From NCBI RefSeq assembly GCF_016756535.1, contig NZ_AP023247.1, forward strand, positions 5,022,501 through 5,086,500: 64,000 nucleotides of DNA, in the 5' to 3' direction. The stretch is from Mesorhizobium sp. 131-2-1. Lineage in GTDB: Bacteria > Pseudomonadota > Alphaproteobacteria > Rhizobiales > Rhizobiaceae. This document shows positions 1 through 64,000 of the stretch, piece by piece; the first letter of the stretch is position 1, and each line of letters begins with the position of its first letter. The notes beneath the pieces are model-generated. The model did not search any database. It saw nothing but the letters and a program-made list of their open reading frames with translations, and had not been told where the DNA came from. A program made the translations under genes and the position numbers.

Positions 1-61
1 GGGCACTGTCATTCCGGAGGCGGCGGACAGGCTTATGGACCGACTGCTGGCTGCAGCATAA
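1..61 (+). CDS. C-terminal tail of an upstream gene (partial, function unknown)
   Basis: The frame starting at base 2 is open from the window edge and ends at TAA 59-61. The tail reads roughly GTVIPEAADRLMDRLLAAA, a leucine/alanine-rich helical ending typical of real protein C-termini. Only 19 codons are visible, so no family can be named. It is on the same strand as the toxin-antitoxin pair that follows, but 72 bases and a likely promoter separate them. It could also be chance reading of non-coding DNA. Confidence 0.35.
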   Translation, partial: GTVIPEAADRLMDRLLAAA

Positions 62-63
62 GG

Positions 64-120
64 GCGTTATAATTGCCGTTGCAACAATCGGCGCCTCGCG
101 TTATAATCGGCGTTGCAACA
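64..120 (+). promoter_or_regulatory. Two direct-repeat operator/promoter boxes upstream of the toxin-antitoxin operon
   Basis: A 23-bp unit occurs at 64-86 and again at 98-120, differing at only a few central bases. Each copy holds TTATAAT (67-73, 101-107), which resembles a -10 box, followed by the perfect palindrome GTTGCAAC (78-85, 112-119). The copies are 34 bp apart centre to centre, close to three helical turns. The second copy ends 13 bases before the antitoxin start. Autoregulation by the AbrB-type antitoxin is the natural reading; the binding itself is inferred. Confidence 0.55.
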
Positions 121-133
121 GGGATGATCCGTT

Positions 134-355
134 ATGAACACCACCATTCGCAAGATCGGCAATTCCGAAGGCGTTATCCTGCCTAAAGAGCTTCTCGACC
201 GCTTGAACATGAAGGCGGGCGACCAGCTTCAGATCGTCGAGACGGACAAAGGCATTGCCCTTGAACCGGTGGACGACAGCTTCGAGCGGCAGATGGAAGC
301 TGCCCGCAGGGTCATGGATAAGTACAAGGTTGCGCTTCAGAAGCTCGCCGAATGA
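134..355 (+). CDS. AbrB/MazE-family antitoxin
   Basis: This 73-residue protein opens with the swapped-hairpin AbrB/SpoVT signature: TIRKIGNSEGVILPKELLDRL, then a hydrophilic strand (AGDQLQIVETDKGIALEP). A charged helical tail from about residue 48 (SFERQMEAARRVMDKYKV) would be the toxin-neutralising part. It overlaps the Doc gene by four bases (ATGA), so the two are translationally coupled. Such proteins bind their own promoter as dimers, and two repeat boxes lie just upstream. The family call is firm; the antitoxin role rests on the partner gene. Confidence 0.88.
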   Translation: MNTTIRKIGNSEGVILPKELLDRLNMKAGDQLQIVETDKGIALEPVDDSFERQMEAARRVMDKYKVALQKLAE

Positions 356-741
356 GCTGGGAGTTTCTGTCGCGTCGCGCCGTCGAAGCGATGCATGCGG
401 AGCAGTTGCGCCGCCATGGCGGCGCCCAAGGTTTGAGAGACGAGAATGCTCTCGAATCCGCGCTCGCCCGTGCCGAGAACAAGGCCAACTATGGAGATCC
501 GTCGGTCGAGGATTTAGCGGCGGCCTATTTCTTCGGCATTGCCAGGAACCATGCTTTCGTCGATGGCAACAAGCGTACGGCCATGGTCGCCGCGGGCGCT
601 TTCCTGATCATCAACGGCTACAGCCTTACGGCAGACAACGGAACGGTCTACGAATTCGTGATGGGCGTTGCCGCAGGCGAGATCGACGAGGCGGGCGCGG
701 CAGCCTTCTTCCGCGACCACGTCGTCAAGCTCGAGGATTAG
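352..741 (+). CDS. doc: Doc-type toxin of the Fic family
   Basis: 129 residues, the usual size for death-on-curing toxins. The Fic loop is visible at residues 67-75 as HAFVDGNKR, matching H-x-F-x-D-(A/G)-N-K-R. Doc proteins carry K where AMP-transferring Fic enzymes have G, and P1 Doc phosphorylates EF-Tu to stop translation. The same target is likely here but not shown by sequence. The partner is an AbrB-type rather than a Phd-type antitoxin. The gene ends tail-to-tail with the GreA-like gene, overlapping it by four bases (738-741). Confidence 0.88.
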   Translation: MSWEFLSRRAVEAMHAEQLRRHGGAQGLRDENALESALARAENKANYGDPSVEDLAAAYFFGIARNHAFVDGNKRTAMVAAGAFLIINGYSLTADNGTVYEFVMGVAAGEIDEAGAAAFFRDHVVKLED

Positions 742-1211
742 CCGTCCGAAAGCTTGGTGATCTCCCATTCCTTGCCGTTGACCGCAGCCACGTCGCCGAC
801 CTTCTTGCCGAACAGCGCCACGGCCATCGGCGAGACATGGGAAATGCTACCCTTTGACGGATCGGCCTCGTCCTCGCCGACGATGCGCCAGTGCACCTTC
901 TTGCCGTCGTCGCCTTCCAGCGTGACGCCCATGCCGAAGCGGACCACGTCGCTGCCCGGCTCCGGCGCGGAAAGCTCGGCGTTCTCGCGCCGCGCGGTCC
1001 AGTAGCGCAGGTCGCGCGACACGACGGCAATCCGTTCGCGGTCGCCCTTCCTTTCGGCCTTCGCCAGAATGTCGCGCAATTCAGCGAGATTGTCCTCGAT
1101 CATCGCTAGGCCGCGCTCCGTCACCAGATTGCGGTGCGTGCTGATCGGCCGCTCGCCGACGCCGGCGATGGCATTCTCGCTGTCTTCTTCGCGGGTGAAA
1201 GCTCTGCTCAT
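738..1211 (-). CDS. GreA/GreB-family transcription elongation factor-like protein
   Basis: 157 residues. A helical, charged N-terminal half (about 30-80, TERGLAMIEDNLAELRDILAKA) is followed by a GreA/GreB C-terminal FKBP-like domain at about 89-155, with VHWRIVGEDEADPSKG and SPMAVALFGKKVGD typical of the family. Gre factors reach into the RNA polymerase secondary channel and trigger cleavage of backtracked RNA. The acidic pair expected at the coiled-coil tip is not clearly placed, so it may be a divergent paralogue rather than housekeeping GreA. It stands alone between two plus-strand units. Confidence 0.75.
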   Translation of the reverse strand: MSRAFTREEDSENAIAGVGERPISTHRNLVTERGLAMIEDNLAELRDILAKAERKGDRERIAVVSRDLRYWTARRENAELSAPEPGSDVVRFGMGVTLEGDDGKKVHWRIVGEDEADPSKGSISHVSPMAVALFGKKVGDVAAVNGKEWEITKLSDG

Positions 1212-1314
1212 CCAATGAACTTAGGCCCGGTGTGGCCTGGGCACAAGTCGTAGTGCGACGGCTGGCCTGGCACGATTCCTGCGACGCAGATGGCAAACGC
1301 CAGGACCTGTGCCG

Positions 1315-2691
1315 ATGTTGGACAGACGAACGCTGCTTGCCCAGACCGCCGGCTTTGCCGTGGCCGGCCTTTGCCTCGGCAAGGCCTCGGCGAAGGTGCT
1401 GCCGGGAATCGAGAAGGCCTCGATGCGCGGCTCGATCAACGCTGCCGAGCTTGGCGTGCAGCCGGGCGCGCTCGACGACCAGAGCAAAGCCTTCGCCAAG
1501 CTTCTCAACGATGCCAGCGAGCGCGACGCGCCTGTGTTCTTGCCGCAGGGCACCTATGTCGTCTCCAATCTCAAGCTGCCGGCGCGACTGCGCCTGTCCG
1601 GCGTGCCGGGCGCCACGCGCATCGTCTATGGCGGCAACGGCCACTTGATGATGGCCGAGCAGGCCGAGCATATCGAGCTCAGCGGGCTGGTGCTCGACGG
1701 CTCGAACCGCTGGCTGGCCGATTACACGCAAGGACTGCTCGACTTGCGCCGCGTCGCCCACCTCGTCGTCGACAATTGCCAGGTCACTGGCAGCGGCAAG
1801 AACGGACTGGCGCTGCAGCATGTTTCGGGCCGGGTCGAGCGCTCCGACATTTCCGGCGCGGCCGATGCCGGCATCTATTCGGTCGAGGCCGGCGGGCTGG
1901 AGATCTCCGGCAATACGGTCTCCGACTGCGCCAATGGCGGCATCCTCGTGCATCGCTGGCAGCAAGCGGAGGACGGCACGATCGTCAGCGGCAACCGCGT
2001 GGAGCGCATCGGCGCGAGGAGCGGCGGCACCGGCCAGAACGGCAACGGCATCAACGCCTTCCGCGCCGGCAATGTCGTCATATCGGGCAACATCGTCTCG
2101 GACTGCGCCTTCTCGGCGATCCGCGCCAACAGCTCCAGCAATCTGCAGGTCACCGGCAACACCTGCTCGCGCTCGGGCGAGACGGCGCTCTATTCCGAAT
2201 TCTCCTTCGAGGGCGTCATCATCGGCAACAACATCATAGACGGTGCGGCCAACGGTATTTCGATCGTCAATTTCAACGAAGGCGGCCGCATGGGCGTGTG
2301 CTCGAACAACATCGTGCGCAATCTCTCGACCGTCGGCCCCTACCCCGCCGACGCGCCCGGCTTCGGCGTCGGCATCAGCGTCGAGGCCGACACCACGGTG
2401 TCCGCCAATGTCGTCGAGAACGCGCCGCTCTACGGCATGCAGATCGGCTGGGGGCCGTATCTGCGCAATGTCGTGGCCACCGGCAACATCATCCGCAAGG
2501 CCGGAACCGGCATTGCCGTCTCGGTGGTCGAAGGCGCGGGAACGGCGATCATCTCCGACAATGTCATCGACGGCGCGCTGAACGGCGCCATCATCGGCCA
2601 GCGCTGGGCGGAGCCGGCAACCGGCGACCTCGCCCAGTCAACTAGCACGGGGCACGGCCATCTGGCCGTCGAGCGCAATCACGTCAGCTAG
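1315..2691 (+). CDS. Tat-exported parallel beta-helix repeat protein
   Basis: The N-terminus has a twin-arginine signal (LDRRTLLAQ followed by a hydrophobic stretch and AKA). From about residue 100 to the end the protein is built of repeating strands of the form G-x-x-I-S-G-N-x-V, as in right-handed parallel beta-helices of pectate lyase type. It resembles the alphaproteobacterial 'RR plus repeat' family (TIGR03808), which has no assigned function. AGGA at 1302-1305 is 9 bases before ATG 1315, so I prefer that start over GTG 1309. A polysaccharide-binding or lyase role is possible; no catalytic residues can be assigned. Confidence 0.82.
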   Translation: MLDRRTLLAQTAGFAVAGLCLGKASAKVLPGIEKASMRGSINAAELGVQPGALDDQSKAFAKLLNDASERDAPVFLPQGTYVVSNLKLPARLRLSGVPGATRIVYGGNGHLMMAEQAEHIELSGLVLDGSNRWLADYTQGLLDLRRVAHLVVDNCQVTGSGKNGLALQHVSGRVERSDISGAADAGIYSVEAGGLEISGNTVSDCANGGILVHRWQQAEDGTIVSGNRVERIGARSGGTGQNGNGINAFRAGNVVISGNIVSDCAFSAIRANSSSNLQVTGNTCSRSGETALYSEFSFEGVIIGNNIIDGAANGISIVNFNEGGRMGVCSNNIVRNLSTVGPYPADAPGFGVGISVEADTTVSANVVENAPLYGMQIGWGPYLRNVVATGNIIRKAGTGIAVSVVEGAGTAIISDNVIDGALNGAIIGQRWAEPATGDLAQSTSTGHGHLAVERNHVS

Positions 2692-2701
2692 ACCCAGGAT
2701 C

Positions 2702-2755
2702 GCCTGAACGCTTTTGGCGATCAAGGAGACGCGAGGACGACATCGCCTGATCGGC
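2702..2755. repeat. 54-bp intergenic repeat, copy 1
   Basis: 51 of 54 bases are identical to 5784-5837, in the same orientation. The unit begins and ends near GCCTGA and carries the short inverted arms GGCGAT and ATCGCC. Copy 1 begins 11 bases after the stop of the beta-helix gene, between convergent genes. The exact boundaries, with unrelated flanks, suggest a dispersed repetitive element rather than a duplicated gene end. Confidence 0.8.
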
Positions 2756-2836
2756 ACTTGCACGCGCGCGTCCAAGTCGCCGATCCCCACCTCGCCGCTC
2801 TGTCCGGCTCGCGACCCTCCTCACAAGGGGACGGAC

Positions 2837-3769
2837 CTATTGCAGCGCGGTCTTCACCGCGGCGGCCGCATCGCCACCGTCGAAGGTCGTGACGCCGGCA
2901 AGCCATGGAGTGACAGCGTCCGGGTTGGCCTTCAGCCAGTCGGTCGCCGCAGTGTTGGCTTCGGCACCCTTCAGGATAGCATCCATCATCACGCCTTCCA
3001 TACCCAGGTTGAATTTCAGATTGGAGACGAACTTGCCTGCATTCGGACATTCGGTCAGATAGCCGGCGCGCACGAGGGTGTGGACGATGGCGGCGCCGAA
3101 ACCGGAATCGCCCATGCCGTCGAGATAGGTGAGCTTCATCTCGCCCATCACCGGGTGCGGCGTCCAGCCAAGGAAGACGATCCACTCGTTGTTCTTCATC
3201 GACTGCTCAGCCTGGGTCAGCATACCGGCTTCCGACGACTCCACCAGTTCGAAGCCTTCCAGATTGTCCTTCGGGTTCTTGATCATGTCGAGGATGATGC
3301 GGTTGCCGTCATTGCCAGCCTCGATGCCGTAGATCTTGGCGCCGAACCTGTCCTTGAACTTGCCGAGGTCGGTAAGCGTCTTGACACCGGCATCAGCTAC
3401 ATAAGTCGGCACGACGATGCCGTAACCGGCGCCTTCGAGGTTCGTGCTGACCGACTCGATCGTCTTTTCGTCGAGATAGGGCTTCACTTCGTTGGTCATC
3501 GACGGCATCCAGTTACCGAGGAAGACGTCGACGTCCTTGTTCTTCAGCGAGGCCAAGGTCACCGGCACGGAGAGCTGGGTCGATTCGGGCTCGTAGCCGA
3601 GCGCGGTCAGGAGGACGGAGGCGATGCCCGTGGTCGCCTGGATGTCCGTCCAGCCGACGTCTGACAGGCGCACCTTTTTGCAACTCGCCGGGTCGGCGGC
3701 GAAGGCCACGCCCGTGGACAGGAAAGCCACCAGGCCAAAGCCGGCGGCGAAAATGGTTCTACGCGACAT
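2837..3769 (-). CDS. choX: Choline-binding periplasmic protein of an ABC transporter
   Basis: 310 residues with a Sec signal peptide ending near AFAA. The Sinorhizobium meliloti ChoX ligand residues, as I recall them from its structure (W43, D45, W90, Y119, N156, W205), all appear here shifted by three: W40, D42, W87, Y116, N153, W202. That makes choline (and acetylcholine) binding very likely. GGGAG lies 8 bases before the ATG for MSRR, so I choose 3769 over the upstream in-frame start at 3784. The usual partners choW and choV are not adjacent or anywhere in the window. Confidence 0.92.
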   Translation of the reverse strand: MSRRTIFAAGFGLVAFLSTGVAFAADPASCKKVRLSDVGWTDIQATTGIASVLLTALGYEPESTQLSVPVTLASLKNKDVDVFLGNWMPSMTNEVKPYLDEKTIESVSTNLEGAGYGIVVPTYVADAGVKTLTDLGKFKDRFGAKIYGIEAGNDGNRIILDMIKNPKDNLEGFELVESSEAGMLTQAEQSMKNNEWIVFLGWTPHPVMGEMKLTYLDGMGDSGFGAAIVHTLVRAGYLTECPNAGKFVSNLKFNLGMEGVMMDAILKGAEANTAATDWLKANPDAVTPWLAGVTTFDGGDAAAAVKTALQ

Positions 3770-3944
3770 CGAGGATTCTCCCATTGTGAATCGGTTTGTA
3801 GGGCGGTTACTTTCTTCGCCCGTTGCGGCCGCAGCAGCATGGTTGCGTCCGTTTTTCTTGGACTTCCAACTTCACCTGAAATCAGCACTTTCCCGCGCCA
3901 CGCCCGCAGCTGCGAGAATGGTTTGTTGAACCGCTGCGTTGCTC

Positions 3945-4976
3945 TCAGAACCTGATTACGAAACGACCTTTTGACTGCCCTTTTTCAAGCGCGATCAGTG
4001 CGTCGGTCACCTCCTCAAGAGTTATGGTCTCGACCATGGTTTCCAGGGGTCGTTCCGCGTGCATAGCGATCAGTTCGCGCATCTCCTGTCGCGTGCCAAC
4101 GCTGGTTCCGGTGACGACGACGCCGGTCGCCGTCAGCCATTCCTGGATGAGCGGCACTGGCTCGAACACCATGGCAGCGGCAATGATTCTTCCACGTGGA
4201 CGAATACCCGCGACCATTGCGTCCCACGTCGCGGTTGTCGGCGCGAAATTGATGCAGGCATGATACTTCGTGCCCTTCGCTGCCAGCCTCGACGGCAAGC
4301 TGACATCGGCGATCTCGGTTTCTGTCGCGCCATAACGGCGCGCGATTTCCAGCTTCGCCGGGTCGCGATCGACCGCCAGCACGTTGACGCCGAGCCGGCT
4401 GGCGATCTGCACCGCATAGAGGCCAAGCCCACCGCAGCCGAAGACGATGGCGCTCTCGCCCGCCTTCAGCGCGGCCCGCCTCACCGCGCCGTAAGCGGTA
4501 ATGCCGGCGCACATCACCGGGGCCGTGCTCACAGGGTCGATCGTCTCGGGCAGCGCAACGGCAAACCTGGCATCGCAGACGACGTATTCGGCAAAGGCGC
4601 CAGGCACGTTTAATCCATGCGCCCGATGGTGCTGGCAGAACGACTCATAGCCATCCAGGCATTCGTCGCAATGGCAGCAGGTGTCGTGGATCCAGGGGAC
4701 GCCCACCCTCTCACCGGGCGTCCAGCCGCTCACGCCTGCTCCGAGCGCCTCGACGCGGCCGATGCCCTCATGGCCCATGACAAAGGGCGAAGGCGCATGC
4801 GGCGGAACACTCTCGCCGCGCCAGATGTGCACATCGGTGTGGCAGACCCCGCAGACCTGCAGCCGCACCAGGATCTGGCCTGGCCCGGCGATGGGGCGTG
4901 GCACGCTGGTGACGTCAAGCGGCTCGCCGTATTTGGACAAGACCGCAGCCCGCATAGTGGATGTGTTCAACGTCAT
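3945..4976 (-). CDS. Zinc-dependent alcohol dehydrogenase (MDR superfamily)
   Basis: 343 residues. The catalytic-zinc ligands C45 and H69 lie in VCGVCHTDVH and MGHEG. The structural-zinc cysteines C100, C103, C106 and C114 follow the classic C-x2-C-x2-C-x7-C spacing. A Rossmann motif (FGCGGLGLYAVQ) binds NAD(P). The substrate is unknown; the nearest relatives I recognise are Adh-type enzymes for primary alcohols. GGAG precedes ATG 4976, and the open frame upstream of it is the antisense of the TetR gene. It is transcribed away from that TetR gene, its probable regulator. Confidence 0.88.
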   Translation of the reverse strand: MTLNTSTMRAAVLSKYGEPLDVTSVPRPIAGPGQILVRLQVCGVCHTDVHIWRGESVPPHAPSPFVMGHEGIGRVEALGAGVSGWTPGERVGVPWIHDTCCHCDECLDGYESFCQHHRAHGLNVPGAFAEYVVCDARFAVALPETIDPVSTAPVMCAGITAYGAVRRAALKAGESAIVFGCGGLGLYAVQIASRLGVNVLAVDRDPAKLEIARRYGATETEIADVSLPSRLAAKGTKYHACINFAPTTATWDAMVAGIRPRGRIIAAAMVFEPVPLIQEWLTATGVVVTGTSVGTRQEMRELIAMHAERPLETMVETITLEEVTDALIALEKGQSKGRFVIRF

Positions 4977-5108
4977 CGATACTCCGTTGGGCCTCCGCCT
5001 CGCACACGTCGCCTCGTTCCGGCGATGCCGGCGCAGTTGCGGTCGAGGCATTGCATTTGTCTTGTCCTGGCAGCCTAGGCTCGCGAAAATTATATGACAA
5101 GAGAAAAA

Positions 5109-5126
5109 TTTGTTAGAGCGTACAAA
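5109..5126. promoter_or_regulatory. Candidate TetR operator between the dehydrogenase and its regulator
   Basis: TTTGTTAGAGCGTACAAA is an inverted repeat with arms TTTGT and ACAAA around an 8-base centre, 25 bases before the preferred TetR start. A second, wider inverted pair (TCTTGTC 5060-5066 and GACAAGA 5096-5102) also lies in the divergent gap. The size suits a TetR dimer. Which of the two is bound is not decided by sequence. Confidence 0.45.
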
Positions 5127-5150
5127 AAATCGGTCAGTTATAAGAATCGC

Positions 5151-5789
5151 ATGGCAACCAAAGCGAAAAAGCAGAAGACCCGGATCGAAGATATCCGGCG
5201 GATCGAGCTGATCGAGGCAGCGCATCGCATCTTTCTGCGTGATGGGCTGAAGGGCCTGACGACGACCCGGATATGCCATGAGGCTGGCATGTCGCAGGGT
5301 ATTTTGACCTATTATTTCAAGGACAAGGACCAGGTCCTCTTTGAAATGGTGCGGTTCGCCAATCGCCTTCTGATGGATGCGGTTGTGGTCAATCTCCGTC
5401 AGGCAGAGACCCGATGGGATCGTTTGATGGCGATTGTCGACGGCAATTTTCCGGAAGAGAAATTCGAACGCAACACGGCGAACGCCTGGATCTCCTTCTA
5501 CGCGGAAGCGGCGCACAACCCCCGCTACGCACGTCTGCAGCAGCTGTTCTACAAGCGGCTGCGGTCGAACATAGGCTCGGCGCTTTCGCCATTTTGTGCG
5601 AAGGGCGAGATCGACCATTTCGTGCGTGGCTTTGCCGCCATGCTCGACGGCCTTTGGCTGAGGCGGGGGCACTCCGACGACGATATCTCACGTTTGGAGG
5701 CGAGGACGCTGCTCATCGAATATTCGGAAAAGACGCTTGGCGCTGACATGACAACGAAGCTGAAGACGCTTCAGTTGGAAGCGGCCTGA
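5151..5789 (+). CDS. TetR-family regulator, BetI-like
   Basis: 212 residues from ATG 5151. The N-terminal helix-turn-helix reads GLTTTRICHEAGMSQGILTYYFKDKDQV. The C-terminal part (RLQQLFYKRLRSN, FAAMLDGLWLRRG) matches the ligand domain of BetI-type regulators. An earlier in-frame ATG at 5094 would add 19 lysine-rich residues and would run through the palindrome at 5109-5126, so I prefer the later start. It probably controls the divergent alcohol dehydrogenase. Its stop codon TGA (5787-5789) lies inside copy 2 of the 54-bp repeat. Confidence 0.85.
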   Translation: MATKAKKQKTRIEDIRRIELIEAAHRIFLRDGLKGLTTTRICHEAGMSQGILTYYFKDKDQVLFEMVRFANRLLMDAVVVNLRQAETRWDRLMAIVDGNFPEEKFERNTANAWISFYAEAAHNPRYARLQQLFYKRLRSNIGSALSPFCAKGEIDHFVRGFAAMLDGLWLRRGHSDDDISRLEARTLLIEYSEKTLGADMTTKLKTLQLEAA

Positions 5790-5837
5790 ACGCTTTTGGC
5801 GATCAACGAGACGCGAGGACGAGATCGCCTGATCTGC
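5784..5837. repeat. 54-bp intergenic repeat, copy 2
   Basis: Same unit and orientation as 2702-2755 with three mismatches. The first six bases, GCCTGA, include the TGA stop codon of the TetR gene, so the element has landed on, or replaced, the end of that coding region. The next gene starts 40 bases after it. Confidence 0.8.
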
Positions 5838-5877
5838 TAGGACGGTCGATATTCCGTTCCTTCCAGGTCATGGCCGC

Positions 5878-6930
5878 ATGGACGCCAATATCGCTCTCAT
5901 CGACACAGGATCGCCATCACGCGGCATGCATCCTTGCCTGTGCACGGGCCGCATCCAAGAAACCGGTGACGTCGTCACCCTGGTGTTCAAGAGGGCCGAT
6001 GGCCGGGCCTTCGATTTCCTAGCTGGGCAGTTCGTCACCATCCGTTTCTCCTCGGGTGGCCAGACGTACTCACGGGTGTTCACCATTGCCTCACCGCCAA
6101 CCCGGGCGGACCGCATCGCCTTGACGATCAAGGCGGCTGCAGACGGCAGGGCGACGCGCATCCTGCACGACCACTTCGGCGAAGGCAGCGCTGTCGAGAT
6201 CAGCGACGCCGGCGGCGACTTCACGCTGGAGGGCCGCGCCGTAGAGAAGGCCCTGTTCCTCTGCGCCGGAAGCGGCATCACGCCACTGATGTCGATGGTG
6301 CGTGACCTGCACGACAACGGCGAGGATCTGGACGTCGCGTTCATCCAATGCGCCCGCACGCCGGACGACATCCTTTTCGGCCATGAACTCCGGATGCTCT
6401 CCGAGAGCATGCCGAAGCTGCGCGTCGAAACGGTGTGCAGCCAGGCATCGGGCTCCCCCGATCCGCGTGTCATCGGCCGGCTGGATATGGCGCGGCTGGC
6501 GCGGCTTGTTCCGGACGCGACGGCACGCGCGGTCTTCCTGTGCGGACCTGCAGGCTTCATGCAGACGATGCGCCGTCACATGGTCGAACTCGGGGTTCCG
6601 GCCGGACGGATTTTCGAGGAAGCCTTTGGCGCCGTGCTGGCGACCGCGAAGAGGATGTCTCCGACGGCGAAGGCTATTGTCGCCTTCGAGCGTTCCGGTG
6701 TCCGCTGTGAGGCCGGCGACAACGCCACGATCCTGGAACTGGCTGAAGCCGAGGGTGTCTACATCGACACATCGTGCCGGATGGGCGTGTGCGGCACCTG
6801 CAAGGTCAAGCTGCTCGAAGGCGAGGTTGACTTGAACGATATGGGCGGCCTGTCGGATATGGAGCGTCAGGACGGCTTCATCCTCGCCTGCTGCAGCACG
6901 CCAAGGGGCGACATTGCCATCGACCTTTAG
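5878..6930 (+). CDS. Flavin- and 2Fe-2S-containing oxidoreductase (ferredoxin-NAD(P)H reductase, GbcB/phthalate-reductase-like)
   Basis: 350 residues. The order is an FAD-binding beta-barrel (about 15-110, with YSRVFTIAS), an NAD(P)-binding domain (LFLCAGSGITPLMSMV and FLCGPAGFMQ), and a C-terminal plant-type 2Fe-2S ferredoxin domain. Its ligands are C300, C305, C308 and C338. Such proteins pass electrons from NAD(P)H to oxygenases, including the GbcA-type Rieske oxygenase of betaine demethylation. No oxygenase alpha subunit is visible, so the acceptor may be the small Rieske protein at 9052 or the HD protein at 9457. It lies 88 bases after the TetR gene. Confidence 0.85.
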   Translation: MDANIALIDTGSPSRGMHPCLCTGRIQETGDVVTLVFKRADGRAFDFLAGQFVTIRFSSGGQTYSRVFTIASPPTRADRIALTIKAAADGRATRILHDHFGEGSAVEISDAGGDFTLEGRAVEKALFLCAGSGITPLMSMVRDLHDNGEDLDVAFIQCARTPDDILFGHELRMLSESMPKLRVETVCSQASGSPDPRVIGRLDMARLARLVPDATARAVFLCGPAGFMQTMRRHMVELGVPAGRIFEEAFGAVLATAKRMSPTAKAIVAFERSGVRCEAGDNATILELAEAEGVYIDTSCRMGVCGTCKVKLLEGEVDLNDMGGLSDMERQDGFILACCSTPRGDIAIDL

Positions 6931-6951
6931 AGCCCGTCGTCGCTCTGGTTC

Positions 6952-7806
6952 TCACGACGTCATCAATTTGAGCGCCTTGAGCAGGCGAACATGGGTGTGG
7001 GAATGGTGGTGCCTGACATGCACGGCTGAATAGATGGGATGTGAGATCTTCGGCGCATCGGCAACGAGCTGCACCACGCCCTCCTGCCGCAATTTCGTCG
7101 CCACCGTCTCGGTGACGAAGGCGGTGCCACCCCGGCTGCGCAGGAGATAGGCAACGGCGCCGCCGTTTCCGGTCGAGACCGGGCTGTTTTCCAGCTCCGG
7201 CAGCATCTGCTTGTGGGCACGGTTGAAGAAGGCCGAGTAATTGGCACGGATGTAGTCCGCCGCCGTAATCTCGCCGAAGGCAAGGCCGCGCGTCGAAACC
7301 ATGACGAAGTTCTCCTCGGCGATCTGTTCGTAGTGCATGTCCGGCAGGTGCTGCGGTGAATAGAGCACCGCCAAATCGAGGCTGCCGGTGGTGAGGTCGA
7401 GGATCATCTGGTTCGAGTAGTCGATCTCGACATAGATCGCGAGCTTCGGCATCGTTGCCCGCACCCATTCCAGCCACCCTTCCAGCACGCGCTCGTATAG
7501 CTCGAACTGGATGCCGATGCGGATCAGGCGATCGAACTTGCCGACCGATTGGATTTCGCGGCGGGCGTCGAGCCAGCGCAGCCTGACCGCACGCGCATGT
7601 TCCTCGAACCTCAGGCCTGCGACCGTCGGCTCGGTGCCGCTCTTGCCGCGGATGAAAAGCTGCTTGTCCAGCAGCGCTTCCAGCGTGCGGATGCGGCTCG
7701 AAACGGTTGACTGGGTGATGCCCAGCCGCTCCGCCGTCCTGTTGAAGTTGCGGGTTTCGATCAAGTCAAGGAACGTATCCAGGAGTTCGATCTGCATTTC
7801 GGCCAT
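6952..7806 (-). CDS. LysR-family transcriptional regulator
   Basis: 284 residues with a winged helix-turn-helix at the N-terminus (NFNRTAERLGITQSTVSSRIRTLEALL), followed by a periplasmic-binding-like effector domain. It is transcribed away from the amidohydrolase-Rieske-HD operon, and the gap carries a perfect T-N11-A palindrome. It is therefore the probable activator of that operon. The start could be ATG 7806 or the ATG three codons later. The effector cannot be read from sequence. Confidence 0.88.
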   Translation of the reverse strand: MAEMQIELLDTFLDLIETRNFNRTAERLGITQSTVSSRIRTLEALLDKQLFIRGKSGTEPTVAGLRFEEHARAVRLRWLDARREIQSVGKFDRLIRIGIQFELYERVLEGWLEWVRATMPKLAIYVEIDYSNQMILDLTTGSLDLAVLYSPQHLPDMHYEQIAEENFVMVSTRGLAFGEITAADYIRANYSAFFNRAHKQMLPELENSPVSTGNGGAVAYLLRSRGGTAFVTETVATKLRQEGVVQLVADAPKISHPIYSAVHVRHHHSHTHVRLLKALKLMTS

Positions 7807-7860
7807 CCAACGGAAAAATCCCGCAACGGCTATCGCTTTTTCACCGCGCTCCGCAACGGG

Positions 7861-7879
7861 TAATCGGATTCTTCGATTA
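7861..7879. promoter_or_regulatory. LysR-box palindrome
   Basis: TAATCGGATTCTTCGATTA has perfect 6-bp arms (TAATCG, CGATTA) and fits the T-N11-A rule at its core. It lies 54 bases upstream of the LysR start and 87 upstream of the amidohydrolase start. This is the normal place for the recognition half-site of a divergent LysR activator. Confidence 0.6.
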
Positions 7880-7966
7880 ATACCCTGTCCCTGGTTGCGT
7901 TGCCGGTTCGGCCGCCGAAGCGCACGGTCGCTTCATCCATCCCACCCCATGGCAGGCGAAGCATCC

Positions 7967-9052
7967 ATGTTCATCGTCGACACCGACGTTCACAATTACT
8001 GGTCCAGCGCCGAGGTGCTGCTCCCCTATCTCGAACCCTATTGGCGCGATTTCCTGGTGCGCGGCGAAAAACCCGGCCCAACGGGAAGCTTTCCGCATGG
8101 CCACCGCCCCTGGCTGCATCCGGAGGGCTTTTCGCGGCACGATATCCGCCCTCAGACCGAGGAAGACAACTACCTGATCATGAAGGAGAAGCACCTCGAT
8201 CTCTACGGTATCGACGTGGCGATCCTCACCGCTGACGAGCCTCTGGAAGCCTCGACGCTGGCCAACTACCACTATGCCAACGCGCTGGTGAAAGCCTACA
8301 ATGATTACATGATCGACTGGTGGCTGCCGAAAGACAGCCGCTTCAAGGGATCGATCATCATTTCGCCGACCGACCCGCATGGCGCGGCAGCAGAGATCCG
8401 GCGGCTCGGCGGCCACAAGGACATCGTCCAAGTCCTGGCAAGCCACGGCTCTCAGCGCCCCTATGGCGATCCTTTCTACCATCCGATCTACGAGGCCTGC
8501 GCAGAGGTCGGCCTGCCCTTCGCCATCCATTTCGGCGGCCAGGGCGGTGTCAACCACAACGCGGTCGCCAGCGGCCCGACCGCCTACTACTGGGAAACGC
8601 ACGCCCTCCTCAGCCAGCCGGCGATGACCCATGTGGTCAGCATGATTTCCAACGGCGTCTTCGAGAAATATCCCGACCTCTATTTCGTCGTCATCGAGTG
8701 CGGCGTGTCGTGGGTGCCGTCGCTGATGTGGCGGCTCGACGCCAACTTCAAGGCGCTGCGCAAGGAGACGCCGTGGCTGAAGATGCTGCCGTCGGAATAT
8801 TGCCGCCGCAACATCCGCTTCAGCACCCAGCCGCTCGAGCAGCCGCAGAACGTCAAGCACCTCTGGGAGACGCTGGAGCACATGGACGGGCAGAACACGC
8901 TGCTTTTCGCCTCCGACTATCCGCACTGGGACTTCGACGCGCCGACCAATCTGCACATCCCGCCGGCATGGCGCGAGAAGGTCATGGGGCTGAATGCGCT
9001 GGAGGTCTACAAGCGCATCGAGGCTCCGGCCGCCACAGCGAGGGTCGCCTGA
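7967..9052 (+). CDS. Amidohydrolase-family metalloenzyme (Amidohydro_2, ACMSD-like)
   Basis: 361 residues from ATG 7967, which follows GGCAGG; an in-frame ATG also exists at 7949. The metal site opens as DTDVH (residues 5-9) rather than HxH, a variant seen in this family. It continues with a histidine in PFAIHFGG and ends with LFASDYPHWD, whose aspartate is the last ligand. Members hydrolyse or decarboxylate cyclic and aromatic acids. The substrate is unknown. The stop TGA overlaps the Rieske start by one base (TGATG), so the two are made together. Confidence 0.82.
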   Translation: MFIVDTDVHNYWSSAEVLLPYLEPYWRDFLVRGEKPGPTGSFPHGHRPWLHPEGFSRHDIRPQTEEDNYLIMKEKHLDLYGIDVAILTADEPLEASTLANYHYANALVKAYNDYMIDWWLPKDSRFKGSIIISPTDPHGAAAEIRRLGGHKDIVQVLASHGSQRPYGDPFYHPIYEACAEVGLPFAIHFGGQGGVNHNAVASGPTAYYWETHALLSQPAMTHVVSMISNGVFEKYPDLYFVVIECGVSWVPSLMWRLDANFKALRKETPWLKMLPSEYCRRNIRFSTQPLEQPQNVKHLWETLEHMDGQNTLLFASDYPHWDFDAPTNLHIPPAWREKVMGLNALEVYKRIEAPAATARVA

Positions 9053-9429
9053 TGAGCGCCGCCGCGACCGCTCCCGCACTCACCTTCGCCTGCAAGACTG
9101 CCGACGTCGCGGTGGGCAAGCCGAGGATCGTTCCTTACGGCCGCCTCAGCGTCGGCATCTTCCAGCTCGAGGATGGCTACGCCGCCCTGCTCAACGTCTG
9201 CCCGCATCGGGCGGGCCAGCTTTGCGAAGGGCCGATATCCGGCACCACCAGGCAAACGGACAAGACCGAGTTCGTCTACGAGCGCGCCGGCGAGATCATC
9301 CGCTGCGCCTGGCATGGATGGGAGTTCGACATCCGGTCCGGCAAATGCCTGGTCGACGACAAGCTGAAGGCGCGCACTTTTCCAGTGCATGTCGACGGCG
9401 ACGACATCTATCTCGAAATGGGCCGCTGA
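9052..9429 (+). CDS. Small Rieske 2Fe-2S protein (ferredoxin type)
   Basis: 125 residues, one Rieske domain with no catalytic domain. Ligands are C50 and H52 (CPHRAGQLC) and C85 and H88 (CAWHGW), the standard C-x-H and C-x2-H pairs. An insertion of about 20 residues between the two pairs (GTTRQTDKTEFVYERAGE) is longer than in most ferredoxins. It could be an electron carrier between the reductase at 5878 and an oxygenase. It shares a one-base overlap with the amidohydrolase and is 27 bases before the HD gene. Confidence 0.85.
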   Translation: MSAAATAPALTFACKTADVAVGKPRIVPYGRLSVGIFQLEDGYAALLNVCPHRAGQLCEGPISGTTRQTDKTEFVYERAGEIIRCAWHGWEFDIRSGKCLVDDKLKARTFPVHVDGDDIYLEMGR

Positions 9430-9456
9430 CGGCAACCAGCAATTGGAGTTTCGACA

Positions 9457-10080
9457 ATGGAAACCGTGAAGTTCACCCAGATGAAGGACGGCGACCGCGA
9501 GGATTATGCCTTCCTGACCGAACACGAAATCGAATTTGCGGCCGGCACGGCAGATCGGCTTCTGGCGGCGATGGTCGAACTCGACAAATCGCTGTCAGGC
9601 TACAAGGTGACGCGGCTCGGTCATTCGCTGCAGGCCGCCACGCGCGCCTGGAACGCTGGCGCCGACATCGACTGGGTGGTGTCTGCACTGCTGCACGACA
9701 TCGGCGACATCTACGCTCCCTACAACCACGACGAATACGCTGCCGCGATCCTGCGCCCCTTCGTGCGCGAGCAATGTGCATGGGTTGTCGAGAAGCACGG
9801 CGACTTTCAGCTGGTCTATTATGGCGAGCACGTCGGCGCGAACCCGCACAAGCGGGATGCCTTTAGGGACAGCGAGTATTTCGACGACTGCGCGGAGTTC
9901 TGCGAAAAATGGGACCAGTCGAGCTTCGACCCGGACTACCCGACCCGGCCGCTGGATCTCTTCGCCCCAATGGTGCGCGAGGTCTTCGCCCGCAAGAGCT
10001 ATGATCCGGCAGTGGTCCGCACCGGCCTACGGGAAGCCCTGTCGAATGCCGCGCTCGCCGCGGCGCGTTCGGCGATCTAG
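9457..10080 (+). CDS. HD-domain protein of the COG4341 type, possible diiron oxygenase
   Basis: 207 residues. Likely metal ligands are H56 (GHSLQ), H80-D81 (LLHDIGD), H91 (YNHDEY), H114 (EKHGDF) and D153 (KWDQ). This is the H...HD...H...H...D set of two-metal HD proteins. The 24-residue spacing from the first His to the HD pair matches PhnZ, a mixed-valent diiron oxygenase. The family is usually labelled 'predicted phosphohydrolase' without proof. Position 118 is Q where, from memory, PhnZ has its phosphonate-binding lysine, so a phosphonate substrate is not supported. A Rieske protein in the same operon hints at redox chemistry. Confidence 0.75.
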   Translation: METVKFTQMKDGDREDYAFLTEHEIEFAAGTADRLLAAMVELDKSLSGYKVTRLGHSLQAATRAWNAGADIDWVVSALLHDIGDIYAPYNHDEYAAAILRPFVREQCAWVVEKHGDFQLVYYGEHVGANPHKRDAFRDSEYFDDCAEFCEKWDQSSFDPDYPTRPLDLFAPMVREVFARKSYDPAVVRTGLREALSNAALAAARSAI

Positions 10081-10086
10081 AGCTCG

Positions 10087-11091
10087 CTAGCCAAATGCAG
10101 CTGTCGGCCTTAGCGAACCCACCTTGGCGCCGATGCGGCTTTGGACCGGCGGATTGGCCTGTTCGATGAGCCTTGCCGCCAGCGCCTGGTCGTCGCTGAG
10201 CAGCTTGGCCAGCACAGCGGCGATCATCACCTCGGCGGCGCGGCCGGCGCCGTCATCGCATTTCAGTGCAATGCCGAGGCCAAGCTCGGGAACGGCGGCG
10301 CAATAGACGCCCTCGGCGCCGGTCTTGACAAAGATGCGGCCGGGAGCCGCCTGCATCAGCGCGACATCGGCCTTGCCGGTTCCGGCGACAAGGAACGGCT
10401 CGGCCATGCAGGCAGACAAAAGCCGCTTTGCCGCTTTGGCGCGCAGCGGCGAAAAGCCCCTGCCCGTCGCCATGCGGGCAAAGCCCAGCGCGAAGCTTTT
10501 CAGCGGCACGGCATAGGTCGGGATGGAGCAGCCATCGGTCGCGCAATGGGAGACGTCATGGGCGGCGCCGGTGACCGACTGCATGGCGTCGCGGACCATC
10601 TCCTGCTGCGCATGGCCGGCTTTGACGTAGCCGCGATGGGCGATGCCGGCGTGCACGCAGGTGCAGAGGAAACCTGAATGCTTGCCGGAGCAGTTGTTGT
10701 GCAGCGCATTCGGCACGCTGCCGGTACGGGCGAGAGCAATCTCCGCTTCATGGCTCGACGGCCAATGCGCACCGCATTCCAGCGCGGTTCTGTCGAGACC
10801 GGCTTTCGCCAGCATGGCTTGCGCCAGTTCGACATGCGCCGGCTCGCCGGAATGCGAGGCGCATGCGAGCGCCAGTTCACGGTCGCCAAAGCCATAGGCG
10901 TCGGCCGTGCCGCTTTCGACCAACGGCAGCGCCTGGATCGCCTTCACCGCCGAGCGCGGAAACACCGGACGCGCCGTGTCGCCAATCTCCAGCAACGGCT
11001 TGCCGTCGGCGTCGAAGACAGCGACCGCGCCACGATGGGCACTCTCGACCACCGCGCCGCGCAGAACCTCGACCAGAACCGGATTTGCCAT
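10087..11091 (-). CDS. Class 3 L-asparaginase (Rhizobium etli ReAV type)
   Basis: 334 residues. The residues I recall for R. etli ReAV (S48, K51, S80 at the active site; C135, K138, C189 at zinc) all appear shifted by one: S47 and K50 in PRSAVK, S79 in CASHSG, C134 and K137 in NNCSGK, C188 in DGCSIP. The enzyme hydrolyses L-asparagine to aspartate and ammonia and is unrelated to the E. coli type. It converges on the HD gene (6 bases between stops). It follows the thiolase on the same strand after 54 bases, which may or may not be one transcript. Confidence 0.92.
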   Translation of the reverse strand: MANPVLVEVLRGAVVESAHRGAVAVFDADGKPLLEIGDTARPVFPRSAVKAIQALPLVESGTADAYGFGDRELALACASHSGEPAHVELAQAMLAKAGLDRTALECGAHWPSSHEAEIALARTGSVPNALHNNCSGKHSGFLCTCVHAGIAHRGYVKAGHAQQEMVRDAMQSVTGAAHDVSHCATDGCSIPTYAVPLKSFALGFARMATGRGFSPLRAKAAKRLLSACMAEPFLVAGTGKADVALMQAAPGRIFVKTGAEGVYCAAVPELGLGIALKCDDGAGRAAEVMIAAVLAKLLSDDQALAARLIEQANPPVQSRIGAKVGSLRPTAAFG

Positions 11092-11145
11092 GCTGCCTCC
11101 CGCACGCGCACGCCCAGAGGGCGCCGCTTTAAATGCGGGCCGCTT

Positions 11146-12312
11146 CTACCTGATCCGGTCGAGAATGGAAACGTAGTTGGCGACGGCGGCGCCGCCCATG
11201 TTGAAGATGCCGCCAAGTTTGGCTCCCGGCACCTGGATGCCACCGGCCTCGCCGGTCAACTGCATGGCGGTCAGCACGTGCATCGAGACGCCGGTGGCGC
11301 CGATCGGGTGGCCCTTGGCCTTCAGCCCGCCGGAGGGATTGACCGGCAAGCGACCGTCCTTCGCCGTCGTGCCGTCCAGCGCCAGTTTGGCGCCCTCGCC
11401 GGGCTTGGCCAGGCCCATCGCCTCATACTCGATCAGTTCGGCGATGGTGAAGCAGTCATGCGTCTCGACGAAGGAGAGATCGTCGAGCGTCACGCCGGCC
11501 TTCTTCAGCGCCTGGTTCCAGGCCTGCTCGCAGCCCTCGAAGGCAAGGATGTCGCGCTTCGACATCGGCAGGAAATCCTGGACGTGCTCGTTGGCGCGGA
11601 ATGTGACGGCGCGGCGCATCCTCAGCGCCGTCGCGGTGTCGGTCAGCACGAGTGCGGCGGCGCCATCAGAGACCAGCGAACAGTCGGTGCGCTTCAAGGG
11701 ACCGGCGACGAAGGGGTTCTTCTCGCTCTCCTGGCGGCAGAATTCGAAGCCGAAATCCTTGCGCATCTGCGCATAGGGATTGTCGACGCCGTTCTTGTGG
11801 TTCTTGGCGGCGATCATGGCGAGTGCATCCGACTGGTCGCCATAGCGCTGGAAATAGGCCTGCGCGATCTTGCCGAAAACGCCGGCAAAGCCGGCCGGAG
11901 TGTCGCCATCCTCAGGCAGATAGGAGGCCTTGAGCAGGTTCTTGCCGATCTCGGGGCCAGGCGTCGTGGTCATCTGCTCGGCGCCGACCACCAGAACGAT
12001 GCGGGCGGCGTTGGCGTCGATGGCGCGGATGCCTTGACGGACCGCGGCGGAGCCGGTGGCGCAGGCGTTCTCGACGCGGGTCGCCGGCTTGAAGCGCAAC
12101 CGGTCATCGGCTTGCAGCACCAGGCTCGCGGTGAAATCCTGCGGCGAGAAGCCGGCATTGAAATGGCCGAGCACAATCTCGTCGACATCGTCCGGGCCGA
12201 TGCCGGCGTGGTCCAACGCCTCGACGGCGACCTTGGTTATCAGGCCCTCTAGTGTCTCGCCTTCGAGCTTGCCGAAGCGCGAATGCGCCCAGCCGACGAT
12301 GCATGCGGTCAT
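11146..12312 (-). CDS. Thiolase-superfamily acetyl-CoA acetyltransferase (SCP-x-like)
   Basis: 388 residues from ATG 12312, which follows GGAGG; an earlier in-frame ATG at 12324 has no such site. The nucleophilic cysteine is C84 in ENACATGSAA. The catalytic histidines lie in ETHDCF and GLKAKGHPIGATG. The overall pattern is that of SCP-x/DitF thiolases rather than PhaA, so the substrate may be a branched or unusual acyl-CoA. Divergent from betI, with a 115-bp inverted repeat in between. Confidence 0.85.
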   Translation of the reverse strand: MTACIVGWAHSRFGKLEGETLEGLITKVAVEALDHAGIGPDDVDEIVLGHFNAGFSPQDFTASLVLQADDRLRFKPATRVENACATGSAAVRQGIRAIDANAARIVLVVGAEQMTTTPGPEIGKNLLKASYLPEDGDTPAGFAGVFGKIAQAYFQRYGDQSDALAMIAAKNHKNGVDNPYAQMRKDFGFEFCRQESEKNPFVAGPLKRTDCSLVSDGAAALVLTDTATALRMRRAVTFRANEHVQDFLPMSKRDILAFEGCEQAWNQALKKAGVTLDDLSFVETHDCFTIAELIEYEAMGLAKPGEGAKLALDGTTAKDGRLPVNPSGGLKAKGHPIGATGVSMHVLTAMQLTGEAGGIQVPGAKLGGIFNMGGAAVANYVSILDRIR

Positions 12313-12352
12313 AACAGCCTCCATTTGCCGCGCGGCCCCGCGTGTATTGATC

Positions 12353-12467
12353 TTCAGGTGATGCCAGCCTGCGAATGGTGATTTCCTGCGCTTCCGGTGC
12401 TCACGTACTTAAGTACGCTCCGCTCCGGTTCTCGAAAATCGCCATTCTCGGCGCGGCCTGACCTGAA
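12353..12467. repeat. 115-bp imperfect inverted repeat with palindromic centre
   Basis: The ends TTCAGGT (12353-12359) and ACCTGAA (12461-12467) are exact inverse copies. Symmetry continues inward through GAATGGTGATTT (12373-12384) and AAATCGCCATTC (12436-12447), then CCGG blocks. It meets at the perfect 12-bp palindrome GTACTTAAGTAC (12405-12416). The whole could extrude as one long hairpin. It sits in the 330-base gap between the thiolase and betI and looks like a mobile palindromic element of the REP/MITE kind. No coding capacity. Confidence 0.8.
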
Positions 12468-12584
12468 CCTCAACACACGCTAGCACGTCCTGTCGCGGGA
12501 TGAGATCCAATATTGTTCAACAGTGAACTTTTTTCCAGCCAATGGGATGGGCCAGAGCCGCACGATCGGTTGATCCCAGCTCGA

Positions 12585-12614
12585 TTTTTTGTTGATTGAT
12601 CCGTCAATAAAAAA
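12585..12614. promoter_or_regulatory. BetI operator
   Basis: Arms TTTTTTGTTGA (12585-12595) and TCAATAAAAAA (12604-12614) are inverse copies at 10 of 11 positions around an 8-base centre. The core TTGATTGATCCGTCAATA resembles the TTGA...TCAA palindrome I recall for the E. coli BetI site. It ends 28 bases before the betI start, so BetI would repress its own operon, with choline relieving repression. Confidence 0.68.
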
Positions 12615-12642
12615 TAATCTCGCAGCGAGCCCGGATCCCAAA

Positions 12643-13233
12643 ATGCCGAAAATCGGAATGGAACCCTTGCGCCGCAAGGCGCTCATCGACGCGACGATCT
12701 CTGCGATCGGCGAGCGCGGCTCGCTGGACGTGACGATGTCGGAGATCGCCGGCCGCGCCGGCGTGTCGTCAGCGCTTGCGCACCACTATTTCGGCGCCAA
12801 GGACGAGCTGTTGTTCGCGACGATGCGGCACATACTGGCGGAGCTCAACACCGACACCCGGCGCGCCCTTCGCGCCACCGGCACGGCGCGCCAGCGTGTC
12901 TCGGCCGTGGTCGCGGTCAGCTTCTCCGACGACCAGTTCCAGCCCGAGACCATCGCCGCATGGCTTGCCTTCTATGTCGAGGCGCAGAAGTCCTCGGCTT
13001 TGCGACGCCTGCTCAAGGTCTATGCCAGGCGGCTGCATTCGAACCTGATGAGCGGGCTGACCGGGATCCTGTCCAGGCGTGAAGCGGATCGCGTCGCGGA
13101 AGCGACGGCGGCGCTGATCGACGGGCTCTACATCCGGCGCGCGCTGAAGGACGGCGTGCCGGGCGCGGCGACGGCCATCGCGCTCGTCGAAGACTATCTC
13201 GAAACCAAGCTCAGCGGACGGAGCCTGCCTTGA
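12643..13233 (+). CDS. betI: HTH-type repressor BetI
   Basis: 196 residues, the usual BetI length, starting [20 protein letters not shown]. The TetR helix-turn-helix is [22 protein letters not shown]. In-frame codons exist upstream to 12589 but would overrun the operator, and the homologous start is clear. It responds to choline and represses the bet genes. Its stop overlaps the TTG start of betC by four bases (TTGA), so it is the first gene of a coupled operon. Confidence 0.93.
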
Positions 13234-14759
13234 CGACCGGACGGCCAAATTTCCTGATCGTCATGGTCGATCAGCTCAACGGCACGCTGTTCCCCGACGG
13301 GCCGGCGGAGTTCCTGCACGTGCCGCATCTGAAGGCGCTCGCCCAGCGCTCGGCGCGCTTCGCCAACAACTACACCGCCTCGCCGCTCTGCGCGCCGGGC
13401 CGCGCCTCCTTCATGAGCGGGCAACTGCCGTCGCGCACCGGTGTCTATGACAATGCGGCCGAATTCACCTCCTCGATCCCGACTTTCGCGCATCACCTGC
13501 GCGCCGCCGGCTACTACACCTGCCTGTCGGGAAAGATGCATTTCGTCGGGCCGGACCAGTTGCACGGCTTCGAGGAGCGGCTGACCACCGACATTTATCC
13601 CGCCGATTTCGGCTGGACGCCGGACTATCGCAAGCCCGGCGAGCGCATCGACTGGTGGTACCACAATCTGGGCTCGGTGACCGGCGCCGGTGTCGCCGAG
13701 ACCACCAACCAGATGGAGTATGACGACGAGGTCGTCTTCCTGGCGACGCAAAAGCTCTACCAGCTGTCGCGGGAGCAGGACGATGCGGATCGACGGCCGT
13801 GGTGCCTCACCGTTTCGCTGTCGCATCCGCACGACCCCTACGTCGCGCGCAAGCAGTATTGGGATCTCTACGAGAATTGCCAGGCGCTCGATCCGGAGAC
13901 CGGGTTCATCGCCCATGACGAGCAGGATGCGCACTCGCAGCGGCTCTACCGCGCCAGCGACTATGCTGCTTTCGAGATCACCCGCGAGCAGGTGCGCCGT
14001 TCGCGGCGCGGCTATTTCGCCAACATCTCCTATGTCGACGACAAGCTCGGCGAGCTTCTCGACGTTCTCAAGCGCACCCGCATGCTCGACGACACCGTCA
14101 TCCTGTTCTGCTCGGATCATGGCGACATGCTCGGCGAGCGTGGCCTGTGGTTCAAGATGAGCTTCTTCGAAGGCTCGGCGCGGGTGCCGCTGATGATCGC
14201 CGGCAAGGGCGTCCCGGCCGGGCTGATCGAGACGCCGGTCTCCAATCTCGACGTGACGCCGACGCTGTGCGACCTCGCCGGCATCGACATGAGCGCGATC
14301 GCGCCATGGACCGACGGCCAGTCGCTGCTGCCGCTTGCCAATGGCAGGCAGCGCAGTGCGCCGGTGTTGATCGAGTATGCGGCCGAGGGCTCCTACGCGC
14401 CGCTGGTGGCGATCCGCGACGGCAAATACAAGTTCGTCCATTGCGAGCTCGACCCGCCGCAGCTGTTCGATCTCGAGGCCGATCCGCTCGAGCGCGAAAA
14501 TCTCGCCGACGATCCGGCGAACGCGGCCCTGGTGGCGGCGTTCATGGACAAGGTCCGGGCGCGCTGGGACATGGCCGGCTTCGACGCCGCCGTGCGTGAG
14601 AGCCAGGCGCGCCGCTGGGTCGTCTATCGGGCGCTGCGCAACGGCGCCTATTACCCGTGGGATTTCCAGCCGCTGCAGAAGGCCTCGGAGCGCTACATGC
14701 GCAACCACATGAACCTCGACAATCTCGAAGAGAGCAAACGGTATCCGCGAGGCGAATGA
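13230..14759 (+). CDS. betC: Choline sulfatase
   Basis: 509 residues. The sulfatase signature C54-A-P-G-R (matured to formylglycine) is in [10 protein letters not shown], and metal ligands include D14 (MVDQ) and the pair in CSDHGDMLG. The conserved C-terminal tail (YPWDFQP...ERYMRNHM) is characteristic of BetC. It hydrolyses choline-O-sulfate to choline and sulfate. The start is TTG 13230, with GGAG 8 bases upstream. It overlaps the next gene by four bases (ATGA). Confidence 0.94.
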
Positions 14760-15757
14760 TGACCACCCTTGTCCCCTCCCTCGATCACCTAAAGCAGGCC
14801 TATGCCGTCACCTCGACGGCAACGCAGGTGACGCCGCTGCTGGAATCGACAGCGCTCGCCCGCGAAACCGGTGCGGCCCGCGCCTTCGTCAAGCCGGAAT
14901 CGCTGCAATGGGCCGGCTCCTTCAAGGTGCGCGGCGCCTATTGGCGGCTGAAACAGCTTTCGCCTGATGCAGCGAAGAAGGGCGTCGTCGCATACTCGTC
15001 GGGCAATTTCGCGCAAGGGCTGGCGGCGGCCGGCCAGGCGCTCGGCATTCCCGTCACCATCGTCATGCCGATCGACGCGCCGGCCGCCAAGCGTGACGCC
15101 ACCGCTGGCTATAGCGCGCGCGTCGTGCTGACCGACCATGGCGATCGTGCACGCGAGGAAGTTGCGGCCGCCAAGGCGCGCGAGATTGCCGAAACCGAGG
15201 GCCTCACCCTGCTGCATCCCTTCGACGATCCCGAAATCGTCGCTGGCCAGGCCGGCGCCGGGCTGGAGGCGCTCGACCAGTTGGCGGCAAAGAATACTCA
15301 CGCAGACCTGGTGTTCTGCTCGGTCGGCGGCGGCGGGCTGATCGGCGGCGTGTCGCTCGCCTTCCACTATCGGTCGCCGAAGACCGAGATCATCGCCGTC
15401 GAGCCTGAAGGCTTCAACGGCATGGGCTCGTCGCTGGCGCATGGCGCCATCGAGACGATGCCGATCGGGCCGAAATCGATCTGCGACGGGCTGATGGCGA
15501 GGAAGCCCGGCGAAGCGCCCTTCGCGGCGGTGAGCGCGGCCGGCGTGCGCGGCGTCACCGTCGACGACGCTTCGGTGCGGCGGGCGATGAAGATCGCCTT
15601 CGAGCGGATGAAGCTGGTGCTCGAGCCGTCGGGCGCGGCGTCGCTCGCGGCGCTGCTTGGGGGCAAGGTGAACGTGGCGGGAAAAACCGTCCTTGTTGTG
15701 GCTACCGGCGGCAATGTCTCGCTCGCCGATTTCATGGCGCATATGAACAATGCTTGA
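14756..15757 (+). CDS. PLP-dependent threonine/serine dehydratase-like enzyme in the bet operon
   Basis: 333 residues, fold type II PLP enzyme. The Schiff-base lysine is K57 in SFKVRGAY, the substrate loop is SSGNFAQG (81-88), and the phosphate loop is GGGGL (191-195). No C-terminal ACT regulatory domain follows, so it resembles catabolic dehydratases or the ectoine-utilisation enzyme EutB rather than IlvA. It overlaps betC by 4 bases and betA by 8, so it is a true operon member. A link to serine or threonine released in betaine catabolism is only a guess. Confidence 0.85.
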
Positions 15758-17402
15758 AGCGGATTTCGTCATCATCGGCTCCGGCTCCGCCGGCTCGGCC
15801 ATGGCCTACAGGCTGTCGGAGGACGGCAAGCACTCGGTGATCGTCATCGAGTTCGGCGGCACCGATATCGGGCCGCTGATCCAGATGCCGTCGGCGCTGT
15901 CGATCCCGCTCAACATGAGCCTCTACGACTGGGGCTTCGCCAGCGAGCCGGAACCGCATCTCGGCGGCCGGGTGCTCGCCACCCCGCGCGGCAAGGTGAT
16001 CGGCGGCTCGTCCTCGATCAACGGCATGGTCTATGTGCGCGGCCATGCGCGCGACTTCGACCACTGGGCCGAGCAGGGCGCGACCGGCTGGGGCTTCGCC
16101 GACGTGCTTCCCTACTTCAAGCGCATGGAGGATTCCGACGGCGGCGAGGATGGTTGGCGCGGCAAAAGCGGCCCGCTGCATGTGCAGCGCGGCACGCGCA
16201 AGAACCCGCTCTACGGCGCCTTCGTCGAGGCCGGCCGCCAGGCCGGCTTCGAACTGACCGACGACTACAACGGATCGAAGCAGGAAGGCTTCGGCCCGAT
16301 GGAGCAGACCATTTTGGGCGGCCGCCGCTGGTCGGCCGCTAACGCCTATCTGAAGCCGGCTCTCAAGCGCAAAAACGTCACTCTGGTCAAAGGCTTCGCC
16401 CGCCGCGTGGTCATCGAGAATCAACGCGCCACCGGCGTCGAGATCGAAGCTAACAAACAGATTCAGGTCGTTAAGGCGCGACGTGAGGTGATCGTGGCGG
16501 CCTCGTCGATCAATTCGCCGAAGATCCTGATGCTGTCCGGCATCGGCCCGGGCGCGCATCTGCAGGAGAACGGCATCCAGGTCGTCGCCGACCGGCCGGG
16601 TGTCGGCCGCAATCTGCAGGACCATATGGAGCTCTACATTCAGCAGGAATCGACCAAGCCGATCACGCTGAATTCAGTGCTCAACCCGTTCTCCAAGGCG
16701 TTGATCGGCGCGCAGTGGCTGTTCTTCCGGACCGGTCTCGGCGCCACCAACCATTTCGAGGCGGCCGCCTTCGTGCGCTCGCAGGCCGGCGTAGACTATC
16801 CTGATATCCAGTACCACTTCATCCCGGCGGCGGTGCGCTACGACGGCAAGGCGGCGGCGAAGTCGCATGGCTTCCAGGCGCATGTCGGGCCGATGCGCTC
16901 GAAGTCGCGCGGCTCGGTGACGCTGCGCTCGCCAGATGCCCGCGCCAAGCCGGTGATCCGCTTCAACTACATGTCGCATCCGGACGACTGGACGGAGTTC
17001 CGCCACTGCATCCGGCTGACCCGCGATATCTTCGGCCAAAAGGCTTTCGACAGTTTCCGTGGCAAGGAGATTTCGCCGGGCAGCCATGTGCAGTCGGACG
17101 AAGATCTCGACGCCTTCATCAGGGACCATGCCGAAAGCGCCTACCACCCTTGCGGCACCTGCAAGATGGGACGCGCCGATGACCTCATGAGCGTCGTCGA
17201 TCCGGAATGCCGGGTGATCGGCGTCGAGGGGCTGCGGGTCGCCGATTCCTCGATCTTCCCGCGGGTGACCAACGGCAATCTCAACGCGCCTTCGATCATG
17301 ACCGGCGAAAAGGCCTCCGATCACATCCTCGGCCGCACGCCGCTGGCGCCGTCCAACCAGGAGCCCTGGATCAATCCACGCTGGCAGGTGGCGGACAGAT
17401 AG
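15750..17402 (+). CDS. betA: Choline dehydrogenase (GMC flavoprotein)
   Basis: 550 residues. The FAD-binding motif G10-S-G-S-A-G15 is at the N-terminus, GMC signature 1 is in [18 protein letters not shown], and signature 2 is in [17 protein letters not shown]. The active-site histidine is H466 in [10 protein letters not shown]. It oxidises choline to betaine aldehyde at the inner membrane. It overlaps the dehydratase by eight bases; betB follows after 53 bases. Confidence 0.94.
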
Positions 17403-17455
17403 AGCATTGTCAGCCGGGCACCCTCCCCGCCTGGCGACCATCAATGGAGAACCCC

Positions 17456-18919
17456 ATGCGCGCCCAGCCCACGGCATCGCACTATGTCAACGGCCGCTAT
17501 ATCGAGGACGAGGGCGGCGCGCCGCTGCCGGTGATCTATCCGGCGACGGGCGAGACCATCGCCACGCTGCATTCGGCAACGCCGAACGTGCTGGAGCTGG
17601 CGATCGAGGCCGCGCGCGCCGCGCAGCCGGCCTGGGCGCGGCTGAAGCCCGTCGAGCGCGGGCGCATCCTGCGTCGCGCCGCCGACATTCTTCGCGCACG
17701 CAATGCGGATCTAGCGCGCATCGAGACGCTGGACACCGGCAAGGCAATCCAGGAAACGCTGGTGGCAGATGCCCCCTCGGCGGCGGATTGCCTAGAGTAT
17801 TTCGGCGGCGCTGTCGCCGCCTTCAACGGCGAGGCGGTCGATCTCGGCGGGCCGTTTGCCTATACAAGGCGCGAGGCGCTCGGTGTGTGCGTCGGCATCG
17901 GCGCCTGGAACTATCCGATCCAGATCGCCGGCTGGAAATCGGCGCCGGCGCTCGCCATGGGCAACGCCATGGTGTTCAAGCCGTCGGAGAACACGCCGCT
18001 GTCGGCGCTGGCGCTGGCCGAGATCTACAGCGAGGCCGGCCTGCCCGACGGGCTGTTCAACGTCGTGCAGGGCTATGGCGATGTCGGCGCCGGCCTCGTC
18101 GGCCATGATGTCGTGGCCAAGGTTTCGGTGACCGGCTCGGTGCCGACAGGGCGCAAGGTGCTGTCGCTCGCCGGCTCGAAGATGAAGCACGCGACGATGG
18201 AGCTCGGCGGCAAGTCGCCGCTGATCGTGTTCGACGACGCCGATCTCGAAAACGCCATCGGCGGCGCCATGCTCGGCAATTTCTACTCCACCGGCCAGAT
18301 CTGCTCCAACGGCACGCGCGTCTTCGTGCAGAAGGGCATCCATGACCGTTTCGTCGACCGGCTGGTCGAGCGCACCAAGAAGATCCGCATCGGCGATCCG
18401 CTCGATCCGGAAACGCAGATGGGTCCGCTGGTCAACAAGGCGCAGCAAGAGAAGGTGGTCGGCTACATCGCCGCCGGCAGGCAGGATGGGGCGACGCTCG
18501 CCTGCGGCGGCAACGTACCGTCGCTGCAGGGTTTCGACGGCGGCTTCTTCGTCGAGCCGACGGTGTTCACCGGCGTCACCGACGGGATGCGCATCGCCCG
18601 CGAAGAGATCTTCGGGCCGGTGATGAGCGTGCTCAAGTTCGACAGCGAGGACGAGGTCATCGAGCGCGCCAATGACACCGAATTCGGCCTGGCAGCCGGA
18701 GTGTTCACGCGCGACCTGCCGCGTGCCCACCGCGTCATCGCCGAGTTGCAGGCCGGCACCTGCTGGATCAACGCCTACAATCTGACGCCAGTGGAAATCC
18801 CCTTCGGCGGCGTCAAGCAGTCGGGCATCGGGCGCGAGAACTCGCTTGCCGCGCTGGCGCTCTATTCGCAGTTGAAGGCGATCTATGTCGAGACCGGGGA
18901 CGTGGCGAGCCCGTACTAA
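17456..18919 (+). CDS. betB: Betaine aldehyde dehydrogenase
   Basis: 487 residues from ATG 17456, the classic BetB length; GGAGA lies just upstream, and an earlier ATG at 17444 is less likely. The catalytic general base is E249 in MELGGKSP and the nucleophile is C283 in GQICSNGTR. It completes choline to glycine betaine using NAD(P). Last gene of the bet operon; the next gene converges 9 bases away. Confidence 0.95.
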
Positions 18920-18928
18920 GTCGTTCGA

Positions 18929-21169
18929 CTACGCGGCTTTCCCGGCCGTTCCATCCAGGTACTGCGTCAGCGCGCAGACGAGATGATAAAAAATGCTGGC
19001 CGGCACATCGGTCGCCAGCGAACGGCCTCGCTCGTCGATGCGGTCGATCCAGAGGCCGAGCGGGGCCGGATCGATGTGCCAGCGGAACAGGCGACCGACG
19101 CGCGCCTCGATCTCCGGCTTGAGGTCCGGCCCGCCGGTGCCATCCAGCGCGACCGCCGCCTTGACCGCCTCGGCCTGCGGCCAGCTGCGCGACACCAGGT
19201 CGAGCGGCAGCCCTTGCCTGGAGACGGCGCCGTAGGAGAGGCCGGTGGCGCGGTTGAGGCCATTGGCGACGGCGGAGGCGTAGAGCTTGCGGGCAAAGGC
19301 GGTAAGTTCGGTCTGGCCGCTGCGGCCGGCGAAATCGGTAAGCAGCGAGGCCCATTCGAAATGATGGCCGGGCTCGGTCCAGCTGCCCTTCTCGCCGGCC
19401 GCCGGCTTCCAGCCGTCGTCGAAATATTCGCCGAGCGTCCAGCTGTCCGGATCGAAGAAATGACTGCGGAAGAGATCGATGATGCGCGCCGCGCGGCGCA
19501 GATAGGCGCGCTCGCCGGTCGCCTGATGCCAGGCGAGGAAGGCTTCGAGCAGATGCATATGCGGGTTGGTGCGTCGCTCTCCCGCGCCATCGGATGTTTC
19601 GAGGAAGCCGGTCATGCGGCTGTCCTCGAGATGGGCGTCGAGGAAGGCGAAGGTCTCCTCGCCGAGCCGGAGCGCATGTGGATGACCCGATATATGGGCG
19701 TGCGCCAGCGCCAGAAGCACGCAGGAATGGTCGTAGGCGTCCTCGACCGCGTCGGCGACCGAGCCGTCTATGTTGAGCGTTCGCACCCAACCGCCCCTTG
19801 CGGTGCGGCCCTTGCCGGCCATGAAATCGATGCCATGGGCGATCAGCCGGTCGGCCGGGCCGGTCCAGCCGCGCTCCTTGGCCACCGCGAAGGCATAGAC
19901 CTGGCGGGCCTGGGTGCGCATGCGCTTCGGCTTCATCAGCGGCGAGCCGTCGAAGCCGAGCGCCTCGTGGAAGCCGCCGTGACGCTCGTCGACGCCCGAC
20001 GTCGACCACAGCGGCAGCGTCTCGTCGAACAGCCAATGATGCACACGCTGCCGCCAGGCGCCGCTTTCGATGACCCGGTCATGCGCCGGCGTGAACCTCG
20101 TTTCCAACCGGCCCGACTTCTCCAGTTGCTCGACGATCTTCTTGACGTGCTGGCTGTGGCTGACAGGTGCGACGAAGGTGGCGTCGGCGGTCGAGACGAT
20201 GGCGACGTCCTTCATGCCGATGGCCGAAAGCAGCCGGCCGTCGCCGCGGATGTAGGAGTTCTCGCAGTCGATGGCGACAACGTCGCCGACGATCACATTG
20301 CCATCCTTGTCGGAAGGGCCGACATCGAGCAGCGACTGCCAGGAGCCGAGATCGTTCCAGCGGAAGCCGGCCGGCACCATGGCGATGCCCTTGGCCCGCT
20401 CCATGATGGCGTAGTCGATCGAGGTCGAGGGAATGGCGGAATAGAGCTCGATCGGCATATAGAGGCCGGAAAGGTCCGATGTCGCTGCCTTGTAGGCGGC
20501 TTCGGTGGCCTGCCAGATGTCGGGCTGGAGAGCCGCGAAGGCGTCGCGCATGGCGCCGGCGCGAAACAGGAAGATGCCGGTATTCCAGTAGAATGTTCCG
20601 GCTTCGACATAGGCTTGCGCGGTGGCAAGGTCGGGCTTCTCGACGAAGCGCGAGACATCGAATATGCCGTCCGTGTCGGCGGCGACCTCGATATAGCCGT
20701 AGCCGGACTCGGGCTGGGTCGGCTTGATGCCGAACACCACCAGACGACCGGCGCTCGCCGCCTCCGCTCCGGCCTCGACGCTCCGCCAGAACTGTTTCGC
20801 GGTCGAGATCTCGTGATCCGACGGCACCACCAGCATCAGGCTGTCGCCGAATTCGGCAAGCGTGCGCAGCGTTGCCAGCGCCACGGCGGCGGCGGTGTTG
20901 CGGCCGGCCGGCTCGAACAGCGGGCCACCGCCGGCGAGATCGAGCCCGGCGAGGTCGGCGTGGACGCGCTCGGCATGGCGCTCGGCGGCGATCAGGAAGA
21001 TCGGCGTTTCGCCGGCGGGCCTCGCCGCCAACCGGCGCAAGGTCTTGGCCAGCATCGAGCCGTCGCCGGAAAAATCGTGGAATTGCTTGGGATTGTCCTC
21101 GCGCGACAACGGCCAGAGCCGCGAGCCGACGCCGCCGCTCATGACGAAACTGACGATGCGCTGGCTCAT
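18929..21169 (-). CDS. Fused mannose-1-phosphate guanylyltransferase and AGE-family isomerase
   Basis: 746 residues, two enzymes in one chain. Residues 1 to about 350 are a GDP-mannose pyrophosphorylase: SGGVGSRLWPLSREDNPKQF, then FVEKPDL and WNDLGSW. From about 360 to the end is an (alpha/alpha)6 barrel of the N-acylglucosamine 2-epimerase/phosphomannose isomerase class, with TQARQVYAFAVA and histidines in NPHMHLLEA and EPGHHFEWA. The likely route is fructose-6-phosphate to mannose-6-phosphate and mannose-1-phosphate to GDP-mannose, with a mutase needed from elsewhere. The more common fusion uses a cupin isomerase instead. Confidence 0.87.
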   Translation of the reverse strand: MSQRIVSFVMSGGVGSRLWPLSREDNPKQFHDFSGDGSMLAKTLRRLAARPAGETPIFLIAAERHAERVHADLAGLDLAGGGPLFEPAGRNTAAAVALATLRTLAEFGDSLMLVVPSDHEISTAKQFWRSVEAGAEAASAGRLVVFGIKPTQPESGYGYIEVAADTDGIFDVSRFVEKPDLATAQAYVEAGTFYWNTGIFLFRAGAMRDAFAALQPDIWQATEAAYKAATSDLSGLYMPIELYSAIPSTSIDYAIMERAKGIAMVPAGFRWNDLGSWQSLLDVGPSDKDGNVIVGDVVAIDCENSYIRGDGRLLSAIGMKDVAIVSTADATFVAPVSHSQHVKKIVEQLEKSGRLETRFTPAHDRVIESGAWRQRVHHWLFDETLPLWSTSGVDERHGGFHEALGFDGSPLMKPKRMRTQARQVYAFAVAKERGWTGPADRLIAHGIDFMAGKGRTARGGWVRTLNIDGSVADAVEDAYDHSCVLLALAHAHISGHPHALRLGEETFAFLDAHLEDSRMTGFLETSDGAGERRTNPHMHLLEAFLAWHQATGERAYLRRAARIIDLFRSHFFDPDSWTLGEYFDDGWKPAAGEKGSWTEPGHHFEWASLLTDFAGRSGQTELTAFARKLYASAVANGLNRATGLSYGAVSRQGLPLDLVSRSWPQAEAVKAAVALDGTGGPDLKPEIEARVGRLFRWHIDPAPLGLWIDRIDERGRSLATDVPASIFYHLVCALTQYLDGTAGKAA

Positions 21170-21214
21170 TTAAGTCTCGCACTCAGAAGTTGTTGGGCCG
21201 GGCGACATACAGCT

Positions 21215-22114
21215 TTAAGCACTGTTCACCCGATTCGAAATGCGCTCGGTCGCCAGATCGACGAAGGCCTTGACCAGAGGCGAAAGGTGGCGGCTGCTCG
21301 GATAGAGGACGTAGAGACCGCCGGCCGGGGTGGTATGCTCCTTGAGCACGCGGCGTAACCGGTCCTCGCCGATCAGTGCTTCCGCAATGCCGTAGGGCAG
21401 CTGGGCGATGCCATAGCCGGCGATGGCGGCGGCGACGACGGCCTGCATCTCGTTGGCGGCGAAGCGCCCGGAGACCGTGACCGTCTCCTGGCCTTGCGGT
21501 CCGTCCAGCACCCAGTGGGCGCCGGCCGCCGAGGCGCCGGCAATGACGCATTGATGGTGTGCCAAGTCCGCCGGCGCTTCCGGCGCTCCATGGCGCGCGA
21601 GATAGTCAGGGCTGGCGCAGAGCTGCCTGTGCGTCGAGCCGAGCTTGCGGGCGATCAGCGTTGAATCCTGAAGCACTCCGGTGCGGAAGGCTAGATCGAT
21701 CCCGTCCTCGATCAGGTTGAGCTTGTCGTCGGTCAGGCGGAGCTCGACCTTGGTCTTCGGATAGATCTCGAGAAAGTCGACCACAGCACGATTGAGAAAA
21801 TAGGCGCCGAAACCGACGGGCGCCGATATGCGGATCGTGCCCGATGGCTCCGCGCTCGCCTCGGCAAGGCGCTGATTGGCCTGCTCGATCGCCCGCAGCG
21901 CCTGGCTGCTCTGCTCGTAATAGAGGCGCCCGGCATCCGTCATGTTGAGGCTGCGCGTCGTGCGCTGCAGCAGGCGGACGCCGACCTCGCGCTCCAACGC
22001 GGCAATGCGGCGGCTGACCGTGGTCTTGGGCATGGCGAGCAGGCGCGCAGCGGCGGTGAAACTGCCGGCTTCCACAACGCGGGCAAAGACCACGATGTCG
22101 TTGAGGTCGATCAT
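21215..22114 (-). CDS. LysR-family transcriptional regulator (CrgA/DsdC-like branch)
   Basis: 299 residues from MIDLNDIVVF. The helix-turn-helix is SFTAAARLLAMPKTTVSRRIAALE, and the effector domain begins GTIRISAPVGFG. It is divergent from the NmrA-like gene, its probable target. An in-frame ATG at 22144 would place 10 more residues across one arm of an inverted repeat in the gap, so I favour 22114. Confidence 0.87.
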   Translation of the reverse strand: MIDLNDIVVFARVVEAGSFTAAARLLAMPKTTVSRRIAALEREVGVRLLQRTTRSLNMTDAGRLYYEQSSQALRAIEQANQRLAEASAEPSGTIRISAPVGFGAYFLNRAVVDFLEIYPKTKVELRLTDDKLNLIEDGIDLAFRTGVLQDSTLIARKLGSTHRQLCASPDYLARHGAPEAPADLAHHQCVIAGASAAGAHWVLDGPQGQETVTVSGRFAANEMQAVVAAAIAGYGIAQLPYGIAEALIGEDRLRRVLKEHTTPAGGLYVLYPSSRHLSPLVKAFVDLATERISNRVNSA

Positions 22115-22127
22115 TGTATCCGAAAGT

Positions 22128-22189
22128 GGGACAAAGTTTTCCAATTATAGGCGATTATGCATCAATGGTGCAAACCCTAACTTTGTTCC
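22128..22189. promoter_or_regulatory. Spaced inverted repeat in the LysR/NmrA divergent promoter region
   Basis: GGGACAAAGTT (22128-22138) and AACTTTGTTCC (22179-22189) are inverse copies at 10 of 11 positions, 40 bases apart. Two identical inverted arms on either side of a divergent promoter would suit a regulator tetramer that bends DNA, as LysR proteins do. Function is inferred. Confidence 0.45.
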
Positions 22190-22210
22190 ATGGAAACAAG
22201 GAGCAAACAG

Positions 22211-23092
22211 ATGACCACCAAAAGAGACATTCTGGTGACCGGCGCCACCGGCCAGCAAGGCGGCGCGGTCGCGCGCGCCCTTCTTGCCAAGGGCCATGGC
22301 GTCAAGGCGTTGACGCGCTCGCCGGACGGCAAGGCCGCGCGGCAGCTGGCGGCGGCCGGCGCCGAAATCGTGGCCGGCGATCTCTCCGATGCTGCGTCCA
22401 TCATCAAGGCGGCGAGCGGCGTCGACACCATGTTCCTGATGGGCAACAGCTACGAGGCCGGAATGGAGGAGGAAACCCGCCAGGGCATCCTTGCCGCCGA
22501 TGCGGCGAAGGCTGCCGGCGTCGGGCATCTGATCTATTCGTCCGTCGCCGACGCCGACAAGAAAACCGGCATCCCGCATTTCGAAAGCAAATATCTGGTC
22601 GAGCAGCACGTTGTCCGGCTCGGCATCCCCTACACGATCAGCGCCCCGGTCGCCTTCATGGAGAATGTCGTCGCACCGTGGTCGGTCGGCGCGCTCAGCC
22701 AGGGCACGTATGCCTTCGCCATGCCTCCCAGGCGACCCCTGCAGTTGGTCGCCCTGTCCGACATCGGCGGCTTCGTCGCCGCGCTCGCCGAGCGGCGCGA
22801 GCGCGTGTTCGGTAAGCGCTTCGATTTCGCTGGTGACGAACTGTCCGGCGAGGAGCAGGCGAAAGTGCTGTCGCAGGTGATCGGCCGCACGATCGGCTAC
22901 CAGGAAATCCCGATCGCCGTCGCCCGCCAGCAGAGTGAGGATGCGGCCCTCATGTTCGAGTGGTTCGACCGCGTCGGCTACGATGTCGACATCCCTGCCC
23001 TGCACAAGGAGTTCCGGGAGGTCCGCTGGCACAGCTTCGCCGACTGGGCGCGTGCTTTCGACTGGAGCGAGCTCGATCGGTCGGCGGCCTGA
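22211..23092 (+). CDS. NmrA-like NAD(P)-binding protein
   Basis: 293 residues from ATG 22211, which has AAGGAG upstream; an earlier ATG at 22190 is not preceded by a site. The Rossmann motif is TGATGQQGGAVARALL, with ALTRSP binding the nucleotide phosphate. The atypical SDR layout, with HFESKYLVEQH in place of the YxxxK catalytic pair, matches NmrA/HSCARG redox sensors and quinone oxidoreductase-like proteins. Its role may be sensing or reducing electrophiles under the divergent LysR. Confidence 0.85.
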   Translation: MTTKRDILVTGATGQQGGAVARALLAKGHGVKALTRSPDGKAARQLAAAGAEIVAGDLSDAASIIKAASGVDTMFLMGNSYEAGMEEETRQGILAADAAKAAGVGHLIYSSVADADKKTGIPHFESKYLVEQHVVRLGIPYTISAPVAFMENVVAPWSVGALSQGTYAFAMPPRRPLQLVALSDIGGFVAALAERRERVFGKRFDFAGDELSGEEQAKVLSQVIGRTIGYQEIPIAVARQQSEDAALMFEWFDRVGYDVDIPALHKEFREVRWHSFADWARAFDWSELDRSAA

Positions 23093-23108
23093 ATACACCG
23101 GGCTTCGC

Positions 23109-23145
23109 CAAGCGGATCAGCCAATCCCTGGCGCTGGTCCGCTTG
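23109..23145 (+). terminator. Hairpin after the NmrA-like gene
   Basis: CAAGCGGATCAGC (23109-23121) pairs with the inverse copy ending at 23145 (GCTGGTCCGCTTG), leaving only one mismatch and a short loop. It starts 17 bases after the stop codon. No T-run follows, so it may be a Rho-assisted or mRNA-stabilising hairpin rather than a strict intrinsic terminator. Confidence 0.5.
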
Positions 23146-23239
23146 CCCAATTGGTGTTGTGGACTGCCGAGCCAGCCTGAAGATTTCAACAGCCTGCGGC
23201 GAATGTGACGAAATGCGACAGAGGCGCTGCCATTGGCGC

Positions 23240-23268
23240 TTGCAGTATCGAAAAGCGGCGGCTATAAG
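23240..23268 (+). promoter_or_regulatory. Promoter of the tRNA-Pro gene
   Basis: A -35 box TTGCAG (23240-23245) and a -10 box TATAAG (23263-23268) are separated by exactly 17 bases. The tRNA begins 16 bases after the -10 box. Confidence 0.65.
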
Positions 23269-23283
23269 CCCGCGGTCTGGTCA

Positions 23284-23360
23284 CGGAGTGTAGCGCAGTC
23301 TGGTAGCGCACATCGTTCGGGACGATGGGGTCGCAGGTTCAAATCCTGCCACTCCGACCA
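23284..23360 (+). tRNA. tRNA-Pro (anticodon CGG)
   Basis: 77 bases including an encoded CCA. The acceptor stem CGGAGTG pairs with CACTCCG. The anticodon stem CATCG/CGATG encloses the loop TTCGGGA, giving anticodon CGG. The T arm is GCAGGTTCAAATCCTGC. It reads CCG proline codons, which are abundant in this GC-rich genome. Integrative elements often use tRNA ends as attachment sites, but I see no integrase or repeated 3' end nearby. Confidence 0.96.
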
Positions 23361-23364
23361 GAAA

Positions 23365-23386
23365 AACAAGCACTTAGATGTTTGTT
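23365..23386 (+). terminator. Weak hairpin after tRNA-Pro
   Basis: AACAAGCA (23365-23372) pairs with TGTTTGTT (23379-23386), eight pairs with one G-T wobble, starting 5 bases past the CCA. No following T-run. A tRNA end-processing or termination signal is likely but weak. Confidence 0.35.
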
Positions 23387-23535
23387 GCCTCCCGCTCCCG
23401 AAATCACCCATCCACGCCGCACATCGAGCTGGCCTTCCATTGTGCTCGACAACAGGCTCTCGCTTTGACCTAAATGGCGTCCTACCCTAGTTCGACAGGC
23501 GTGCGGGACTGAGGAACGGCGAGGCAGGTGAGAGT

Positions 23536-23877
23536 ATGAAGTTCACGCCGACGGCAGCACTCCCGCTCACTTTGATCACTGTGCTGCTCGTTGCAGTTGG
23601 CTGCTCCTCCACCGTTGCATCGATCGATCCAGGTAAATACGACAGAATGACCTGCCCGGAACTCAACGTCGCGCTCGGCGACACCGCCACTGAGATCTCG
23701 CAAACCGCCATCGCACGCGGCAAGGTCGCCAACACCAGCGTGCCGAACTGGCTGCTGGGCGGCGAGCGTGTGAAAACGGTAGTGGCCAATCGCGAAACGG
23801 CCAAAATCGAACGGCTGCAGCAACAGCAGCAGGCGATGATCGCGACGCGAAAGCGTCAGTGCGCGTCCACGCAGTGA
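23536..23877 (+). CDS. Small predicted lipoprotein of unknown function
   Basis: 113 residues. The signal ends in a lipobox-like VAVGC with the lipidated cysteine at position 23. The mature part is hydrophilic: a conserved-looking MTCPELNVAL stretch, a segment SVPNWLLGGERVKTVVAN, and a glutamine-rich helix (ERLQQQQQAM) near the end. AGGTGAGAG precedes the ATG. I do not recognise a function; small lipoproteins of this kind with a CPEL motif occur widely in rhizobia. Monocistronic between the tRNA and the convergent peptide transporter. Confidence 0.75.
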   Translation: MKFTPTAALPLTLITVLLVAVGCSSTVASIDPGKYDRMTCPELNVALGDTATEISQTAIARGKVANTSVPNWLLGGERVKTVVANRETAKIERLQQQQQAMIATRKRQCASTQ

Positions 23878-23904
23878 TTTGCCGCTGACAGGTGGCCTTT
23901 CAGC

Positions 23905-25524
<1,620 letters not shown>

Positions 25525-25525
25525 C

Positions 25526-26647
25526 TCAGCGGTCCTTGGGGTCGAGCGCATCGCGCAGGCCGTCGCCGACGAAGTTCAGCGCGAACAATGTCGAGACGAG
25601 GAAGAAAGCGGGGAACAGAAGCAGCCAGTTGGCGCTGCCGATGTTCTTAGCGCCGACCGAGATCAGCACGCCCCAGCTCGTCATCGGTTCCTGCACGCCG
25701 AGGCCGAGGAAGGACAGGAAGCTCTCCAGGATGATGACCTGCGGCACCAGCAGCGTCATGTAGATCACCACCGGGCCGAGCAGGTTGGGAATGACGTGGC
25801 GCATCAGGATGCCGCGCTGGCCGACGCCCATGGCTTCGGCCGCCTGGACATATTCCTGGCGGCGGATCGACAGCGCCTGGCCGCGCACGATGCGGGCCAT
25901 GTCGAGCCACAGCACGGCGCCCACGGCCAGGAACATCAGCACGAAGTTCCGGCCGAAGAACACCACCAGCATGATGACGAAGAAGATGAAGGGCAGCGAA
26001 TAGAGCACGTCGACGATGCGCATCATCACCTCGTCGACCCTGCCGCCGGCGAAGCCGGCCGCGGCGCCATAGAGCACGCCGATCACCACCGCCACGACGC
26101 CGGCAAGCAGGCCGATGGCGAGCGAAATGCGCCCGGCCATCAGCGTGCGCGACAGCAGATCGCGGCCGGTGTTGTCGGTGCCGAACAGGAAATACTGCTG
26201 CTTGATCGACGCGCTCATCGTCGCTTCGAGACCGTCGGGCGACTTGCTCTCGATCTTGGTGTCGTCGAAAGCGTCTGAACGGTCGAGATAGCGGACGTTG
26301 CGGTCGTCGATCGGCTTGGTCGAGGTTACGGTGACGATGACGCGGTTGCCCTCCTGATGCCACTCCTTAACGTCGACGCGCATCCGCTTGATGGCATCGG
26401 TAAGCGCGGTCTGGATCATGTCAGGCTTGGGATAGGCGGAAAGGCTCGGCGGCGTGCGCACATAGTCGCCATAGATCGTGGTGTATTCGTGCGGCACCAG
26501 GGATGGGCCAAACACGCTGATGAGCGCGATGAGGGCAAGATAGTAGAGGCTGAACATGGCGGCGCGGTTGGCCTTGAGGCGCGACCAGGCGTCGCCCCAG
26601 AGCGAGCGGCCAACGACGGCGGGGGCTGCGGCTGCGATATCAGTCAT
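25526..26647 (-). CDS. Peptide ABC transporter permease (OppC/DppC family) with enlarged periplasmic segment
   Basis: 373 residues, about 70 more than typical OppC/DppC. A first membrane span (FSLYYLALIALISVFGPSLV) is followed by about 105 residues before FGTDNTGRDLLSR; this linker is usually about 30. The permease core then has five spans and the EAA loop EYVQAAEAMGVGQRGILMRHVIPN. The insertion, with several charged repeats of V-x-V-x-V type, is outside the membrane. Start MTDIAAA at 26647 overlaps the end of the B subunit by eight bases. Confidence 0.9.
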   Translation of the reverse strand: MTDIAAAAPAVVGRSLWGDAWSRLKANRAAMFSLYYLALIALISVFGPSLVPHEYTTIYGDYVRTPPSLSAYPKPDMIQTALTDAIKRMRVDVKEWHQEGNRVIVTVTSTKPIDDRNVRYLDRSDAFDDTKIESKSPDGLEATMSASIKQQYFLFGTDNTGRDLLSRTLMAGRISLAIGLLAGVVAVVIGVLYGAAAGFAGGRVDEVMMRIVDVLYSLPFIFFVIMLVVFFGRNFVLMFLAVGAVLWLDMARIVRGQALSIRRQEYVQAAEAMGVGQRGILMRHVIPNLLGPVVIYMTLLVPQVIILESFLSFLGLGVQEPMTSWGVLISVGAKNIGSANWLLLFPAFFLVSTLFALNFVGDGLRDALDPKDR

Positions 26648-27563
26648 AGCGAACCCTCGGGTCGACGACCGCGTACATGACATCGACGATCAGGTTGAAG
26701 ACGATGGTGAAGATGGCGATCACCACCACCGTTCCCATCACCAGCGTGTAGTCGCGGTTCAAGGCGGCATCGACGAAGTAGCGGCCGACGCCCGGAATGG
26801 AAAAGATGGTCTCGACAATGACCGAGCCGGTCAGCAGCGCCGCCGCCGCCGGGCCGGTGAAGGAGACGATCGGCAGGATCGCGCCGCGCAGCGCATGCTT
26901 GACCACCACCGACCAGTCGGACAGGCCGAGCGCGCGGGCGGTGCGGATGTGATGGGACCGCAAGCTCTCGATCATCGAGCCGCGCATCAGCCGGGCGACG
27001 ATCGCAATCTGCGGCAGCGCCAGCGTCAGCACCGGGCCGACCTTGTTGATCAGGGCGCCGTCGCCCCAGCCGCCGATCGGCAAGAGCTTCCAGGTCAGGC
27101 CGAACAGGAGCTGAATCACCGGCGCGATGACGAAAGTGGGAATTGTGCTGCCGGCCGTCGCCAGCGCGATCACCGCAAAGTCACCTAGCTTGTTCTGGTT
27201 GAGCGCAGCGACGGTGCCGAGCACGCTGCCGAGCAGCAGGGCCAGCAGCAGCGCCGAGGCGCCGAGCTGCACCGAGATGGGCAGCCCCTTGGCAAACAAT
27301 TCGGTGACGGTGAAATCCGGCATGTTGTAGCTCGGGCCGAAATTGCCGCGCAGCAGATTGCCGAGATAGTGGGCATATTGCAGCCAGAGCGGATCGCCCA
27401 GACCGAATTGCGCCTCCAGATTTGCCCTGATCTCGGGGCTCAGCCCTCGCTCCTGATTGAACGGTCCGCCCGGCGCGACACGTATCAGGAAAAACGCCAT
27501 GGTCACGATGACGAATAGCGTCGGGATGGCGGTCAGAAGCCGCCGGAAGACATAACGCAGCAT
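26640..27563 (-). CDS. Peptide ABC transporter permease (OppB/DppB family)
   Basis: 307 residues with six predicted membrane spans. The N-terminal signature is LRYVFRRLLTAIPTLFVIVTMAFFLIR, and the EAA loop is HIRTARALGLSDWSVVVKHALRGA. It pairs with the C subunit to form the peptide channel. It lies 175 bases downstream of the binding-protein gene, separated from it by a strong hairpin, which suggests lower expression of the membrane parts. Confidence 0.93.
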   Translation of the reverse strand: MLRYVFRRLLTAIPTLFVIVTMAFFLIRVAPGGPFNQERGLSPEIRANLEAQFGLGDPLWLQYAHYLGNLLRGNFGPSYNMPDFTVTELFAKGLPISVQLGASALLLALLLGSVLGTVAALNQNKLGDFAVIALATAGSTIPTFVIAPVIQLLFGLTWKLLPIGGWGDGALINKVGPVLTLALPQIAIVARLMRGSMIESLRSHHIRTARALGLSDWSVVVKHALRGAILPIVSFTGPAAAALLTGSVIVETIFSIPGVGRYFVDAALNRDYTLVMGTVVVIAIFTIVFNLIVDVMYAVVDPRVRYD

Positions 27564-27691
27564 CGGCGCCCCGCTTCAGCCAGGGTGACAGCTCTCCAAA
27601 CGAAGACCCGTAACGCTGGCATCTCTGATCTTCGCACCGGCATCCCCGAAAATCCAACCCGACTTTCGGCCCGGTACGACGACAGACCGCG

Positions 27692-27721
27692 GCCGCCGCT
27701 GCCCAAAATGGGAGCGGCGGC
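27692..27721 (-). terminator. Hairpin between the peptide-binding protein gene and the permease genes
   Basis: The 13-pair stem GCCGCCGCT(G)CCCA / TGGGAGCGGCGGC has a very short A-rich loop and one bulged base. It starts 18 bases past the stop of the binding-protein gene. No T-run follows. Such hairpins usually protect the upstream mRNA or partly end transcription, giving more binding protein than permease. Confidence 0.55.
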
Positions 27722-27738
27722 ACGGCCAAGGTTTCTTG

Positions 27739-29331
27739 TCAGTCCTTGGAGATGAAGCGGGACGGATGGACATCCATCACATTGTCGTCGAAGCCATGCA
27801 GCTTCGAGGAAACGATGTCGTGGTAGCTGTAATAGAGGAGCGGGATCTGGCCGACGTCGTCGACGAGGATGCGCTCGGCCTCGGCGAGGTCCTTCATGCG
27901 CTCCTCAGGCTTGCCGCCGGCGGCGGCCGCCTTGTCCATAGCCGCTTCGTATGCCGGGCTGTTGTAGTCCGAATAGTTGTTGCCGCTCGCCTTGCGCGAG
28001 ATGCCGAGGAAGGTCTCCGGATCCTTGTAGTCGGCGATCCAGGCGGCGCGGGCGACGTCGTAGTCGCCCTTCTGCTCCAGGAAGGAGTAGTGGGTCTTGG
28101 TGTCGGTGTTGAGCAGCGTGACCTCTACGCCGAGCGGCTTCAGCTGCTCCTGGATGGCGACCGCCGTGTTCTTGTGGTTCTCCGAGGTGTTGTAGCGGAT
28201 CTCCATCTTCAACGGATGCTCGGGTGTATAACCGAGTTTCTCGAGGATCTTCTTGGCAGCGTCCTCGCGGTCGATCTGCGGCATATCGGCGTATTTGGCC
28301 AGTGCCGGCGTGTAGCCCTCGACGCCCGGAGGCACCATCGAATAGCCGGGCAGCATCGAGTTCTGCCAGACCTTCTCGGCGAGGAAGTCACGATCGATCG
28401 CCATCGAGATGGCGTTGCGCAGCTCGACATTGTCCCACGGCGCCTTGTCGGTCTTGATCGCATAATAATAGGTGCCGAGATATGGCCCGACACGGACCTG
28501 GTCACCGAATTTGGTCTTGAGATCGGCGAGCTGTTCGGTCGGCAGGTCACCATAACTGTCGAGTTCGCCGGCCTCGAAGCGCTTCATCGCCGACGAGCGA
28601 TCCTCGGTCGGGATGTAGTTGACGACGTCGAGTTTGACGCTCGCGGCGTCCCAGAATTTCGGATTCTTGGCCAGCTTCATATGGTCGTTCGGAACCCACT
28701 CGGCCAGCGTATAGGCGCCGTTGGAAACCAGCTTGCCCGGCTTGATCCAGTCGGCGCCGAGCTTGTCGATGGAGGCCTTGTTGACCGGATAGGTCGCCTG
28801 GTGGGTCAGCATCTCCAGGAAATAAGGCGTCGGCGCCTTCAGCGTCACTTCCAGCGTGTTGGCGTCCACCGCCTTCACGCCCATGTCCTCGGCCTTGCCC
28901 TTCTTGGTGTTGAAGTCCTCAGCGCCCTTCACCGGATAGAGCATCGAGGCGTATTCGGCAGCGGTGGCCGGATCTTCCAGCCGATGGAACGAATAGACGA
29001 AGTCGTCCGCCGTCACCGGGCTGCCATCCGACCAGAGGCCGTCCTTGCGCAGCTTGAAGGTATAGACAGTGCCGTCGTCGGACACCGTCCAGCTTTCGGC
29101 GGCGCCCGGAATGAGGTTCGTCTTCTGGTCATGCATGACGAGGCCTTGGAACAGGTCGCGTATGATATCGGCTTCGTAGACAGTCGACGTCTTGTGCGGA
29201 TCGACCGTCTCCGCCTCGGCGGCGGCTCCGCGGTTGTAAACGGTCTCGGCGAAAGCCGGCGTGTAGAAGGTGCCCGCGGCCAATGCCATGGTCGTGGCGA
29301 ACACCGTCGCCTTCAGCACATTTTTCAGCAT
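27739..29331 (-). CDS. Peptide-binding protein of an ABC transporter (OppA/DppA family)
   Basis: 530 residues from ATG 29331, which has GGGAGA 5 bases upstream. A Sec signal (MLKNVLKATVFATTMALAAG...AFAE) is followed by a family 5 binding protein with the signature AAEAETVDPHKTSTVYEADI and WSDGSPVTADDFVYSFHRL. The sequence is close to OppA, so oligopeptides are the likely cargo, with broad preference. First gene of the transporter operon. Confidence 0.92.
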   Translation of the reverse strand: MLKNVLKATVFATTMALAAGTFYTPAFAETVYNRGAAAEAETVDPHKTSTVYEADIIRDLFQGLVMHDQKTNLIPGAAESWTVSDDGTVYTFKLRKDGLWSDGSPVTADDFVYSFHRLEDPATAAEYASMLYPVKGAEDFNTKKGKAEDMGVKAVDANTLEVTLKAPTPYFLEMLTHQATYPVNKASIDKLGADWIKPGKLVSNGAYTLAEWVPNDHMKLAKNPKFWDAASVKLDVVNYIPTEDRSSAMKRFEAGELDSYGDLPTEQLADLKTKFGDQVRVGPYLGTYYYAIKTDKAPWDNVELRNAISMAIDRDFLAEKVWQNSMLPGYSMVPPGVEGYTPALAKYADMPQIDREDAAKKILEKLGYTPEHPLKMEIRYNTSENHKNTAVAIQEQLKPLGVEVTLLNTDTKTHYSFLEQKGDYDVARAAWIADYKDPETFLGISRKASGNNYSDYNSPAYEAAMDKAAAAGGKPEERMKDLAEAERILVDDVGQIPLLYYSYHDIVSSKLHGFDDNVMDVHPSRFISKD

Positions 29332-29631
29332 GAAGTTCTCCCTGTCGGCGCGGCCCCTCAGCCACACCTTTTACGTGTTGACGCCCCTGAACCAATTCTG
29401 GTCGCTTTTGGGCGTGCCACCGATCCCTTCCGGCGGCTGGTGGCAGGACACTAGACAGACAGATATCCGATTTCAACCGAGTCTTGCTTCGCGCACGCTT
29501 GACGCTAAGTGAGCACGCAATCGCTAAAACAGCGGCAACTTAAGCAAAAACACGACTTTCAACTTGCTGCACCTAGCGGTTGCTCGAACCGTTTTCGGTT
29601 TTTGTAGTGCGGGTTTGGCATGCTCCGCCCC
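29332..29631. other. Divergent promoter region, no gene seen
   Basis: About 300 bases between the peptide-binding protein gene (minus) and the TadE-like gene (plus). It must hold both promoters. I see a short hairpin AACCG-TTTT-CGGTT (29587-29600) followed by T residues just upstream of the TadE-like gene, but no convincing operator or small gene. Confidence 0.5.
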
Positions 29632-30078
29632 ATGCAGCAGAACCCCAAAAACCGTGTTTCGTGGTCTCGTTTCCGGGCTGACGCCGGGGGAACGACGGCG
29701 GTCGAATTCGCGATGCTGGCGCCGCTTTTCATCCTGCTTCTGCTCGGCATGGTTGCATATGGGATCTATTTCGGCGCCAGCCATTCCGTCCAGCAGATCG
29801 CGGCCGACGCGGCGCGAACGGCGATAGCCGGGCTGAACCAGACCGAGCGGCAGGCCCTGGTCACCGATTTCATCAATCACGACGTCGCCGGCTACCCGTT
29901 CGTCGACCCGCACAAGCTGACGGTCGACGCCAAGGACAGCACCATCGACGGCAGCCAGTTCGTGGTTTCGGTGAGCTACGACGCACGCGACCTGCCGATC
30001 TGGAACCTGCTGGACAACCTGCCGATGCCATCGATGACGATCAAGCGCCAATCGACGATTCGGGTCGGGGGCATATGA
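29632..30078 (+). CDS. TadE/TadG-like pilus assembly protein
   Basis: 148 residues from ATG 29632 (an in-frame ATG at 29620 also exists; neither has a strong ribosome site). The N-terminus carries the TadE-like motif GGTTAVEFAMLAPLFILLLLGMVAYG, in which the pseudopilin-type cleavage is expected near the conserved glutamate. One membrane helix is followed by a periplasmic domain. It overlaps the next gene by four bases (ATGA). No other tad genes (ATPase, prepilin peptidase, pilin) are in the window. Confidence 0.85.
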   Translation: MQQNPKNRVSWSRFRADAGGTTAVEFAMLAPLFILLLLGMVAYGIYFGASHSVQQIAADAARTAIAGLNQTERQALVTDFINHDVAGYPFVDPHKLTVDAKDSTIDGSQFVVSVSYDARDLPIWNLLDNLPMPSMTIKRQSTIRVGGI

Positions 30079-31898
30079 TGCGCACCGCTGCTGCCGCGAT
30101 GCTGCGGTCAAGCCGCAGGCTGATCGCTGATCGTCGCGCCAATTTCGCCGTCATGGCAGCGCTGAGCGCGCCGGTCGCGCTGGCGCTGACTGCCTTCGCG
30201 GTCGATGAAGGCGCGCTGTTCAACGAACGGCGCGCTGCGCAGTCGATCGTCGATCTCGCGGCGATCACCGCGGCGGCCAACATCAACAATGCCGAGAAGG
30301 CTGTGCTGACGACGCTGAAGGACAACGGGTTCAACTCGGTCGCCGTCCAGAAGCAGGGGACGGCCATCGAGCCGACGGAGAGCAAGGCGGTCGTCGAGGT
30401 CGTGCCCGGCCGCTATTCCGGCGTCAGCTCGATTGCGACCGGCAGCCGCTTCGAGGCGGGCAAGCTGCCTTACAACGCCGTCCAAGTGTCGCTGAAGAAG
30501 AAAGGCACGCTCTATTTCGGCGCGATGATGATGAAGCCGCCGGTGATCGGCACGACGGCCACCGCCAGCGCCCAGGCCGAGGCCGCGTTTTCGGTCGGAT
30601 CGAGGCTCGCCAGCCTCAATGGCGGCGTCCTCAACGCGCTGCTCGGCGCGCTGCTCGGCACCAACATCTCGCTCAGCGTGATGGATTACAACGCCCTGGT
30701 ATCGGCCGATATCGACGTGCTTTCCTTCACCGACGCGCTGGCGACGCAACTGCGGCTGACGGGCGTGAGCTATTCGGACGTGCTGGCCTCGAAGGCCACC
30801 GTCGGCCAGATCGCCACCGCCATGGCCAACGTTCCAGGGCTCGACCGCACCTCCAAGCTGGCACTGCAGACAATGGCCACTGGTGCCACCAACACAGTCA
30901 AGATCCCGCTCAGCCAGCTGATCGATCTCGGCTCGGTCGGCAGCCTCGGCGTCGGACAGAAACCGGCAGGGCTGACCGTCGCGGCGAGCGCCATGAGCAT
31001 GGTGACGGCGGCGGCGGCACTTGCCAACGGCACCAACCAGGTCCAGGTCAATCTCGGCGCCACCATACCGGGCTTGACGTCCACCACGCTCAGCATCGCC
31101 ATCGGTGAGCCGCCGCAATCCTCGCCGTGGCTGAGGATCGGCGAGGCCGGCACCGTGGTGCGCACCGCGCAGACCCGCATCAAGCTCAATGCCAGCGTCG
31201 GCCTCGGCAACGGGAACAACGGCAACGGCTTTGGCAATGGCAATGGCAGCGGCAACGCCGGCCAGAATTTGGGTGGCGGCATCAAGCTGCTCGCCGTCAA
31301 CCTGCCGCTCAATGTCGAAGTGGCGTATGCCGAGGCGAAGCTCACCGACGTGAGCTGCCCGACCGGGCGTCCCGACAGCCTGAAGGTCACGATCGCGGCA
31401 CAGCCCGGCGTCGTCGCCGCGCATCTCGCCAACAGCAGTGCCAGCGGCTTTGCCGACTTCACCAAGCCGCAATCGTTCAGCGACGCCGAGATCGCCGATG
31501 TCAGCGTCAAGCTTTTGCTGGTCAACCTCAGCCTGCTGCAGATCAATGGGTCCTCGGCATTCTCGATCACCAACATGGCGCCGACGAACCTGACCTTCAA
31601 CGCCACCGAGATCGCCGCCAAGACGATCAAGACGGTGTCAACGAAGAACCTGACGCAGTCGCTGACCACATCGCTGGTCAACAACCTGTCGCTGTCGGTC
31701 AAGGCGCTCGGCCTCGGCCTCGACGTCACCGCCCTGCTCGGCACGGTGAAACCGGCGGTGGTGACGGCGCTCAACGGCGTGACCGCACCTGTCGACAGCC
31801 TCGTCTACAACGTGCTTGGCGCGCTCGGTGTGCATGTCGGCGAGGCCGATATCCGGGTCACCGGCGGCACCTGCGGACGTTCCGTGCTGGTGCAGTAA
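30075..31898 (+). CDS. Large TadG-like membrane-anchored protein with Gly-Asn linker
   Basis: 607 residues. The start resembles TadG (DRRANFAVMAALSAPVALALTAFAVD with the conserved ERRAAQSIVDLAAI). The long periplasmic part is rich in small residues and Asn, with repeated leucine-rich strands. A low-complexity Gly-Asn linker lies near residues 378-392 (DNA 31206-31260), splitting it into two lobes. No VWA metal site as in typical TadG is evident, so this is the variant form common in rhizobia. It converges with the GH13 gene, 3 bases between stops. Confidence 0.8.
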   Translation: MMRTAAAAMLRSSRRLIADRRANFAVMAALSAPVALALTAFAVDEGALFNERRAAQSIVDLAAITAAANINNAEKAVLTTLKDNGFNSVAVQKQGTAIEPTESKAVVEVVPGRYSGVSSIATGSRFEAGKLPYNAVQVSLKKKGTLYFGAMMMKPPVIGTTATASAQAEAAFSVGSRLASLNGGVLNALLGALLGTNISLSVMDYNALVSADIDVLSFTDALATQLRLTGVSYSDVLASKATVGQIATAMANVPGLDRTSKLALQTMATGATNTVKIPLSQLIDLGSVGSLGVGQKPAGLTVAASAMSMVTAAAALANGTNQVQVNLGATIPGLTSTTLSIAIGEPPQSSPWLRIGEAGTVVRTAQTRIKLNASVGLGNGNNGNGFGNGNGSGNAGQNLGGGIKLLAVNLPLNVEVAYAEAKLTDVSCPTGRPDSLKVTIAAQPGVVAAHLANSSASGFADFTKPQSFSDAEIADVSVKLLLVNLSLLQINGSSAFSITNMAPTNLTFNATEIAAKTIKTVSTKNLTQSLTTSLVNNLSLSVKALGLGLDVTALLGTVKPAVVTALNGVTAPVDSLVYNVLGALGVHVGEADIRVTGGTCGRSVLVQ

Positions 31899-31901
31899 CG
31901 A

Positions 31902-33539
31902 TCAGCCTGCGCGTCCGATCAGAAAACCCAGCGGCGGCAAGGACAGCCCATCCTCCTGAATCGCCGCGCTGGCACCGACGTCGATTGCTTCAATTGGCCC
32001 CAGATCCGGCGGCAAGGGCAAAACAGCCAGCTCGTCGGCGAAGTTGAAGGCGCAGACCAGCCTTTCGCCGTCAGCCTCGCGGATGAAGGCAAGGACATCG
32101 CCTTCGGTGTCCAGAAAGCGGATCGACCCTTTGACCAGCCCGGGGTGCCGCTTGCGCAAGGCGAGCATTGACCGGTAGGCGGCAAGCACCGATCCTTCCT
32201 CGCCGTTCTGGACGTCCACGGCTCGGGCGCGGTGGCTTGCCGGCACTGGCAGCCAGGGCTTGCCCGTCGTGAAGCCGCCATTGCCGGCGCCCGCTTCCCA
32301 GGCCATCGGCGTGCGACAGCCGTCCCTGCCCTTGACGCCCGGCCAGAAGCGGATGCCGAGCGGATCGCGCAGATCCTCGAAGGTGAGTTCAGCTTCCTCC
32401 AGGCCGAGTTCCTCGCCCTGGTAGAGGCAGATCGAGCCGCGCAGGCACGACAACAGCGCGATCGAGAATTTCGCCACCGCGTCCGGGTCGCCGCCCGGCC
32501 GCGTCCAGCGGCTGACGTGGCGTACCACATCGTGGTTGGAGAACGCCCAGCAGACCCAGCCGTCGGCGACGGTGCTTTCGAATGCCTCGACGCAGCCGCG
32601 TATGTGCGCCGCCGAGAATTGCGGCCCGAGCAGGTCGAATGTGTAGCACATCTGCAGCCTGTCGCCGCCGGAGGTGTAGGCGGCGAGCGTTCGCAGCGAG
32701 CGGTCCTCGTCGCCGACCTCGCCGACCGCGGCGCGGTCCTGGTATTCGTCGAGCAGCGCGCGGAAGCGGCGGAGGAAGTCGAGGTTCTCCGGCCGCGTCT
32801 TGTCGAACAGGTGCTCCTGGAAGGCATAAGTGGTGGTGGCGCCGTTGGTGCCGGCGACACTTTCAGCCAGAGGCGGGTTGTCGCGCAGCCAGCGGTCATG
32901 GAAATAGTAGTTGACCGTATCCAGGCGGAAGCCGTCGACGCCGCGCTCGAGCCAGAAGCGCACCGTGTCCAACACCGCGTCCTGAACCTCCGCATTGTGG
33001 AAGTTGAGGTCCGGCTGGGCGGCGAGAAAATTGTGCATGTAGTACTGCCGGCGGGTGGCGTCCCATTCCCAGGCCGGCCCGCCAAACAGCGAGAGCCAAT
33101 TGTTAGGCGCGTTGCCGTCCGGCCTGGCATCTGCCCAGACGTACCAGTCGGCCTTCGGGTTGTCGCGGCCGGCGCGGCTCTCGACGAACCATTCGTGCTT
33201 GTCGGACGAGTGGGAGATCACCTGGTCGATGACGACCTTCAGGTCGAGCCGGTGCGCCTCGGCGACCAGCGCGTCGAAGTCCTCCAGCGTGCCGAACATC
33301 GGATCGACGTCGCGATAATCCGAGACGTCGTAGCCCATGTCGGCCATCGGCGATTTGAAGAAGGGCGACAGCCAGATGGCGTCGACGCCGAGCGAGGCGA
33401 CATGGGCGAGCCTGGCGGTGATGCCTTTGATATCGCCGCTGCCGTCGCCGGTCGTGTCCTGGAAGGAGCGCGGATAGATCTGGTAGATGACGCAGCCGCG
33501 CCACCATTCGGCCCCGCGCCCCGCAGTGTCGTCAGCCAT
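31902..33539 (-). CDS. GH13 alpha-glucosidase
   Basis: 545 residues, (beta/alpha)8 barrel. The catalytic triad is visible: the nucleophile Asp in GFRLDTVNY, the acid Glu in AVGEVGDED, and the transition-state Asp in FSNHDVVRH. IYQIYPRSFQDTTGDGSGDIKGI is the signature of oligo-1,6- and alpha-1,4-glucosidases (AglA-like). Start ATG 33539 shares one base with the glgX stop (TAATG) and has GGAG upstream, so it is the last gene of the glycogen cluster. It probably finishes off maltooligosaccharides released by glycogen debranching, or acts on sucrose-like sugars. Confidence 0.9.
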   Translation of the reverse strand: MADDTAGRGAEWWRGCVIYQIYPRSFQDTTGDGSGDIKGITARLAHVASLGVDAIWLSPFFKSPMADMGYDVSDYRDVDPMFGTLEDFDALVAEAHRLDLKVVIDQVISHSSDKHEWFVESRAGRDNPKADWYVWADARPDGNAPNNWLSLFGGPAWEWDATRRQYYMHNFLAAQPDLNFHNAEVQDAVLDTVRFWLERGVDGFRLDTVNYYFHDRWLRDNPPLAESVAGTNGATTTYAFQEHLFDKTRPENLDFLRRFRALLDEYQDRAAVGEVGDEDRSLRTLAAYTSGGDRLQMCYTFDLLGPQFSAAHIRGCVEAFESTVADGWVCWAFSNHDVVRHVSRWTRPGGDPDAVAKFSIALLSCLRGSICLYQGEELGLEEAELTFEDLRDPLGIRFWPGVKGRDGCRTPMAWEAGAGNGGFTTGKPWLPVPASHRARAVDVQNGEEGSVLAAYRSMLALRKRHPGLVKGSIRFLDTEGDVLAFIREADGERLVCAFNFADELAVLPLPPDLGPIEAIDVGASAAIQEDGLSLPPLGFLIGRAG

Positions 33540-35548
33540 TATTTCTCCTTCCGGATGCGCGCCCTGCCGCCGGCCTTGCGCTCGATCATGAATACCACCG
33601 TCCGTCCCGGCACCGGTCGCGACAGGTCGACGCCGCCATCCGCTGCCTCGATGGCGGGATGCCAGCGGAAGCCCGCACGTTCCGGCAGGGTGAAGACGCA
33701 TTGGCGACGGTCGCCATTGACGATGACCGCGAGGCGGTCATCGCCGGCGCCGCCAAGCACCATGGTGAGGCGGTGCCGCCGCGCATCGTTCCAGTCCGTC
33801 TCACCGAGTGTCGCGCCGGATTCGGTCAACCAGTCGACGTCCGGGATGTCCCGACCACCTGCCGGCATCCCGATCAGGAACCGAGTGTCCGATAGTGCAG
33901 GGAAGGCACGGCGCAGTGCCGAGAGCGACGAGGCGTACCGTTCCAGCGACCGGTCGCGGCCGGCCCAGTCGAGCCAGGTTGTGGCGTTGTCCTGCGCATA
34001 GGCGTTGTTGTTGCCCTTCTGCGTGCGGCCGAATTCGTCGCCCGCCGTCAGCATGATGGTGCCGCGCGAGGCGAACAGCGTGGCGAGCAGCGCGCGCTGA
34101 TCACCGAACCGCGCCTCGGCGATAGCGGCATCCAAAGTCTCGCCTTCGACGCCATTGTTCCAGGACAGGTTGTCGCTATGGCCGTCGCGGTTCTGCTCGC
34201 CATTGGCCTCGTTGTGCTTTTCCTCATAGGCGACGAGATCTGCCAGTGTCATGCCGTCATGCGCGGCGATGAAATTGACCGTACGGCTCGTCCCCTGCCC
34301 GGCCTTGGCGAAGACATCGGACGAGCCGGCAAGCCGGGTGGCCAGCGCGCCGACCATGCCGGCATCGCCGCGCCAGAAGCGCCTGACATCGTCGCGGTAG
34401 CGGTCGTTCCATTCGAGGAAGGGCGGGGTAAAATTGCCGAGCTGGTAGCCGTCCGGTCCGATATCCCAGGGTTCGGCGATCAGCACCCGGTCGGCCAGCA
34501 CCGGATCGCCGGCGATGGCCTGAAGCAACGGCGCCGCGGGGTCGAACGCGCCGTCCGCCCGGCCGAGAACCGTAGCGAGGTCGAAGCGGAAACCGTCGAC
34601 GCCGGCATGGCGGACAAAGTGGCGGAGAGTGTCGAGCACCATTTCCCGGACGACCGGATGATCGCAAGCGATCGTGTTACCGGTCCCGGTGTCGTTCACC
34701 AGCCTGCCGTCCGGTTCGTGCCGGTAGTAGGCTTGGCTGTCGAGGCCGCGCAGCGACAGTGTCGGGCCGAAGCGGTCGCTCTCGCCGGTGTGGTTGAAGA
34801 CGAGGTCGAGGATGGTGCCGATGCCGGCCTTGCGCAAGGCGGCGACCGTGTCGCGCAATTCGGTCAGGCCGCCCGGCGCCAGGCGCGGGTCCAGCGCCAT
34901 GAAGGTGACGGGATTGTAGCCCCAGGCATTGTGGAGCCCGAGCGGCGGCAGATGCCGCTCGTCGATCGACGCCGTTATCGGCATCAGTTCGACGGCGGAG
35001 ACGCCGAGCTTTTGCAGGTGCTCGATGACGGCCGGATGGGCAAGTGCCACAATCGTGCCGCGCTGCGCTTCGGGAACGTTTGGATGCAGCCTGGTGAAGG
35101 AGCGGACGTTGAGCTCATAGATCAGGCCGCCGGGCTGGAACACCGGTGGTTGGGCTGGCAGCGGCGGCGGCAAGGCGCGCGCCACTGTCTTCAGCATCAG
35201 CGGGGCTGTATCGGTGCCTTCGTTGCGTTTGGCGGCTAGTCGCCAGTGGTACTGGTACGGCCTGTCGATCTCGATGGCATAGGGATCGGCAAGCAGCTTG
35301 TCCGGGTCGAACCAGAGACCGCGCTCGGGTGCGTAATCGCCATCGGCGCGAAAGCCGTAGCGCGTGCCGGCGGCAAGGCCGGCAACGAACAGCGCATGCA
35401 CCCCCTCGCCTTCAGGCAGGAGTTCGAGCCGGTCGATCTCGCGGGAGCCTGTGGCGTCGAAGATCGAGACCCAGAGGCGCCGCGCCGACGACGACCAGGC
35501 GGCGAAGCGGATGCCATCGGGGGTTATGGTTGCGCCGAGTTGGGTCAT
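33539..35548 (-). CDS. glgX: Glycogen debranching enzyme GlgX
   Basis: 669 residues. An N-terminal carbohydrate-binding beta domain (about 1-120) precedes a GH13 barrel. Catalytic residues lie in GVDGFRFDLATVLGR (Asp), LIAEPWDIGPDGYQLG (Glu) and FIAAHDGMTLADLV (Asp). Start ATG 35548 has GGAGG 8 bases upstream; the open frame beyond it is a translated intergenic repeat, not protein. It cleaves alpha-1,6 links of phosphorylase-limit glycogen. It is separated from pgm by a 173-bp palindromic element. Confidence 0.93.
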   Translation of the reverse strand: MTQLGATITPDGIRFAAWSSSARRLWVSIFDATGSREIDRLELLPEGEGVHALFVAGLAAGTRYGFRADGDYAPERGLWFDPDKLLADPYAIEIDRPYQYHWRLAAKRNEGTDTAPLMLKTVARALPPPLPAQPPVFQPGGLIYELNVRSFTRLHPNVPEAQRGTIVALAHPAVIEHLQKLGVSAVELMPITASIDERHLPPLGLHNAWGYNPVTFMALDPRLAPGGLTELRDTVAALRKAGIGTILDLVFNHTGESDRFGPTLSLRGLDSQAYYRHEPDGRLVNDTGTGNTIACDHPVVREMVLDTLRHFVRHAGVDGFRFDLATVLGRADGAFDPAAPLLQAIAGDPVLADRVLIAEPWDIGPDGYQLGNFTPPFLEWNDRYRDDVRRFWRGDAGMVGALATRLAGSSDVFAKAGQGTSRTVNFIAAHDGMTLADLVAYEEKHNEANGEQNRDGHSDNLSWNNGVEGETLDAAIAEARFGDQRALLATLFASRGTIMLTAGDEFGRTQKGNNNAYAQDNATTWLDWAGRDRSLERYASSLSALRRAFPALSDTRFLIGMPAGGRDIPDVDWLTESGATLGETDWNDARRHRLTMVLGGAGDDRLAVIVNGDRRQCVFTLPERAGFRWHPAIEAADGGVDLSRPVPGRTVVFMIERKAGGRARIRKEK

Positions 35549-35557
35549 GCGCGCGCC

Positions 35558-35730
35558 TCCCCTTCTCCCCTTGTGGGAGAAGGTGGATCGGCGCGCAGCG
35601 CCGAGACGGATGAGGGGTGGGTGACGGAGTGAGGCGTCCATGATCTGGACGTGGGTTCGCGCCAAGCTGGAGCACCCCTCATCCGACCGAGCTTCGCTCG
35701 GCCACCTTCTCCCACAAGGGGAGAAGGGAG
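35558..35730. repeat. 173-bp mosaic palindromic intergenic element
   Basis: Left arm (35558 to about 35619) and right arm (about 35672-35730) are inverted copies: CCTTCTCCCCTTGTGGGAG on one side and CTCCCACAAGGGGAGAAGG on the other. The motif GGATGAGGGGTG is also mirrored as CACCCCTCATCC. Each arm folds on itself too: CTTCTCCC...GGGAGAAG, CGGCGC-GCA-GCGCCG (35589-35603) and CCGAGC-TTC-GCTCGG. This nested build is like the rhizobial intergenic mosaic (RIME-type) elements. It lies between pgm and glgX and is transcribed with them. Confidence 0.85.
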
Positions 35731-35750
35731 AACTGCGCTCACCGCCAGCC

Positions 35751-37382
<1,632 letters not shown>

Positions 37383-38828
37383 TCAGGCAACCCTTTTCGA
37401 AAGCAGCAGGCGATAGAGTTCTACATATTTCTCGGCGCTCTTGTCCCAGGAGACATCGGCCTTCATGCCCTGGCGCTGGATCGACGCCCACGCGGTGGGG
37501 TTGGCATGCGCGCTGACCAATCGGTGTATGGCATGGACGAGCGCGCCGCCATTGTTCGGCGCGAACTGGAAGCCGGTCGCCACACCGGCCGACATCGCCG
37601 CCTCGTTGGCATCGATGATGGTGTCGGCAAGGCCGCCGGTGCGGGCGACGACCGGCACGCAGCCATAGCGCAGGCCATAGAGCTGGGTCAGTCCGCAGGG
37701 CTCGAAGCGCGATGGGATGACGATTGCGTCGCAGCCGCCCTGCATGATGTGGGAGAGCGCCTCGTCATAGCCGACGACGACGCCGATGCGGCCGCGATGG
37801 CGGGCGGCGGCGGCAAGCAGTGCGCCTTCGAGGCCGGCATCGCCGGAGCCCAGGATGGCGAGGCGCGCGCCGGCCGCGACGATGCCGTCGACGACGGCCG
37901 CCAGTATGTCCATGCCCTTCTGCCAGGTCAGGCGGCTGACGACGCAGACGATCGGGCTGTCGTCGTGCTCGAGGCTGAAGCGTTCCTCGACCGCAAGCCG
38001 GTTCGGCTGCCGCGCATCGAGCGTCGCGGCCGAATAGCGGGACGCCAGGAGCTTGTCAGTCTCGGGATTCCAGATGTCGACATCGATGCCGTTGACGATG
38101 CCATGGAGATCGATGGCGCGCATGTTGATCAGGCCGTCGAGACCCATGCCGAATTCCGGCGAGCGTATCTCCTGCGCATAGGTCGGGCTCACCGTGGTGA
38201 TCGCCCAGGCAGCCTGCAGGCCGGCCTTGAGGAAGCCGACGCCGCCGTAATATTCGACGCCGTCGAGCGCCATCGCCACCGCCGGCAGGCCGAGCTCGCC
38301 GAAGATGCCGGCGCCGAACTGGCCCTGGAAGGCGAGGTTGTGCACGGTGATCAGCGACGGCACGCCGACCGCCTTGCCGTAGCGCATATAGGCGAGCGCC
38401 ATCGCCGACTGCCAGTCATGGGCGTGCACGATGTCGGGCTGGTAGCCGGAGATGGCGCCGCCGGCGATGTCGCCGCCGACCTGGCTGAGCGCCGCGAAGC
38501 GCCGCCAATTGTCCGGCCAGTCGGCGCCAGTGGCATTGCCGTAGGGGCCGCCCGGGCGATCGAACAGATGCGGCGCGTCGAGCACGAAGAGGTCGAGCCC
38601 GGCGATCTGGACGGCATGGACGGAGGCCTTGCCGCCCTGCAGCAGCGGATACTGGTAGACGGCCTTCTTTTTCTTGAAGGCCGCCATCACCTGGGGATAG
38701 CCGGGGATGAGCGTGCGCATGGCGACGCCCTTGCCAGCCAGCGCGATCGGCAAGGCGCCGGTCACGTCGGCGAGCCCACCGGTCTTGATCAGCGGGAAGA
38801 TCTCGGGCGTGACCGACAGAACCTGCAT
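37383..38828 (-). CDS. glgA: Glycogen synthase (ADP-glucose type, GT5)
   Basis: 481 residues. The N-terminal [13 protein letters not shown] (residues 15-27) binds ADP-glucose. Two Rossmann domains follow, the second with [17 protein letters not shown] containing the conserved E-x7-E-like acid region. It extends alpha-1,4-glucan from ADP-glucose. The gap to glgC is only 23 bases. Confidence 0.96.
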
Positions 38829-38851
38829 GCGCTTAACCGATCCAATCCTGC

Positions 38852-40117
38852 CTATAGCTTCAGCTTGTCGATCATGTCCTGCGTGACGAGGCAGATGCCC
38901 TTCTCCGAGACGCGGAAGCGCTTGGCGTCGAGGACGGGATCCTCGCCGACAACCAGCCCTTCCGGTATGCGCACGCCATGGTCGATGACGACACGCTTGA
39001 GACGCGCGTTGCGGCCGACATGCACGTCCGGCAGCATGACGACTTCTTCCAGCGTCGAATAGGAATTGATGCGCGCACCGGTGAAGATCAGGCTTCGCTT
39101 CAGCGAAGCGCCGGAGACGATGCAGTCGCCCGAGACCAGCGAGGAGACGGCAGAGCCGCGCCGACCATCCTCGTCATGCACGAACTTGGCCGGCGGCTTC
39201 AATTCGGCATAGGTCCAGATCGGCCAGTCGCGGTCGTAGAGGTCGAGTTCGGGGGTGATGTCGGTCAGGTCGATATTGGCTTCCCAATAGGCGTCGACGG
39301 TGCCGACGTCGCGCCAATAGGCCTCGTTCTCGGCCGTCGAGCGCACGCAGGATTTGGCGAAGCGGTGGGCGATCGCCTTACCGTGCTGGACGATATGGGG
39401 GATGATGTCCTTGCCGAAGTCGCGGCTTGAGCCGGGCTCGGCGGCGTCGCGGCGCAGCTGCTCCATCAGGAACTTGGTCTTGAACACATAGATGCCCATC
39501 GAGGCCAGCGCGAAGTCCGGCTTGTCGGGGATGCCGGGCGGGTCGGCGGGCTTTTCGATGAAGGAGATGATGGTGTCCTTGGCATCGACATGCATGACGC
39601 CGAAGCCGGTCGCTTCCATGCGCGGTACTTCGAGGCAGCCGACGGTGACGTCGGCATTGGCGTCGACATGCTGGCGCAGCATCAGCTCGTAATCCATCTT
39701 GTAGATGTGATCGCCGGCGAGGATGACCATGTATTCCGGGCCATAGGCCTCGATGATGTCGATGTTCTGGTAGACGGCGTCGGCCGTGCCTTCATACCAC
39801 TGCGTTTCCGAGACGCGCTGGCTGGCCGGCAGGATGTCGAAGCTCTCGTTTCGCTCGGGCCGCAGGAAGTTCCAGCCGCGCTGCAGGTGCCGAATCAGCG
39901 AATGCGCCTTGTACTGGGTGGCGACGCCGAGGCGGCGAATGCCAGAGTTCAGCGCATTGGACAGCGCGAAATCGATGATGCGCGTCTTGCCGCCGAAATA
40001 GACCGCGGGCTTGGCGCGCCGGTCGGTCAATTCCTTGAGTCGACTGCCGCGTCCGCCGGCAAGCACATAGGCCATGGCATCGCGCGCCAGAGGCTGGGTT
40101 CTTCTCGTGTCTGCCAT
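38852..40117 (-). CDS. glgC: Glucose-1-phosphate adenylyltransferase
   Basis: 421 residues. The nucleotide loop is [28 protein letters not shown]-like ([10 protein letters not shown]) and [14 protein letters not shown] mark the active site; a left-handed beta-helix ends the protein. It makes ADP-glucose, the committed step. In this lineage the enzyme is activated by fructose-6-phosphate and pyruvate, by analogy with Agrobacterium. Downstream of glgB by 36 bases. Confidence 0.96.
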
Positions 40118-40153
40118 ATTTTACCCTCCCAAATGTCTGGTGCGGACCATGGC

Positions 40154-42367
40154 TCAGTCCGCGACAAGTTCGAGCATGATCGTCGACAGCGGCGGCAAAA
40201 GCATCGTCGCCGAGACGCCTCCACCTTCCTCCCGCGCCTCGACAAGGCCACCGTTACCCTTGCCCGAGCCACCATAGTCGGCAGCGTCGGTGTTGATGAT
40301 CTCGCGCCACTTGCCGGCCTTCGGCAGCGGCACGCGGTAATTGTCCCGCGGCACCGGCGTGAAGTTGGAGATGACGGCGATCGGATTGCCATCGGGCGCG
40401 CTGCGCAGCCAGGCGAACACCGAATTCTCGCTGTCGTCGACGATCAGCCAGGAGAAACCCTCCGGCTCGCAGTCGCGCCCATGCAGCGCCGGACGCGAGC
40501 GATAGAGGTAGTTGAGATCGCGCACCACCTGCCAGACGCCACGATGCGGAGCGTAATCGAGCAAGTCCCAGTCGAGCGCGCGCGCCTCGCTCCACTCGCG
40601 GCGCTGAGCGAATTCCTGGCCCATGAACAAGAGCTTCTTGCCGGGATAGCCCCACATGAAGGCGTAATAGGCGCGCAAGGTCGCGAATTTCTGCCAGTCG
40701 TCGCCTGCCATCTTGCCCAGCAGCGTGCCCTTGCCGTGCACGACCTCGTCATGGGACAGCGGCAGCACGAAATTCTCGGAGAAGGCGTAGACCAGGCCGA
40801 AGGTGATGTCGTTGTGGTGGTGCTTGCGATAGATCGGCTCCTTGGAGAAATACTCCAGCGTGTCGTGCATGAAGCCCATGTTCCACTTGAAGCCGAAGCC
40901 CAGCCCGCCCTCATGCACCGGTCGCGACACTTTCGGCCATGAGGTCGATTCCTCGGCAATGGTCACCACGCCGGGATGGTGGCCGTAGACCTCCTTGTTC
41001 ATCTTCTGCAGGAAGGCGACCGCCTCGAGGTTCTCGCGCCCGCCCTTCTCGTTGGGGATCCATTCGCCGGCCTTGCGCGAATAATCGAGGTAGAGCATCG
41101 AGGCCACCGCGTCGACGCGCAGGCCATCGACATGGTATTTCTCGGCCCAGAACAGCGCATTGTTGACCAGGAACGACACCACCTCGCGGCGGCCGAAATT
41201 GTAGATCGCGGTGTTCCAGTCCGGATGAAAACCCTGGCGCGGATCGGCATGCTCGTAGAGCGCGGTGCCGTCGAATTTCACCAGGCCGTGCTCGTCGACC
41301 GGGAAATGCGCCGGCACCCAGTCGAGGATGACGCCGACGCCGGCGCGATGCGCGCCGTCGACGAAACGGGCAAAGCCGTCGGGATCGCCGAAGCGGGCCG
41401 ACGGCGCATAGAGGCCGGTGGTCTGGTAGCCCCAGGACGGGTCGTAGGGGTGCTCCGAGATCGGCAGGAACTCGATATGGGTGAAGCCGATTTCGGCGAC
41501 ATAAGGGATCAGCCGTGCGGCGAGTTCGTCCCAGCTCAGGAAGGTGCCGTCATCGCGAAGCTGCCAGGAGCCGGCATGGACCTCGTAGATCGAGATCGCC
41601 TCGCGCCTCGGATCGGCATTGCGCCAGAACGCGCGGTGCGCGTCGTCGCCCCACTCATGCGCTATCGGCGGCGCCGTCACCGATGCGGTGGCCGGGCGCA
41701 GCTCCGACTCGAAGGCGAACGGATCGGCCTTGAGTGGTAGCCGCACGCCGTCGGGGGCGATGATCTCGAATTTGTAAGGCCGGCCGGCGCCGATATCGGG
41801 GATGAACAGCTCCCAGATGCCGGTGTCGCGGCGGTCGCGCATGGTGTGGCGGCGGCCATCCCATTCGTTGAAAGCGCCGACCACAGAGACGCGCTTCGCA
41901 TTGGGCGCCCAGACGGCGAAATGCACGCCGGTGGCGCCCTCATGGTCGATGACATGGGCGCCAAGCTTGTCGAAGAGCCTGAGATGCGAGCCCTCGGCGA
42001 TATAGTAGTCGTCCAGCGGACCGAGCACCGGGCCGAAGGAATAGGGATCGGTCAGCCACCAGTCGCCCCCGGCGTTCCTGGCATGATAGCGCAGCGGCTG
42101 GCGCTTCCTGAGCGTGAGCTTGCCCTCGAAGAACCCGGCATCATTGCTGCGCGACAGCTCGCCGGCTTTCTTGCCGGTCAGCGTGTAGGCGGTGACGAAC
42201 TCGGCGTTCGGCACGAAGCAGCGGGCGACAAAACCCTTGCCGGCCTCATGCACGCCCAGAACGGCGAAGGGATCGCCATGCGTGCCGGCGACGATCGCCG
42301 CGACATCGCCGGCTGGCGCCAGTCCGTCCGGCCCGCTCGTCGCAGCGGTCGCGCGCGGCTTCCTCAT
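40154..42367 (-). CDS. glgB: 1,4-alpha-glucan branching enzyme (GH13)
   Basis: 737 residues from ATG 42367, preceded by GGGAGG; a GTG at 42391 is an in-frame alternative. Two N-terminal beta domains ([30 protein letters not shown]) lead to the barrel with Asp in [17 protein letters not shown], Glu in [10 protein letters not shown] and Asp in [12 protein letters not shown]. It introduces alpha-1,6 branches. Its leader carries two overlapping hairpins. Confidence 0.96.
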
Positions 42368-42397
42368 CAGGCGGTCGCCCTCCCTGGGCACTCGTAC

Positions 42398-42469
42398 TCA
42401 AATTCCAGCGGAGGTCCGAATTTGACATCTGCATTGCCGCCTGGTCCTGGATCGGTCGCAGATGTCAAA
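42398..42469 (-). promoter_or_regulatory. Two mutually exclusive hairpins in the glgP-glgB spacer
   Basis: Perfect stem 1: TTTGACATCTGC (42421-42432) with GCAGATGTCAAA (42458-42469). Perfect stem 2: TCAAATTC (42398-42405) with GAATTTGA (42418-42425). Both stems need bases 42421-42425, so only one can form at a time. In the minus-strand transcript stem 1 comes first, then stem 2, then the glgB ribosome site. It could be an attenuator-like switch or just another mosaic repeat; there is no T-run. Confidence 0.5.
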
Positions 42470-42515
42470 CTCACTCCACTAGGGGCCACGTTGTTCGTGG
42501 CCTCATGCAATCATA

Positions 42516-44978
42516 TCAGACGGGCACGTTCCAGATTTCTTTCGCATATTGGCGGATCGTGCGATCGGAAGAGAACCAGCCGACGCGGGCAACGTTGCGG
42601 ATTGCGCGGGCGTACCAGTCGGGACTGTTGCGCCAGACGGTGTCGACGTCGCGCTGGGTGGCGGCGTAGGTGTCGAAGTCGGCCGCCACCATGAACCAGT
42701 CGGTGCTGTAGAGCCCGTCGATCAGGGCACGGTAGCGCCCGGGATCGTCAGGCGAGAAGACGCCCGAGGAGACGGCGGCGAGCGCCTGCGAAAGTTCCGG
42801 CGAGGATTCGATCACCGCGCGCGGATTGTAGCCATTGTTGCGCCGCTCGGCGACCTCGGCGGTCGTAAGGCCGAAGATGAAGATGTTGTCGTCGCCGACG
42901 CACTCCTTGATCTCGACATTGGCGCCGTCCAGCGTACCGATGGTCAGCGCGCCGTTGAGCGCGAACTTCATGTTACCGGTGCCGGATGCTTCCATGCCGG
43001 CGGTCGAAATCTGCTCCGACAGATCGGCGGCCGGCATCAGCACCTCGGCCAGACTGACATTGTAGTTCGGCACAAACACGACCTTCAGCAGGCCGCGCAC
43101 CGCCGGGTCGCGGTTGATGACCCTGGCGACGTCGTTGGCGAGTTTGATGATCAGCTTGGCGTTGTGGTAGCTGGGCGCGGCCTTGCCGCCGAAGAACTTC
43201 ACGCGCGGCATCCAGTCACGCTCGGGATGCGAGCGGATCTGGTCGTAGAGCGCGACGGCTTCCAGGATGTTGAGCAGCTGGCGCTTGTATTCGTGGATGC
43301 GCTTGACCTGGATGTCGAACAGCGCCGAGGGGTCGAGCTTGATGCCGAGCCGGTCGGCGACCAGATTGGCGAGCCTGGCCTTGTTCGACCGTTTCACCGC
43401 CGCGAACTTCTCGCGGAAGGTGGCGTCGCCGGCAAGCGGATCGAGCCCCTTGATGGCATCGATATCGTCCAGGAAGCGGTCGCCGATCGCCTCGCGGGCT
43501 AGCGCGGTGAGGCCGGGATTGCACTGGATCAGCCAGCGCCGCGGCGTGATGCCGTTGGTCTTGTTGTTGATGCGGCCGGGATAGAGCTTATGGAGATCGG
43601 CGAACACCGTCTCCTTCATCAGCTCGGTGTGCAGCGCCGACACGCCGTTGATCGAATGCGAGCCGACAAAGGCAAGATTGCCCATGCGCACGCGGCGATC
43701 GCCGTTCTCCTGGATCAGCGAGATGCGGCTGATCTGCTCGCCAGAGAACTTGTTGGTGGCGCGCGCCTCGAGCAGCACTTCCGCGTTGATGGCGTAGACG
43801 ATCTGCATGTGGCGCGGCAAAAGCCGCTCGAACAGCGGCACCGGCCAGCTTTCCAGCGCCTCGGGCAGCAGCGTGTGGTTGGTGTAGCCAAAGGTGCGCT
43901 TGGTGATGTCCCAGGCCTGGTCGAAATCCATGCCGTGGACGTCCATCATGAGCCGCATCAGCTCGGGCACGGCGATCGCCGGATGGGTGTCGTTGAGATG
44001 GATCGCCGCCTTGTCCGGCAGCGACTGCAGGTCGCCATATTGGCTGAGATGCCGCTGGAGGATGTCCTGCAGCGAGGCGGTGGAGAAGAAATACTCCTGG
44101 CGCAGCCTGAGCTCCTGCCCGGCCATGTGGGAATCGGCGGGATAGAGCACGCGCGACAAGGCATCGGCCTTGTTGCTTTCGGCGAGCGCGCCGATGTGGT
44201 CGCCGGCGTTGAACTTGTCGAGCAGGATCGGGTCGATCGGCATGCCGGACCACAGTCGCAGCGTGTTGACGCGGTTTGCCCGCCAGCCGGCCACCGGCGT
44301 ATCGTAGGCGACGGCCAGGACATGCTCGGTCGGCTTCCAGACGTGCCGCTCCAGCCTTCCGTCCTTGGAGGTGATCGATTCCACCGAGCCGCCGAAGCCG
44401 ACCTCGAAGGAGCGCTCGCGCCGCTCGAACTCCCAGGGGTTGCCGTGGTCGAGCCAGGTTTCCGGCAACTCCACCTGCCAGCCGTCATGGACCTCCTGCC
44501 GGAACATGCCGTTGGCGTAACGGATGCCGTAGCCGTGCGCCGGAATGCCGACGGTGGCCATGCTCTCCATGAAGCAAGCGGCAAGCCGGCCGAGGCCGCC
44601 ATTGCCGAGCGCGGCATCGGGCTCCAGCCCGGCGATGAGGTCGAGATCGACGCCAAGCGTGCGCAGCGCCTCGCGCATGTTCTCCATCAGGCCGAGATTG
44701 GAGAAGGCATCGCGCATCAGGCGGCCGATCAGGAATTCAAGCGACAGGTAGTAAACGCGCTTTTCCTGCTGGGCGTAGGCCTCCTGGGTGGCCTGCATCC
44801 ATTGATCGACGACGCGGTCGCGCACGACCTTGATCGAGGCTGTCAGCCAGTCGTACTGGGTGGCGACGTTGGTGCCCTTGCCGACCCTGTATTTCAGGGC
44901 CAGCAAGACCTCGTCGGCGAGCGTCTTGGGATCGGGGATTTCTAGGGTGGGAGCTTCGGATGTCATCGCGCTTGTCAT
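42516..44978 (-). CDS. glgP: Glycogen phosphorylase
   Basis: 820 residues from ATG 44978 with AGAGG just upstream (the ATG four codons in is an alternative). The PLP-binding lysine is in EASGTGNMKFALNGALTIGT. The N-terminal half has ALGNGGLGRLAACFMES and NDTHPAIAVPELMR. It releases glucose-1-phosphate from glycogen ends. First gene of the glgP-B-C-A-pgm-X unit, so breakdown and synthesis are co-transcribed as in Agrobacterium. Confidence 0.96.
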   Translation of the reverse strand: MTSAMTSEAPTLEIPDPKTLADEVLLALKYRVGKGTNVATQYDWLTASIKVVRDRVVDQWMQATQEAYAQQEKRVYYLSLEFLIGRLMRDAFSNLGLMENMREALRTLGVDLDLIAGLEPDAALGNGGLGRLAACFMESMATVGIPAHGYGIRYANGMFRQEVHDGWQVELPETWLDHGNPWEFERRERSFEVGFGGSVESITSKDGRLERHVWKPTEHVLAVAYDTPVAGWRANRVNTLRLWSGMPIDPILLDKFNAGDHIGALAESNKADALSRVLYPADSHMAGQELRLRQEYFFSTASLQDILQRHLSQYGDLQSLPDKAAIHLNDTHPAIAVPELMRLMMDVHGMDFDQAWDITKRTFGYTNHTLLPEALESWPVPLFERLLPRHMQIVYAINAEVLLEARATNKFSGEQISRISLIQENGDRRVRMGNLAFVGSHSINGVSALHTELMKETVFADLHKLYPGRINNKTNGITPRRWLIQCNPGLTALAREAIGDRFLDDIDAIKGLDPLAGDATFREKFAAVKRSNKARLANLVADRLGIKLDPSALFDIQVKRIHEYKRQLLNILEAVALYDQIRSHPERDWMPRVKFFGGKAAPSYHNAKLIIKLANDVARVINRDPAVRGLLKVVFVPNYNVSLAEVLMPAADLSEQISTAGMEASGTGNMKFALNGALTIGTLDGANVEIKECVGDDNIFIFGLTTAEVAERRNNGYNPRAVIESSPELSQALAAVSSGVFSPDDPGRYRALIDGLYSTDWFMVAADFDTYAATQRDVDTVWRNSPDWYARAIRNVARVGWFSSDRTIRQYAKEIWNVPV

Positions 44979-45051
44979 GTCGCCTCTCGTGCGGTTGCCA
45001 TGATCATACCGGCTTTCACCGTTCCTCCCAGCCCATCCTACTGCATTGCAG

Positions 45052-45079
45052 CATATATTCAATCGATTTAGATCGACAA
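45052..45079 (-). promoter_or_regulatory. Possible promoter of the glycogen operon
   Basis: On the minus strand TTGTCG (45079-45074) and TATATG (45057-45052) are 16 bases apart, about 75 bases before the glgP start. The surrounding DNA is unusually AT-rich for this genome. A weak but well-placed match to a housekeeping promoter. Confidence 0.35.
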
Positions 45080-45119
45080 GCCACCCGGCTCCCCTGCGGC
45101 AATTTACCGTCGAGGCGGA

Positions 45120-45902
45120 TCAGGCGGCCAGCGCTTCCTCCGGCGGCTTCTTCGCGCCGGTCATCAGGGCGACCGCGTCCGACATGGAAATCTGCTTCGG
45201 ATCGACGACGCAAAGGCGACGTCCAAGCCGGTGGATGTGGATGCGGTCCGCGACCTCGAACACATGCGGCATGTTGTGCGAGATGAGCACGATCGGCAGG
45301 CCGCGTTTCTTGACGTCGAGGATCAGCTCCAACACGCGGCGGCTTTCCTTGACGCCGAGTGCGGCGGTCGGCTCGTCCATGATCACGACTTTGGAGCCAA
45401 AGGCGGCGGCACGCGCCACCGCGACGCCCTGGCGCTGGCCGCCAGACAGCGTTTCCACCGCCTGGCTGATGTTCTGGATGGTCATCAGGCCAAGTTCGGT
45501 GAGCTTGTCACGGGCGCGCTTTTCCATCGCCGGACGGTCGAGCATGCGAAACCAGCTGCCGAGCGGGCCGGGTTTGCGGATCTCGCGGCCGAGGAACATG
45601 TTGTCGGCGATCGACAGCGCCGGCGACAGAGCGAGGTTCTGGTAGACGGTCTCGATGCCGGCTTCCCGAGCCTCCATCGGCGACTTGAAGGCAACGGGCT
45701 TGCCTTCAAGCCGGATTTCACCTTCGTCAGGCGCGGCCGCGCCTGAAATCGCCTTGATGAGCGATGACTTGCCGGCGCCGTTGTCGCCGATCACCGCCAG
45801 GATTTCGCCCGGATAGAGGTCGAAATCGGCGTTGTCGAGGGCGGTGACACGGCCATAGCGCTTGGTAAGTCCGCGCGCGGTGAGGATGGGTTCCTGGGTC
45901 AT
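45120..45902 (-). CDS. frcA: Fructose ABC transporter, ATP-binding protein
   Basis: 260 residues, a single ATPase module (not the double RbsA type). Walker A is GDNGAGKSSL, the signature is LSGGQRQGV, and Walker B is VVIMDEPTAAL. Start ATG 45902 is 2 bases after the stop of frcC. A single-module ATPase with this permease and binding protein is the Frc arrangement of Sinorhizobium meliloti. The end of the gene is 141 bases before glgP on the same strand, so read-through is possible. Confidence 0.9.
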   Translation of the reverse strand: MTQEPILTARGLTKRYGRVTALDNADFDLYPGEILAVIGDNGAGKSSLIKAISGAAAPDEGEIRLEGKPVAFKSPMEAREAGIETVYQNLALSPALSIADNMFLGREIRKPGPLGSWFRMLDRPAMEKRARDKLTELGLMTIQNISQAVETLSGGQRQGVAVARAAAFGSKVVIMDEPTAALGVKESRRVLELILDVKKRGLPIVLISHNMPHVFEVADRIHIHRLGRRLCVVDPKQISMSDAVALMTGAKKPPEEALAA

Positions 45903-45904
45903 GA

Positions 45905-46969
45905 CTATGCCGAAACCTTTCTGATCCATTGATCGACCGCCACGGCGCCGATGATGAGCACGCCGGTGAGGAGCACTTTCCATTGCGGATCGGCGCCAAG
46001 CATGTTGAGGCCCATCGAGACGACGCCGACGATCATGGCGCCGAACAGCGTGCCGAGGATCGAGCCGCGGCCGCCGAAGAGCGAGATGCCGCCGATCACC
46101 GTCGCGGTGATGGCCTGCAGATTGTAATCGGTGACGGCGGCCGACGGTGAGATCGAGCCGTTGCGGCCGATCGAGACCCAGGCGGCGAAAGCGGCGATCA
46201 GCCCGGCAAGGGCGTAGACCGTAATCAGCACCTTCTTGGTCTGGATGCCCGACAGTTTCGCAGCCTCCTGATCGTCGCCGACGGCATAGACATGGCGGCC
46301 CCAGGCGGTGTGGTTGAGCACATACCAAAGCACCGCCACCAGCACGACCGTGGCGATGACGCCGGCCGTCAGCACGGCGGAGCCGACCCTGAAGCTCAGG
46401 GCGAAGAGGTGGAGAAGCGGTGCCTGCGCATCGACATCGGCATCGCGGATCGTCTCGTTGGCCGAATAGATGAAATTCGTCGCCATGACGATGTTCCAGG
46501 TGCCGAGCGTGACGATGAACGGCGGCAGCTTCATGTAGGCGACCAGCAGGCCGTTGAGCAGGCCGCAGGCGCCGCCGGCGGCAAGACCTACCAATACGGC
46601 GAGAATGGTCGGCATACCGTAGGTGATGGCGCAGTTGCCCATGATGACGGCAGAAATCACCATGATCACGCCGATCGACAGGTCGATGCCGGCGGTCAGT
46701 ATGACCAGCGTCTGGGCGGCGCCGAGAATACCGACGATGGCGATCTGCTGCAGGATCAGCGTCAGCGTGTAGGACGAGAAGAAGCGTCCGCCGATGGCGA
46801 TACCGAAGATGACGACCGACAAGACCAGCACGATCAGCGGCACCGCCGCCGGCGTCGAATGCAGGAAATGCTGGGCGCGCTTGACGAACGACTTGCCGTG
46901 CTCATCGAAGGCGGCGACGCTGGTGTCGCTGCTCGAAAGCACCTTCTCGAATTCCTGAATCTGAGACAT
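45905..46969 (-). CDS. frcC: Fructose ABC transporter, permease
   Basis: 354 residues from ATG 46969, with GGAGGA upstream. It is a BPD_transp_2 permease with about nine membrane spans, the conserved LTAGIDLSIGVIMVISAVIMGN loop and GRGSILGTLFGAMIVGVVSMGLNMLG near the end. A soluble N-terminal leader of about 50 residues is longer than in ribose permeases. It lies 161 bases downstream of frcB, behind two hairpins. Confidence 0.9.
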   Translation of the reverse strand: MSQIQEFEKVLSSSDTSVAAFDEHGKSFVKRAQHFLHSTPAAVPLIVLVLSVVIFGIAIGGRFFSSYTLTLILQQIAIVGILGAAQTLVILTAGIDLSIGVIMVISAVIMGNCAITYGMPTILAVLVGLAAGGACGLLNGLLVAYMKLPPFIVTLGTWNIVMATNFIYSANETIRDADVDAQAPLLHLFALSFRVGSAVLTAGVIATVVLVAVLWYVLNHTAWGRHVYAVGDDQEAAKLSGIQTKKVLITVYALAGLIAAFAAWVSIGRNGSISPSAAVTDYNLQAITATVIGGISLFGGRGSILGTLFGAMIVGVVSMGLNMLGADPQWKVLLTGVLIIGAVAVDQWIRKVSA

Positions 46970-47046
46970 ATCTCCTCCCGTCTGCGCGGAGCTTCTCACG
47001 GCTCCCCGTCCCGTTCACGCATTCCGGTCTATCGCCTGGATTGTCC

Positions 47047-47103
47047 GCGCTTACGAAAGCGCATCGTCCACCCGATGCGGCCGGGGATCAAGCCCCCAGC
47101 CGC
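47047..47103 (-). terminator. Tandem hairpins between frcB and frcC
   Basis: Hairpin 1 (47077-47103): ten pairs, GCGGCCGGGG with CCCCAGCCGC, seven-base loop, one wobble. Hairpin 2 (47047-47062): GCGCTT with AAGCGC, four-base loop. Neither has a T-run. Placed 28 bases after the frcB stop, they probably stabilise the frcB message or partly stop transcription, so binding protein exceeds permease. Confidence 0.55.
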
Positions 47104-47130
47104 AAGGTTTATGTGCCGGTCAGCCCAGCA

Positions 47131-48165
47131 TCAGCCCCAGCACTTGGCGAGGCCTTCCTTGGTGTCGATGGACTTCACACCGTTGGCCGGCTTGTCGGTG
47201 ACGAGATTGACGCCGGTGTCGAAGAAGTTCTTGCCTTCGGTCGGCTTCGGCTTGGTGCCGTCCTTGGCGAAAGCGGCGATCGCCTCGATGCCGAGCGCCG
47301 CCATCTGCAGCGGATATTGCTGCGAGGTGGCGCCGATGACGCCTTCGGTGACCGACTTCACGCCGGGGCAGCCGCCGTCGACCGAGACGATCAGCACCTG
47401 CTTCTCGAGACCGACGGCCTTGAGCGCCTGGTAGGCGCCGACAGCGGCGGGCTCGTTGATGGTGTGGATGACGTTGATGGTATTGTCCTTCTGCAGGAGG
47501 TTCTCCATCGCCTTGCGGCCGCCTTCTTCGTTGCCGTTGGTCACGTCATGGCCAACGATGCGCGGATCGTCCTCGTCACCGATCTTGTTGGGGTCCTTCA
47601 CGTCGATGCCGTAGCCCATCATGAAGCCCTGGTCGCGCAGCACGTCCACGGTCGGCTGCGACGGTGTCAGGTCGAGGAAGCCGATCTTAGCGTCCTTGGC
47701 CTTGTCGCCGAGCGTCGCGGCGGCCCAGGCGCCGATCAGCTTGCCGGCTTCCAGATTGTCCGTCGCGAAGGTCGCGTCGGCCGCATCGATCGGATCGAGC
47801 GGGGTGTCGAGCGCGATCACCAGTAGGCCGGCGTCACGCGCCTTCTTCACCGTCGGGACGATGCCCTTGGTGTCTGAAGCGGTGATCAGGATACCCTTGG
47901 CGCCGTCGGCGATGCAGCTTTCGATCGCCGCCACCTGGCTCTCGCTGTCGCCGTCGATCTTGCCGGCATAGGTCTTGAGGTCGACGCCAAGCTCCTTGGC
48001 CTTGGCGGTAGCGCCCTCCTTCATCTTGACGAAGAAGGGATTGGTGTCGGTCTTGGTGATCAGGCAGGCGCCGACGCCGGCGGCCGATGCCGTCGAGGCG
48101 AACGCCATCAGGCCCAACCCGGCCGCCGCGAACACGGTGGACTTCAGCAGTGCTTTTTTGGTCAC
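47131..48165 (-). CDS. frcB: Fructose-binding periplasmic protein
   Basis: 344 residues. A Sec signal ends near ASTASAAG. The mature protein is a type I sugar-binding fold (Peripla_BP_4), with [29 protein letters not shown] and [13 protein letters not shown] at the sugar site. It closely resembles FrcB of S. meliloti, which carries fructose, mannose and ribose. First gene of frcBCA; transcribed away from frcR across a palindromic operator. Confidence 0.9.
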
Positions 48166-48275
48166 GATTTTCCTCCCAGTGGAACCATAGCGGACGCCGG
48201 GCCACCCGGCGTCTCAAGCGCATCCAACCATTTCTCCCAGCGTGGACGCCATCTCAAAAGACACCAGTCCGAGGC

Positions 48276-48317
48276 GGCTGTCAATAATTAAATCACTCTT
48301 ATTTATTATTGACAGCC
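48276..48317. promoter_or_regulatory. FrcR operator
   Basis: GGCTGTCAATAATTAAAT (48276-48293) and ATTTATTATTGACAGCC (48301-48317) are inverse copies apart from one extra T, around a 7-base centre. AT-rich arms with a TGTCAATAAT core suit a ROK-family repressor. It lies between frcB and frcR, so both directions could be controlled. Confidence 0.72.
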
Positions 48318-48377
48318 TTGCATCGTTCACTCATTCTGCACGAAAAGCATTGAGGGGAAACGACGGGAGGAACAAGG

Positions 48378-49604
48378 GTGGAGACCGGCATTGCGAAGCA
48401 CGGTTCGCCCGATGCGGCAGAGAGCCGCCTGCACCGCGGCACCAACCAGAGCGGCATGCGCGACCACAACGAGCGGCTTGTGCTGTCCTTGGTGCGCCAG
48501 CATGGCAGCCTGGCCAAATCCGACATAGCGCGCATGACCGGACTCTCGGCGCAGACCGTTTCGGTCATCATGCGTGAACTGGAGGAAGACAGGCTGCTGG
48601 TGCGCCAGGCGCCGTTGCGCGGCCGGATTGGTCAGCCCTCCATTCCCATGGCGCTCAACCCCGAAGGCGCCTTCTTCATCGGCCTCAAGATCGGCCGCCG
48701 CAGCGCCGAGCTGGTGCTGATCGACTTCCTCGGCAACGTGCGCTCGATGCTGCAGCACTCCTATCGCTATCCGGCGCCGCGCGAGACGGTGGAGTTCGCG
48801 CTCTCCGGCATGACCAAGATGCGCGGCGAACTCACCCAGGCGCAGGACAAGCGCATTGCCGGTCTCGGCATCGCCATGCCGTTCGAATTGTGGAACTGGG
48901 CCGACACCGCCGGCGCGCCGCGCGAGATCATGGATGAATGGCGCCACCGCGACATCCGGTCCGACATCCAGGCGCAGTGCGACTTCCCGGTCTACCTGCA
49001 GAACGATGCCACCTCGGCCTGCGGCGCCGAGCTGGTCTTCGGCCAGGCGGGTGCAGCGCGTGACTTCGTCTATTTCTACATCGGCGCCTTCGCCGGCGGC
49101 GGCATCGTGCTGAACGGCCGGCTGTTCGGCGGGCCGACCGGCAATGCCGGCGCGCTGGGCTCGATGCCGGTGCCGGGGCCGGACGGCAAGCCGACCCAGC
49201 TCATCGACGTGGCCTCGATCGCCATTCTGGAGAAGGCGCTCAACGCGCGCGGGGTCGAGGCCTCGCATCTGTGGACGTCGCCGCAGGACTGGGGCGAGAT
49301 CGGCCCTGAGCTCGACACATGGATCGCCAGTGCCGCGCAGGCGCTTGCCTATGCCATCGTCGCGGCGTCCTCGGTCATCGATTTCGAGGCGGCGGTGATC
49401 GACGGCTGGATGCCGCTCTCGGTGCGCGGCCGCCTCGTCGATGCTGTGACAGAGGCCATCGGCACGATCGACGGCGAAGGCCTGAAGCTGCCGGTGGTGC
49501 GCGAGGGAACCGTGGGCATCCATGCGCGGGCGCTGGGCGGCGCCAGCCTGCCGCTGTCGGAGCGCTTCCTGATTGGCTCGACCACAATTTCCAGGAGCAC
49601 TTGA
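48378..49604 (+). CDS. frcR: ROK-family transcriptional regulator of fructose uptake
   Basis: 408 residues from GTG 48378, with GGGAGG 8 bases upstream. The N-terminal winged helix is SLAKSDIARMTGLSAQTVSVIMRELE; a ROK sugar-kinase-like domain follows. The ROK zinc-binding C-G-x-x-G-C-x-E-x motif typical of NagC/Mlc is absent, as in FrcR of S. meliloti. It likely senses fructose or its phosphate and represses frcBCA. It is followed by the mutarotase gene after two bases. Confidence 0.88.
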   Translation: METGIAKHGSPDAAESRLHRGTNQSGMRDHNERLVLSLVRQHGSLAKSDIARMTGLSAQTVSVIMRELEEDRLLVRQAPLRGRIGQPSIPMALNPEGAFFIGLKIGRRSAELVLIDFLGNVRSMLQHSYRYPAPRETVEFALSGMTKMRGELTQAQDKRIAGLGIAMPFELWNWADTAGAPREIMDEWRHRDIRSDIQAQCDFPVYLQNDATSACGAELVFGQAGAARDFVYFYIGAFAGGGIVLNGRLFGGPTGNAGALGSMPVPGPDGKPTQLIDVASIAILEKALNARGVEASHLWTSPQDWGEIGPELDTWIASAAQALAYAIVAASSVIDFEAAVIDGWMPLSVRGRLVDAVTEAIGTIDGEGLKLPVVREGTVGIHARALGGASLPLSERFLIGSTTISRST

Positions 49605-49606
49605 GC

Positions 49607-50053
49607 ATGCTGATCGGCATCCCGTCGCTGCTCGGCCCGGAGCTTCTGGCGACGCTGCGCGCCATGGGCCATGGCGATGAGATCGCGCTGGTCGACGGCA
49701 ACTACCCGGCCGCGGAGCAGGCGCACCGGCTGATCCGCGCCGACGGCCATCATCTGGTTCCCGTGCTCGACGCCATATTGAGCGTGCTGCCGGTGGACGA
49801 CGCCGTGCCGGAAGCGCTGTTTCGCGCCTCGGTCAAGGGCGATCCCGCGCTTGCCGATCCGGTCCATCATGAGATGGAAGCGGTCTGCGCCAGGCGCGCG
49901 CCCGGCCATAAGGTGGTTGCGCTGGCCGGCGCCGACTTCTATGCACGGGTCAAGGCCGCGCACGCCATCGTCGCCACCAGCGAGCCGCGGCTCTATGCCA
50001 ACATCATCATCCGCAAGGGCGTGATCTATCCGCCGGAGACCGAGAAACAATGA
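49607..50053 (+). CDS. RbsD/FucU-family sugar mutarotase
   Basis: 148 residues. The family core is visible: LLATLRAMGHGDEIALVDGNYPA near the start and ANIIIRKGVIYPPE at the end, with the catalytic His in GHGD. These enzymes speed pyranose-furanose or anomer exchange of fucose or ribose. Located between frcR and the fructokinase, with a 2-base gap and a 4-base overlap, it probably converts incoming fructose to the anomer used by the kinase. Confidence 0.88.
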   Translation: MLIGIPSLLGPELLATLRAMGHGDEIALVDGNYPAAEQAHRLIRADGHHLVPVLDAILSVLPVDDAVPEALFRASVKGDPALADPVHHEMEAVCARRAPGHKVVALAGADFYARVKAAHAIVATSEPRLYANIIIRKGVIYPPETEKQ

Positions 50054-50973
50054 TCCTCTGCTGCGGCGAAGCCCTAATCGACATGCTGCCGCGTACGACG
50101 ACGGAGGGTGAGGCCGCCTTCGCGCCTTATGTCGGCGGCGCGGTGTTCAACACGGCGATCGCGCTTGGGCGGCTCGGCGCGCCGGCCGGCTTCTTCTCAG
50201 GCCTGTCCTCGGACCTGTTCGGCGGCCAGTTCCGCGAGGCGCTCGGCGCGAGCAAGGTCAGCTCGACCTACGCGCACACCTCCCCTCGCCCGACGACGCT
50301 CGCCTTCGTGCGGCTCACCAACGGCCAGGCGACCTACACTTTCTACGACGAGAACACCGCCGGACGCATGCTGACCATCGAGGATCTGCCGAACCTCGGC
50401 GCCGAGATCGAAGCGATGCTGTTCGGCGCCATCAGCCTGATCTCGGAACCGGCGGGGTCGGCGTATGAGGAGTTCATGCGGCGCGAGCACAACAGCCGCG
50501 TCATGATGCTCGATCCCAACATCCGGCCGAACTTCATCCCCGACAAGGCAAAGCATCTCAGGCGCATCCGCGAGATGATGGCGATGGCCGACATCGTGAA
50601 ACTGTCGGACGAGGACCTCAACTGGTTCGACGAGGCCGGCTCACATGAGGACGTCATCCGCAACTGGCTGGATCGCGGCCCCAAGCTGATCGTCGTCACC
50701 CATGGCAGCGAGGGTGCGATTGGGTACAGCAAGAACCACAGGGTCACGGTGATGCCGCAGAAGGTAACGGTGGTCGACACGGTCGGTGCCGGCGACACGT
50801 TCAATGCCGGCATCCTCGCCTCGCTGCACGAGCAGGGCCTGCTCACCAAGGCGGCGATCGGCGACCTGTCGGAAGACGCGATCCGCCAGGCGTTGGCGCT
50901 CGGCGCCAAGGCGGCGGCGGTGACGGTGTCGCGCGCCGGCGCCAATCCGCCCTGGCGTCACGAAATCGCCTGA
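50050..50973 (+). CDS. frcK: Fructokinase (PfkB family)
   Basis: 307 residues. The first signature is GGAVFNTAIALGRLGAP (about 29-45), and the second is VDTVGAGDTFNAGILAS with the catalytic Asp. It phosphorylates fructose at O6 in the cytoplasm. In S. meliloti frcK is last in frcBCAK; here it is in the divergent frcR unit instead. Start ATG 50050 overlaps the mutarotase stop by four bases. Confidence 0.9.
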   Translation: MILCCGEALIDMLPRTTTEGEAAFAPYVGGAVFNTAIALGRLGAPAGFFSGLSSDLFGGQFREALGASKVSSTYAHTSPRPTTLAFVRLTNGQATYTFYDENTAGRMLTIEDLPNLGAEIEAMLFGAISLISEPAGSAYEEFMRREHNSRVMMLDPNIRPNFIPDKAKHLRRIREMMAMADIVKLSDEDLNWFDEAGSHEDVIRNWLDRGPKLIVVTHGSEGAIGYSKNHRVTVMPQKVTVVDTVGAGDTFNAGILASLHEQGLLTKAAIGDLSEDAIRQALALGAKAAAVTVSRAGANPPWRHEIA

Positions 50974-51278
50974 CCAACCGTCCATCCGGCGGCAAGGCTG
51001 CTCAGCCGGCTGATCACTTTATGTTTCCACCGGCTGAAAAGGCGCGAGAAAAGGTGCCGATTGCGCCTTGCAAAGGCCGGATTTCCGGCATCTTGGGGCA
51101 AAGCGGTGGAGATAGGCGGTAACAGGCTGCGACATCCGCGCAGCCCCCCGCCCCGCGGGGCCGGCTTTCTCGGATTGCCCAAGTCTGGTACCAGCGGCCA
51201 GTTAAGTTGTTGTTTCTGTGCGCGTCATTGCCCCGCCGCTTGCCCTGGCGACACGCACCAACCCTTGTTGAGGCAAAC
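50974..51278. other. 305-base gap with two palindromes, no gene
   Basis: TCAGCCGG (51002-51009) pairs with CCGGCTGA (51030-51037), 28 bases after the frcK stop, and could end its transcript; the left arm is itself the palindrome TCAGCCGGCTGA. A second GC-rich palindrome, GCCCCGCGGGGC (51150-51161), flanked by AGCC and GGCT and followed by TTTCT, resembles a terminator. Otherwise I see no coding sequence; the aminotransferase promoter must lie after 51170. Confidence 0.5.
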
Positions 51279-52421
51279 ATGCAGTTCATCGATCTTGGCG
51301 CGCAGCGCGAACGTATCCGCGACCGGCTGAAAGCCGCTATCGACCGCGTCGTCGATGAAGGGCGCTATATCCTCGGACCTCAGGTCACCGAATTCGAGAA
51401 CAAGCTCGCGGCTTACGTCGGCACCAAGCATGTCGTGGCCTGCGCCAACGGCACCGACGCGCTGCTCCTGCCGCTGTTCGCGGCCGGCATCGGCCCGGGC
51501 GACGCGGTGTTCGTGCCGAGCTTCACCTTTGCCGCCACGGCGGAAGTGGTGGCGCTGGCCAAGGCCGAGCCGGTTTTCGTCGACGTCGATCCCGACACCT
51601 ACAACATCGACATCGCCAGCCTCGAGGCGGCGATCCAGATGATCAAGAAGGAAGGCCGGCTGAAGCCGAAGGCGATCATTCCGGTCGACCTGTTCGGGCT
51701 CGCCGCCGACTATGAGGCGATCATGGCGATCGCCAGCCGCGAAGAGTTGCTGGTGATCGAGGATGCGGCCCAATCGATCGGCGGTTCCGCCGACGCCAAG
51801 ATGTGCGGCGCCTTCGGCCATGTCGGCTCGACCAGCTTCTATCCGGCGAAGCCGCTCGGCTGCTACGGCGACGGCGGCGCGATGTTCACCAATGACGATG
51901 CGATGGCCGACAAGCTCAGATCCTTCGCCTTCCATGGCAAGGGCGAGACCCAGTACGACAATATCCGCGTCGGCATCAATTCGCGCCTCGACACGCTGCA
52001 GGCGGCGATCCTGATCGAGAAACTCGCCATCCTGGAAGACGAGATGGTTGCCCGGCAGGTGGTGGCGCGGCGCTACGCCGAAGGCCTCGGCGACATCGTC
52101 ACCGCCGCCCGCAATCTCGACGGCAGCCGCTCGGCCTGGGCGCAATACGCCATCGAGACGCCGAAGCGCGACGGGCTGAAGGCGCATCTCACGGAAAAGG
52201 GCATTCCTTCGGTCATCTACTACGTGAAGCCGCTGCACGTGCAGCTTGCCTATCGCGACTATCCGCGCACGCCGACCGGCCTTGCCGTCTCGGAAGAGCT
52301 GCCGAAGCGGATCCTCTGCCTGCCGATGCACCCCTATCTCAGCGAAGCCGACCAGGACCGCATCATCGAGACGATCCGCAACTACATCGGCTCGAACTCG
52401 GCGCACGTCGCGGCGGCCTGA
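51279..52421 (+). CDS. DegT/DnrJ/EryC1-family sugar aminotransferase
   Basis: 380 residues. The PLP lysine is in TSFYPAKPLGCYGDGGA, the ring-stacking region is VIEDAAQSIGG, and CANGTDALLLPLF binds the phosphate. The family transfers an amino group to NDP-keto-sugars; the closest pattern I recognise is the WbpE/VioA-like branch. The start MQFIDLG is typical. It likely supplies an amino sugar for surface polysaccharide. It converges on cysQ with six bases between stops. Confidence 0.88.
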   Translation: MQFIDLGAQRERIRDRLKAAIDRVVDEGRYILGPQVTEFENKLAAYVGTKHVVACANGTDALLLPLFAAGIGPGDAVFVPSFTFAATAEVVALAKAEPVFVDVDPDTYNIDIASLEAAIQMIKKEGRLKPKAIIPVDLFGLAADYEAIMAIASREELLVIEDAAQSIGGSADAKMCGAFGHVGSTSFYPAKPLGCYGDGGAMFTNDDAMADKLRSFAFHGKGETQYDNIRVGINSRLDTLQAAILIEKLAILEDEMVARQVVARRYAEGLGDIVTAARNLDGSRSAWAQYAIETPKRDGLKAHLTEKGIPSVIYYVKPLHVQLAYRDYPRTPTGLAVSEELPKRILCLPMHPYLSEADQDRIIETIRNYIGSNSAHVAAA

Positions 52422-52427
52422 GGCCTT

Positions 52428-53264
52428 TCAAGCGGCGCTGGCGCTCTTGCCCGTCGCAATGAAATGCGGATTGGCGAAATCCGCGTCATCAACCTGGTTG
52501 CGCTTGCCGTAGGCGAGCGGCTCACCGTCCAGCGTGCGCGTCATGCCGCCGGCGGCCCTGAGCACGGCGTCGCCTGCCGCCGTATCCCATTCCATGGTGC
52601 GGCCGAAGCGCGGATAGACATCGGCCTCGGCGGCGGCGACGAGGCAGAATTTCAGCGACGAGCCGACCGAGACGATCTCGGCAGCCCCAAGGTCGCGGAT
52701 GAAGGCGTCGGTTTCCGGCGTGTTGTGCGAGCGGCTGGCGACCACGGCGAGCGGCGTGCCCCCTGTCCGTACGGCGATCGGACGGCGTCCGGTGATGCGA
52801 AAGTCGCCGTCGACCTCGAGCGCTTCCGCCCTGCCCGGCCGGCCCGAAAAGAAACGCCCGGTGCAAGGCGCGAAGACGACGCCGACCGCCGGCACGCCGT
52901 GGCGGACGAGCGCGATGTTGACGGTGAAATCGGTGCGGCGGTTGACGAATTCCTTGGTGCCGTCGAGCGGATCGATCAGGAAGAAGGCGCCATCGAGATC
53001 GGGCGTCGCAATGCCCGCCGCGACCTCTTCCTCGGCCACGCAAGGGATGTCAGGATAGGCGGCGCGCAGACCGGCGAGGATGATCTTCTCGCTCTCGCGG
53101 TCGGCTTCCGTCACCGGCGAGTTGTCGGACTTGCTGTCGACGGCGCAGCCTTCGTGGAAGACGCGCATCACCTCGCGCCCGGCATCCAGCGCCAGGCGCT
53201 CGAACACGCCGAGCATGGCCTCGTCGTCAGATGCCGCCGCCGCTGTCGTATTGGTCTTCGGCAA
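52428..53264 (-). CDS. cysQ: 3'(2'),5'-bisphosphate nucleotidase
   Basis: 278 residues. The lithium-sensitive phosphatase motif is D-P-L-D-G-T in [16 protein letters not shown] and [15 protein letters not shown] give the other metal ligands. It removes the 3'-phosphate from PAP (and PAPS), recycling the by-product of sulfate use. The 53264 start is TTG and overlaps cysNC by 38 bases; ATG 53216 is the alternative and would remove the overlap. Same operon as cysD and cysNC. Confidence 0.9.
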
Positions 53265-55164
53265 TGTCGCGCTCGTTCAGCCAGAGTTCCAGGGCCTCTA
53301 CCATCTCCTCGGCCGTCTTGCCGAGCGTCTTGAGATGGATTTCGGGGTTCTCCGGAGCTTCATAGGGTGAATCGACGCCGGTGAAATTCTTGATCTCGCC
53401 GCTCAGCGCGCGCGCATAGAGGCCCTTCGGGTCGCGCCTGGCGCATTCCTCGAACGGCGTGTCGACGAACACCTCGACGAACTCGCCATCCGCCATCAGC
53501 TCGCGCGCCACGCGCCGCTCGGCGGCGAAGGGCGAGATGAAGGAGACGATGACGATCAGCCCGGCGTCGGCCATCAGGCGGGCGACTTCGGCGACACGGC
53601 GGATGTTCTCGACGCGATCGGCATCGGTGAAGCCGAGGTCGCGGTTGAGGCCGTGGCGGACATTGTCGCCGTCGAGGATGTAGGTGTGGCGCCCGGAGGC
53701 GAACAGCTTCTTCTCGAACAGATTGGCGATGGTCGACTTGCCGGAGCCGGAGAGCCCGGTGAACCAGAACACGGCCGGGCGCTGGTTCTTCAGGTCGGAA
53801 CGGCCGCGCTTGCCGACATCGAGCGACTGCCAGTGGATGTTTTCGGCGCGGCGCAGCGAATGCAGGATCATGCCGGCGCCGACGGTCGCATTGCTGATCC
53901 GGTCGATCAGGATGAAGGCGCCAGTGGTGCGGTTTTCGGCGAAATTGTCGAAGGCGATCGGCGAACGCGTCGACAAGTTGCAGATGCCGACTTCGTTCAT
54001 CTCCAGCGACTTCGCCGCCTCATGCGCGAAATCGTTGACGTTGACGCGGTACTTCAGCTCGGTGACGGTAGCGCTGACCTGGTCGGTTTCGGTGCGCAGG
54101 ATGTACGAGCGGCCGGGCAGCAGCGCATGCTCGTCGAACCAGACGATGTTGGCGGCGAACTGGTCGGCGACCTGCGGTCGGGCCGACGGCGCGACCAGCA
54201 TGTTGCCGCGCGAGACCTCGACCTCGTCGTCGAGGACGAGCGTGATCGCCTGGCCGGCGACCGCCTGGCTGAGGTCGCCGCCGTGGGCGACGATGCGCTT
54301 GACGCGGGACGACTTGCCGGACTTGGCGACGACGACCTCGTCGCCCTGCGAAACCGACCCGGAAGCGATGGTGCCGGCGAAGCCGCGGAAATCGAGATTG
54401 GGGCGATTCACATACTGCACCGGGAAGCGGAACGGCAATTCGACCGCCGCCTCGTCGACCGATACGCTTTCCAGATGCTCGATCAGCGTCGGCCCCGAAT
54501 ACCACGGCATGTTGCCGGAACGGCTGGAGACATTGTCGCCATAGCGGGCCGACATCGGGATCGGCACGATCGTCTGGAAGCCGAGGCTTTGCGAAAACTG
54601 GCTGTAGTCCTCGACGATCCTGTCGAACACCGCCTGGTCGAAACCGACGAGGTCGATCTTGTTGACGGCCAGCACGATGTGGCGGATGCCGAGCAGCGAG
54701 GCGATGATCGAATGGCGCCTCGTCTGGCGCAGCACGCCCTGGCGCGCGTCGATCAGCACGATGGCGAGATCGGCGGTCGAGGCGCCGGTCGCCATGTTGC
54801 GCGTGTACTGTTCATGGCCGGGCGTGTCGGCGACGATGAACTTACGCTTCGGCGTGGCGAAGAAGCGGTAGGCGACGTCGATGGTGATGCCCTGCTCACG
54901 CTCGGCCTCGAGGCCGTCGACCAAAAGCGCGAAATCGATGTCGTCGCCGGTCGTGCCGTGCTTGCGCGAATCGCGCTCCAGCGCGGCGAGCTGGTCCTCG
55001 AAGATCTGCTTGGTGTCCGACAGGAGGCGGCCGATCAGCGTCGACTTGCCGTCGTCGACCGAGCCGCAGGTGAGGAAGCGCAGAAGCGACTTCTTCTCCT
55101 GCGCGGCCATGTATTCGCGGATACCGTCGGTGGGGGCGAGGCTCTTGGCCAAGATGTGGCGCAT
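53227..55164 (-). CDS. cysNC: Fused sulfate adenylyltransferase GTPase subunit and APS kinase
   Basis: 645 residues. The GTPase part (about 1-440) has [18 protein letters not shown] and NKIDL. The APS kinase part (about 460-640) has [14 protein letters not shown] and [15 protein letters not shown]. The fusion resembles NodQ, but the nodP/nodQ function in Nod-factor sulfation cannot be claimed without a sulfotransferase. With CysD it makes APS and then PAPS. The gap to cysD is two bases. Confidence 0.94.
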
Positions 55165-55166
55165 GC

Positions 55167-56072
55167 TCAGAAATACCCCTCGCGCTTCTTCTTTTCCATG
55201 GAGCCCGCCTCGTCGCGGTCGATGAGGCGGCCCTGGCGCTCCGAGGTGCGCGCCGTCAGCATCTCGCCGACGATGGCCTCCAGCGAGTCGGCATCGGACT
55301 CGATGGCGCCGGTCAGCGGATAGCAGCCAAGCGTGCGGAAGCGCACCATCCGGTTCTCGATCGCCTCGCCCGGACGCAATTGCATGCGATCGTCGTCCTT
55401 GAGGATCAGCATGCCGTCGCGTTCGACGACCGGCCGTTCCTTGGCGAAGTAGAGCGGCACGATCGGGATGTCTTCCTGTAGGATGTACTGCCAGATATCG
55501 AGCTCGGTCCAGTTGGACAGCGGAAAGACGCGGATCGACTCACCGGTGGCGATGCGGGTGTTGAATATCTTCCACATTTCCGGCCGCTGGTTCTTCGGGT
55601 CCCAGGCGTGCTGGGCGTTGCGGAAGGAAAAGATACGCTCCTTGGCGCGCGACTTCTCCTCGTCGCGACGGGCGCCGCCGAAGGCGGCGTCGAAGCCGTA
55701 TTTGTCGAGCGCCTGGCGCAACGCCACCGTCTTCATCACATGGGTATGGGTGTTCGAGCCATGGTCGAACGGGTTGATGTTGTCGCGCACGCCATCTTCG
55801 TTGACATGAACCAGGAGGTCGAAGCCGAGCTTCTGCGCCATCTGATCGCGGAAGGCGATCATCTCGCGGAACTTCCAGGTGGTGTCGACATGCAGGAAGG
55901 GAAAGGGCGGCTTGGCCGGATAGAAGGCCTTCATCGCCAGATGCATCAGCACGGAAGAATCCTTGCCGACCGAGTAGAGCATGACAGGCTTGGAGAAGGA
56001 GGCCGCAACCTCGCGGAAGATGTGGATGGATTCGGCCTCAAGCCGCTGCAGGTGCGTAAGCGCGATATTCAT
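55167..56072 (-). CDS. cysD: Sulfate adenylyltransferase, small subunit
   Basis: 301 residues from ATG 56072. The PP-loop is [37 protein letters not shown] follows. It forms APS from ATP and sulfate together with the GTPase CysN. First gene of cysD-cysNC-cysQ. An open frame continues upstream to 56126, but the homologous start is [14 protein letters not shown]. Confidence 0.95.
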
Positions 56073-56539
56073 GGACTGTGAGCGTTCTCTCGTGCCATCC
56101 AGACCTTGCATCAACGGATCAGGCACCTGTTCCTAAAAAACAGCCCGGTTCAAGCTTTGCTTCTGGACATTCGTGCCGGCGTTCTAGCAGATCGCGATTG
56201 CCGGGAACAATGCCAGACGCGCCCGCCAAACGGCCAATCAGGAATGAATTTTCCACGATCGGCGCATATATGGGAAAATCCTGCCCAGCCGCCAGATGCA
56301 TCCGAAAGGACGGAGAAACTATTGCCTTTCGGGGTGACGGCGACCAGCCTGCCGCTGGGGCTTGCGGTCACGCGGATGCGAGCCAGGCTGCCGATTTGTG
56401 ATGAGCGCTCGAGCGGCCGCACTATCGGGAATCGGACCCAGCCGCTATACCGCCACCAATGCCACCCGGCGCGTCACGGCATCAAAATGACTTTCAAAGG
56501 TGAGCGGGCCCGCCGCCGGCGCCCCACAGACCCCAGACA
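56073..56539. other. 467-base gap, no gene recognised
   Basis: Divergent spacer between cysD and the O-antigen ligase-like gene. Short open frames exist on both strands but none looks like a real protein, and no ribosome site or homologous motif supports them. Some AT-rich stretches (TGAATTTTCC and CGCATATATGGG, about 56245-56275) may carry promoters. A CysB/CbL-type site cannot be picked out by eye. Confidence 0.4.
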
Positions 56540-57832
56540 TTGCGAAACAGAGCATTGAACCGGCTTTTATCCATCAAACGGCACCTCACGCCGGCGCAGA
56601 TCAACATCTACTTCTCCGTCCTTTGCTTCTTTTGTCCGCCGGTTCTGGGTTCGGCCGTGAGCTTCGTGTTCAACGGCGGCGGCCTTTGGTCGGTGGTGCT
56701 GCTCGCCCTGAAGCGGCGACGCTTCAATTTCGACCCGCCGATGCTCGCCATGACCGTGGCGATCTATGCCTATTGCGCGGCATACGTGCTGGCGTCGGCC
56801 GTCAACAACGCGCTCGGGGCCGATGCGCCGCATCTCCTGGCGCTGGTCACCTTCCTGCTATTCCCGATCTCCTATTCGACCTGGAGCATCACCGCGAAGG
56901 CAACCCTTGCCCGCATCGTCGTGGTCGCCAGCATGGCGGCATGTTTTGGCGCCCTTGTGCTGGCCGTGGTGCAATATTACTGGCTCGGCATGCGGGCCGA
57001 AGGCGGGGCCGGAAACGCCATTCCGTTCGCCACGGTCACCTGTCTCGGCGTCATGATGTGCGTGGCCGGGGCGCTGTCGGGCATTGAAAGGGCCAAAGGC
57101 CTTCTGATCCCGGCGGTGGTGGCAGGCATCATCGCCATCCTCTATTCGGGCACCCGCATCATCTGGCTAGCCATACCTGTGTCGGGCATCGCCGTGCTCT
57201 TGATCAACCGGCGCCGACTGCAGCAGGCAAGTCTAGCACGCCTGCTGCTGATCGCCGTCGCAATGTCGCTGGTGATCGCCATCGTCGGGTTCCAAATTGT
57301 ATCGGAACGCGCGGATTTCCTGTTCAGCGACTGGGACGCGCTTGCCAAGGGCGACCACGCGACCGCGACTGGGTTGCGCGTGGCGCTGTGGCAGATCGGG
57401 CTGGGTGCATTCCGGGACGCTCCCATCTTCGGACATGGCATCGCCGCCAGTCAGGCGCTGATGAAGCAAGGCTTCCATGACCAGTTCGGCATGACCATGG
57501 GCTTCAGCCATTTCCACAACGGCTTTCTGACCGCGCTGGTGCAGGCCGGGTTGCCCGGGGCCATCACGCTCGCGGCGATCTTCGTGGTCGCCGCGCTGAA
57601 CGCCGCAAAGGTTCTGCGCCTCAGCGCCGATCCGCTCGAGCGCTTCGGCGCGACGATGGTCGTCGTCACGGTGATCGTCTACCTGATCGGCGGACTGACC
57701 GGCATCCTGCTCGGCCACGATATCCTCGATTCGACCTTCATGGTCTTCATGGTATCCGGGACCTACCTTGCGTCGGGACGCCAGCAGAGGCTGCCGCAGG
57801 AGCCGGCGACGGCCACAGCGCCGGCTGCCTGA
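56540..57832 (+). CDS. O-antigen ligase/polymerase-like membrane protein (Wzy/WaaL family)
   Basis: 430 residues with about ten membrane spans. The large periplasmic loop near residues 250-320 ends in GHGIAASQALM and FSHFHNGFLTAL, the conserved H-x-x-x-x region of PF04932. It would polymerise or ligate polysaccharide repeats at the periplasmic face. The start is uncertain: TTG 56540 has no clear ribosome site. It is followed after 31 bases by the epimerase gene. Confidence 0.82.
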   Translation: MRNRALNRLLSIKRHLTPAQINIYFSVLCFFCPPVLGSAVSFVFNGGGLWSVVLLALKRRRFNFDPPMLAMTVAIYAYCAAYVLASAVNNALGADAPHLLALVTFLLFPISYSTWSITAKATLARIVVVASMAACFGALVLAVVQYYWLGMRAEGGAGNAIPFATVTCLGVMMCVAGALSGIERAKGLLIPAVVAGIIAILYSGTRIIWLAIPVSGIAVLLINRRRLQQASLARLLLIAVAMSLVIAIVGFQIVSERADFLFSDWDALAKGDHATATGLRVALWQIGLGAFRDAPIFGHGIAASQALMKQGFHDQFGMTMGFSHFHNGFLTALVQAGLPGAITLAAIFVVAALNAAKVLRLSADPLERFGATMVVVTVIVYLIGGLTGILLGHDILDSTFMVFMVSGTYLASGRQQRLPQEPATATAPAA

Positions 57833-57863
57833 CCAAGGCCATGCGCAAAGCCGGGACAACGCC

Positions 57864-58814
57864 ATGAAAGTGCTGGTCACAGGCGCGACGGGATTCATCG
57901 GACGCCAGATCGTGAGCCACCTCAACGATGCCGGGTTCGAGGTGCGGATCGCCTCGCGCCGCCCGGTACGGCCTGAGCGGGCGGACGATGTGGTCCAGCT
58001 GCCCGGCATCGACGCCCCTGCCGACGCCTTCCTGGCAATGATGGACGGCGTGACACACGTCGTCCACTGCGCGGCGTTGAACAACGACCACGGCGCAAGC
58101 GAGGCGGACTATATGGCGGTGAACGGAGTGCTGACCGGCCGGCTCGCGCATGCGGCGGCGGCGCGGGCAAGCGGGCGCTTCCTCTATCTGTCGTCGATCC
58201 GGGCGGTCGTCGGCTCGGATTTCAGCGGCGCGATCGACGAGGCAACGGTTCCTGCCCCGCAAGACGCCTATGGCCGCTCGAAGCGCGATGGCGAGATCAG
58301 GACACTCGACGCCTATCGATCGGCGGGCCGTTCCGACGCCGCAGTGCTGCGCCTGCCGCCTGTTCATGGTGAGGGCATGAAAGGGAACCTGGCAACGCTG
58401 ATGCGGCTTGCCGACAGCGCCCTGCCGCTGCCGACAGCGGCCCTGACCGGAACCCGCTCGCTGATTTCGGCCAGCGCCGTGGCCGCCGCGGTGCTGCGGT
58501 TGTTGACCAAACCGACGCCGCTCCGGCCCATTTATCTCGCCGGCGACCGGCGGCCTGCCGCAATCTCCGAGATCATCGCCGCCTTCCGGCGCGGTTTTGG
58601 ACGGCCGCCGCGACGGGTTGCCGTGCCGGCCGCCCCGATGCGGATGGCGGCAACGTTGTTCGGCAAGGGCCGTGCATGGCAAGCCCTGACGGCAACGCAG
58701 ATTTGCGATCCGTCGCTGCTCGCCTCGGAGGGCTGGGCGCCGGAAACCGATACGCTGGAACAGCTCGCTGAACTGGCGCGGCGGAGCCGTTCGCGCGCCG
58801 CTCAAGCGCGATAG
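57864..58814 (+). CDS. NAD-dependent sugar epimerase/dehydratase (extended SDR)
   Basis: 316 residues from ATG 57864. The dinucleotide motif is TGATGFIGRQIV, and the catalytic pair is Y-x3-K in DAYGRSKRDGE, with LSSIRAV carrying the catalytic Ser. The C-terminal half is divergent, so the sugar is unknown; UDP-glucose 4-epimerase-like enzymes of O-antigen loci are the nearest type. It overlaps the convergent sugar transferase gene by 13 bases. Confidence 0.85.
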   Translation: MKVLVTGATGFIGRQIVSHLNDAGFEVRIASRRPVRPERADDVVQLPGIDAPADAFLAMMDGVTHVVHCAALNNDHGASEADYMAVNGVLTGRLAHAAAARASGRFLYLSSIRAVVGSDFSGAIDEATVPAPQDAYGRSKRDGEIRTLDAYRSAGRSDAAVLRLPPVHGEGMKGNLATLMRLADSALPLPTAALTGTRSLISASAVAAAVLRLLTKPTPLRPIYLAGDRRPAAISEIIAAFRRGFGRPPRRVAVPAAPMRMAATLFGKGRAWQALTATQICDPSLLASEGWAPETDTLEQLAELARRSRSRAAQAR

Positions 58815-59347
58815 ATGGTTCCCAGCAGTATCCTCAGATCGAGGCCGAGCGAGGCAGTCTGCAGATAGGCGGCATCGGTTTCGGCGCAAAGCCTCGGGTC
58901 CGACATGTCGATACCCCGGATCTGCGCGAGGCCGGTGATGCCGGGAAGCGCCGACAGCACGCCCAGTTCCCGCCGCCGCTCGATCAGCTCCGTCTGCGTG
59001 GGCAGGCATGGGCGCGGGCCGACCAGGCTCATCTCACCCTTCAGAACGTTCCAAAGCTGCGGCAACTCGTCGATCTTGGTCCCGCGCAACGCCTTGCCGA
59101 CGGCGGTAACGGCGTGCGAGGGCGCCTCATGCGTGGGTAGCGACGGCGTTCCCCGGTACATGGTCCGCAGCTTGTGGCAGCGAAACGGCACACCGCCCTG
59201 CCCGACCCTGGCCTGGGAAAACAGAACTGGCCCGGGTGACGACACCCTGATGGCCAGCATGGCAACAAGCAGCACGGGCGACGCCACCACCAGCATCGCC
59301 GCCGCCGCCACAAGATCGAAGGTTCGCTTCGGCCCTTTCGGGGTCAT
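58802..59347 (-). CDS. Undecaprenyl-phosphate sugar-1-phosphate transferase (Bac_transf family)
   Basis: 181 residues, the short form with one membrane helix (about 8-30). Signature motifs in order: FRCHKLRTM, GTKIDELPQLWNVLKGEMSLVGPRP, and LPGITGLAQI. It starts polysaccharide repeat assembly on the lipid carrier, as WcaJ or PglC do. Convergent with the epimerase gene. It sits 106 bases downstream of the dehydratase gene on the same strand, so likely in the same transcript. Confidence 0.9.
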   Translation of the reverse strand: MTPKGPKRTFDLVAAAAMLVVASPVLLVAMLAIRVSSPGPVLFSQARVGQGGVPFRCHKLRTMYRGTPSLPTHEAPSHAVTAVGKALRGTKIDELPQLWNVLKGEMSLVGPRPCLPTQTELIERRRELGVLSALPGITGLAQIRGIDMSDPRLCAETDAAYLQTASLGLDLRILLGTIYRA

Positions 59348-59453
59348 CCAATGTTGCTCCGCCGTCGACGATCCAGGTCCGGCGCAACCGAATGCCAGTC
59401 CGCGAGGTTACCGGGTTGGCTTCAATAGCCAATCATCGTCGCGCGGGACAGGC

Positions 59454-61448
59454 CTAACCTGCCTGTCCAACCGCTTTCGGGCTGGCTGCCCGCAGTGCCC
59501 CGGTCGGAATCTTTTCGGCCTCGTGCAGGCCCGCCAGGACGGAAAGGGCGGCCGCCTTGTCCTGGTCCCGCATCGCCGCCTGCAGCGCCGTCAGCGCGAC
59601 CTGAATCCTCGGCCACTCCACCACATCGGCCCGCAGGCCGAAAATCTTGGCGATATCCAGCGCGACGACCTCTTCATTCTCGCCCTGAAGCGTCTCATGC
59701 AGCTTCTCGCCCGGCCTGATGCCGGTGAAGCGGATCGGAATGTCGGTATAGGGGCTCTTACCCGCCATACGGATCATGGTTTCGGCGACTTCGAGGATCG
59801 GCACGGGCTTGCCCATGTCCAGCATATAGATGGCGTAGTCGTCCATGCCCTCACGCTGCTCGGCATCGGCGGCCGACATGATGACGAGATCGACGGCCTC
59901 CGCCACCGTCATGAAATAGCGGGTCATGCGCCGGTCGGTGATGGTGACGGGGCCGCCGGCCTCGATCTGCGCCTGGAAGATGGTGGCCACCGAACCGTTG
60001 GAGCCGAACACGTTGCCGAAGCGCACGGCGATGAACTTGGTGCCGGAACGGCGTCCGCCCTGCCCGACGGCCTGCGTTTCGTGGAGCGAGCTCACGATCT
60101 GCTCGGCCGCCCTCTTGGTGATGCCGAGCACCGAGGTCGGGTCGACCGCCTTGTCGCTCGATATCAAAAGGAACTGCGGAACCCCGCATTTGGCGGCAAC
60201 CTCGGCGCAGGCGAGCGTACCGAAGATATTGGTCTGGATCGCCGATTCCCAGTTCTCCTCGAGCAACGGCACGTGTTTCAGCGCCGCCGCGTGGAAGATG
60301 ATGCACGGCTTGAATTCGCCGACGACGCGGGTCATCTGGCGCCGGTCGGTGACGTCGACGATACGGCTCTTGAGGCGATCGTGGTCCTTTTCGCCGATGG
60401 ACTGGTCGAGCTGGAAGATGCCGAATTCCGAAATGTCGGCGACCAGAACGGCCTCCGCGCCGAGTTCCAGCGAGCGCTTGACCAGGATGCGGCCGATGGA
60501 CCCGGCGCCCCCGGTGACCAGTACGCGCTTGCCGCGGACGAAGGCGCCGATGCGTTCGATGTCGGACGGCACGGTCGAGCGGCGCAGGATGGTTTCCATC
60601 TCGACGGCGTCGAGCACAAGCTTGCCGCCTTGCCCAAGTTCCGAGAAGCCCGAGAACTGGACGACGGCGATGCCGCTGTGGCGGGCGACGCGAACCAGCT
60701 CCGAATACTCCTCGATCTCGCGTTCGGCGCCATTGCCAAAGATAAGCAGGTCGATATTTTCCGTGCCCCTGGCGTATTCCTCGAGCACTTCGACCAGCCG
60801 CGGGCGGGCGGCCACCACCGGAACGCCCTGGATCTGCGTGCCCAGCGGCGCCCCGCCTTCGATCGCCATGATGCCGGCGATGGCATACTCGGCGGGCTGC
60901 GCGGTGCGCGTAAAACGGATGATCACGTCGGCCTCGCTCAACCTGCCGATGAACAGCGCCTGCTTGGTCCGCGCGTCGCCTGCGTCCTTCCCGCGGCCGA
61001 GAATGCGCCAGCTCGCACCGTCGCGCAGGAACCGGTAGTAGAGCCTAGGCGCGGAAATGATGGTGAAGGAGACGAGGAAAAAGACGATGAATTGGCGCTC
61101 GTTGAGGCCGGTGACGGGCTGGAAGAAACGGAAGGCGAGCGAGGACAAATAGAGGGCTAGTGTCAGGATCCCGCAGCCCTTGAGGATGTTGAAGAAATCG
61201 GGCGTCGAGGCGAATCGCCAAACGGTGTTGTAAAGGCCGCAATATCTGAACAGCAGATGGGCAATCAGCACGATGACCGCCCAGCAGGCCAGGCCGCCAT
61301 AAGAGAACGCGTCGAACGACAGCCTCGACTGCGACAAAACCAGGCTGAGCGCCACCGCGATCAGGACCATGACGATGTCCTGAAGCATGATGATAGCACG
61401 CCGCATCTTCGGTCGAAGTCCGGACACGGCTTCTACATAGGATGTCAT
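59454..61448 (-). CDS. NDP-sugar 4,6-dehydratase, membrane-anchored (PglF/WbpM/CapD type)
   Basis: 664 residues from MTSYVEAV. Four N-terminal membrane helices (about 15-140) precede a degenerate Rossmann region (about 160-290) and a catalytic SDR domain from about 310: VTGGAGSIGRILVKRSL, HAAALKHVPLLE, LISSDKAVDPTSVLGITKR. It dehydrates UDP-GlcNAc-type sugars to the 4-keto-6-deoxy intermediate, which the aminotransferase at 51279 could then aminate. Confidence 0.92.
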   Translation of the reverse strand: MTSYVEAVSGLRPKMRRAIIMLQDIVMVLIAVALSLVLSQSRLSFDAFSYGGLACWAVIVLIAHLLFRYCGLYNTVWRFASTPDFFNILKGCGILTLALYLSSLAFRFFQPVTGLNERQFIVFFLVSFTIISAPRLYYRFLRDGASWRILGRGKDAGDARTKQALFIGRLSEADVIIRFTRTAQPAEYAIAGIMAIEGGAPLGTQIQGVPVVAARPRLVEVLEEYARGTENIDLLIFGNGAEREIEEYSELVRVARHSGIAVVQFSGFSELGQGGKLVLDAVEMETILRRSTVPSDIERIGAFVRGKRVLVTGGAGSIGRILVKRSLELGAEAVLVADISEFGIFQLDQSIGEKDHDRLKSRIVDVTDRRQMTRVVGEFKPCIIFHAAALKHVPLLEENWESAIQTNIFGTLACAEVAAKCGVPQFLLISSDKAVDPTSVLGITKRAAEQIVSSLHETQAVGQGGRRSGTKFIAVRFGNVFGSNGSVATIFQAQIEAGGPVTITDRRMTRYFMTVAEAVDLVIMSAADAEQREGMDDYAIYMLDMGKPVPILEVAETMIRMAGKSPYTDIPIRFTGIRPGEKLHETLQGENEEVVALDIAKIFGLRADVVEWPRIQVALTALQAAMRDQDKAAALSVLAGLHEAEKIPTGALRAASPKAVGQAG

Positions 61449-61703
61449 TGGGTAGTACTGAACTCCAGGCACGAAGACATTGCCGCTAGACTGGCGCCGG
61501 ACAGATCATCATCCTTGCACCGATCCAGAGCGCCATTCCCCAGCCCCTTCACCCCGTTATCGCATAGCGTGGAGTTGAGATCATCGCCATATATTTTTTT
61601 GGAAGCACGCAGGATTGAAGGCCTGCATACTTCTCGTCTGCAAATTGATCTGCTTGCGCGGACTGCGCCGGACTGGACAGTTGGGGTGCAACATTGGAGA
61701 TCG

Positions 61704-62633
61704 CTACAGCCGATCCGAGCCGGCGAAGGATCCGCCCGCATCGCCTTTTCCCTTTCCCAGCAAACGAGACACCACCCTTTGCGCGGACAGCCGCCAGTCC
61801 GGCGCCTGCCAGGCGAACGTGCTCCCGAACCTCGCCGTCGACAGGCGCGAATTGCCGGGGCGTCTAGCCCTGGTCGGATAGTCGCTGGTGGCGATATCGC
61901 GAACCCGCGCATGCGGACCGCCATGCGCACGGCTCATCTCCAGGACCTGGCGGGCAAAACCGCTCCAGTTGACCTCGCCGCTTCCCGCCAGATGGTAGAT
62001 GCCAAAGGCATCGAAATCGCCGTCGCCATCGAGCCTCGCCGCCACCTGCAGGATAGCGGCGGCGACATCGAATGCGGAGGTAGGGTTTCCCCATTGATCG
62101 GCCACCACCGCGATCTCGTCGCGGTCGCAGGCCAACCTCATCATGGTCTCAACGAAGTTCCTGCCGAAAGGACTGTAGAGCCACGCGGTGCGCAGGATCA
62201 GATGACGCGGATTGGCCGCCGCCACCGCCTGTTCGCCGGCAAGCTTCGAGGCGCCATAGACGTTGAGCGGAGCGGTGGCGTCGGTTTCGACATAGGCCCC
62301 GTCCTTGGTGCCGTCAAAGACGTAGTCGGTCGAAAGATGGATGACGGGAACGCCGAGCCGCGCCGCTGCCTGGGCGACGGCGCCGGCGCCGGCGGCGTTG
62401 ACCGCAAAGGCCATATCCTTCTCGTCTTCGGCCTGGTCGACAGCGGTGTAGGCGGCAGCGGAAACGACGATATCCGGCCTTGACGCCGCCAGTGCGTCGA
62501 ACACCGTATCGGGCCGAGCCAGGTCAAGTTCCGGTCGGCCAACGGCGACGACCCGCACCCCCTCCAGCCCTTGCCCGGCCTCAAGCAGGCTGGCAACCAC
62601 CTGGCCCGCGCGCCCGGTCACGACAAGTCTCAC
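61704..62633 (-). CDS. rfbD: dTDP-4-dehydrorhamnose reductase
   Basis: 309 residues. The NADPH motif is [13 protein letters not shown], with the catalytic Y-x3-K in [38 protein letters not shown] is the family signature. The start is GTG 62633, overlapping the rfbB stop as GTGA. Last step of dTDP-L-rhamnose synthesis. The 255 bases after its neighbour's start hold the dehydratase promoter and no gene. Confidence 0.93.
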
Positions 62634-63706
62634 GCCGCGCCCTTCCCGCCCGCGGCCCGGCCCAACCGCTCGCCGGAATAGCGCTGGTCACGGATCGGCC
62701 CCCACCACCATTCGTTGTCGAGGTACCAGTCGACGGTCGTTGCCAGACCCGTGTCGAAGTCCTCCCTCGGTGACCAGCCGAGATCGCGGCCGATCTTGGA
62801 GGCATCGATGGCGTAGCGGCGGTCATGCCCCGGGCGATCGGTGACGAAAGTGATCAGGTCGCGATAGCTGCCGCCGCTGGCGCGCGGCCGTCGACGGTCA
62901 AGAAGATCGCAGATCGCCTCGACGACGCCGAGATTGCTGCGTTCCGAATTGCCGCCGACATTGTAGCTTTCGCCCGGCCGCCCCTTCGTGGCGACAAGCT
63001 CCAGCGCCCTGGCATGGTCTTCCACATAGAGCCAGTCGCGCACATTGGCGCCGGCGCCATAGATCGGCAGCGGTTTCTCGTCGAGTGCGTTGAGGATGAC
63101 CAGTGGGATGAGCTTTTCGGGGAAATGATAGGGCCCATAATTGTTCGAGCAGTTGGAAAGCACCACCGGCAGGCCATAGGTCTCGTGCCAGGCCCGCACC
63201 AGATGATCGGAGGCGGCCTTCGAGGCGGAGTAGGGCGAGGATGGCGCATAGGGCGTCTCCTCGACGAACATGCCGCCGTCGAACGGCAGAGCGCCGAACA
63301 CCTCGTCGGTCGAGATCTGATGGAAACGGAAGCGGCCTTTGCGCCCTTGCGGCAGGTCGCGCCAGTATTCCAGGGCCGCACTCAGCATGCGGTACGTGCC
63401 GACGATGTTGGTCTCGATGAAGGTGTCGGGTCCGTCGATCGAGCGGTCGACATGGCTCTCGGCGGCGAGATTCATGACGATGTCGATGGCGTCGCGGTGC
63501 AAGATCTCCAGCACCGCCCTCTCGTCGCAAATATCGGCGTGAGCGAATTTGTAATTGCGCGCGTTCTCGACCGACCGCAGCGACTCAAGATTTCCGGCGT
63601 AGGTGAGCTTGTCGAGATTGGTTACGCGATAGGCCGGATTGGCGCACAGGTGCCTGCACACGGCCGAACCGATGAAACCGGCGCCGCCGGTCACCAGGAA
63701 ATTCAT
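62630..63706 (-). CDS. rfbB: dTDP-glucose 4,6-dehydratase
   Basis: 358 residues from ATG 63706, with GAGAGGAG just upstream. The NAD motif is [15 protein letters not shown]; the active-site triad lies in [13 protein letters not shown] and [14 protein letters not shown]. The conserved [17 protein letters not shown] follows. Second step of dTDP-L-rhamnose synthesis. Neighbours rfbC and rfbD are close on both sides; rfbA is not in view. Confidence 0.96.
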
Positions 63707-63719
63707 GCCGCTCCTCTCC

Positions 63720-64000
63720 TCACGCAAACACCTCCGCGGCGGCAAGCACCGGCGCCTCGAGGTCCTTGTCCGAAAGCTGGAACCCGCCCGCCATTGCCGG
63801 CCATTCGATGCCGATGGCGGGGTCGTCGAACCGGATCGACCGCTGATCGGCAGGCGAATAAATGTCGGTCACCTTATACAGAACCTCGGTATCCGGCACG
63901 AGCGTGACGAACCCATGCGCGAAACCTTTCGGCACCAGGACTTGATTGCCTTTCTCGCTCGACAGTTCGACGGCGGCCCATTTGCCAAAGCTCTTCGAGC
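63720..64000 (-). CDS. rfbC: dTDP-4-dehydrorhamnose 3,5-epimerase (5' end beyond the window)
   Basis: The last 93 residues of the cupin-type epimerase are present: [27 protein letters not shown], then [28 protein letters not shown]. The motif VPKGFAHGF and the tyrosine in Y-K-V-T-D are characteristic. The N-terminal half with the catalytic His is cut off by the edge. It ends 13 bases before the rfbB start. Confidence 0.93.

Follow-up and report, generated by a model that had tools for sequence, protein, structure and literature searches.

Amidohydrolase-related dinuclear oxygenases (AROs) are monooxygenases that were discovered through the small Rieske electron donor encoded beside them, and their family, PF04909, also contains mononuclear decarboxylases and hydrolases (PMC10811679, in the portion available). 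The same portion describes SfbO, which acts by N-dealkylation and frees sulfoacetaldehyde from N-alkyl taurines, and together with the accessible part of PMC10401708 it holds that the natural substrates of newly found AROs cannot be deduced from gene neighbors. Most known HD-domain proteins are phosphohydrolases. The HD oxygenases keep their diiron site mixed-valent, as Fe(II)/Fe(III), and require no external reductant; those known so far attack a stable hydroxylated carbon of their substrate (PMC8177086, in the portion available). The accessible parts of the ARO literature, including PMC10811679 and PMC10401708, make no mention of HD genes as ARO neighbors, and we found no paper on an ARO and HD pairing in the open-licence literature.

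Here we describe such a pairing in the window, by which we mean the 64,000-nucleotide stretch of the Mesorhizobium sp. 131-2-1 genome that was analysed. A GbcB-like NAD(P)H-FAD-[2Fe-2S] reductase (5878–6930, plus strand; Pfam FAD_binding_6, NAD_binding_1 and Fer2) is followed by a LysR-type regulator (6952–7806, minus strand; HTH_1 and LysR_substrate) that is divergent from an operon of three plus-strand genes. These encode a PF04909 (Amidohydro_2) protein that we predict to be an ARO hydroxylase (7967–9052), a small Rieske [2Fe-2S] ferredoxin (PF00355) that is its predicted electron donor (9052–9429), and an HD-domain protein, matched by PhnZ and TmpB in profile searches and predicted to be a diiron oxygenase acting after the ARO (9457–10080). 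The ARO and Rieske genes share a one-base TGATG overlap, and 27 bases separate the Rieske gene from the HD gene. A sequence-only reading of this region had placed reductase, LysR, amidohydrolase, Rieske and HD genes here, with a palindromic box, a one-base overlap and a 27-base gap; all of these were confirmed in the sequence.

The palindromic LysR-type box, TAATCGGATTCTTCGATTA, lies between the LysR and ARO genes (7861–7879, no strand). Across the 21 type-A loci it is exact in nine, changed at one position in four and at two positions in eight, and its 6-base arms are still complementary in 19. LysR probably controls the operon through this conserved palindrome. One further locus (L056) has LysR with HD alone and no ARO match.

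LysR, ARO, Rieske and HD genes occur together in every one of the 21 genus genomes that have a type-A ARO, among 146 searched, so the gene set is not a product of chance. The HD gene follows the Rieske gene by 20–63 bases in 20 of these loci and by about 1.1 kb in the other (L173). The sequence-only reading had named a lack of co-occurrence in other genomes as one result that would refute it; ARO, Rieske and HD held together in 21/21 loci, but the reductase was adjacent in just 10, which leaves it the least conserved member of the type-A cassette. Beyond the genus, ARO and HD genes lie about 400 bases apart on plasmids of Rhizobium sp. NXC24, CB3060 and CB3171, Saccharopolyspora rosea carries an ARO-Rieske-HD arrangement, and an Actinomycetota metagenome-assembled genome has the HD gene in a divergent row next to ARO-Rieske. 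A single origin of the ARO-linked HD proteins was rejected (p-AU 0.0007), and the pairing in Actinobacteria apparently arose independently. ARO loci without an HD gene are far commoner: 74 of 80 named loci, judged from fetched flanks of the best 80 of at least 592 confirmed (some of them short contigs, with rough neighbor gene calls and one or a few members per neighbor cluster matched to family models), and 25/25 type-B loci, a count that excludes one contig-end fragment (L162) and includes another fragment (L157).

The amidohydrolase-fold protein is most likely a dinuclear Mn/Fe or Fe/Fe monooxygenase of the ARO kind, as judged from its alignments. It matches Amidohydro_2 with an E-value of 2e-44, and its best solved relatives are 8sm7 (284 bits), 8sm6, which is SfbO (271 bits), 8sm9, 8sm8 and AibH2; the best listed PF04909 enzyme from outside the ARO papers, 5-carboxyvanillate decarboxylase, scores 80 bits. 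AibH2 binds its metals through D25, H27, H211, E265, D337 and H340 (PMC7782822, in the portion available). All six are matched in the alignment by the predicted ligands D7, H9, H188, E244, D317 and H320, which are kept in 137/137 ARO relatives spanning those positions, a set that pools several collections, counts some genomes twice and leaves out 4 of 141 HSPs without that span. The sulfonate-binding residues R232 and R235 of SfbO are replaced by H212 and L215, so a sulfonate substrate like that of SfbO is unlikely. Among the other residues named for SfbO, W341 was matched by eye; position 280 did not count out as Tyr, and no weight is placed on this.

The Rieske protein, with its C50-P-H52 and C85-A-W-H88 motifs, most likely serves this enzyme and not the HD protein. 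This assignment follows from the ARO kinship of the amidohydrolase-fold protein, its six ligands, the usual presence of a Rieske gene next to AROs and the independence of HD oxygenases from reductants. In 73/80 named loci (again the best 80 of at least 592 confirmed) the ARO has a Rieske match no more than about 3 kb away, and a Rieske gene is near the ARO in 21/21 type-A and 25/25 type-B loci. The HD protein was considered as the Rieske acceptor and rejected, given the published HD mechanism and the persistence of the Rieske gene beside the ARO where HD is absent.

The reductase probably supplies the Rieske protein with electrons, but it does not seem to be indispensable for this. It scores 239 bits against the GbcB model NF058606, below the cut-off of 500, and is missing beside 11 of the 21 type-A cassettes. 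In 21/25 type-B loci an adjacent reductase is found in the other orientation, 35–43% identical. The linkage of reductase, Rieske and ARO genes that marks a three-component, AibHGF-like system is thus seen in 10/21 type-A and 21/25 type-B loci. A better GbcB-like match in the same genome (C1:410224, 363 bits) also falls below the cut-off. The claim that no Rieske oxygenase alpha subunit is present holds at the locus, but elsewhere the genome has further Rieske ORFs, one of them of 423 aa and close to the GbcB-like reductase at C1:410-412 kb.

For the HD protein, the six-ligand set and the His-to-HD spacing of 24 that had been read from the sequence were both borne out. The ligands are H56, H80, D81, H91, H114 and D153; of the 81 aligned family rows, 80 show this same set and one is gapped there. 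A PDB search with the HD family profile gave significant matches to PhnZ and TmpB only, with the next match at E 0.05; no HD phosphatase structure was matched, and no MIOX structure was among the six matches up to E 10. In an hhalign comparison with a profile of TmpB-type enzymes, the probability was 99.4 and the E-value 4e-21, with all six ligands aligned; this set comprised 20 NF049941 matches, of which just five exceed the cut-off, and its frame was located by the pattern H-N23-HD, so that this spacing, but not the other ligands, is built in. By profile similarity, the HD protein is closer to the oxygenases PhnZ and TmpB than to HD phosphatases of solved structure, in agreement with the oxygenase type proposed earlier. 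A 70% relative encoded by a Phaeobacter plasmid bears the label 'inositol oxygenase family protein'.

The protein is nevertheless not TmpB or PhnZ itself, since cut-offs are unmet, motifs are missing and a true TmpB is encoded elsewhere in the genome, at C1:2831943. It scores 33.1 of the required 214.6 for TIGR03276, 27.6 of 300 for NF049941 and 30.1 of 300 for NF052439. The YxxE gate is absent, with L-S-G-Y at positions 46–49. After the fifth ligand the protein has H-G-D-F-Q, with the Q present in 79/81 family rows, versus A-K-R-Y in 20/20 TmpB-type sequences, whose Lys we take to have a role in phosphonate binding.

The HD family is found with more than one partner. Directly upstream of the HD gene lies PhyH in 8/81 loci and a TmpA/GBBH-like 2-oxoglutarate oxygenase in 4/81; BKACE/carnitine dehydrogenase genes accompany it in 16/81 and ARO-Rieske genes in 2/81. 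None of these partners was found within 1.8 kb in 51/81 loci by tblastn, which may hide others, and the wider HD family may thus have other functions. In the 16 carnitine loci, HD sits alongside enzymes that themselves use up carnitine.

The wider setting points to quaternary amines. Two plasmid cassettes (L292 and L295) place HD behind different hydroxylases, and between the two cassettes BetA is 68% and BetB 59% identical, versus 44% and 36–39% to the canonical enzymes. Their HD proteins are just 48% identical and their choline-type binding proteins 55% (50–51% to that of the window), so the case for a shared pathway in these two cassettes rests on the two dehydrogenases. In Rhizobium a different choline-like gene set follows the cassette; its GMC gene has no close copy in the Mesorhizobium genome (best 45%). 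Several ARO loci lie near a BADH-family aldehyde dehydrogenase, MttB, DMGDH or an Oxidored_FMN (TMADH-like) enzyme. The quaternary-amine setting, at which the choline-type genes flanking the window cassette had been taken to hint weakly, has become more likely. The flanking choline genes themselves were rejected as cassette members: bet genes lie downstream in 4/21 type-A loci, namely in the window and in three of the 20 others (L169, L170 and L179).

We propose, with a probability of about 0.57, an ordered pathway in which an ARO hydroxylase and then an HD oxygenase act on a quaternary ammonium compound. The first step, an ARO monooxygenase reaction, is well supported by sequence comparison: electrons would pass from NAD(P)H through the reductase (GbcB-like here, perhaps an unlinked one in other genomes) and the Rieske ferredoxin to the Fe/Fe or Mn/Fe site of the ARO, which would hydroxylate a C–H bond of the substrate. 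In the second step, the HD enzyme, with a mixed-valent diiron site, would bind the hydroxylated product and use a second O2 with no added electrons to cut the bond beside the new hydroxyl carbon; the betaine set free would probably be a shorter one, for example glycine betaine. Gene content, conserved ligands, co-occurrence and the swapping of partners are observations, whereas metal content, O2 chemistry, substrate and step order are inferred. We infer that the substrate likely has the shape Me3N+-CH2-CH2-X, where X is COO- (beta-alanine betaine) or CH2-COO- (gamma-butyrobetaine); the latter would give a carnitine-type intermediate. A fuller version of the scheme is tentative, and we hold it at somewhat less than even odds: two unrelated dinuclear-metal oxygenases would act in series in a catabolic route, the ARO, possibly Mn/Fe, would hydroxylate a betaine analogue, a non-phosphonate HD oxygenase would cut a C–C bond to yield glycine betaine, the first enzyme would be exchanged in evolution among three unrelated kinds (ARO plus Rieske, PhyH and TauD/TmpA-like proteins) while HD is kept, and the orphan-ARO branch would gain its first natural substrate class. 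Several observations count against the two-oxygenase pathway. The HD protein lies far under the PhnZ and TmpB cut-offs and lacks both YxxE and the Lys, N-dealkylation by SfbO differs from hydroxylation of a chain, and there are also the 51 HD loci with none of the partners above, the 16 carnitine loci, where the step taken by HD is hard to place, the commoner ARO loci without HD, the gaps in reductase adjacency, the sparse recurrence of bet genes and the modest identities of the HD and binding proteins between the two plasmid cassettes.

Alternatively, the ARO and Rieske proteins could form a monooxygenase while HD, as a phospho- or thioester hydrolase, works up or salvages an intermediate of the pathway, replacing the betainyl-CoA thioesterase domain in carnitine operons. 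The prevalence of phosphohydrolases among HD proteins (PMC8177086, in part) favors this, as does a finding from the family sample: where a genome has an HD carnitine operon, its carnitine dehydrogenase lacks the fused thioesterase in 10/11 cases, versus 25/62 where it has none (counted over 74 matching genomes minus the fragment G438; in G478 the dehydrogenase and HD are on separate contigs). However, G441 combines HD with a long dehydrogenase and 25 short-form genomes have no such HD operon, so the association is not general and HD was rejected as a substitute thioesterase there. Hydrolysis would also leave unexplained why HD lies beside PhyH, TmpA-like or ARO genes, and the family profile matches no HD phosphatase structure; we regard this explanation as unlikely. 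We think it improbable that the ARO is instead an N-dealkylase resembling SfbO, one that hydroxylates the carbon beside the nitrogen so that the product breaks up, with HD and dehydrogenases handling the resulting amine and aldehyde fragments. The chemistry of SfbO (PMC10811679, in part) and the aldehyde dehydrogenase, MttB, DMGDH and Oxidored_FMN neighbors of several ARO loci agree with such a role, but the Arg pair is absent from the window protein, and dealkylation does not leave the stable hydroxylated carbon on which known HD oxygenases depend (PMC8177086, in part).

The sequence-only reading had suggested the reverse order, in which the reductase and the Rieske protein would feed electrons to an HD oxygenase whose product the amidohydrolase then processes. 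The oxygenase-like character of HD and the position of the Rieske gene between the two others speak for it. The HD oxygenases described in the available portion of PMC8177086 take no external electrons, the amidohydrolase is nearest to AROs with its dinuclear ligands kept, and Rieske genes stay with ARO in all 25 type-B loci without HD; this order now seems very improbable, and most likely the HD enzyme acts after the ARO. It is likewise very improbable, though PF04909 does include such enzymes (PMC10811679, in part), that the amidohydrolase is a mononuclear decarboxylase or hydrolase in a loose set of genes, against the universal ligand conservation among spanning relatives, Rieske adjacency across phyla in most of the best 80 of at least 592 confirmed loci, and complete co-occurrence in the genus.

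By tying one branch of the AROs both to an HD oxygenase-like protein and to genes for choline-type oxidation and transport, the proposed two-oxygenase pathway offers a testable substrate class. If correct, HD-domain oxygenases extend past inositol and phosphonates, and a hydroxylase has been swapped for a chemically unrelated one within a similar pathway. The labels 'amidohydrolase' and 'HD phosphohydrolase' in such clusters are probably wrong.

Compared with the described AROs (SfbO 8SM6; Afipia B6JH23, which is one of 8SM7–8SM9; AibH1H2-AibG-AibF; PtmU3), the window operon has the same PF04909 fold, six ligands and small Rieske partner, and a flavin/[2Fe-2S] reductase as in many of their loci. 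It differs in its extra HD-type protein, in lacking the sulfonate-binding Arg pair of SfbO, and in having no gene for an AibH1-like second subunit in the cassette. The GbcB-like reductase recalls the glycine betaine monooxygenase GbcAB, but it scores below the GbcB cut-off and the locus has no Rieske oxygenase gene. MIOX is an HD-type diiron oxygenase that also lacks the YxxE gate, and TmpA acts on a quaternary amine (PMC8177086, in the portion available). The proposed pathway would mirror PhnY/PhnZ and TmpA/TmpB, in which a hydroxylase gene likewise adjoins an HD oxygenase-like gene with aligned ligands; here, however, an ARO with its Rieske protein would replace the 2-oxoglutarate hydroxylase, and an HD protein without YxxE and Lys would act on a non-phosphonate substrate.

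The five genes proposed in the sequence-only reading were all confirmed at 5878-10080, in a window that lies at C1:5022501-5086500 of a 7.1 Mb genome: a GbcB-like FAD/NAD/[2Fe-2S] reductase (5878-6930), a LysR regulator in divergent orientation (6952-7806), and then the genes of the 'amidohydrolase' (PF04909; 7967-9052), the small Rieske protein (9052-9429), and the HD protein (9457-10080). Among the matches listed, the nearest named relatives of this cassette are from Mesorhizobium. The palindrome TAATCGGATTCTTCGATTA (7861-7879) recurs in 21 related loci, exactly in nine, with one change in four and with two changes in eight. Choline-type genes had also been described on both sides, and these correspond to a canonical betI-betC-(threonine-dehydratase-like)-betA-betB set downstream (12589-18919) and a choline-binding protein gene upstream. 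BetA and BetB of the window pass all models (PRK02106, betA equivalog, and BADH cut-offs).

The choline region contains two BetI-type regulators (5094-5789 and 12589-13233), and control by two BetI has been reported in Alphaproteobacteria (PMC12442346, excerpt). A gene resembling threonine/hydroxyaspartate dehydratases (14756-15757) is inserted between betC and betA; it matched 17 models, under the cut-off of every one, and is present in three other genomes (L169, L170, and L179). Farther away, a two-gene unit at 134-741 (73 and 129 aa, 4-base overlap) by eye resembles a toxin-antitoxin pair and had no NCBIfam match under a strict E limit of 1e-30.

Judged by sequence, the 'amidohydrolase' is a candidate oxygenase of the amidohydrolase-related dinuclear type (ARO). 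Among solved structures it is closest to 8sm7 (284 bits) and 8sm6 (SfbO, 271 bits), followed by 8sm9 and 8sm8, then AibH2 (6m1w/8ful, 156 bits) and AibH1 (140 bits), after which 5-carboxyvanillate decarboxylase reaches only 80 bits. The best relatives are thus the AROs of Liu et al. 2024, which according to the excerpted text were discovered via a small Rieske neighbor (PMC10811679), and AibH1H2 (PMC7782822, PMC10401708, excerpts). Residues D7, H9, H188, E244, D317, and H320 are the counterparts of the six AibH2 ligands, as given in an excerpt of PMC7782822, and are identical in 137/137 ARO stretches that span them. Of the named ARO loci compared (the best 80 of 592), 73 show a Rieske match no more than about 3 kb away. 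In L159, L160, and L161, a tandem pair of ARO-like genes precedes the Rieske gene, resembling the AibH1H2 heteromer.

Two ARO types were found in the genus set of 146 genomes. Type A, 96-100% identical to the window protein, occurs in 21 genomes that are related and count as few events. The expected co-occurrence held for LysR, ARO, Rieske, and HD, which are together in 21/21 type-A loci, but not for the reductase, which is adjacent in only 10/21. The distance from Rieske to the HD start is 20-63 bases in 20 of these loci and about 1.1 kb in L173. Type-B loci, with an ARO 72-75% identical to that of the window, carry the Rieske gene in 25/25 cases, the reductase in 21/25, and HD in 0/25 (leaving out one contig-end fragment). 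The Rieske protein, and often the reductase, therefore goes with the ARO regardless of HD. HD-domain oxygenases are described as using a mixed-valent diiron cycle that requires no external reductant (PMC8177086, excerpt). Taken together, these observations speak against the electron flow from Rieske to HD that had been suggested, and the Rieske protein most likely serves the ARO. A second GbcB-like match, at C1:410224, scores better than the window reductase (363 bits, also under the cut-off) and has a Rieske ORF of 423 aa close by; a part in glycine betaine demethylation therefore need not be assumed for the window reductase.

In the PDB, a profile of 15 HD family members had significant matches to PhnZ and TmpB alone (E 1e-12 to 2e-10), the next match being at 0.05. 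Aligned with a profile of 20 TmpB-type sequences, five of them over the TmpB cut-off, it gave a probability of 99.4 (E 4e-21) with all six ligands matched, and these are the same in 80/81 family rows, the remaining row being gapped there. The window protein is nevertheless neither PhnZ nor TmpB: its scores are far under the cut-offs, the YxxE gate position reads L-S-G-Y, and the A-K-R-Y stretch that follows ligand five (20/20 in the TmpB-type set) is replaced. The Lys of this stretch, which we take to be phosphonate-binding, is Gln in 79/81 HD family rows. A true TmpB is encoded in the same genome at C1:2831943 (321 bits, cut-off 300).

At E up to 1e-40, the HD profile detects members in 57/398 genomes of a phylum sample and 23/121 of a family sample. 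Within the genus, HD proteins at least 86% identical occur in exactly the 21 genomes with a type-A ARO. Elsewhere, plasmids of Rhizobium sp. NXC24, CB3060, and CB3171 carry ARO and HD separated by about 400 bases, and Saccharopolyspora rosea has the order ARO-Rieske-HD. In an Actinomycetota MAG, the row containing HD runs divergently from ARO-Rieske, and one other gene separates them. HD was present in the fetched flanks of 6 of the 80 named ARO loci. A single clade of ARO-linked HDs was rejected by the tree (p-AU 0.0007, indicative since the group was picked after identities had been seen), and the pairing therefore probably arose more than once.

Neighbors of HD were compared at 81 loci (79 fetched regions of the two samples, the own-genome paralogue, and the window). 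The same-strand gene nearby encodes a 2OG oxygenase at 12 loci (PhyH at 8, TmpA/GBBH-like at 4); BKACE, carnitine dehydrogenase, or both are the neighbors at 16 loci and ARO-Rieske at 2. Every one of the 12 2OG oxygenase genes lies upstream, 3 to 76 bases from HD; of the TmpA-like genes tested, one was over the TmpA cut-off and two under. In a tree of 92 rows, a single 49-row clade (support 99/96) holds 36/37 partnered HDs; 38/51 unpartnered HDs lie outside it. Within the family sample, carnitine dehydrogenase occurs in 38 genomes as a long form with a thioesterase part and in 35 as a short form lacking that part; the short form is found in 10/11 genomes with an HD-containing carnitine operon. 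The paralogue (C1:390829-391443, L003:9821-10444; 71%) sits between BKACE and carnitine 3-dehydrogenase. On a Phaeobacter inhibens plasmid (L294:7001-9483), a 70% relative, assigned by its annotation to the inositol oxygenase family, is the first gene of a row that also has a PanB-like gene and a sterol-desaturase-family gene, possibly a further oxygenase partner.

The genes, ligands, linkage, and swaps observed here are best explained by an ARO hydroxylase and then an HD oxygenase acting in series on a quaternary amine, to which we give a probability of about 0.57, lowered from 0.58 because the two plasmid cassettes compared below have HD proteins of low identity. The main doubts are the breadth of the HD family, most members of which lack a partner (51/81 loci have none of the four partner kinds within 1.8 kb), and the carnitine operons (16/81), where the part played by HD is not explained. 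Searches of open-licence literature listed no report of ARO together with HD.

Genes for MttB, DMGDH, BADH, or transporters of the betaine or dipeptide type also lie near type-B and other AROs. S. meliloti 1021, a strain well suited as a model for studying AROs, has on pSymA (L291:6572-13132) a type-B ARO-Rieske pair with LysR and reductase. Behind it come an aldehyde dehydrogenase, which exceeds the PRK13252 betaine-aldehyde cut-off and is just under TIGR01804, and an ORF that by eye resembles a betaine-type binding protein.

The NXC24 plasmid cassette reads reductase, LysR, ARO, Rieske, HD, GMC choline-dehydrogenase-like enzyme, choline-type binding protein, and aldehyde dehydrogenase. It is paralleled on a Pseudomonas aeruginosa F045 plasmid (LysR, TauD/TmpA-like oxygenase, HD, choline-type binding protein, GMC, and aldehyde dehydrogenase; L295:5872-11829 from the oxygenase on), where the first enzyme is TmpA/GBBH-like instead of an ARO. 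The pair of GMC enzymes shares 68% identity, compared with 44% to the canonical window BetA; for the aldehyde dehydrogenases the figures are 59% and 36-39%. PRK02106, the broad model for choline dehydrogenase, accepts both GMC enzymes, but the betA equivalog accepts neither, and the two aldehyde dehydrogenases fall short of the BADH cut-offs. Most simply, this reads as a similar pathway in which hydroxylases can be exchanged and which handles a choline-like compound other than choline. Against this reading count the HD proteins, only 48% identical, and the binding proteins, whose 55% is hardly above their 50-51% to that of the window.

For the two-oxygenase pathway, we infer the metals, chemistry, substrate, and step order. 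ARO with the Rieske protein would hydroxylate the chain of a quaternary amine, and HD would cleave beside the hydroxyl carbon; a carboxylate or acetate group replacing phosphonate would suit the loss of Lys in HD. The second step is modelled on TmpB, which acts on hydroxylated 2-trimethylaminoethylphosphonate.
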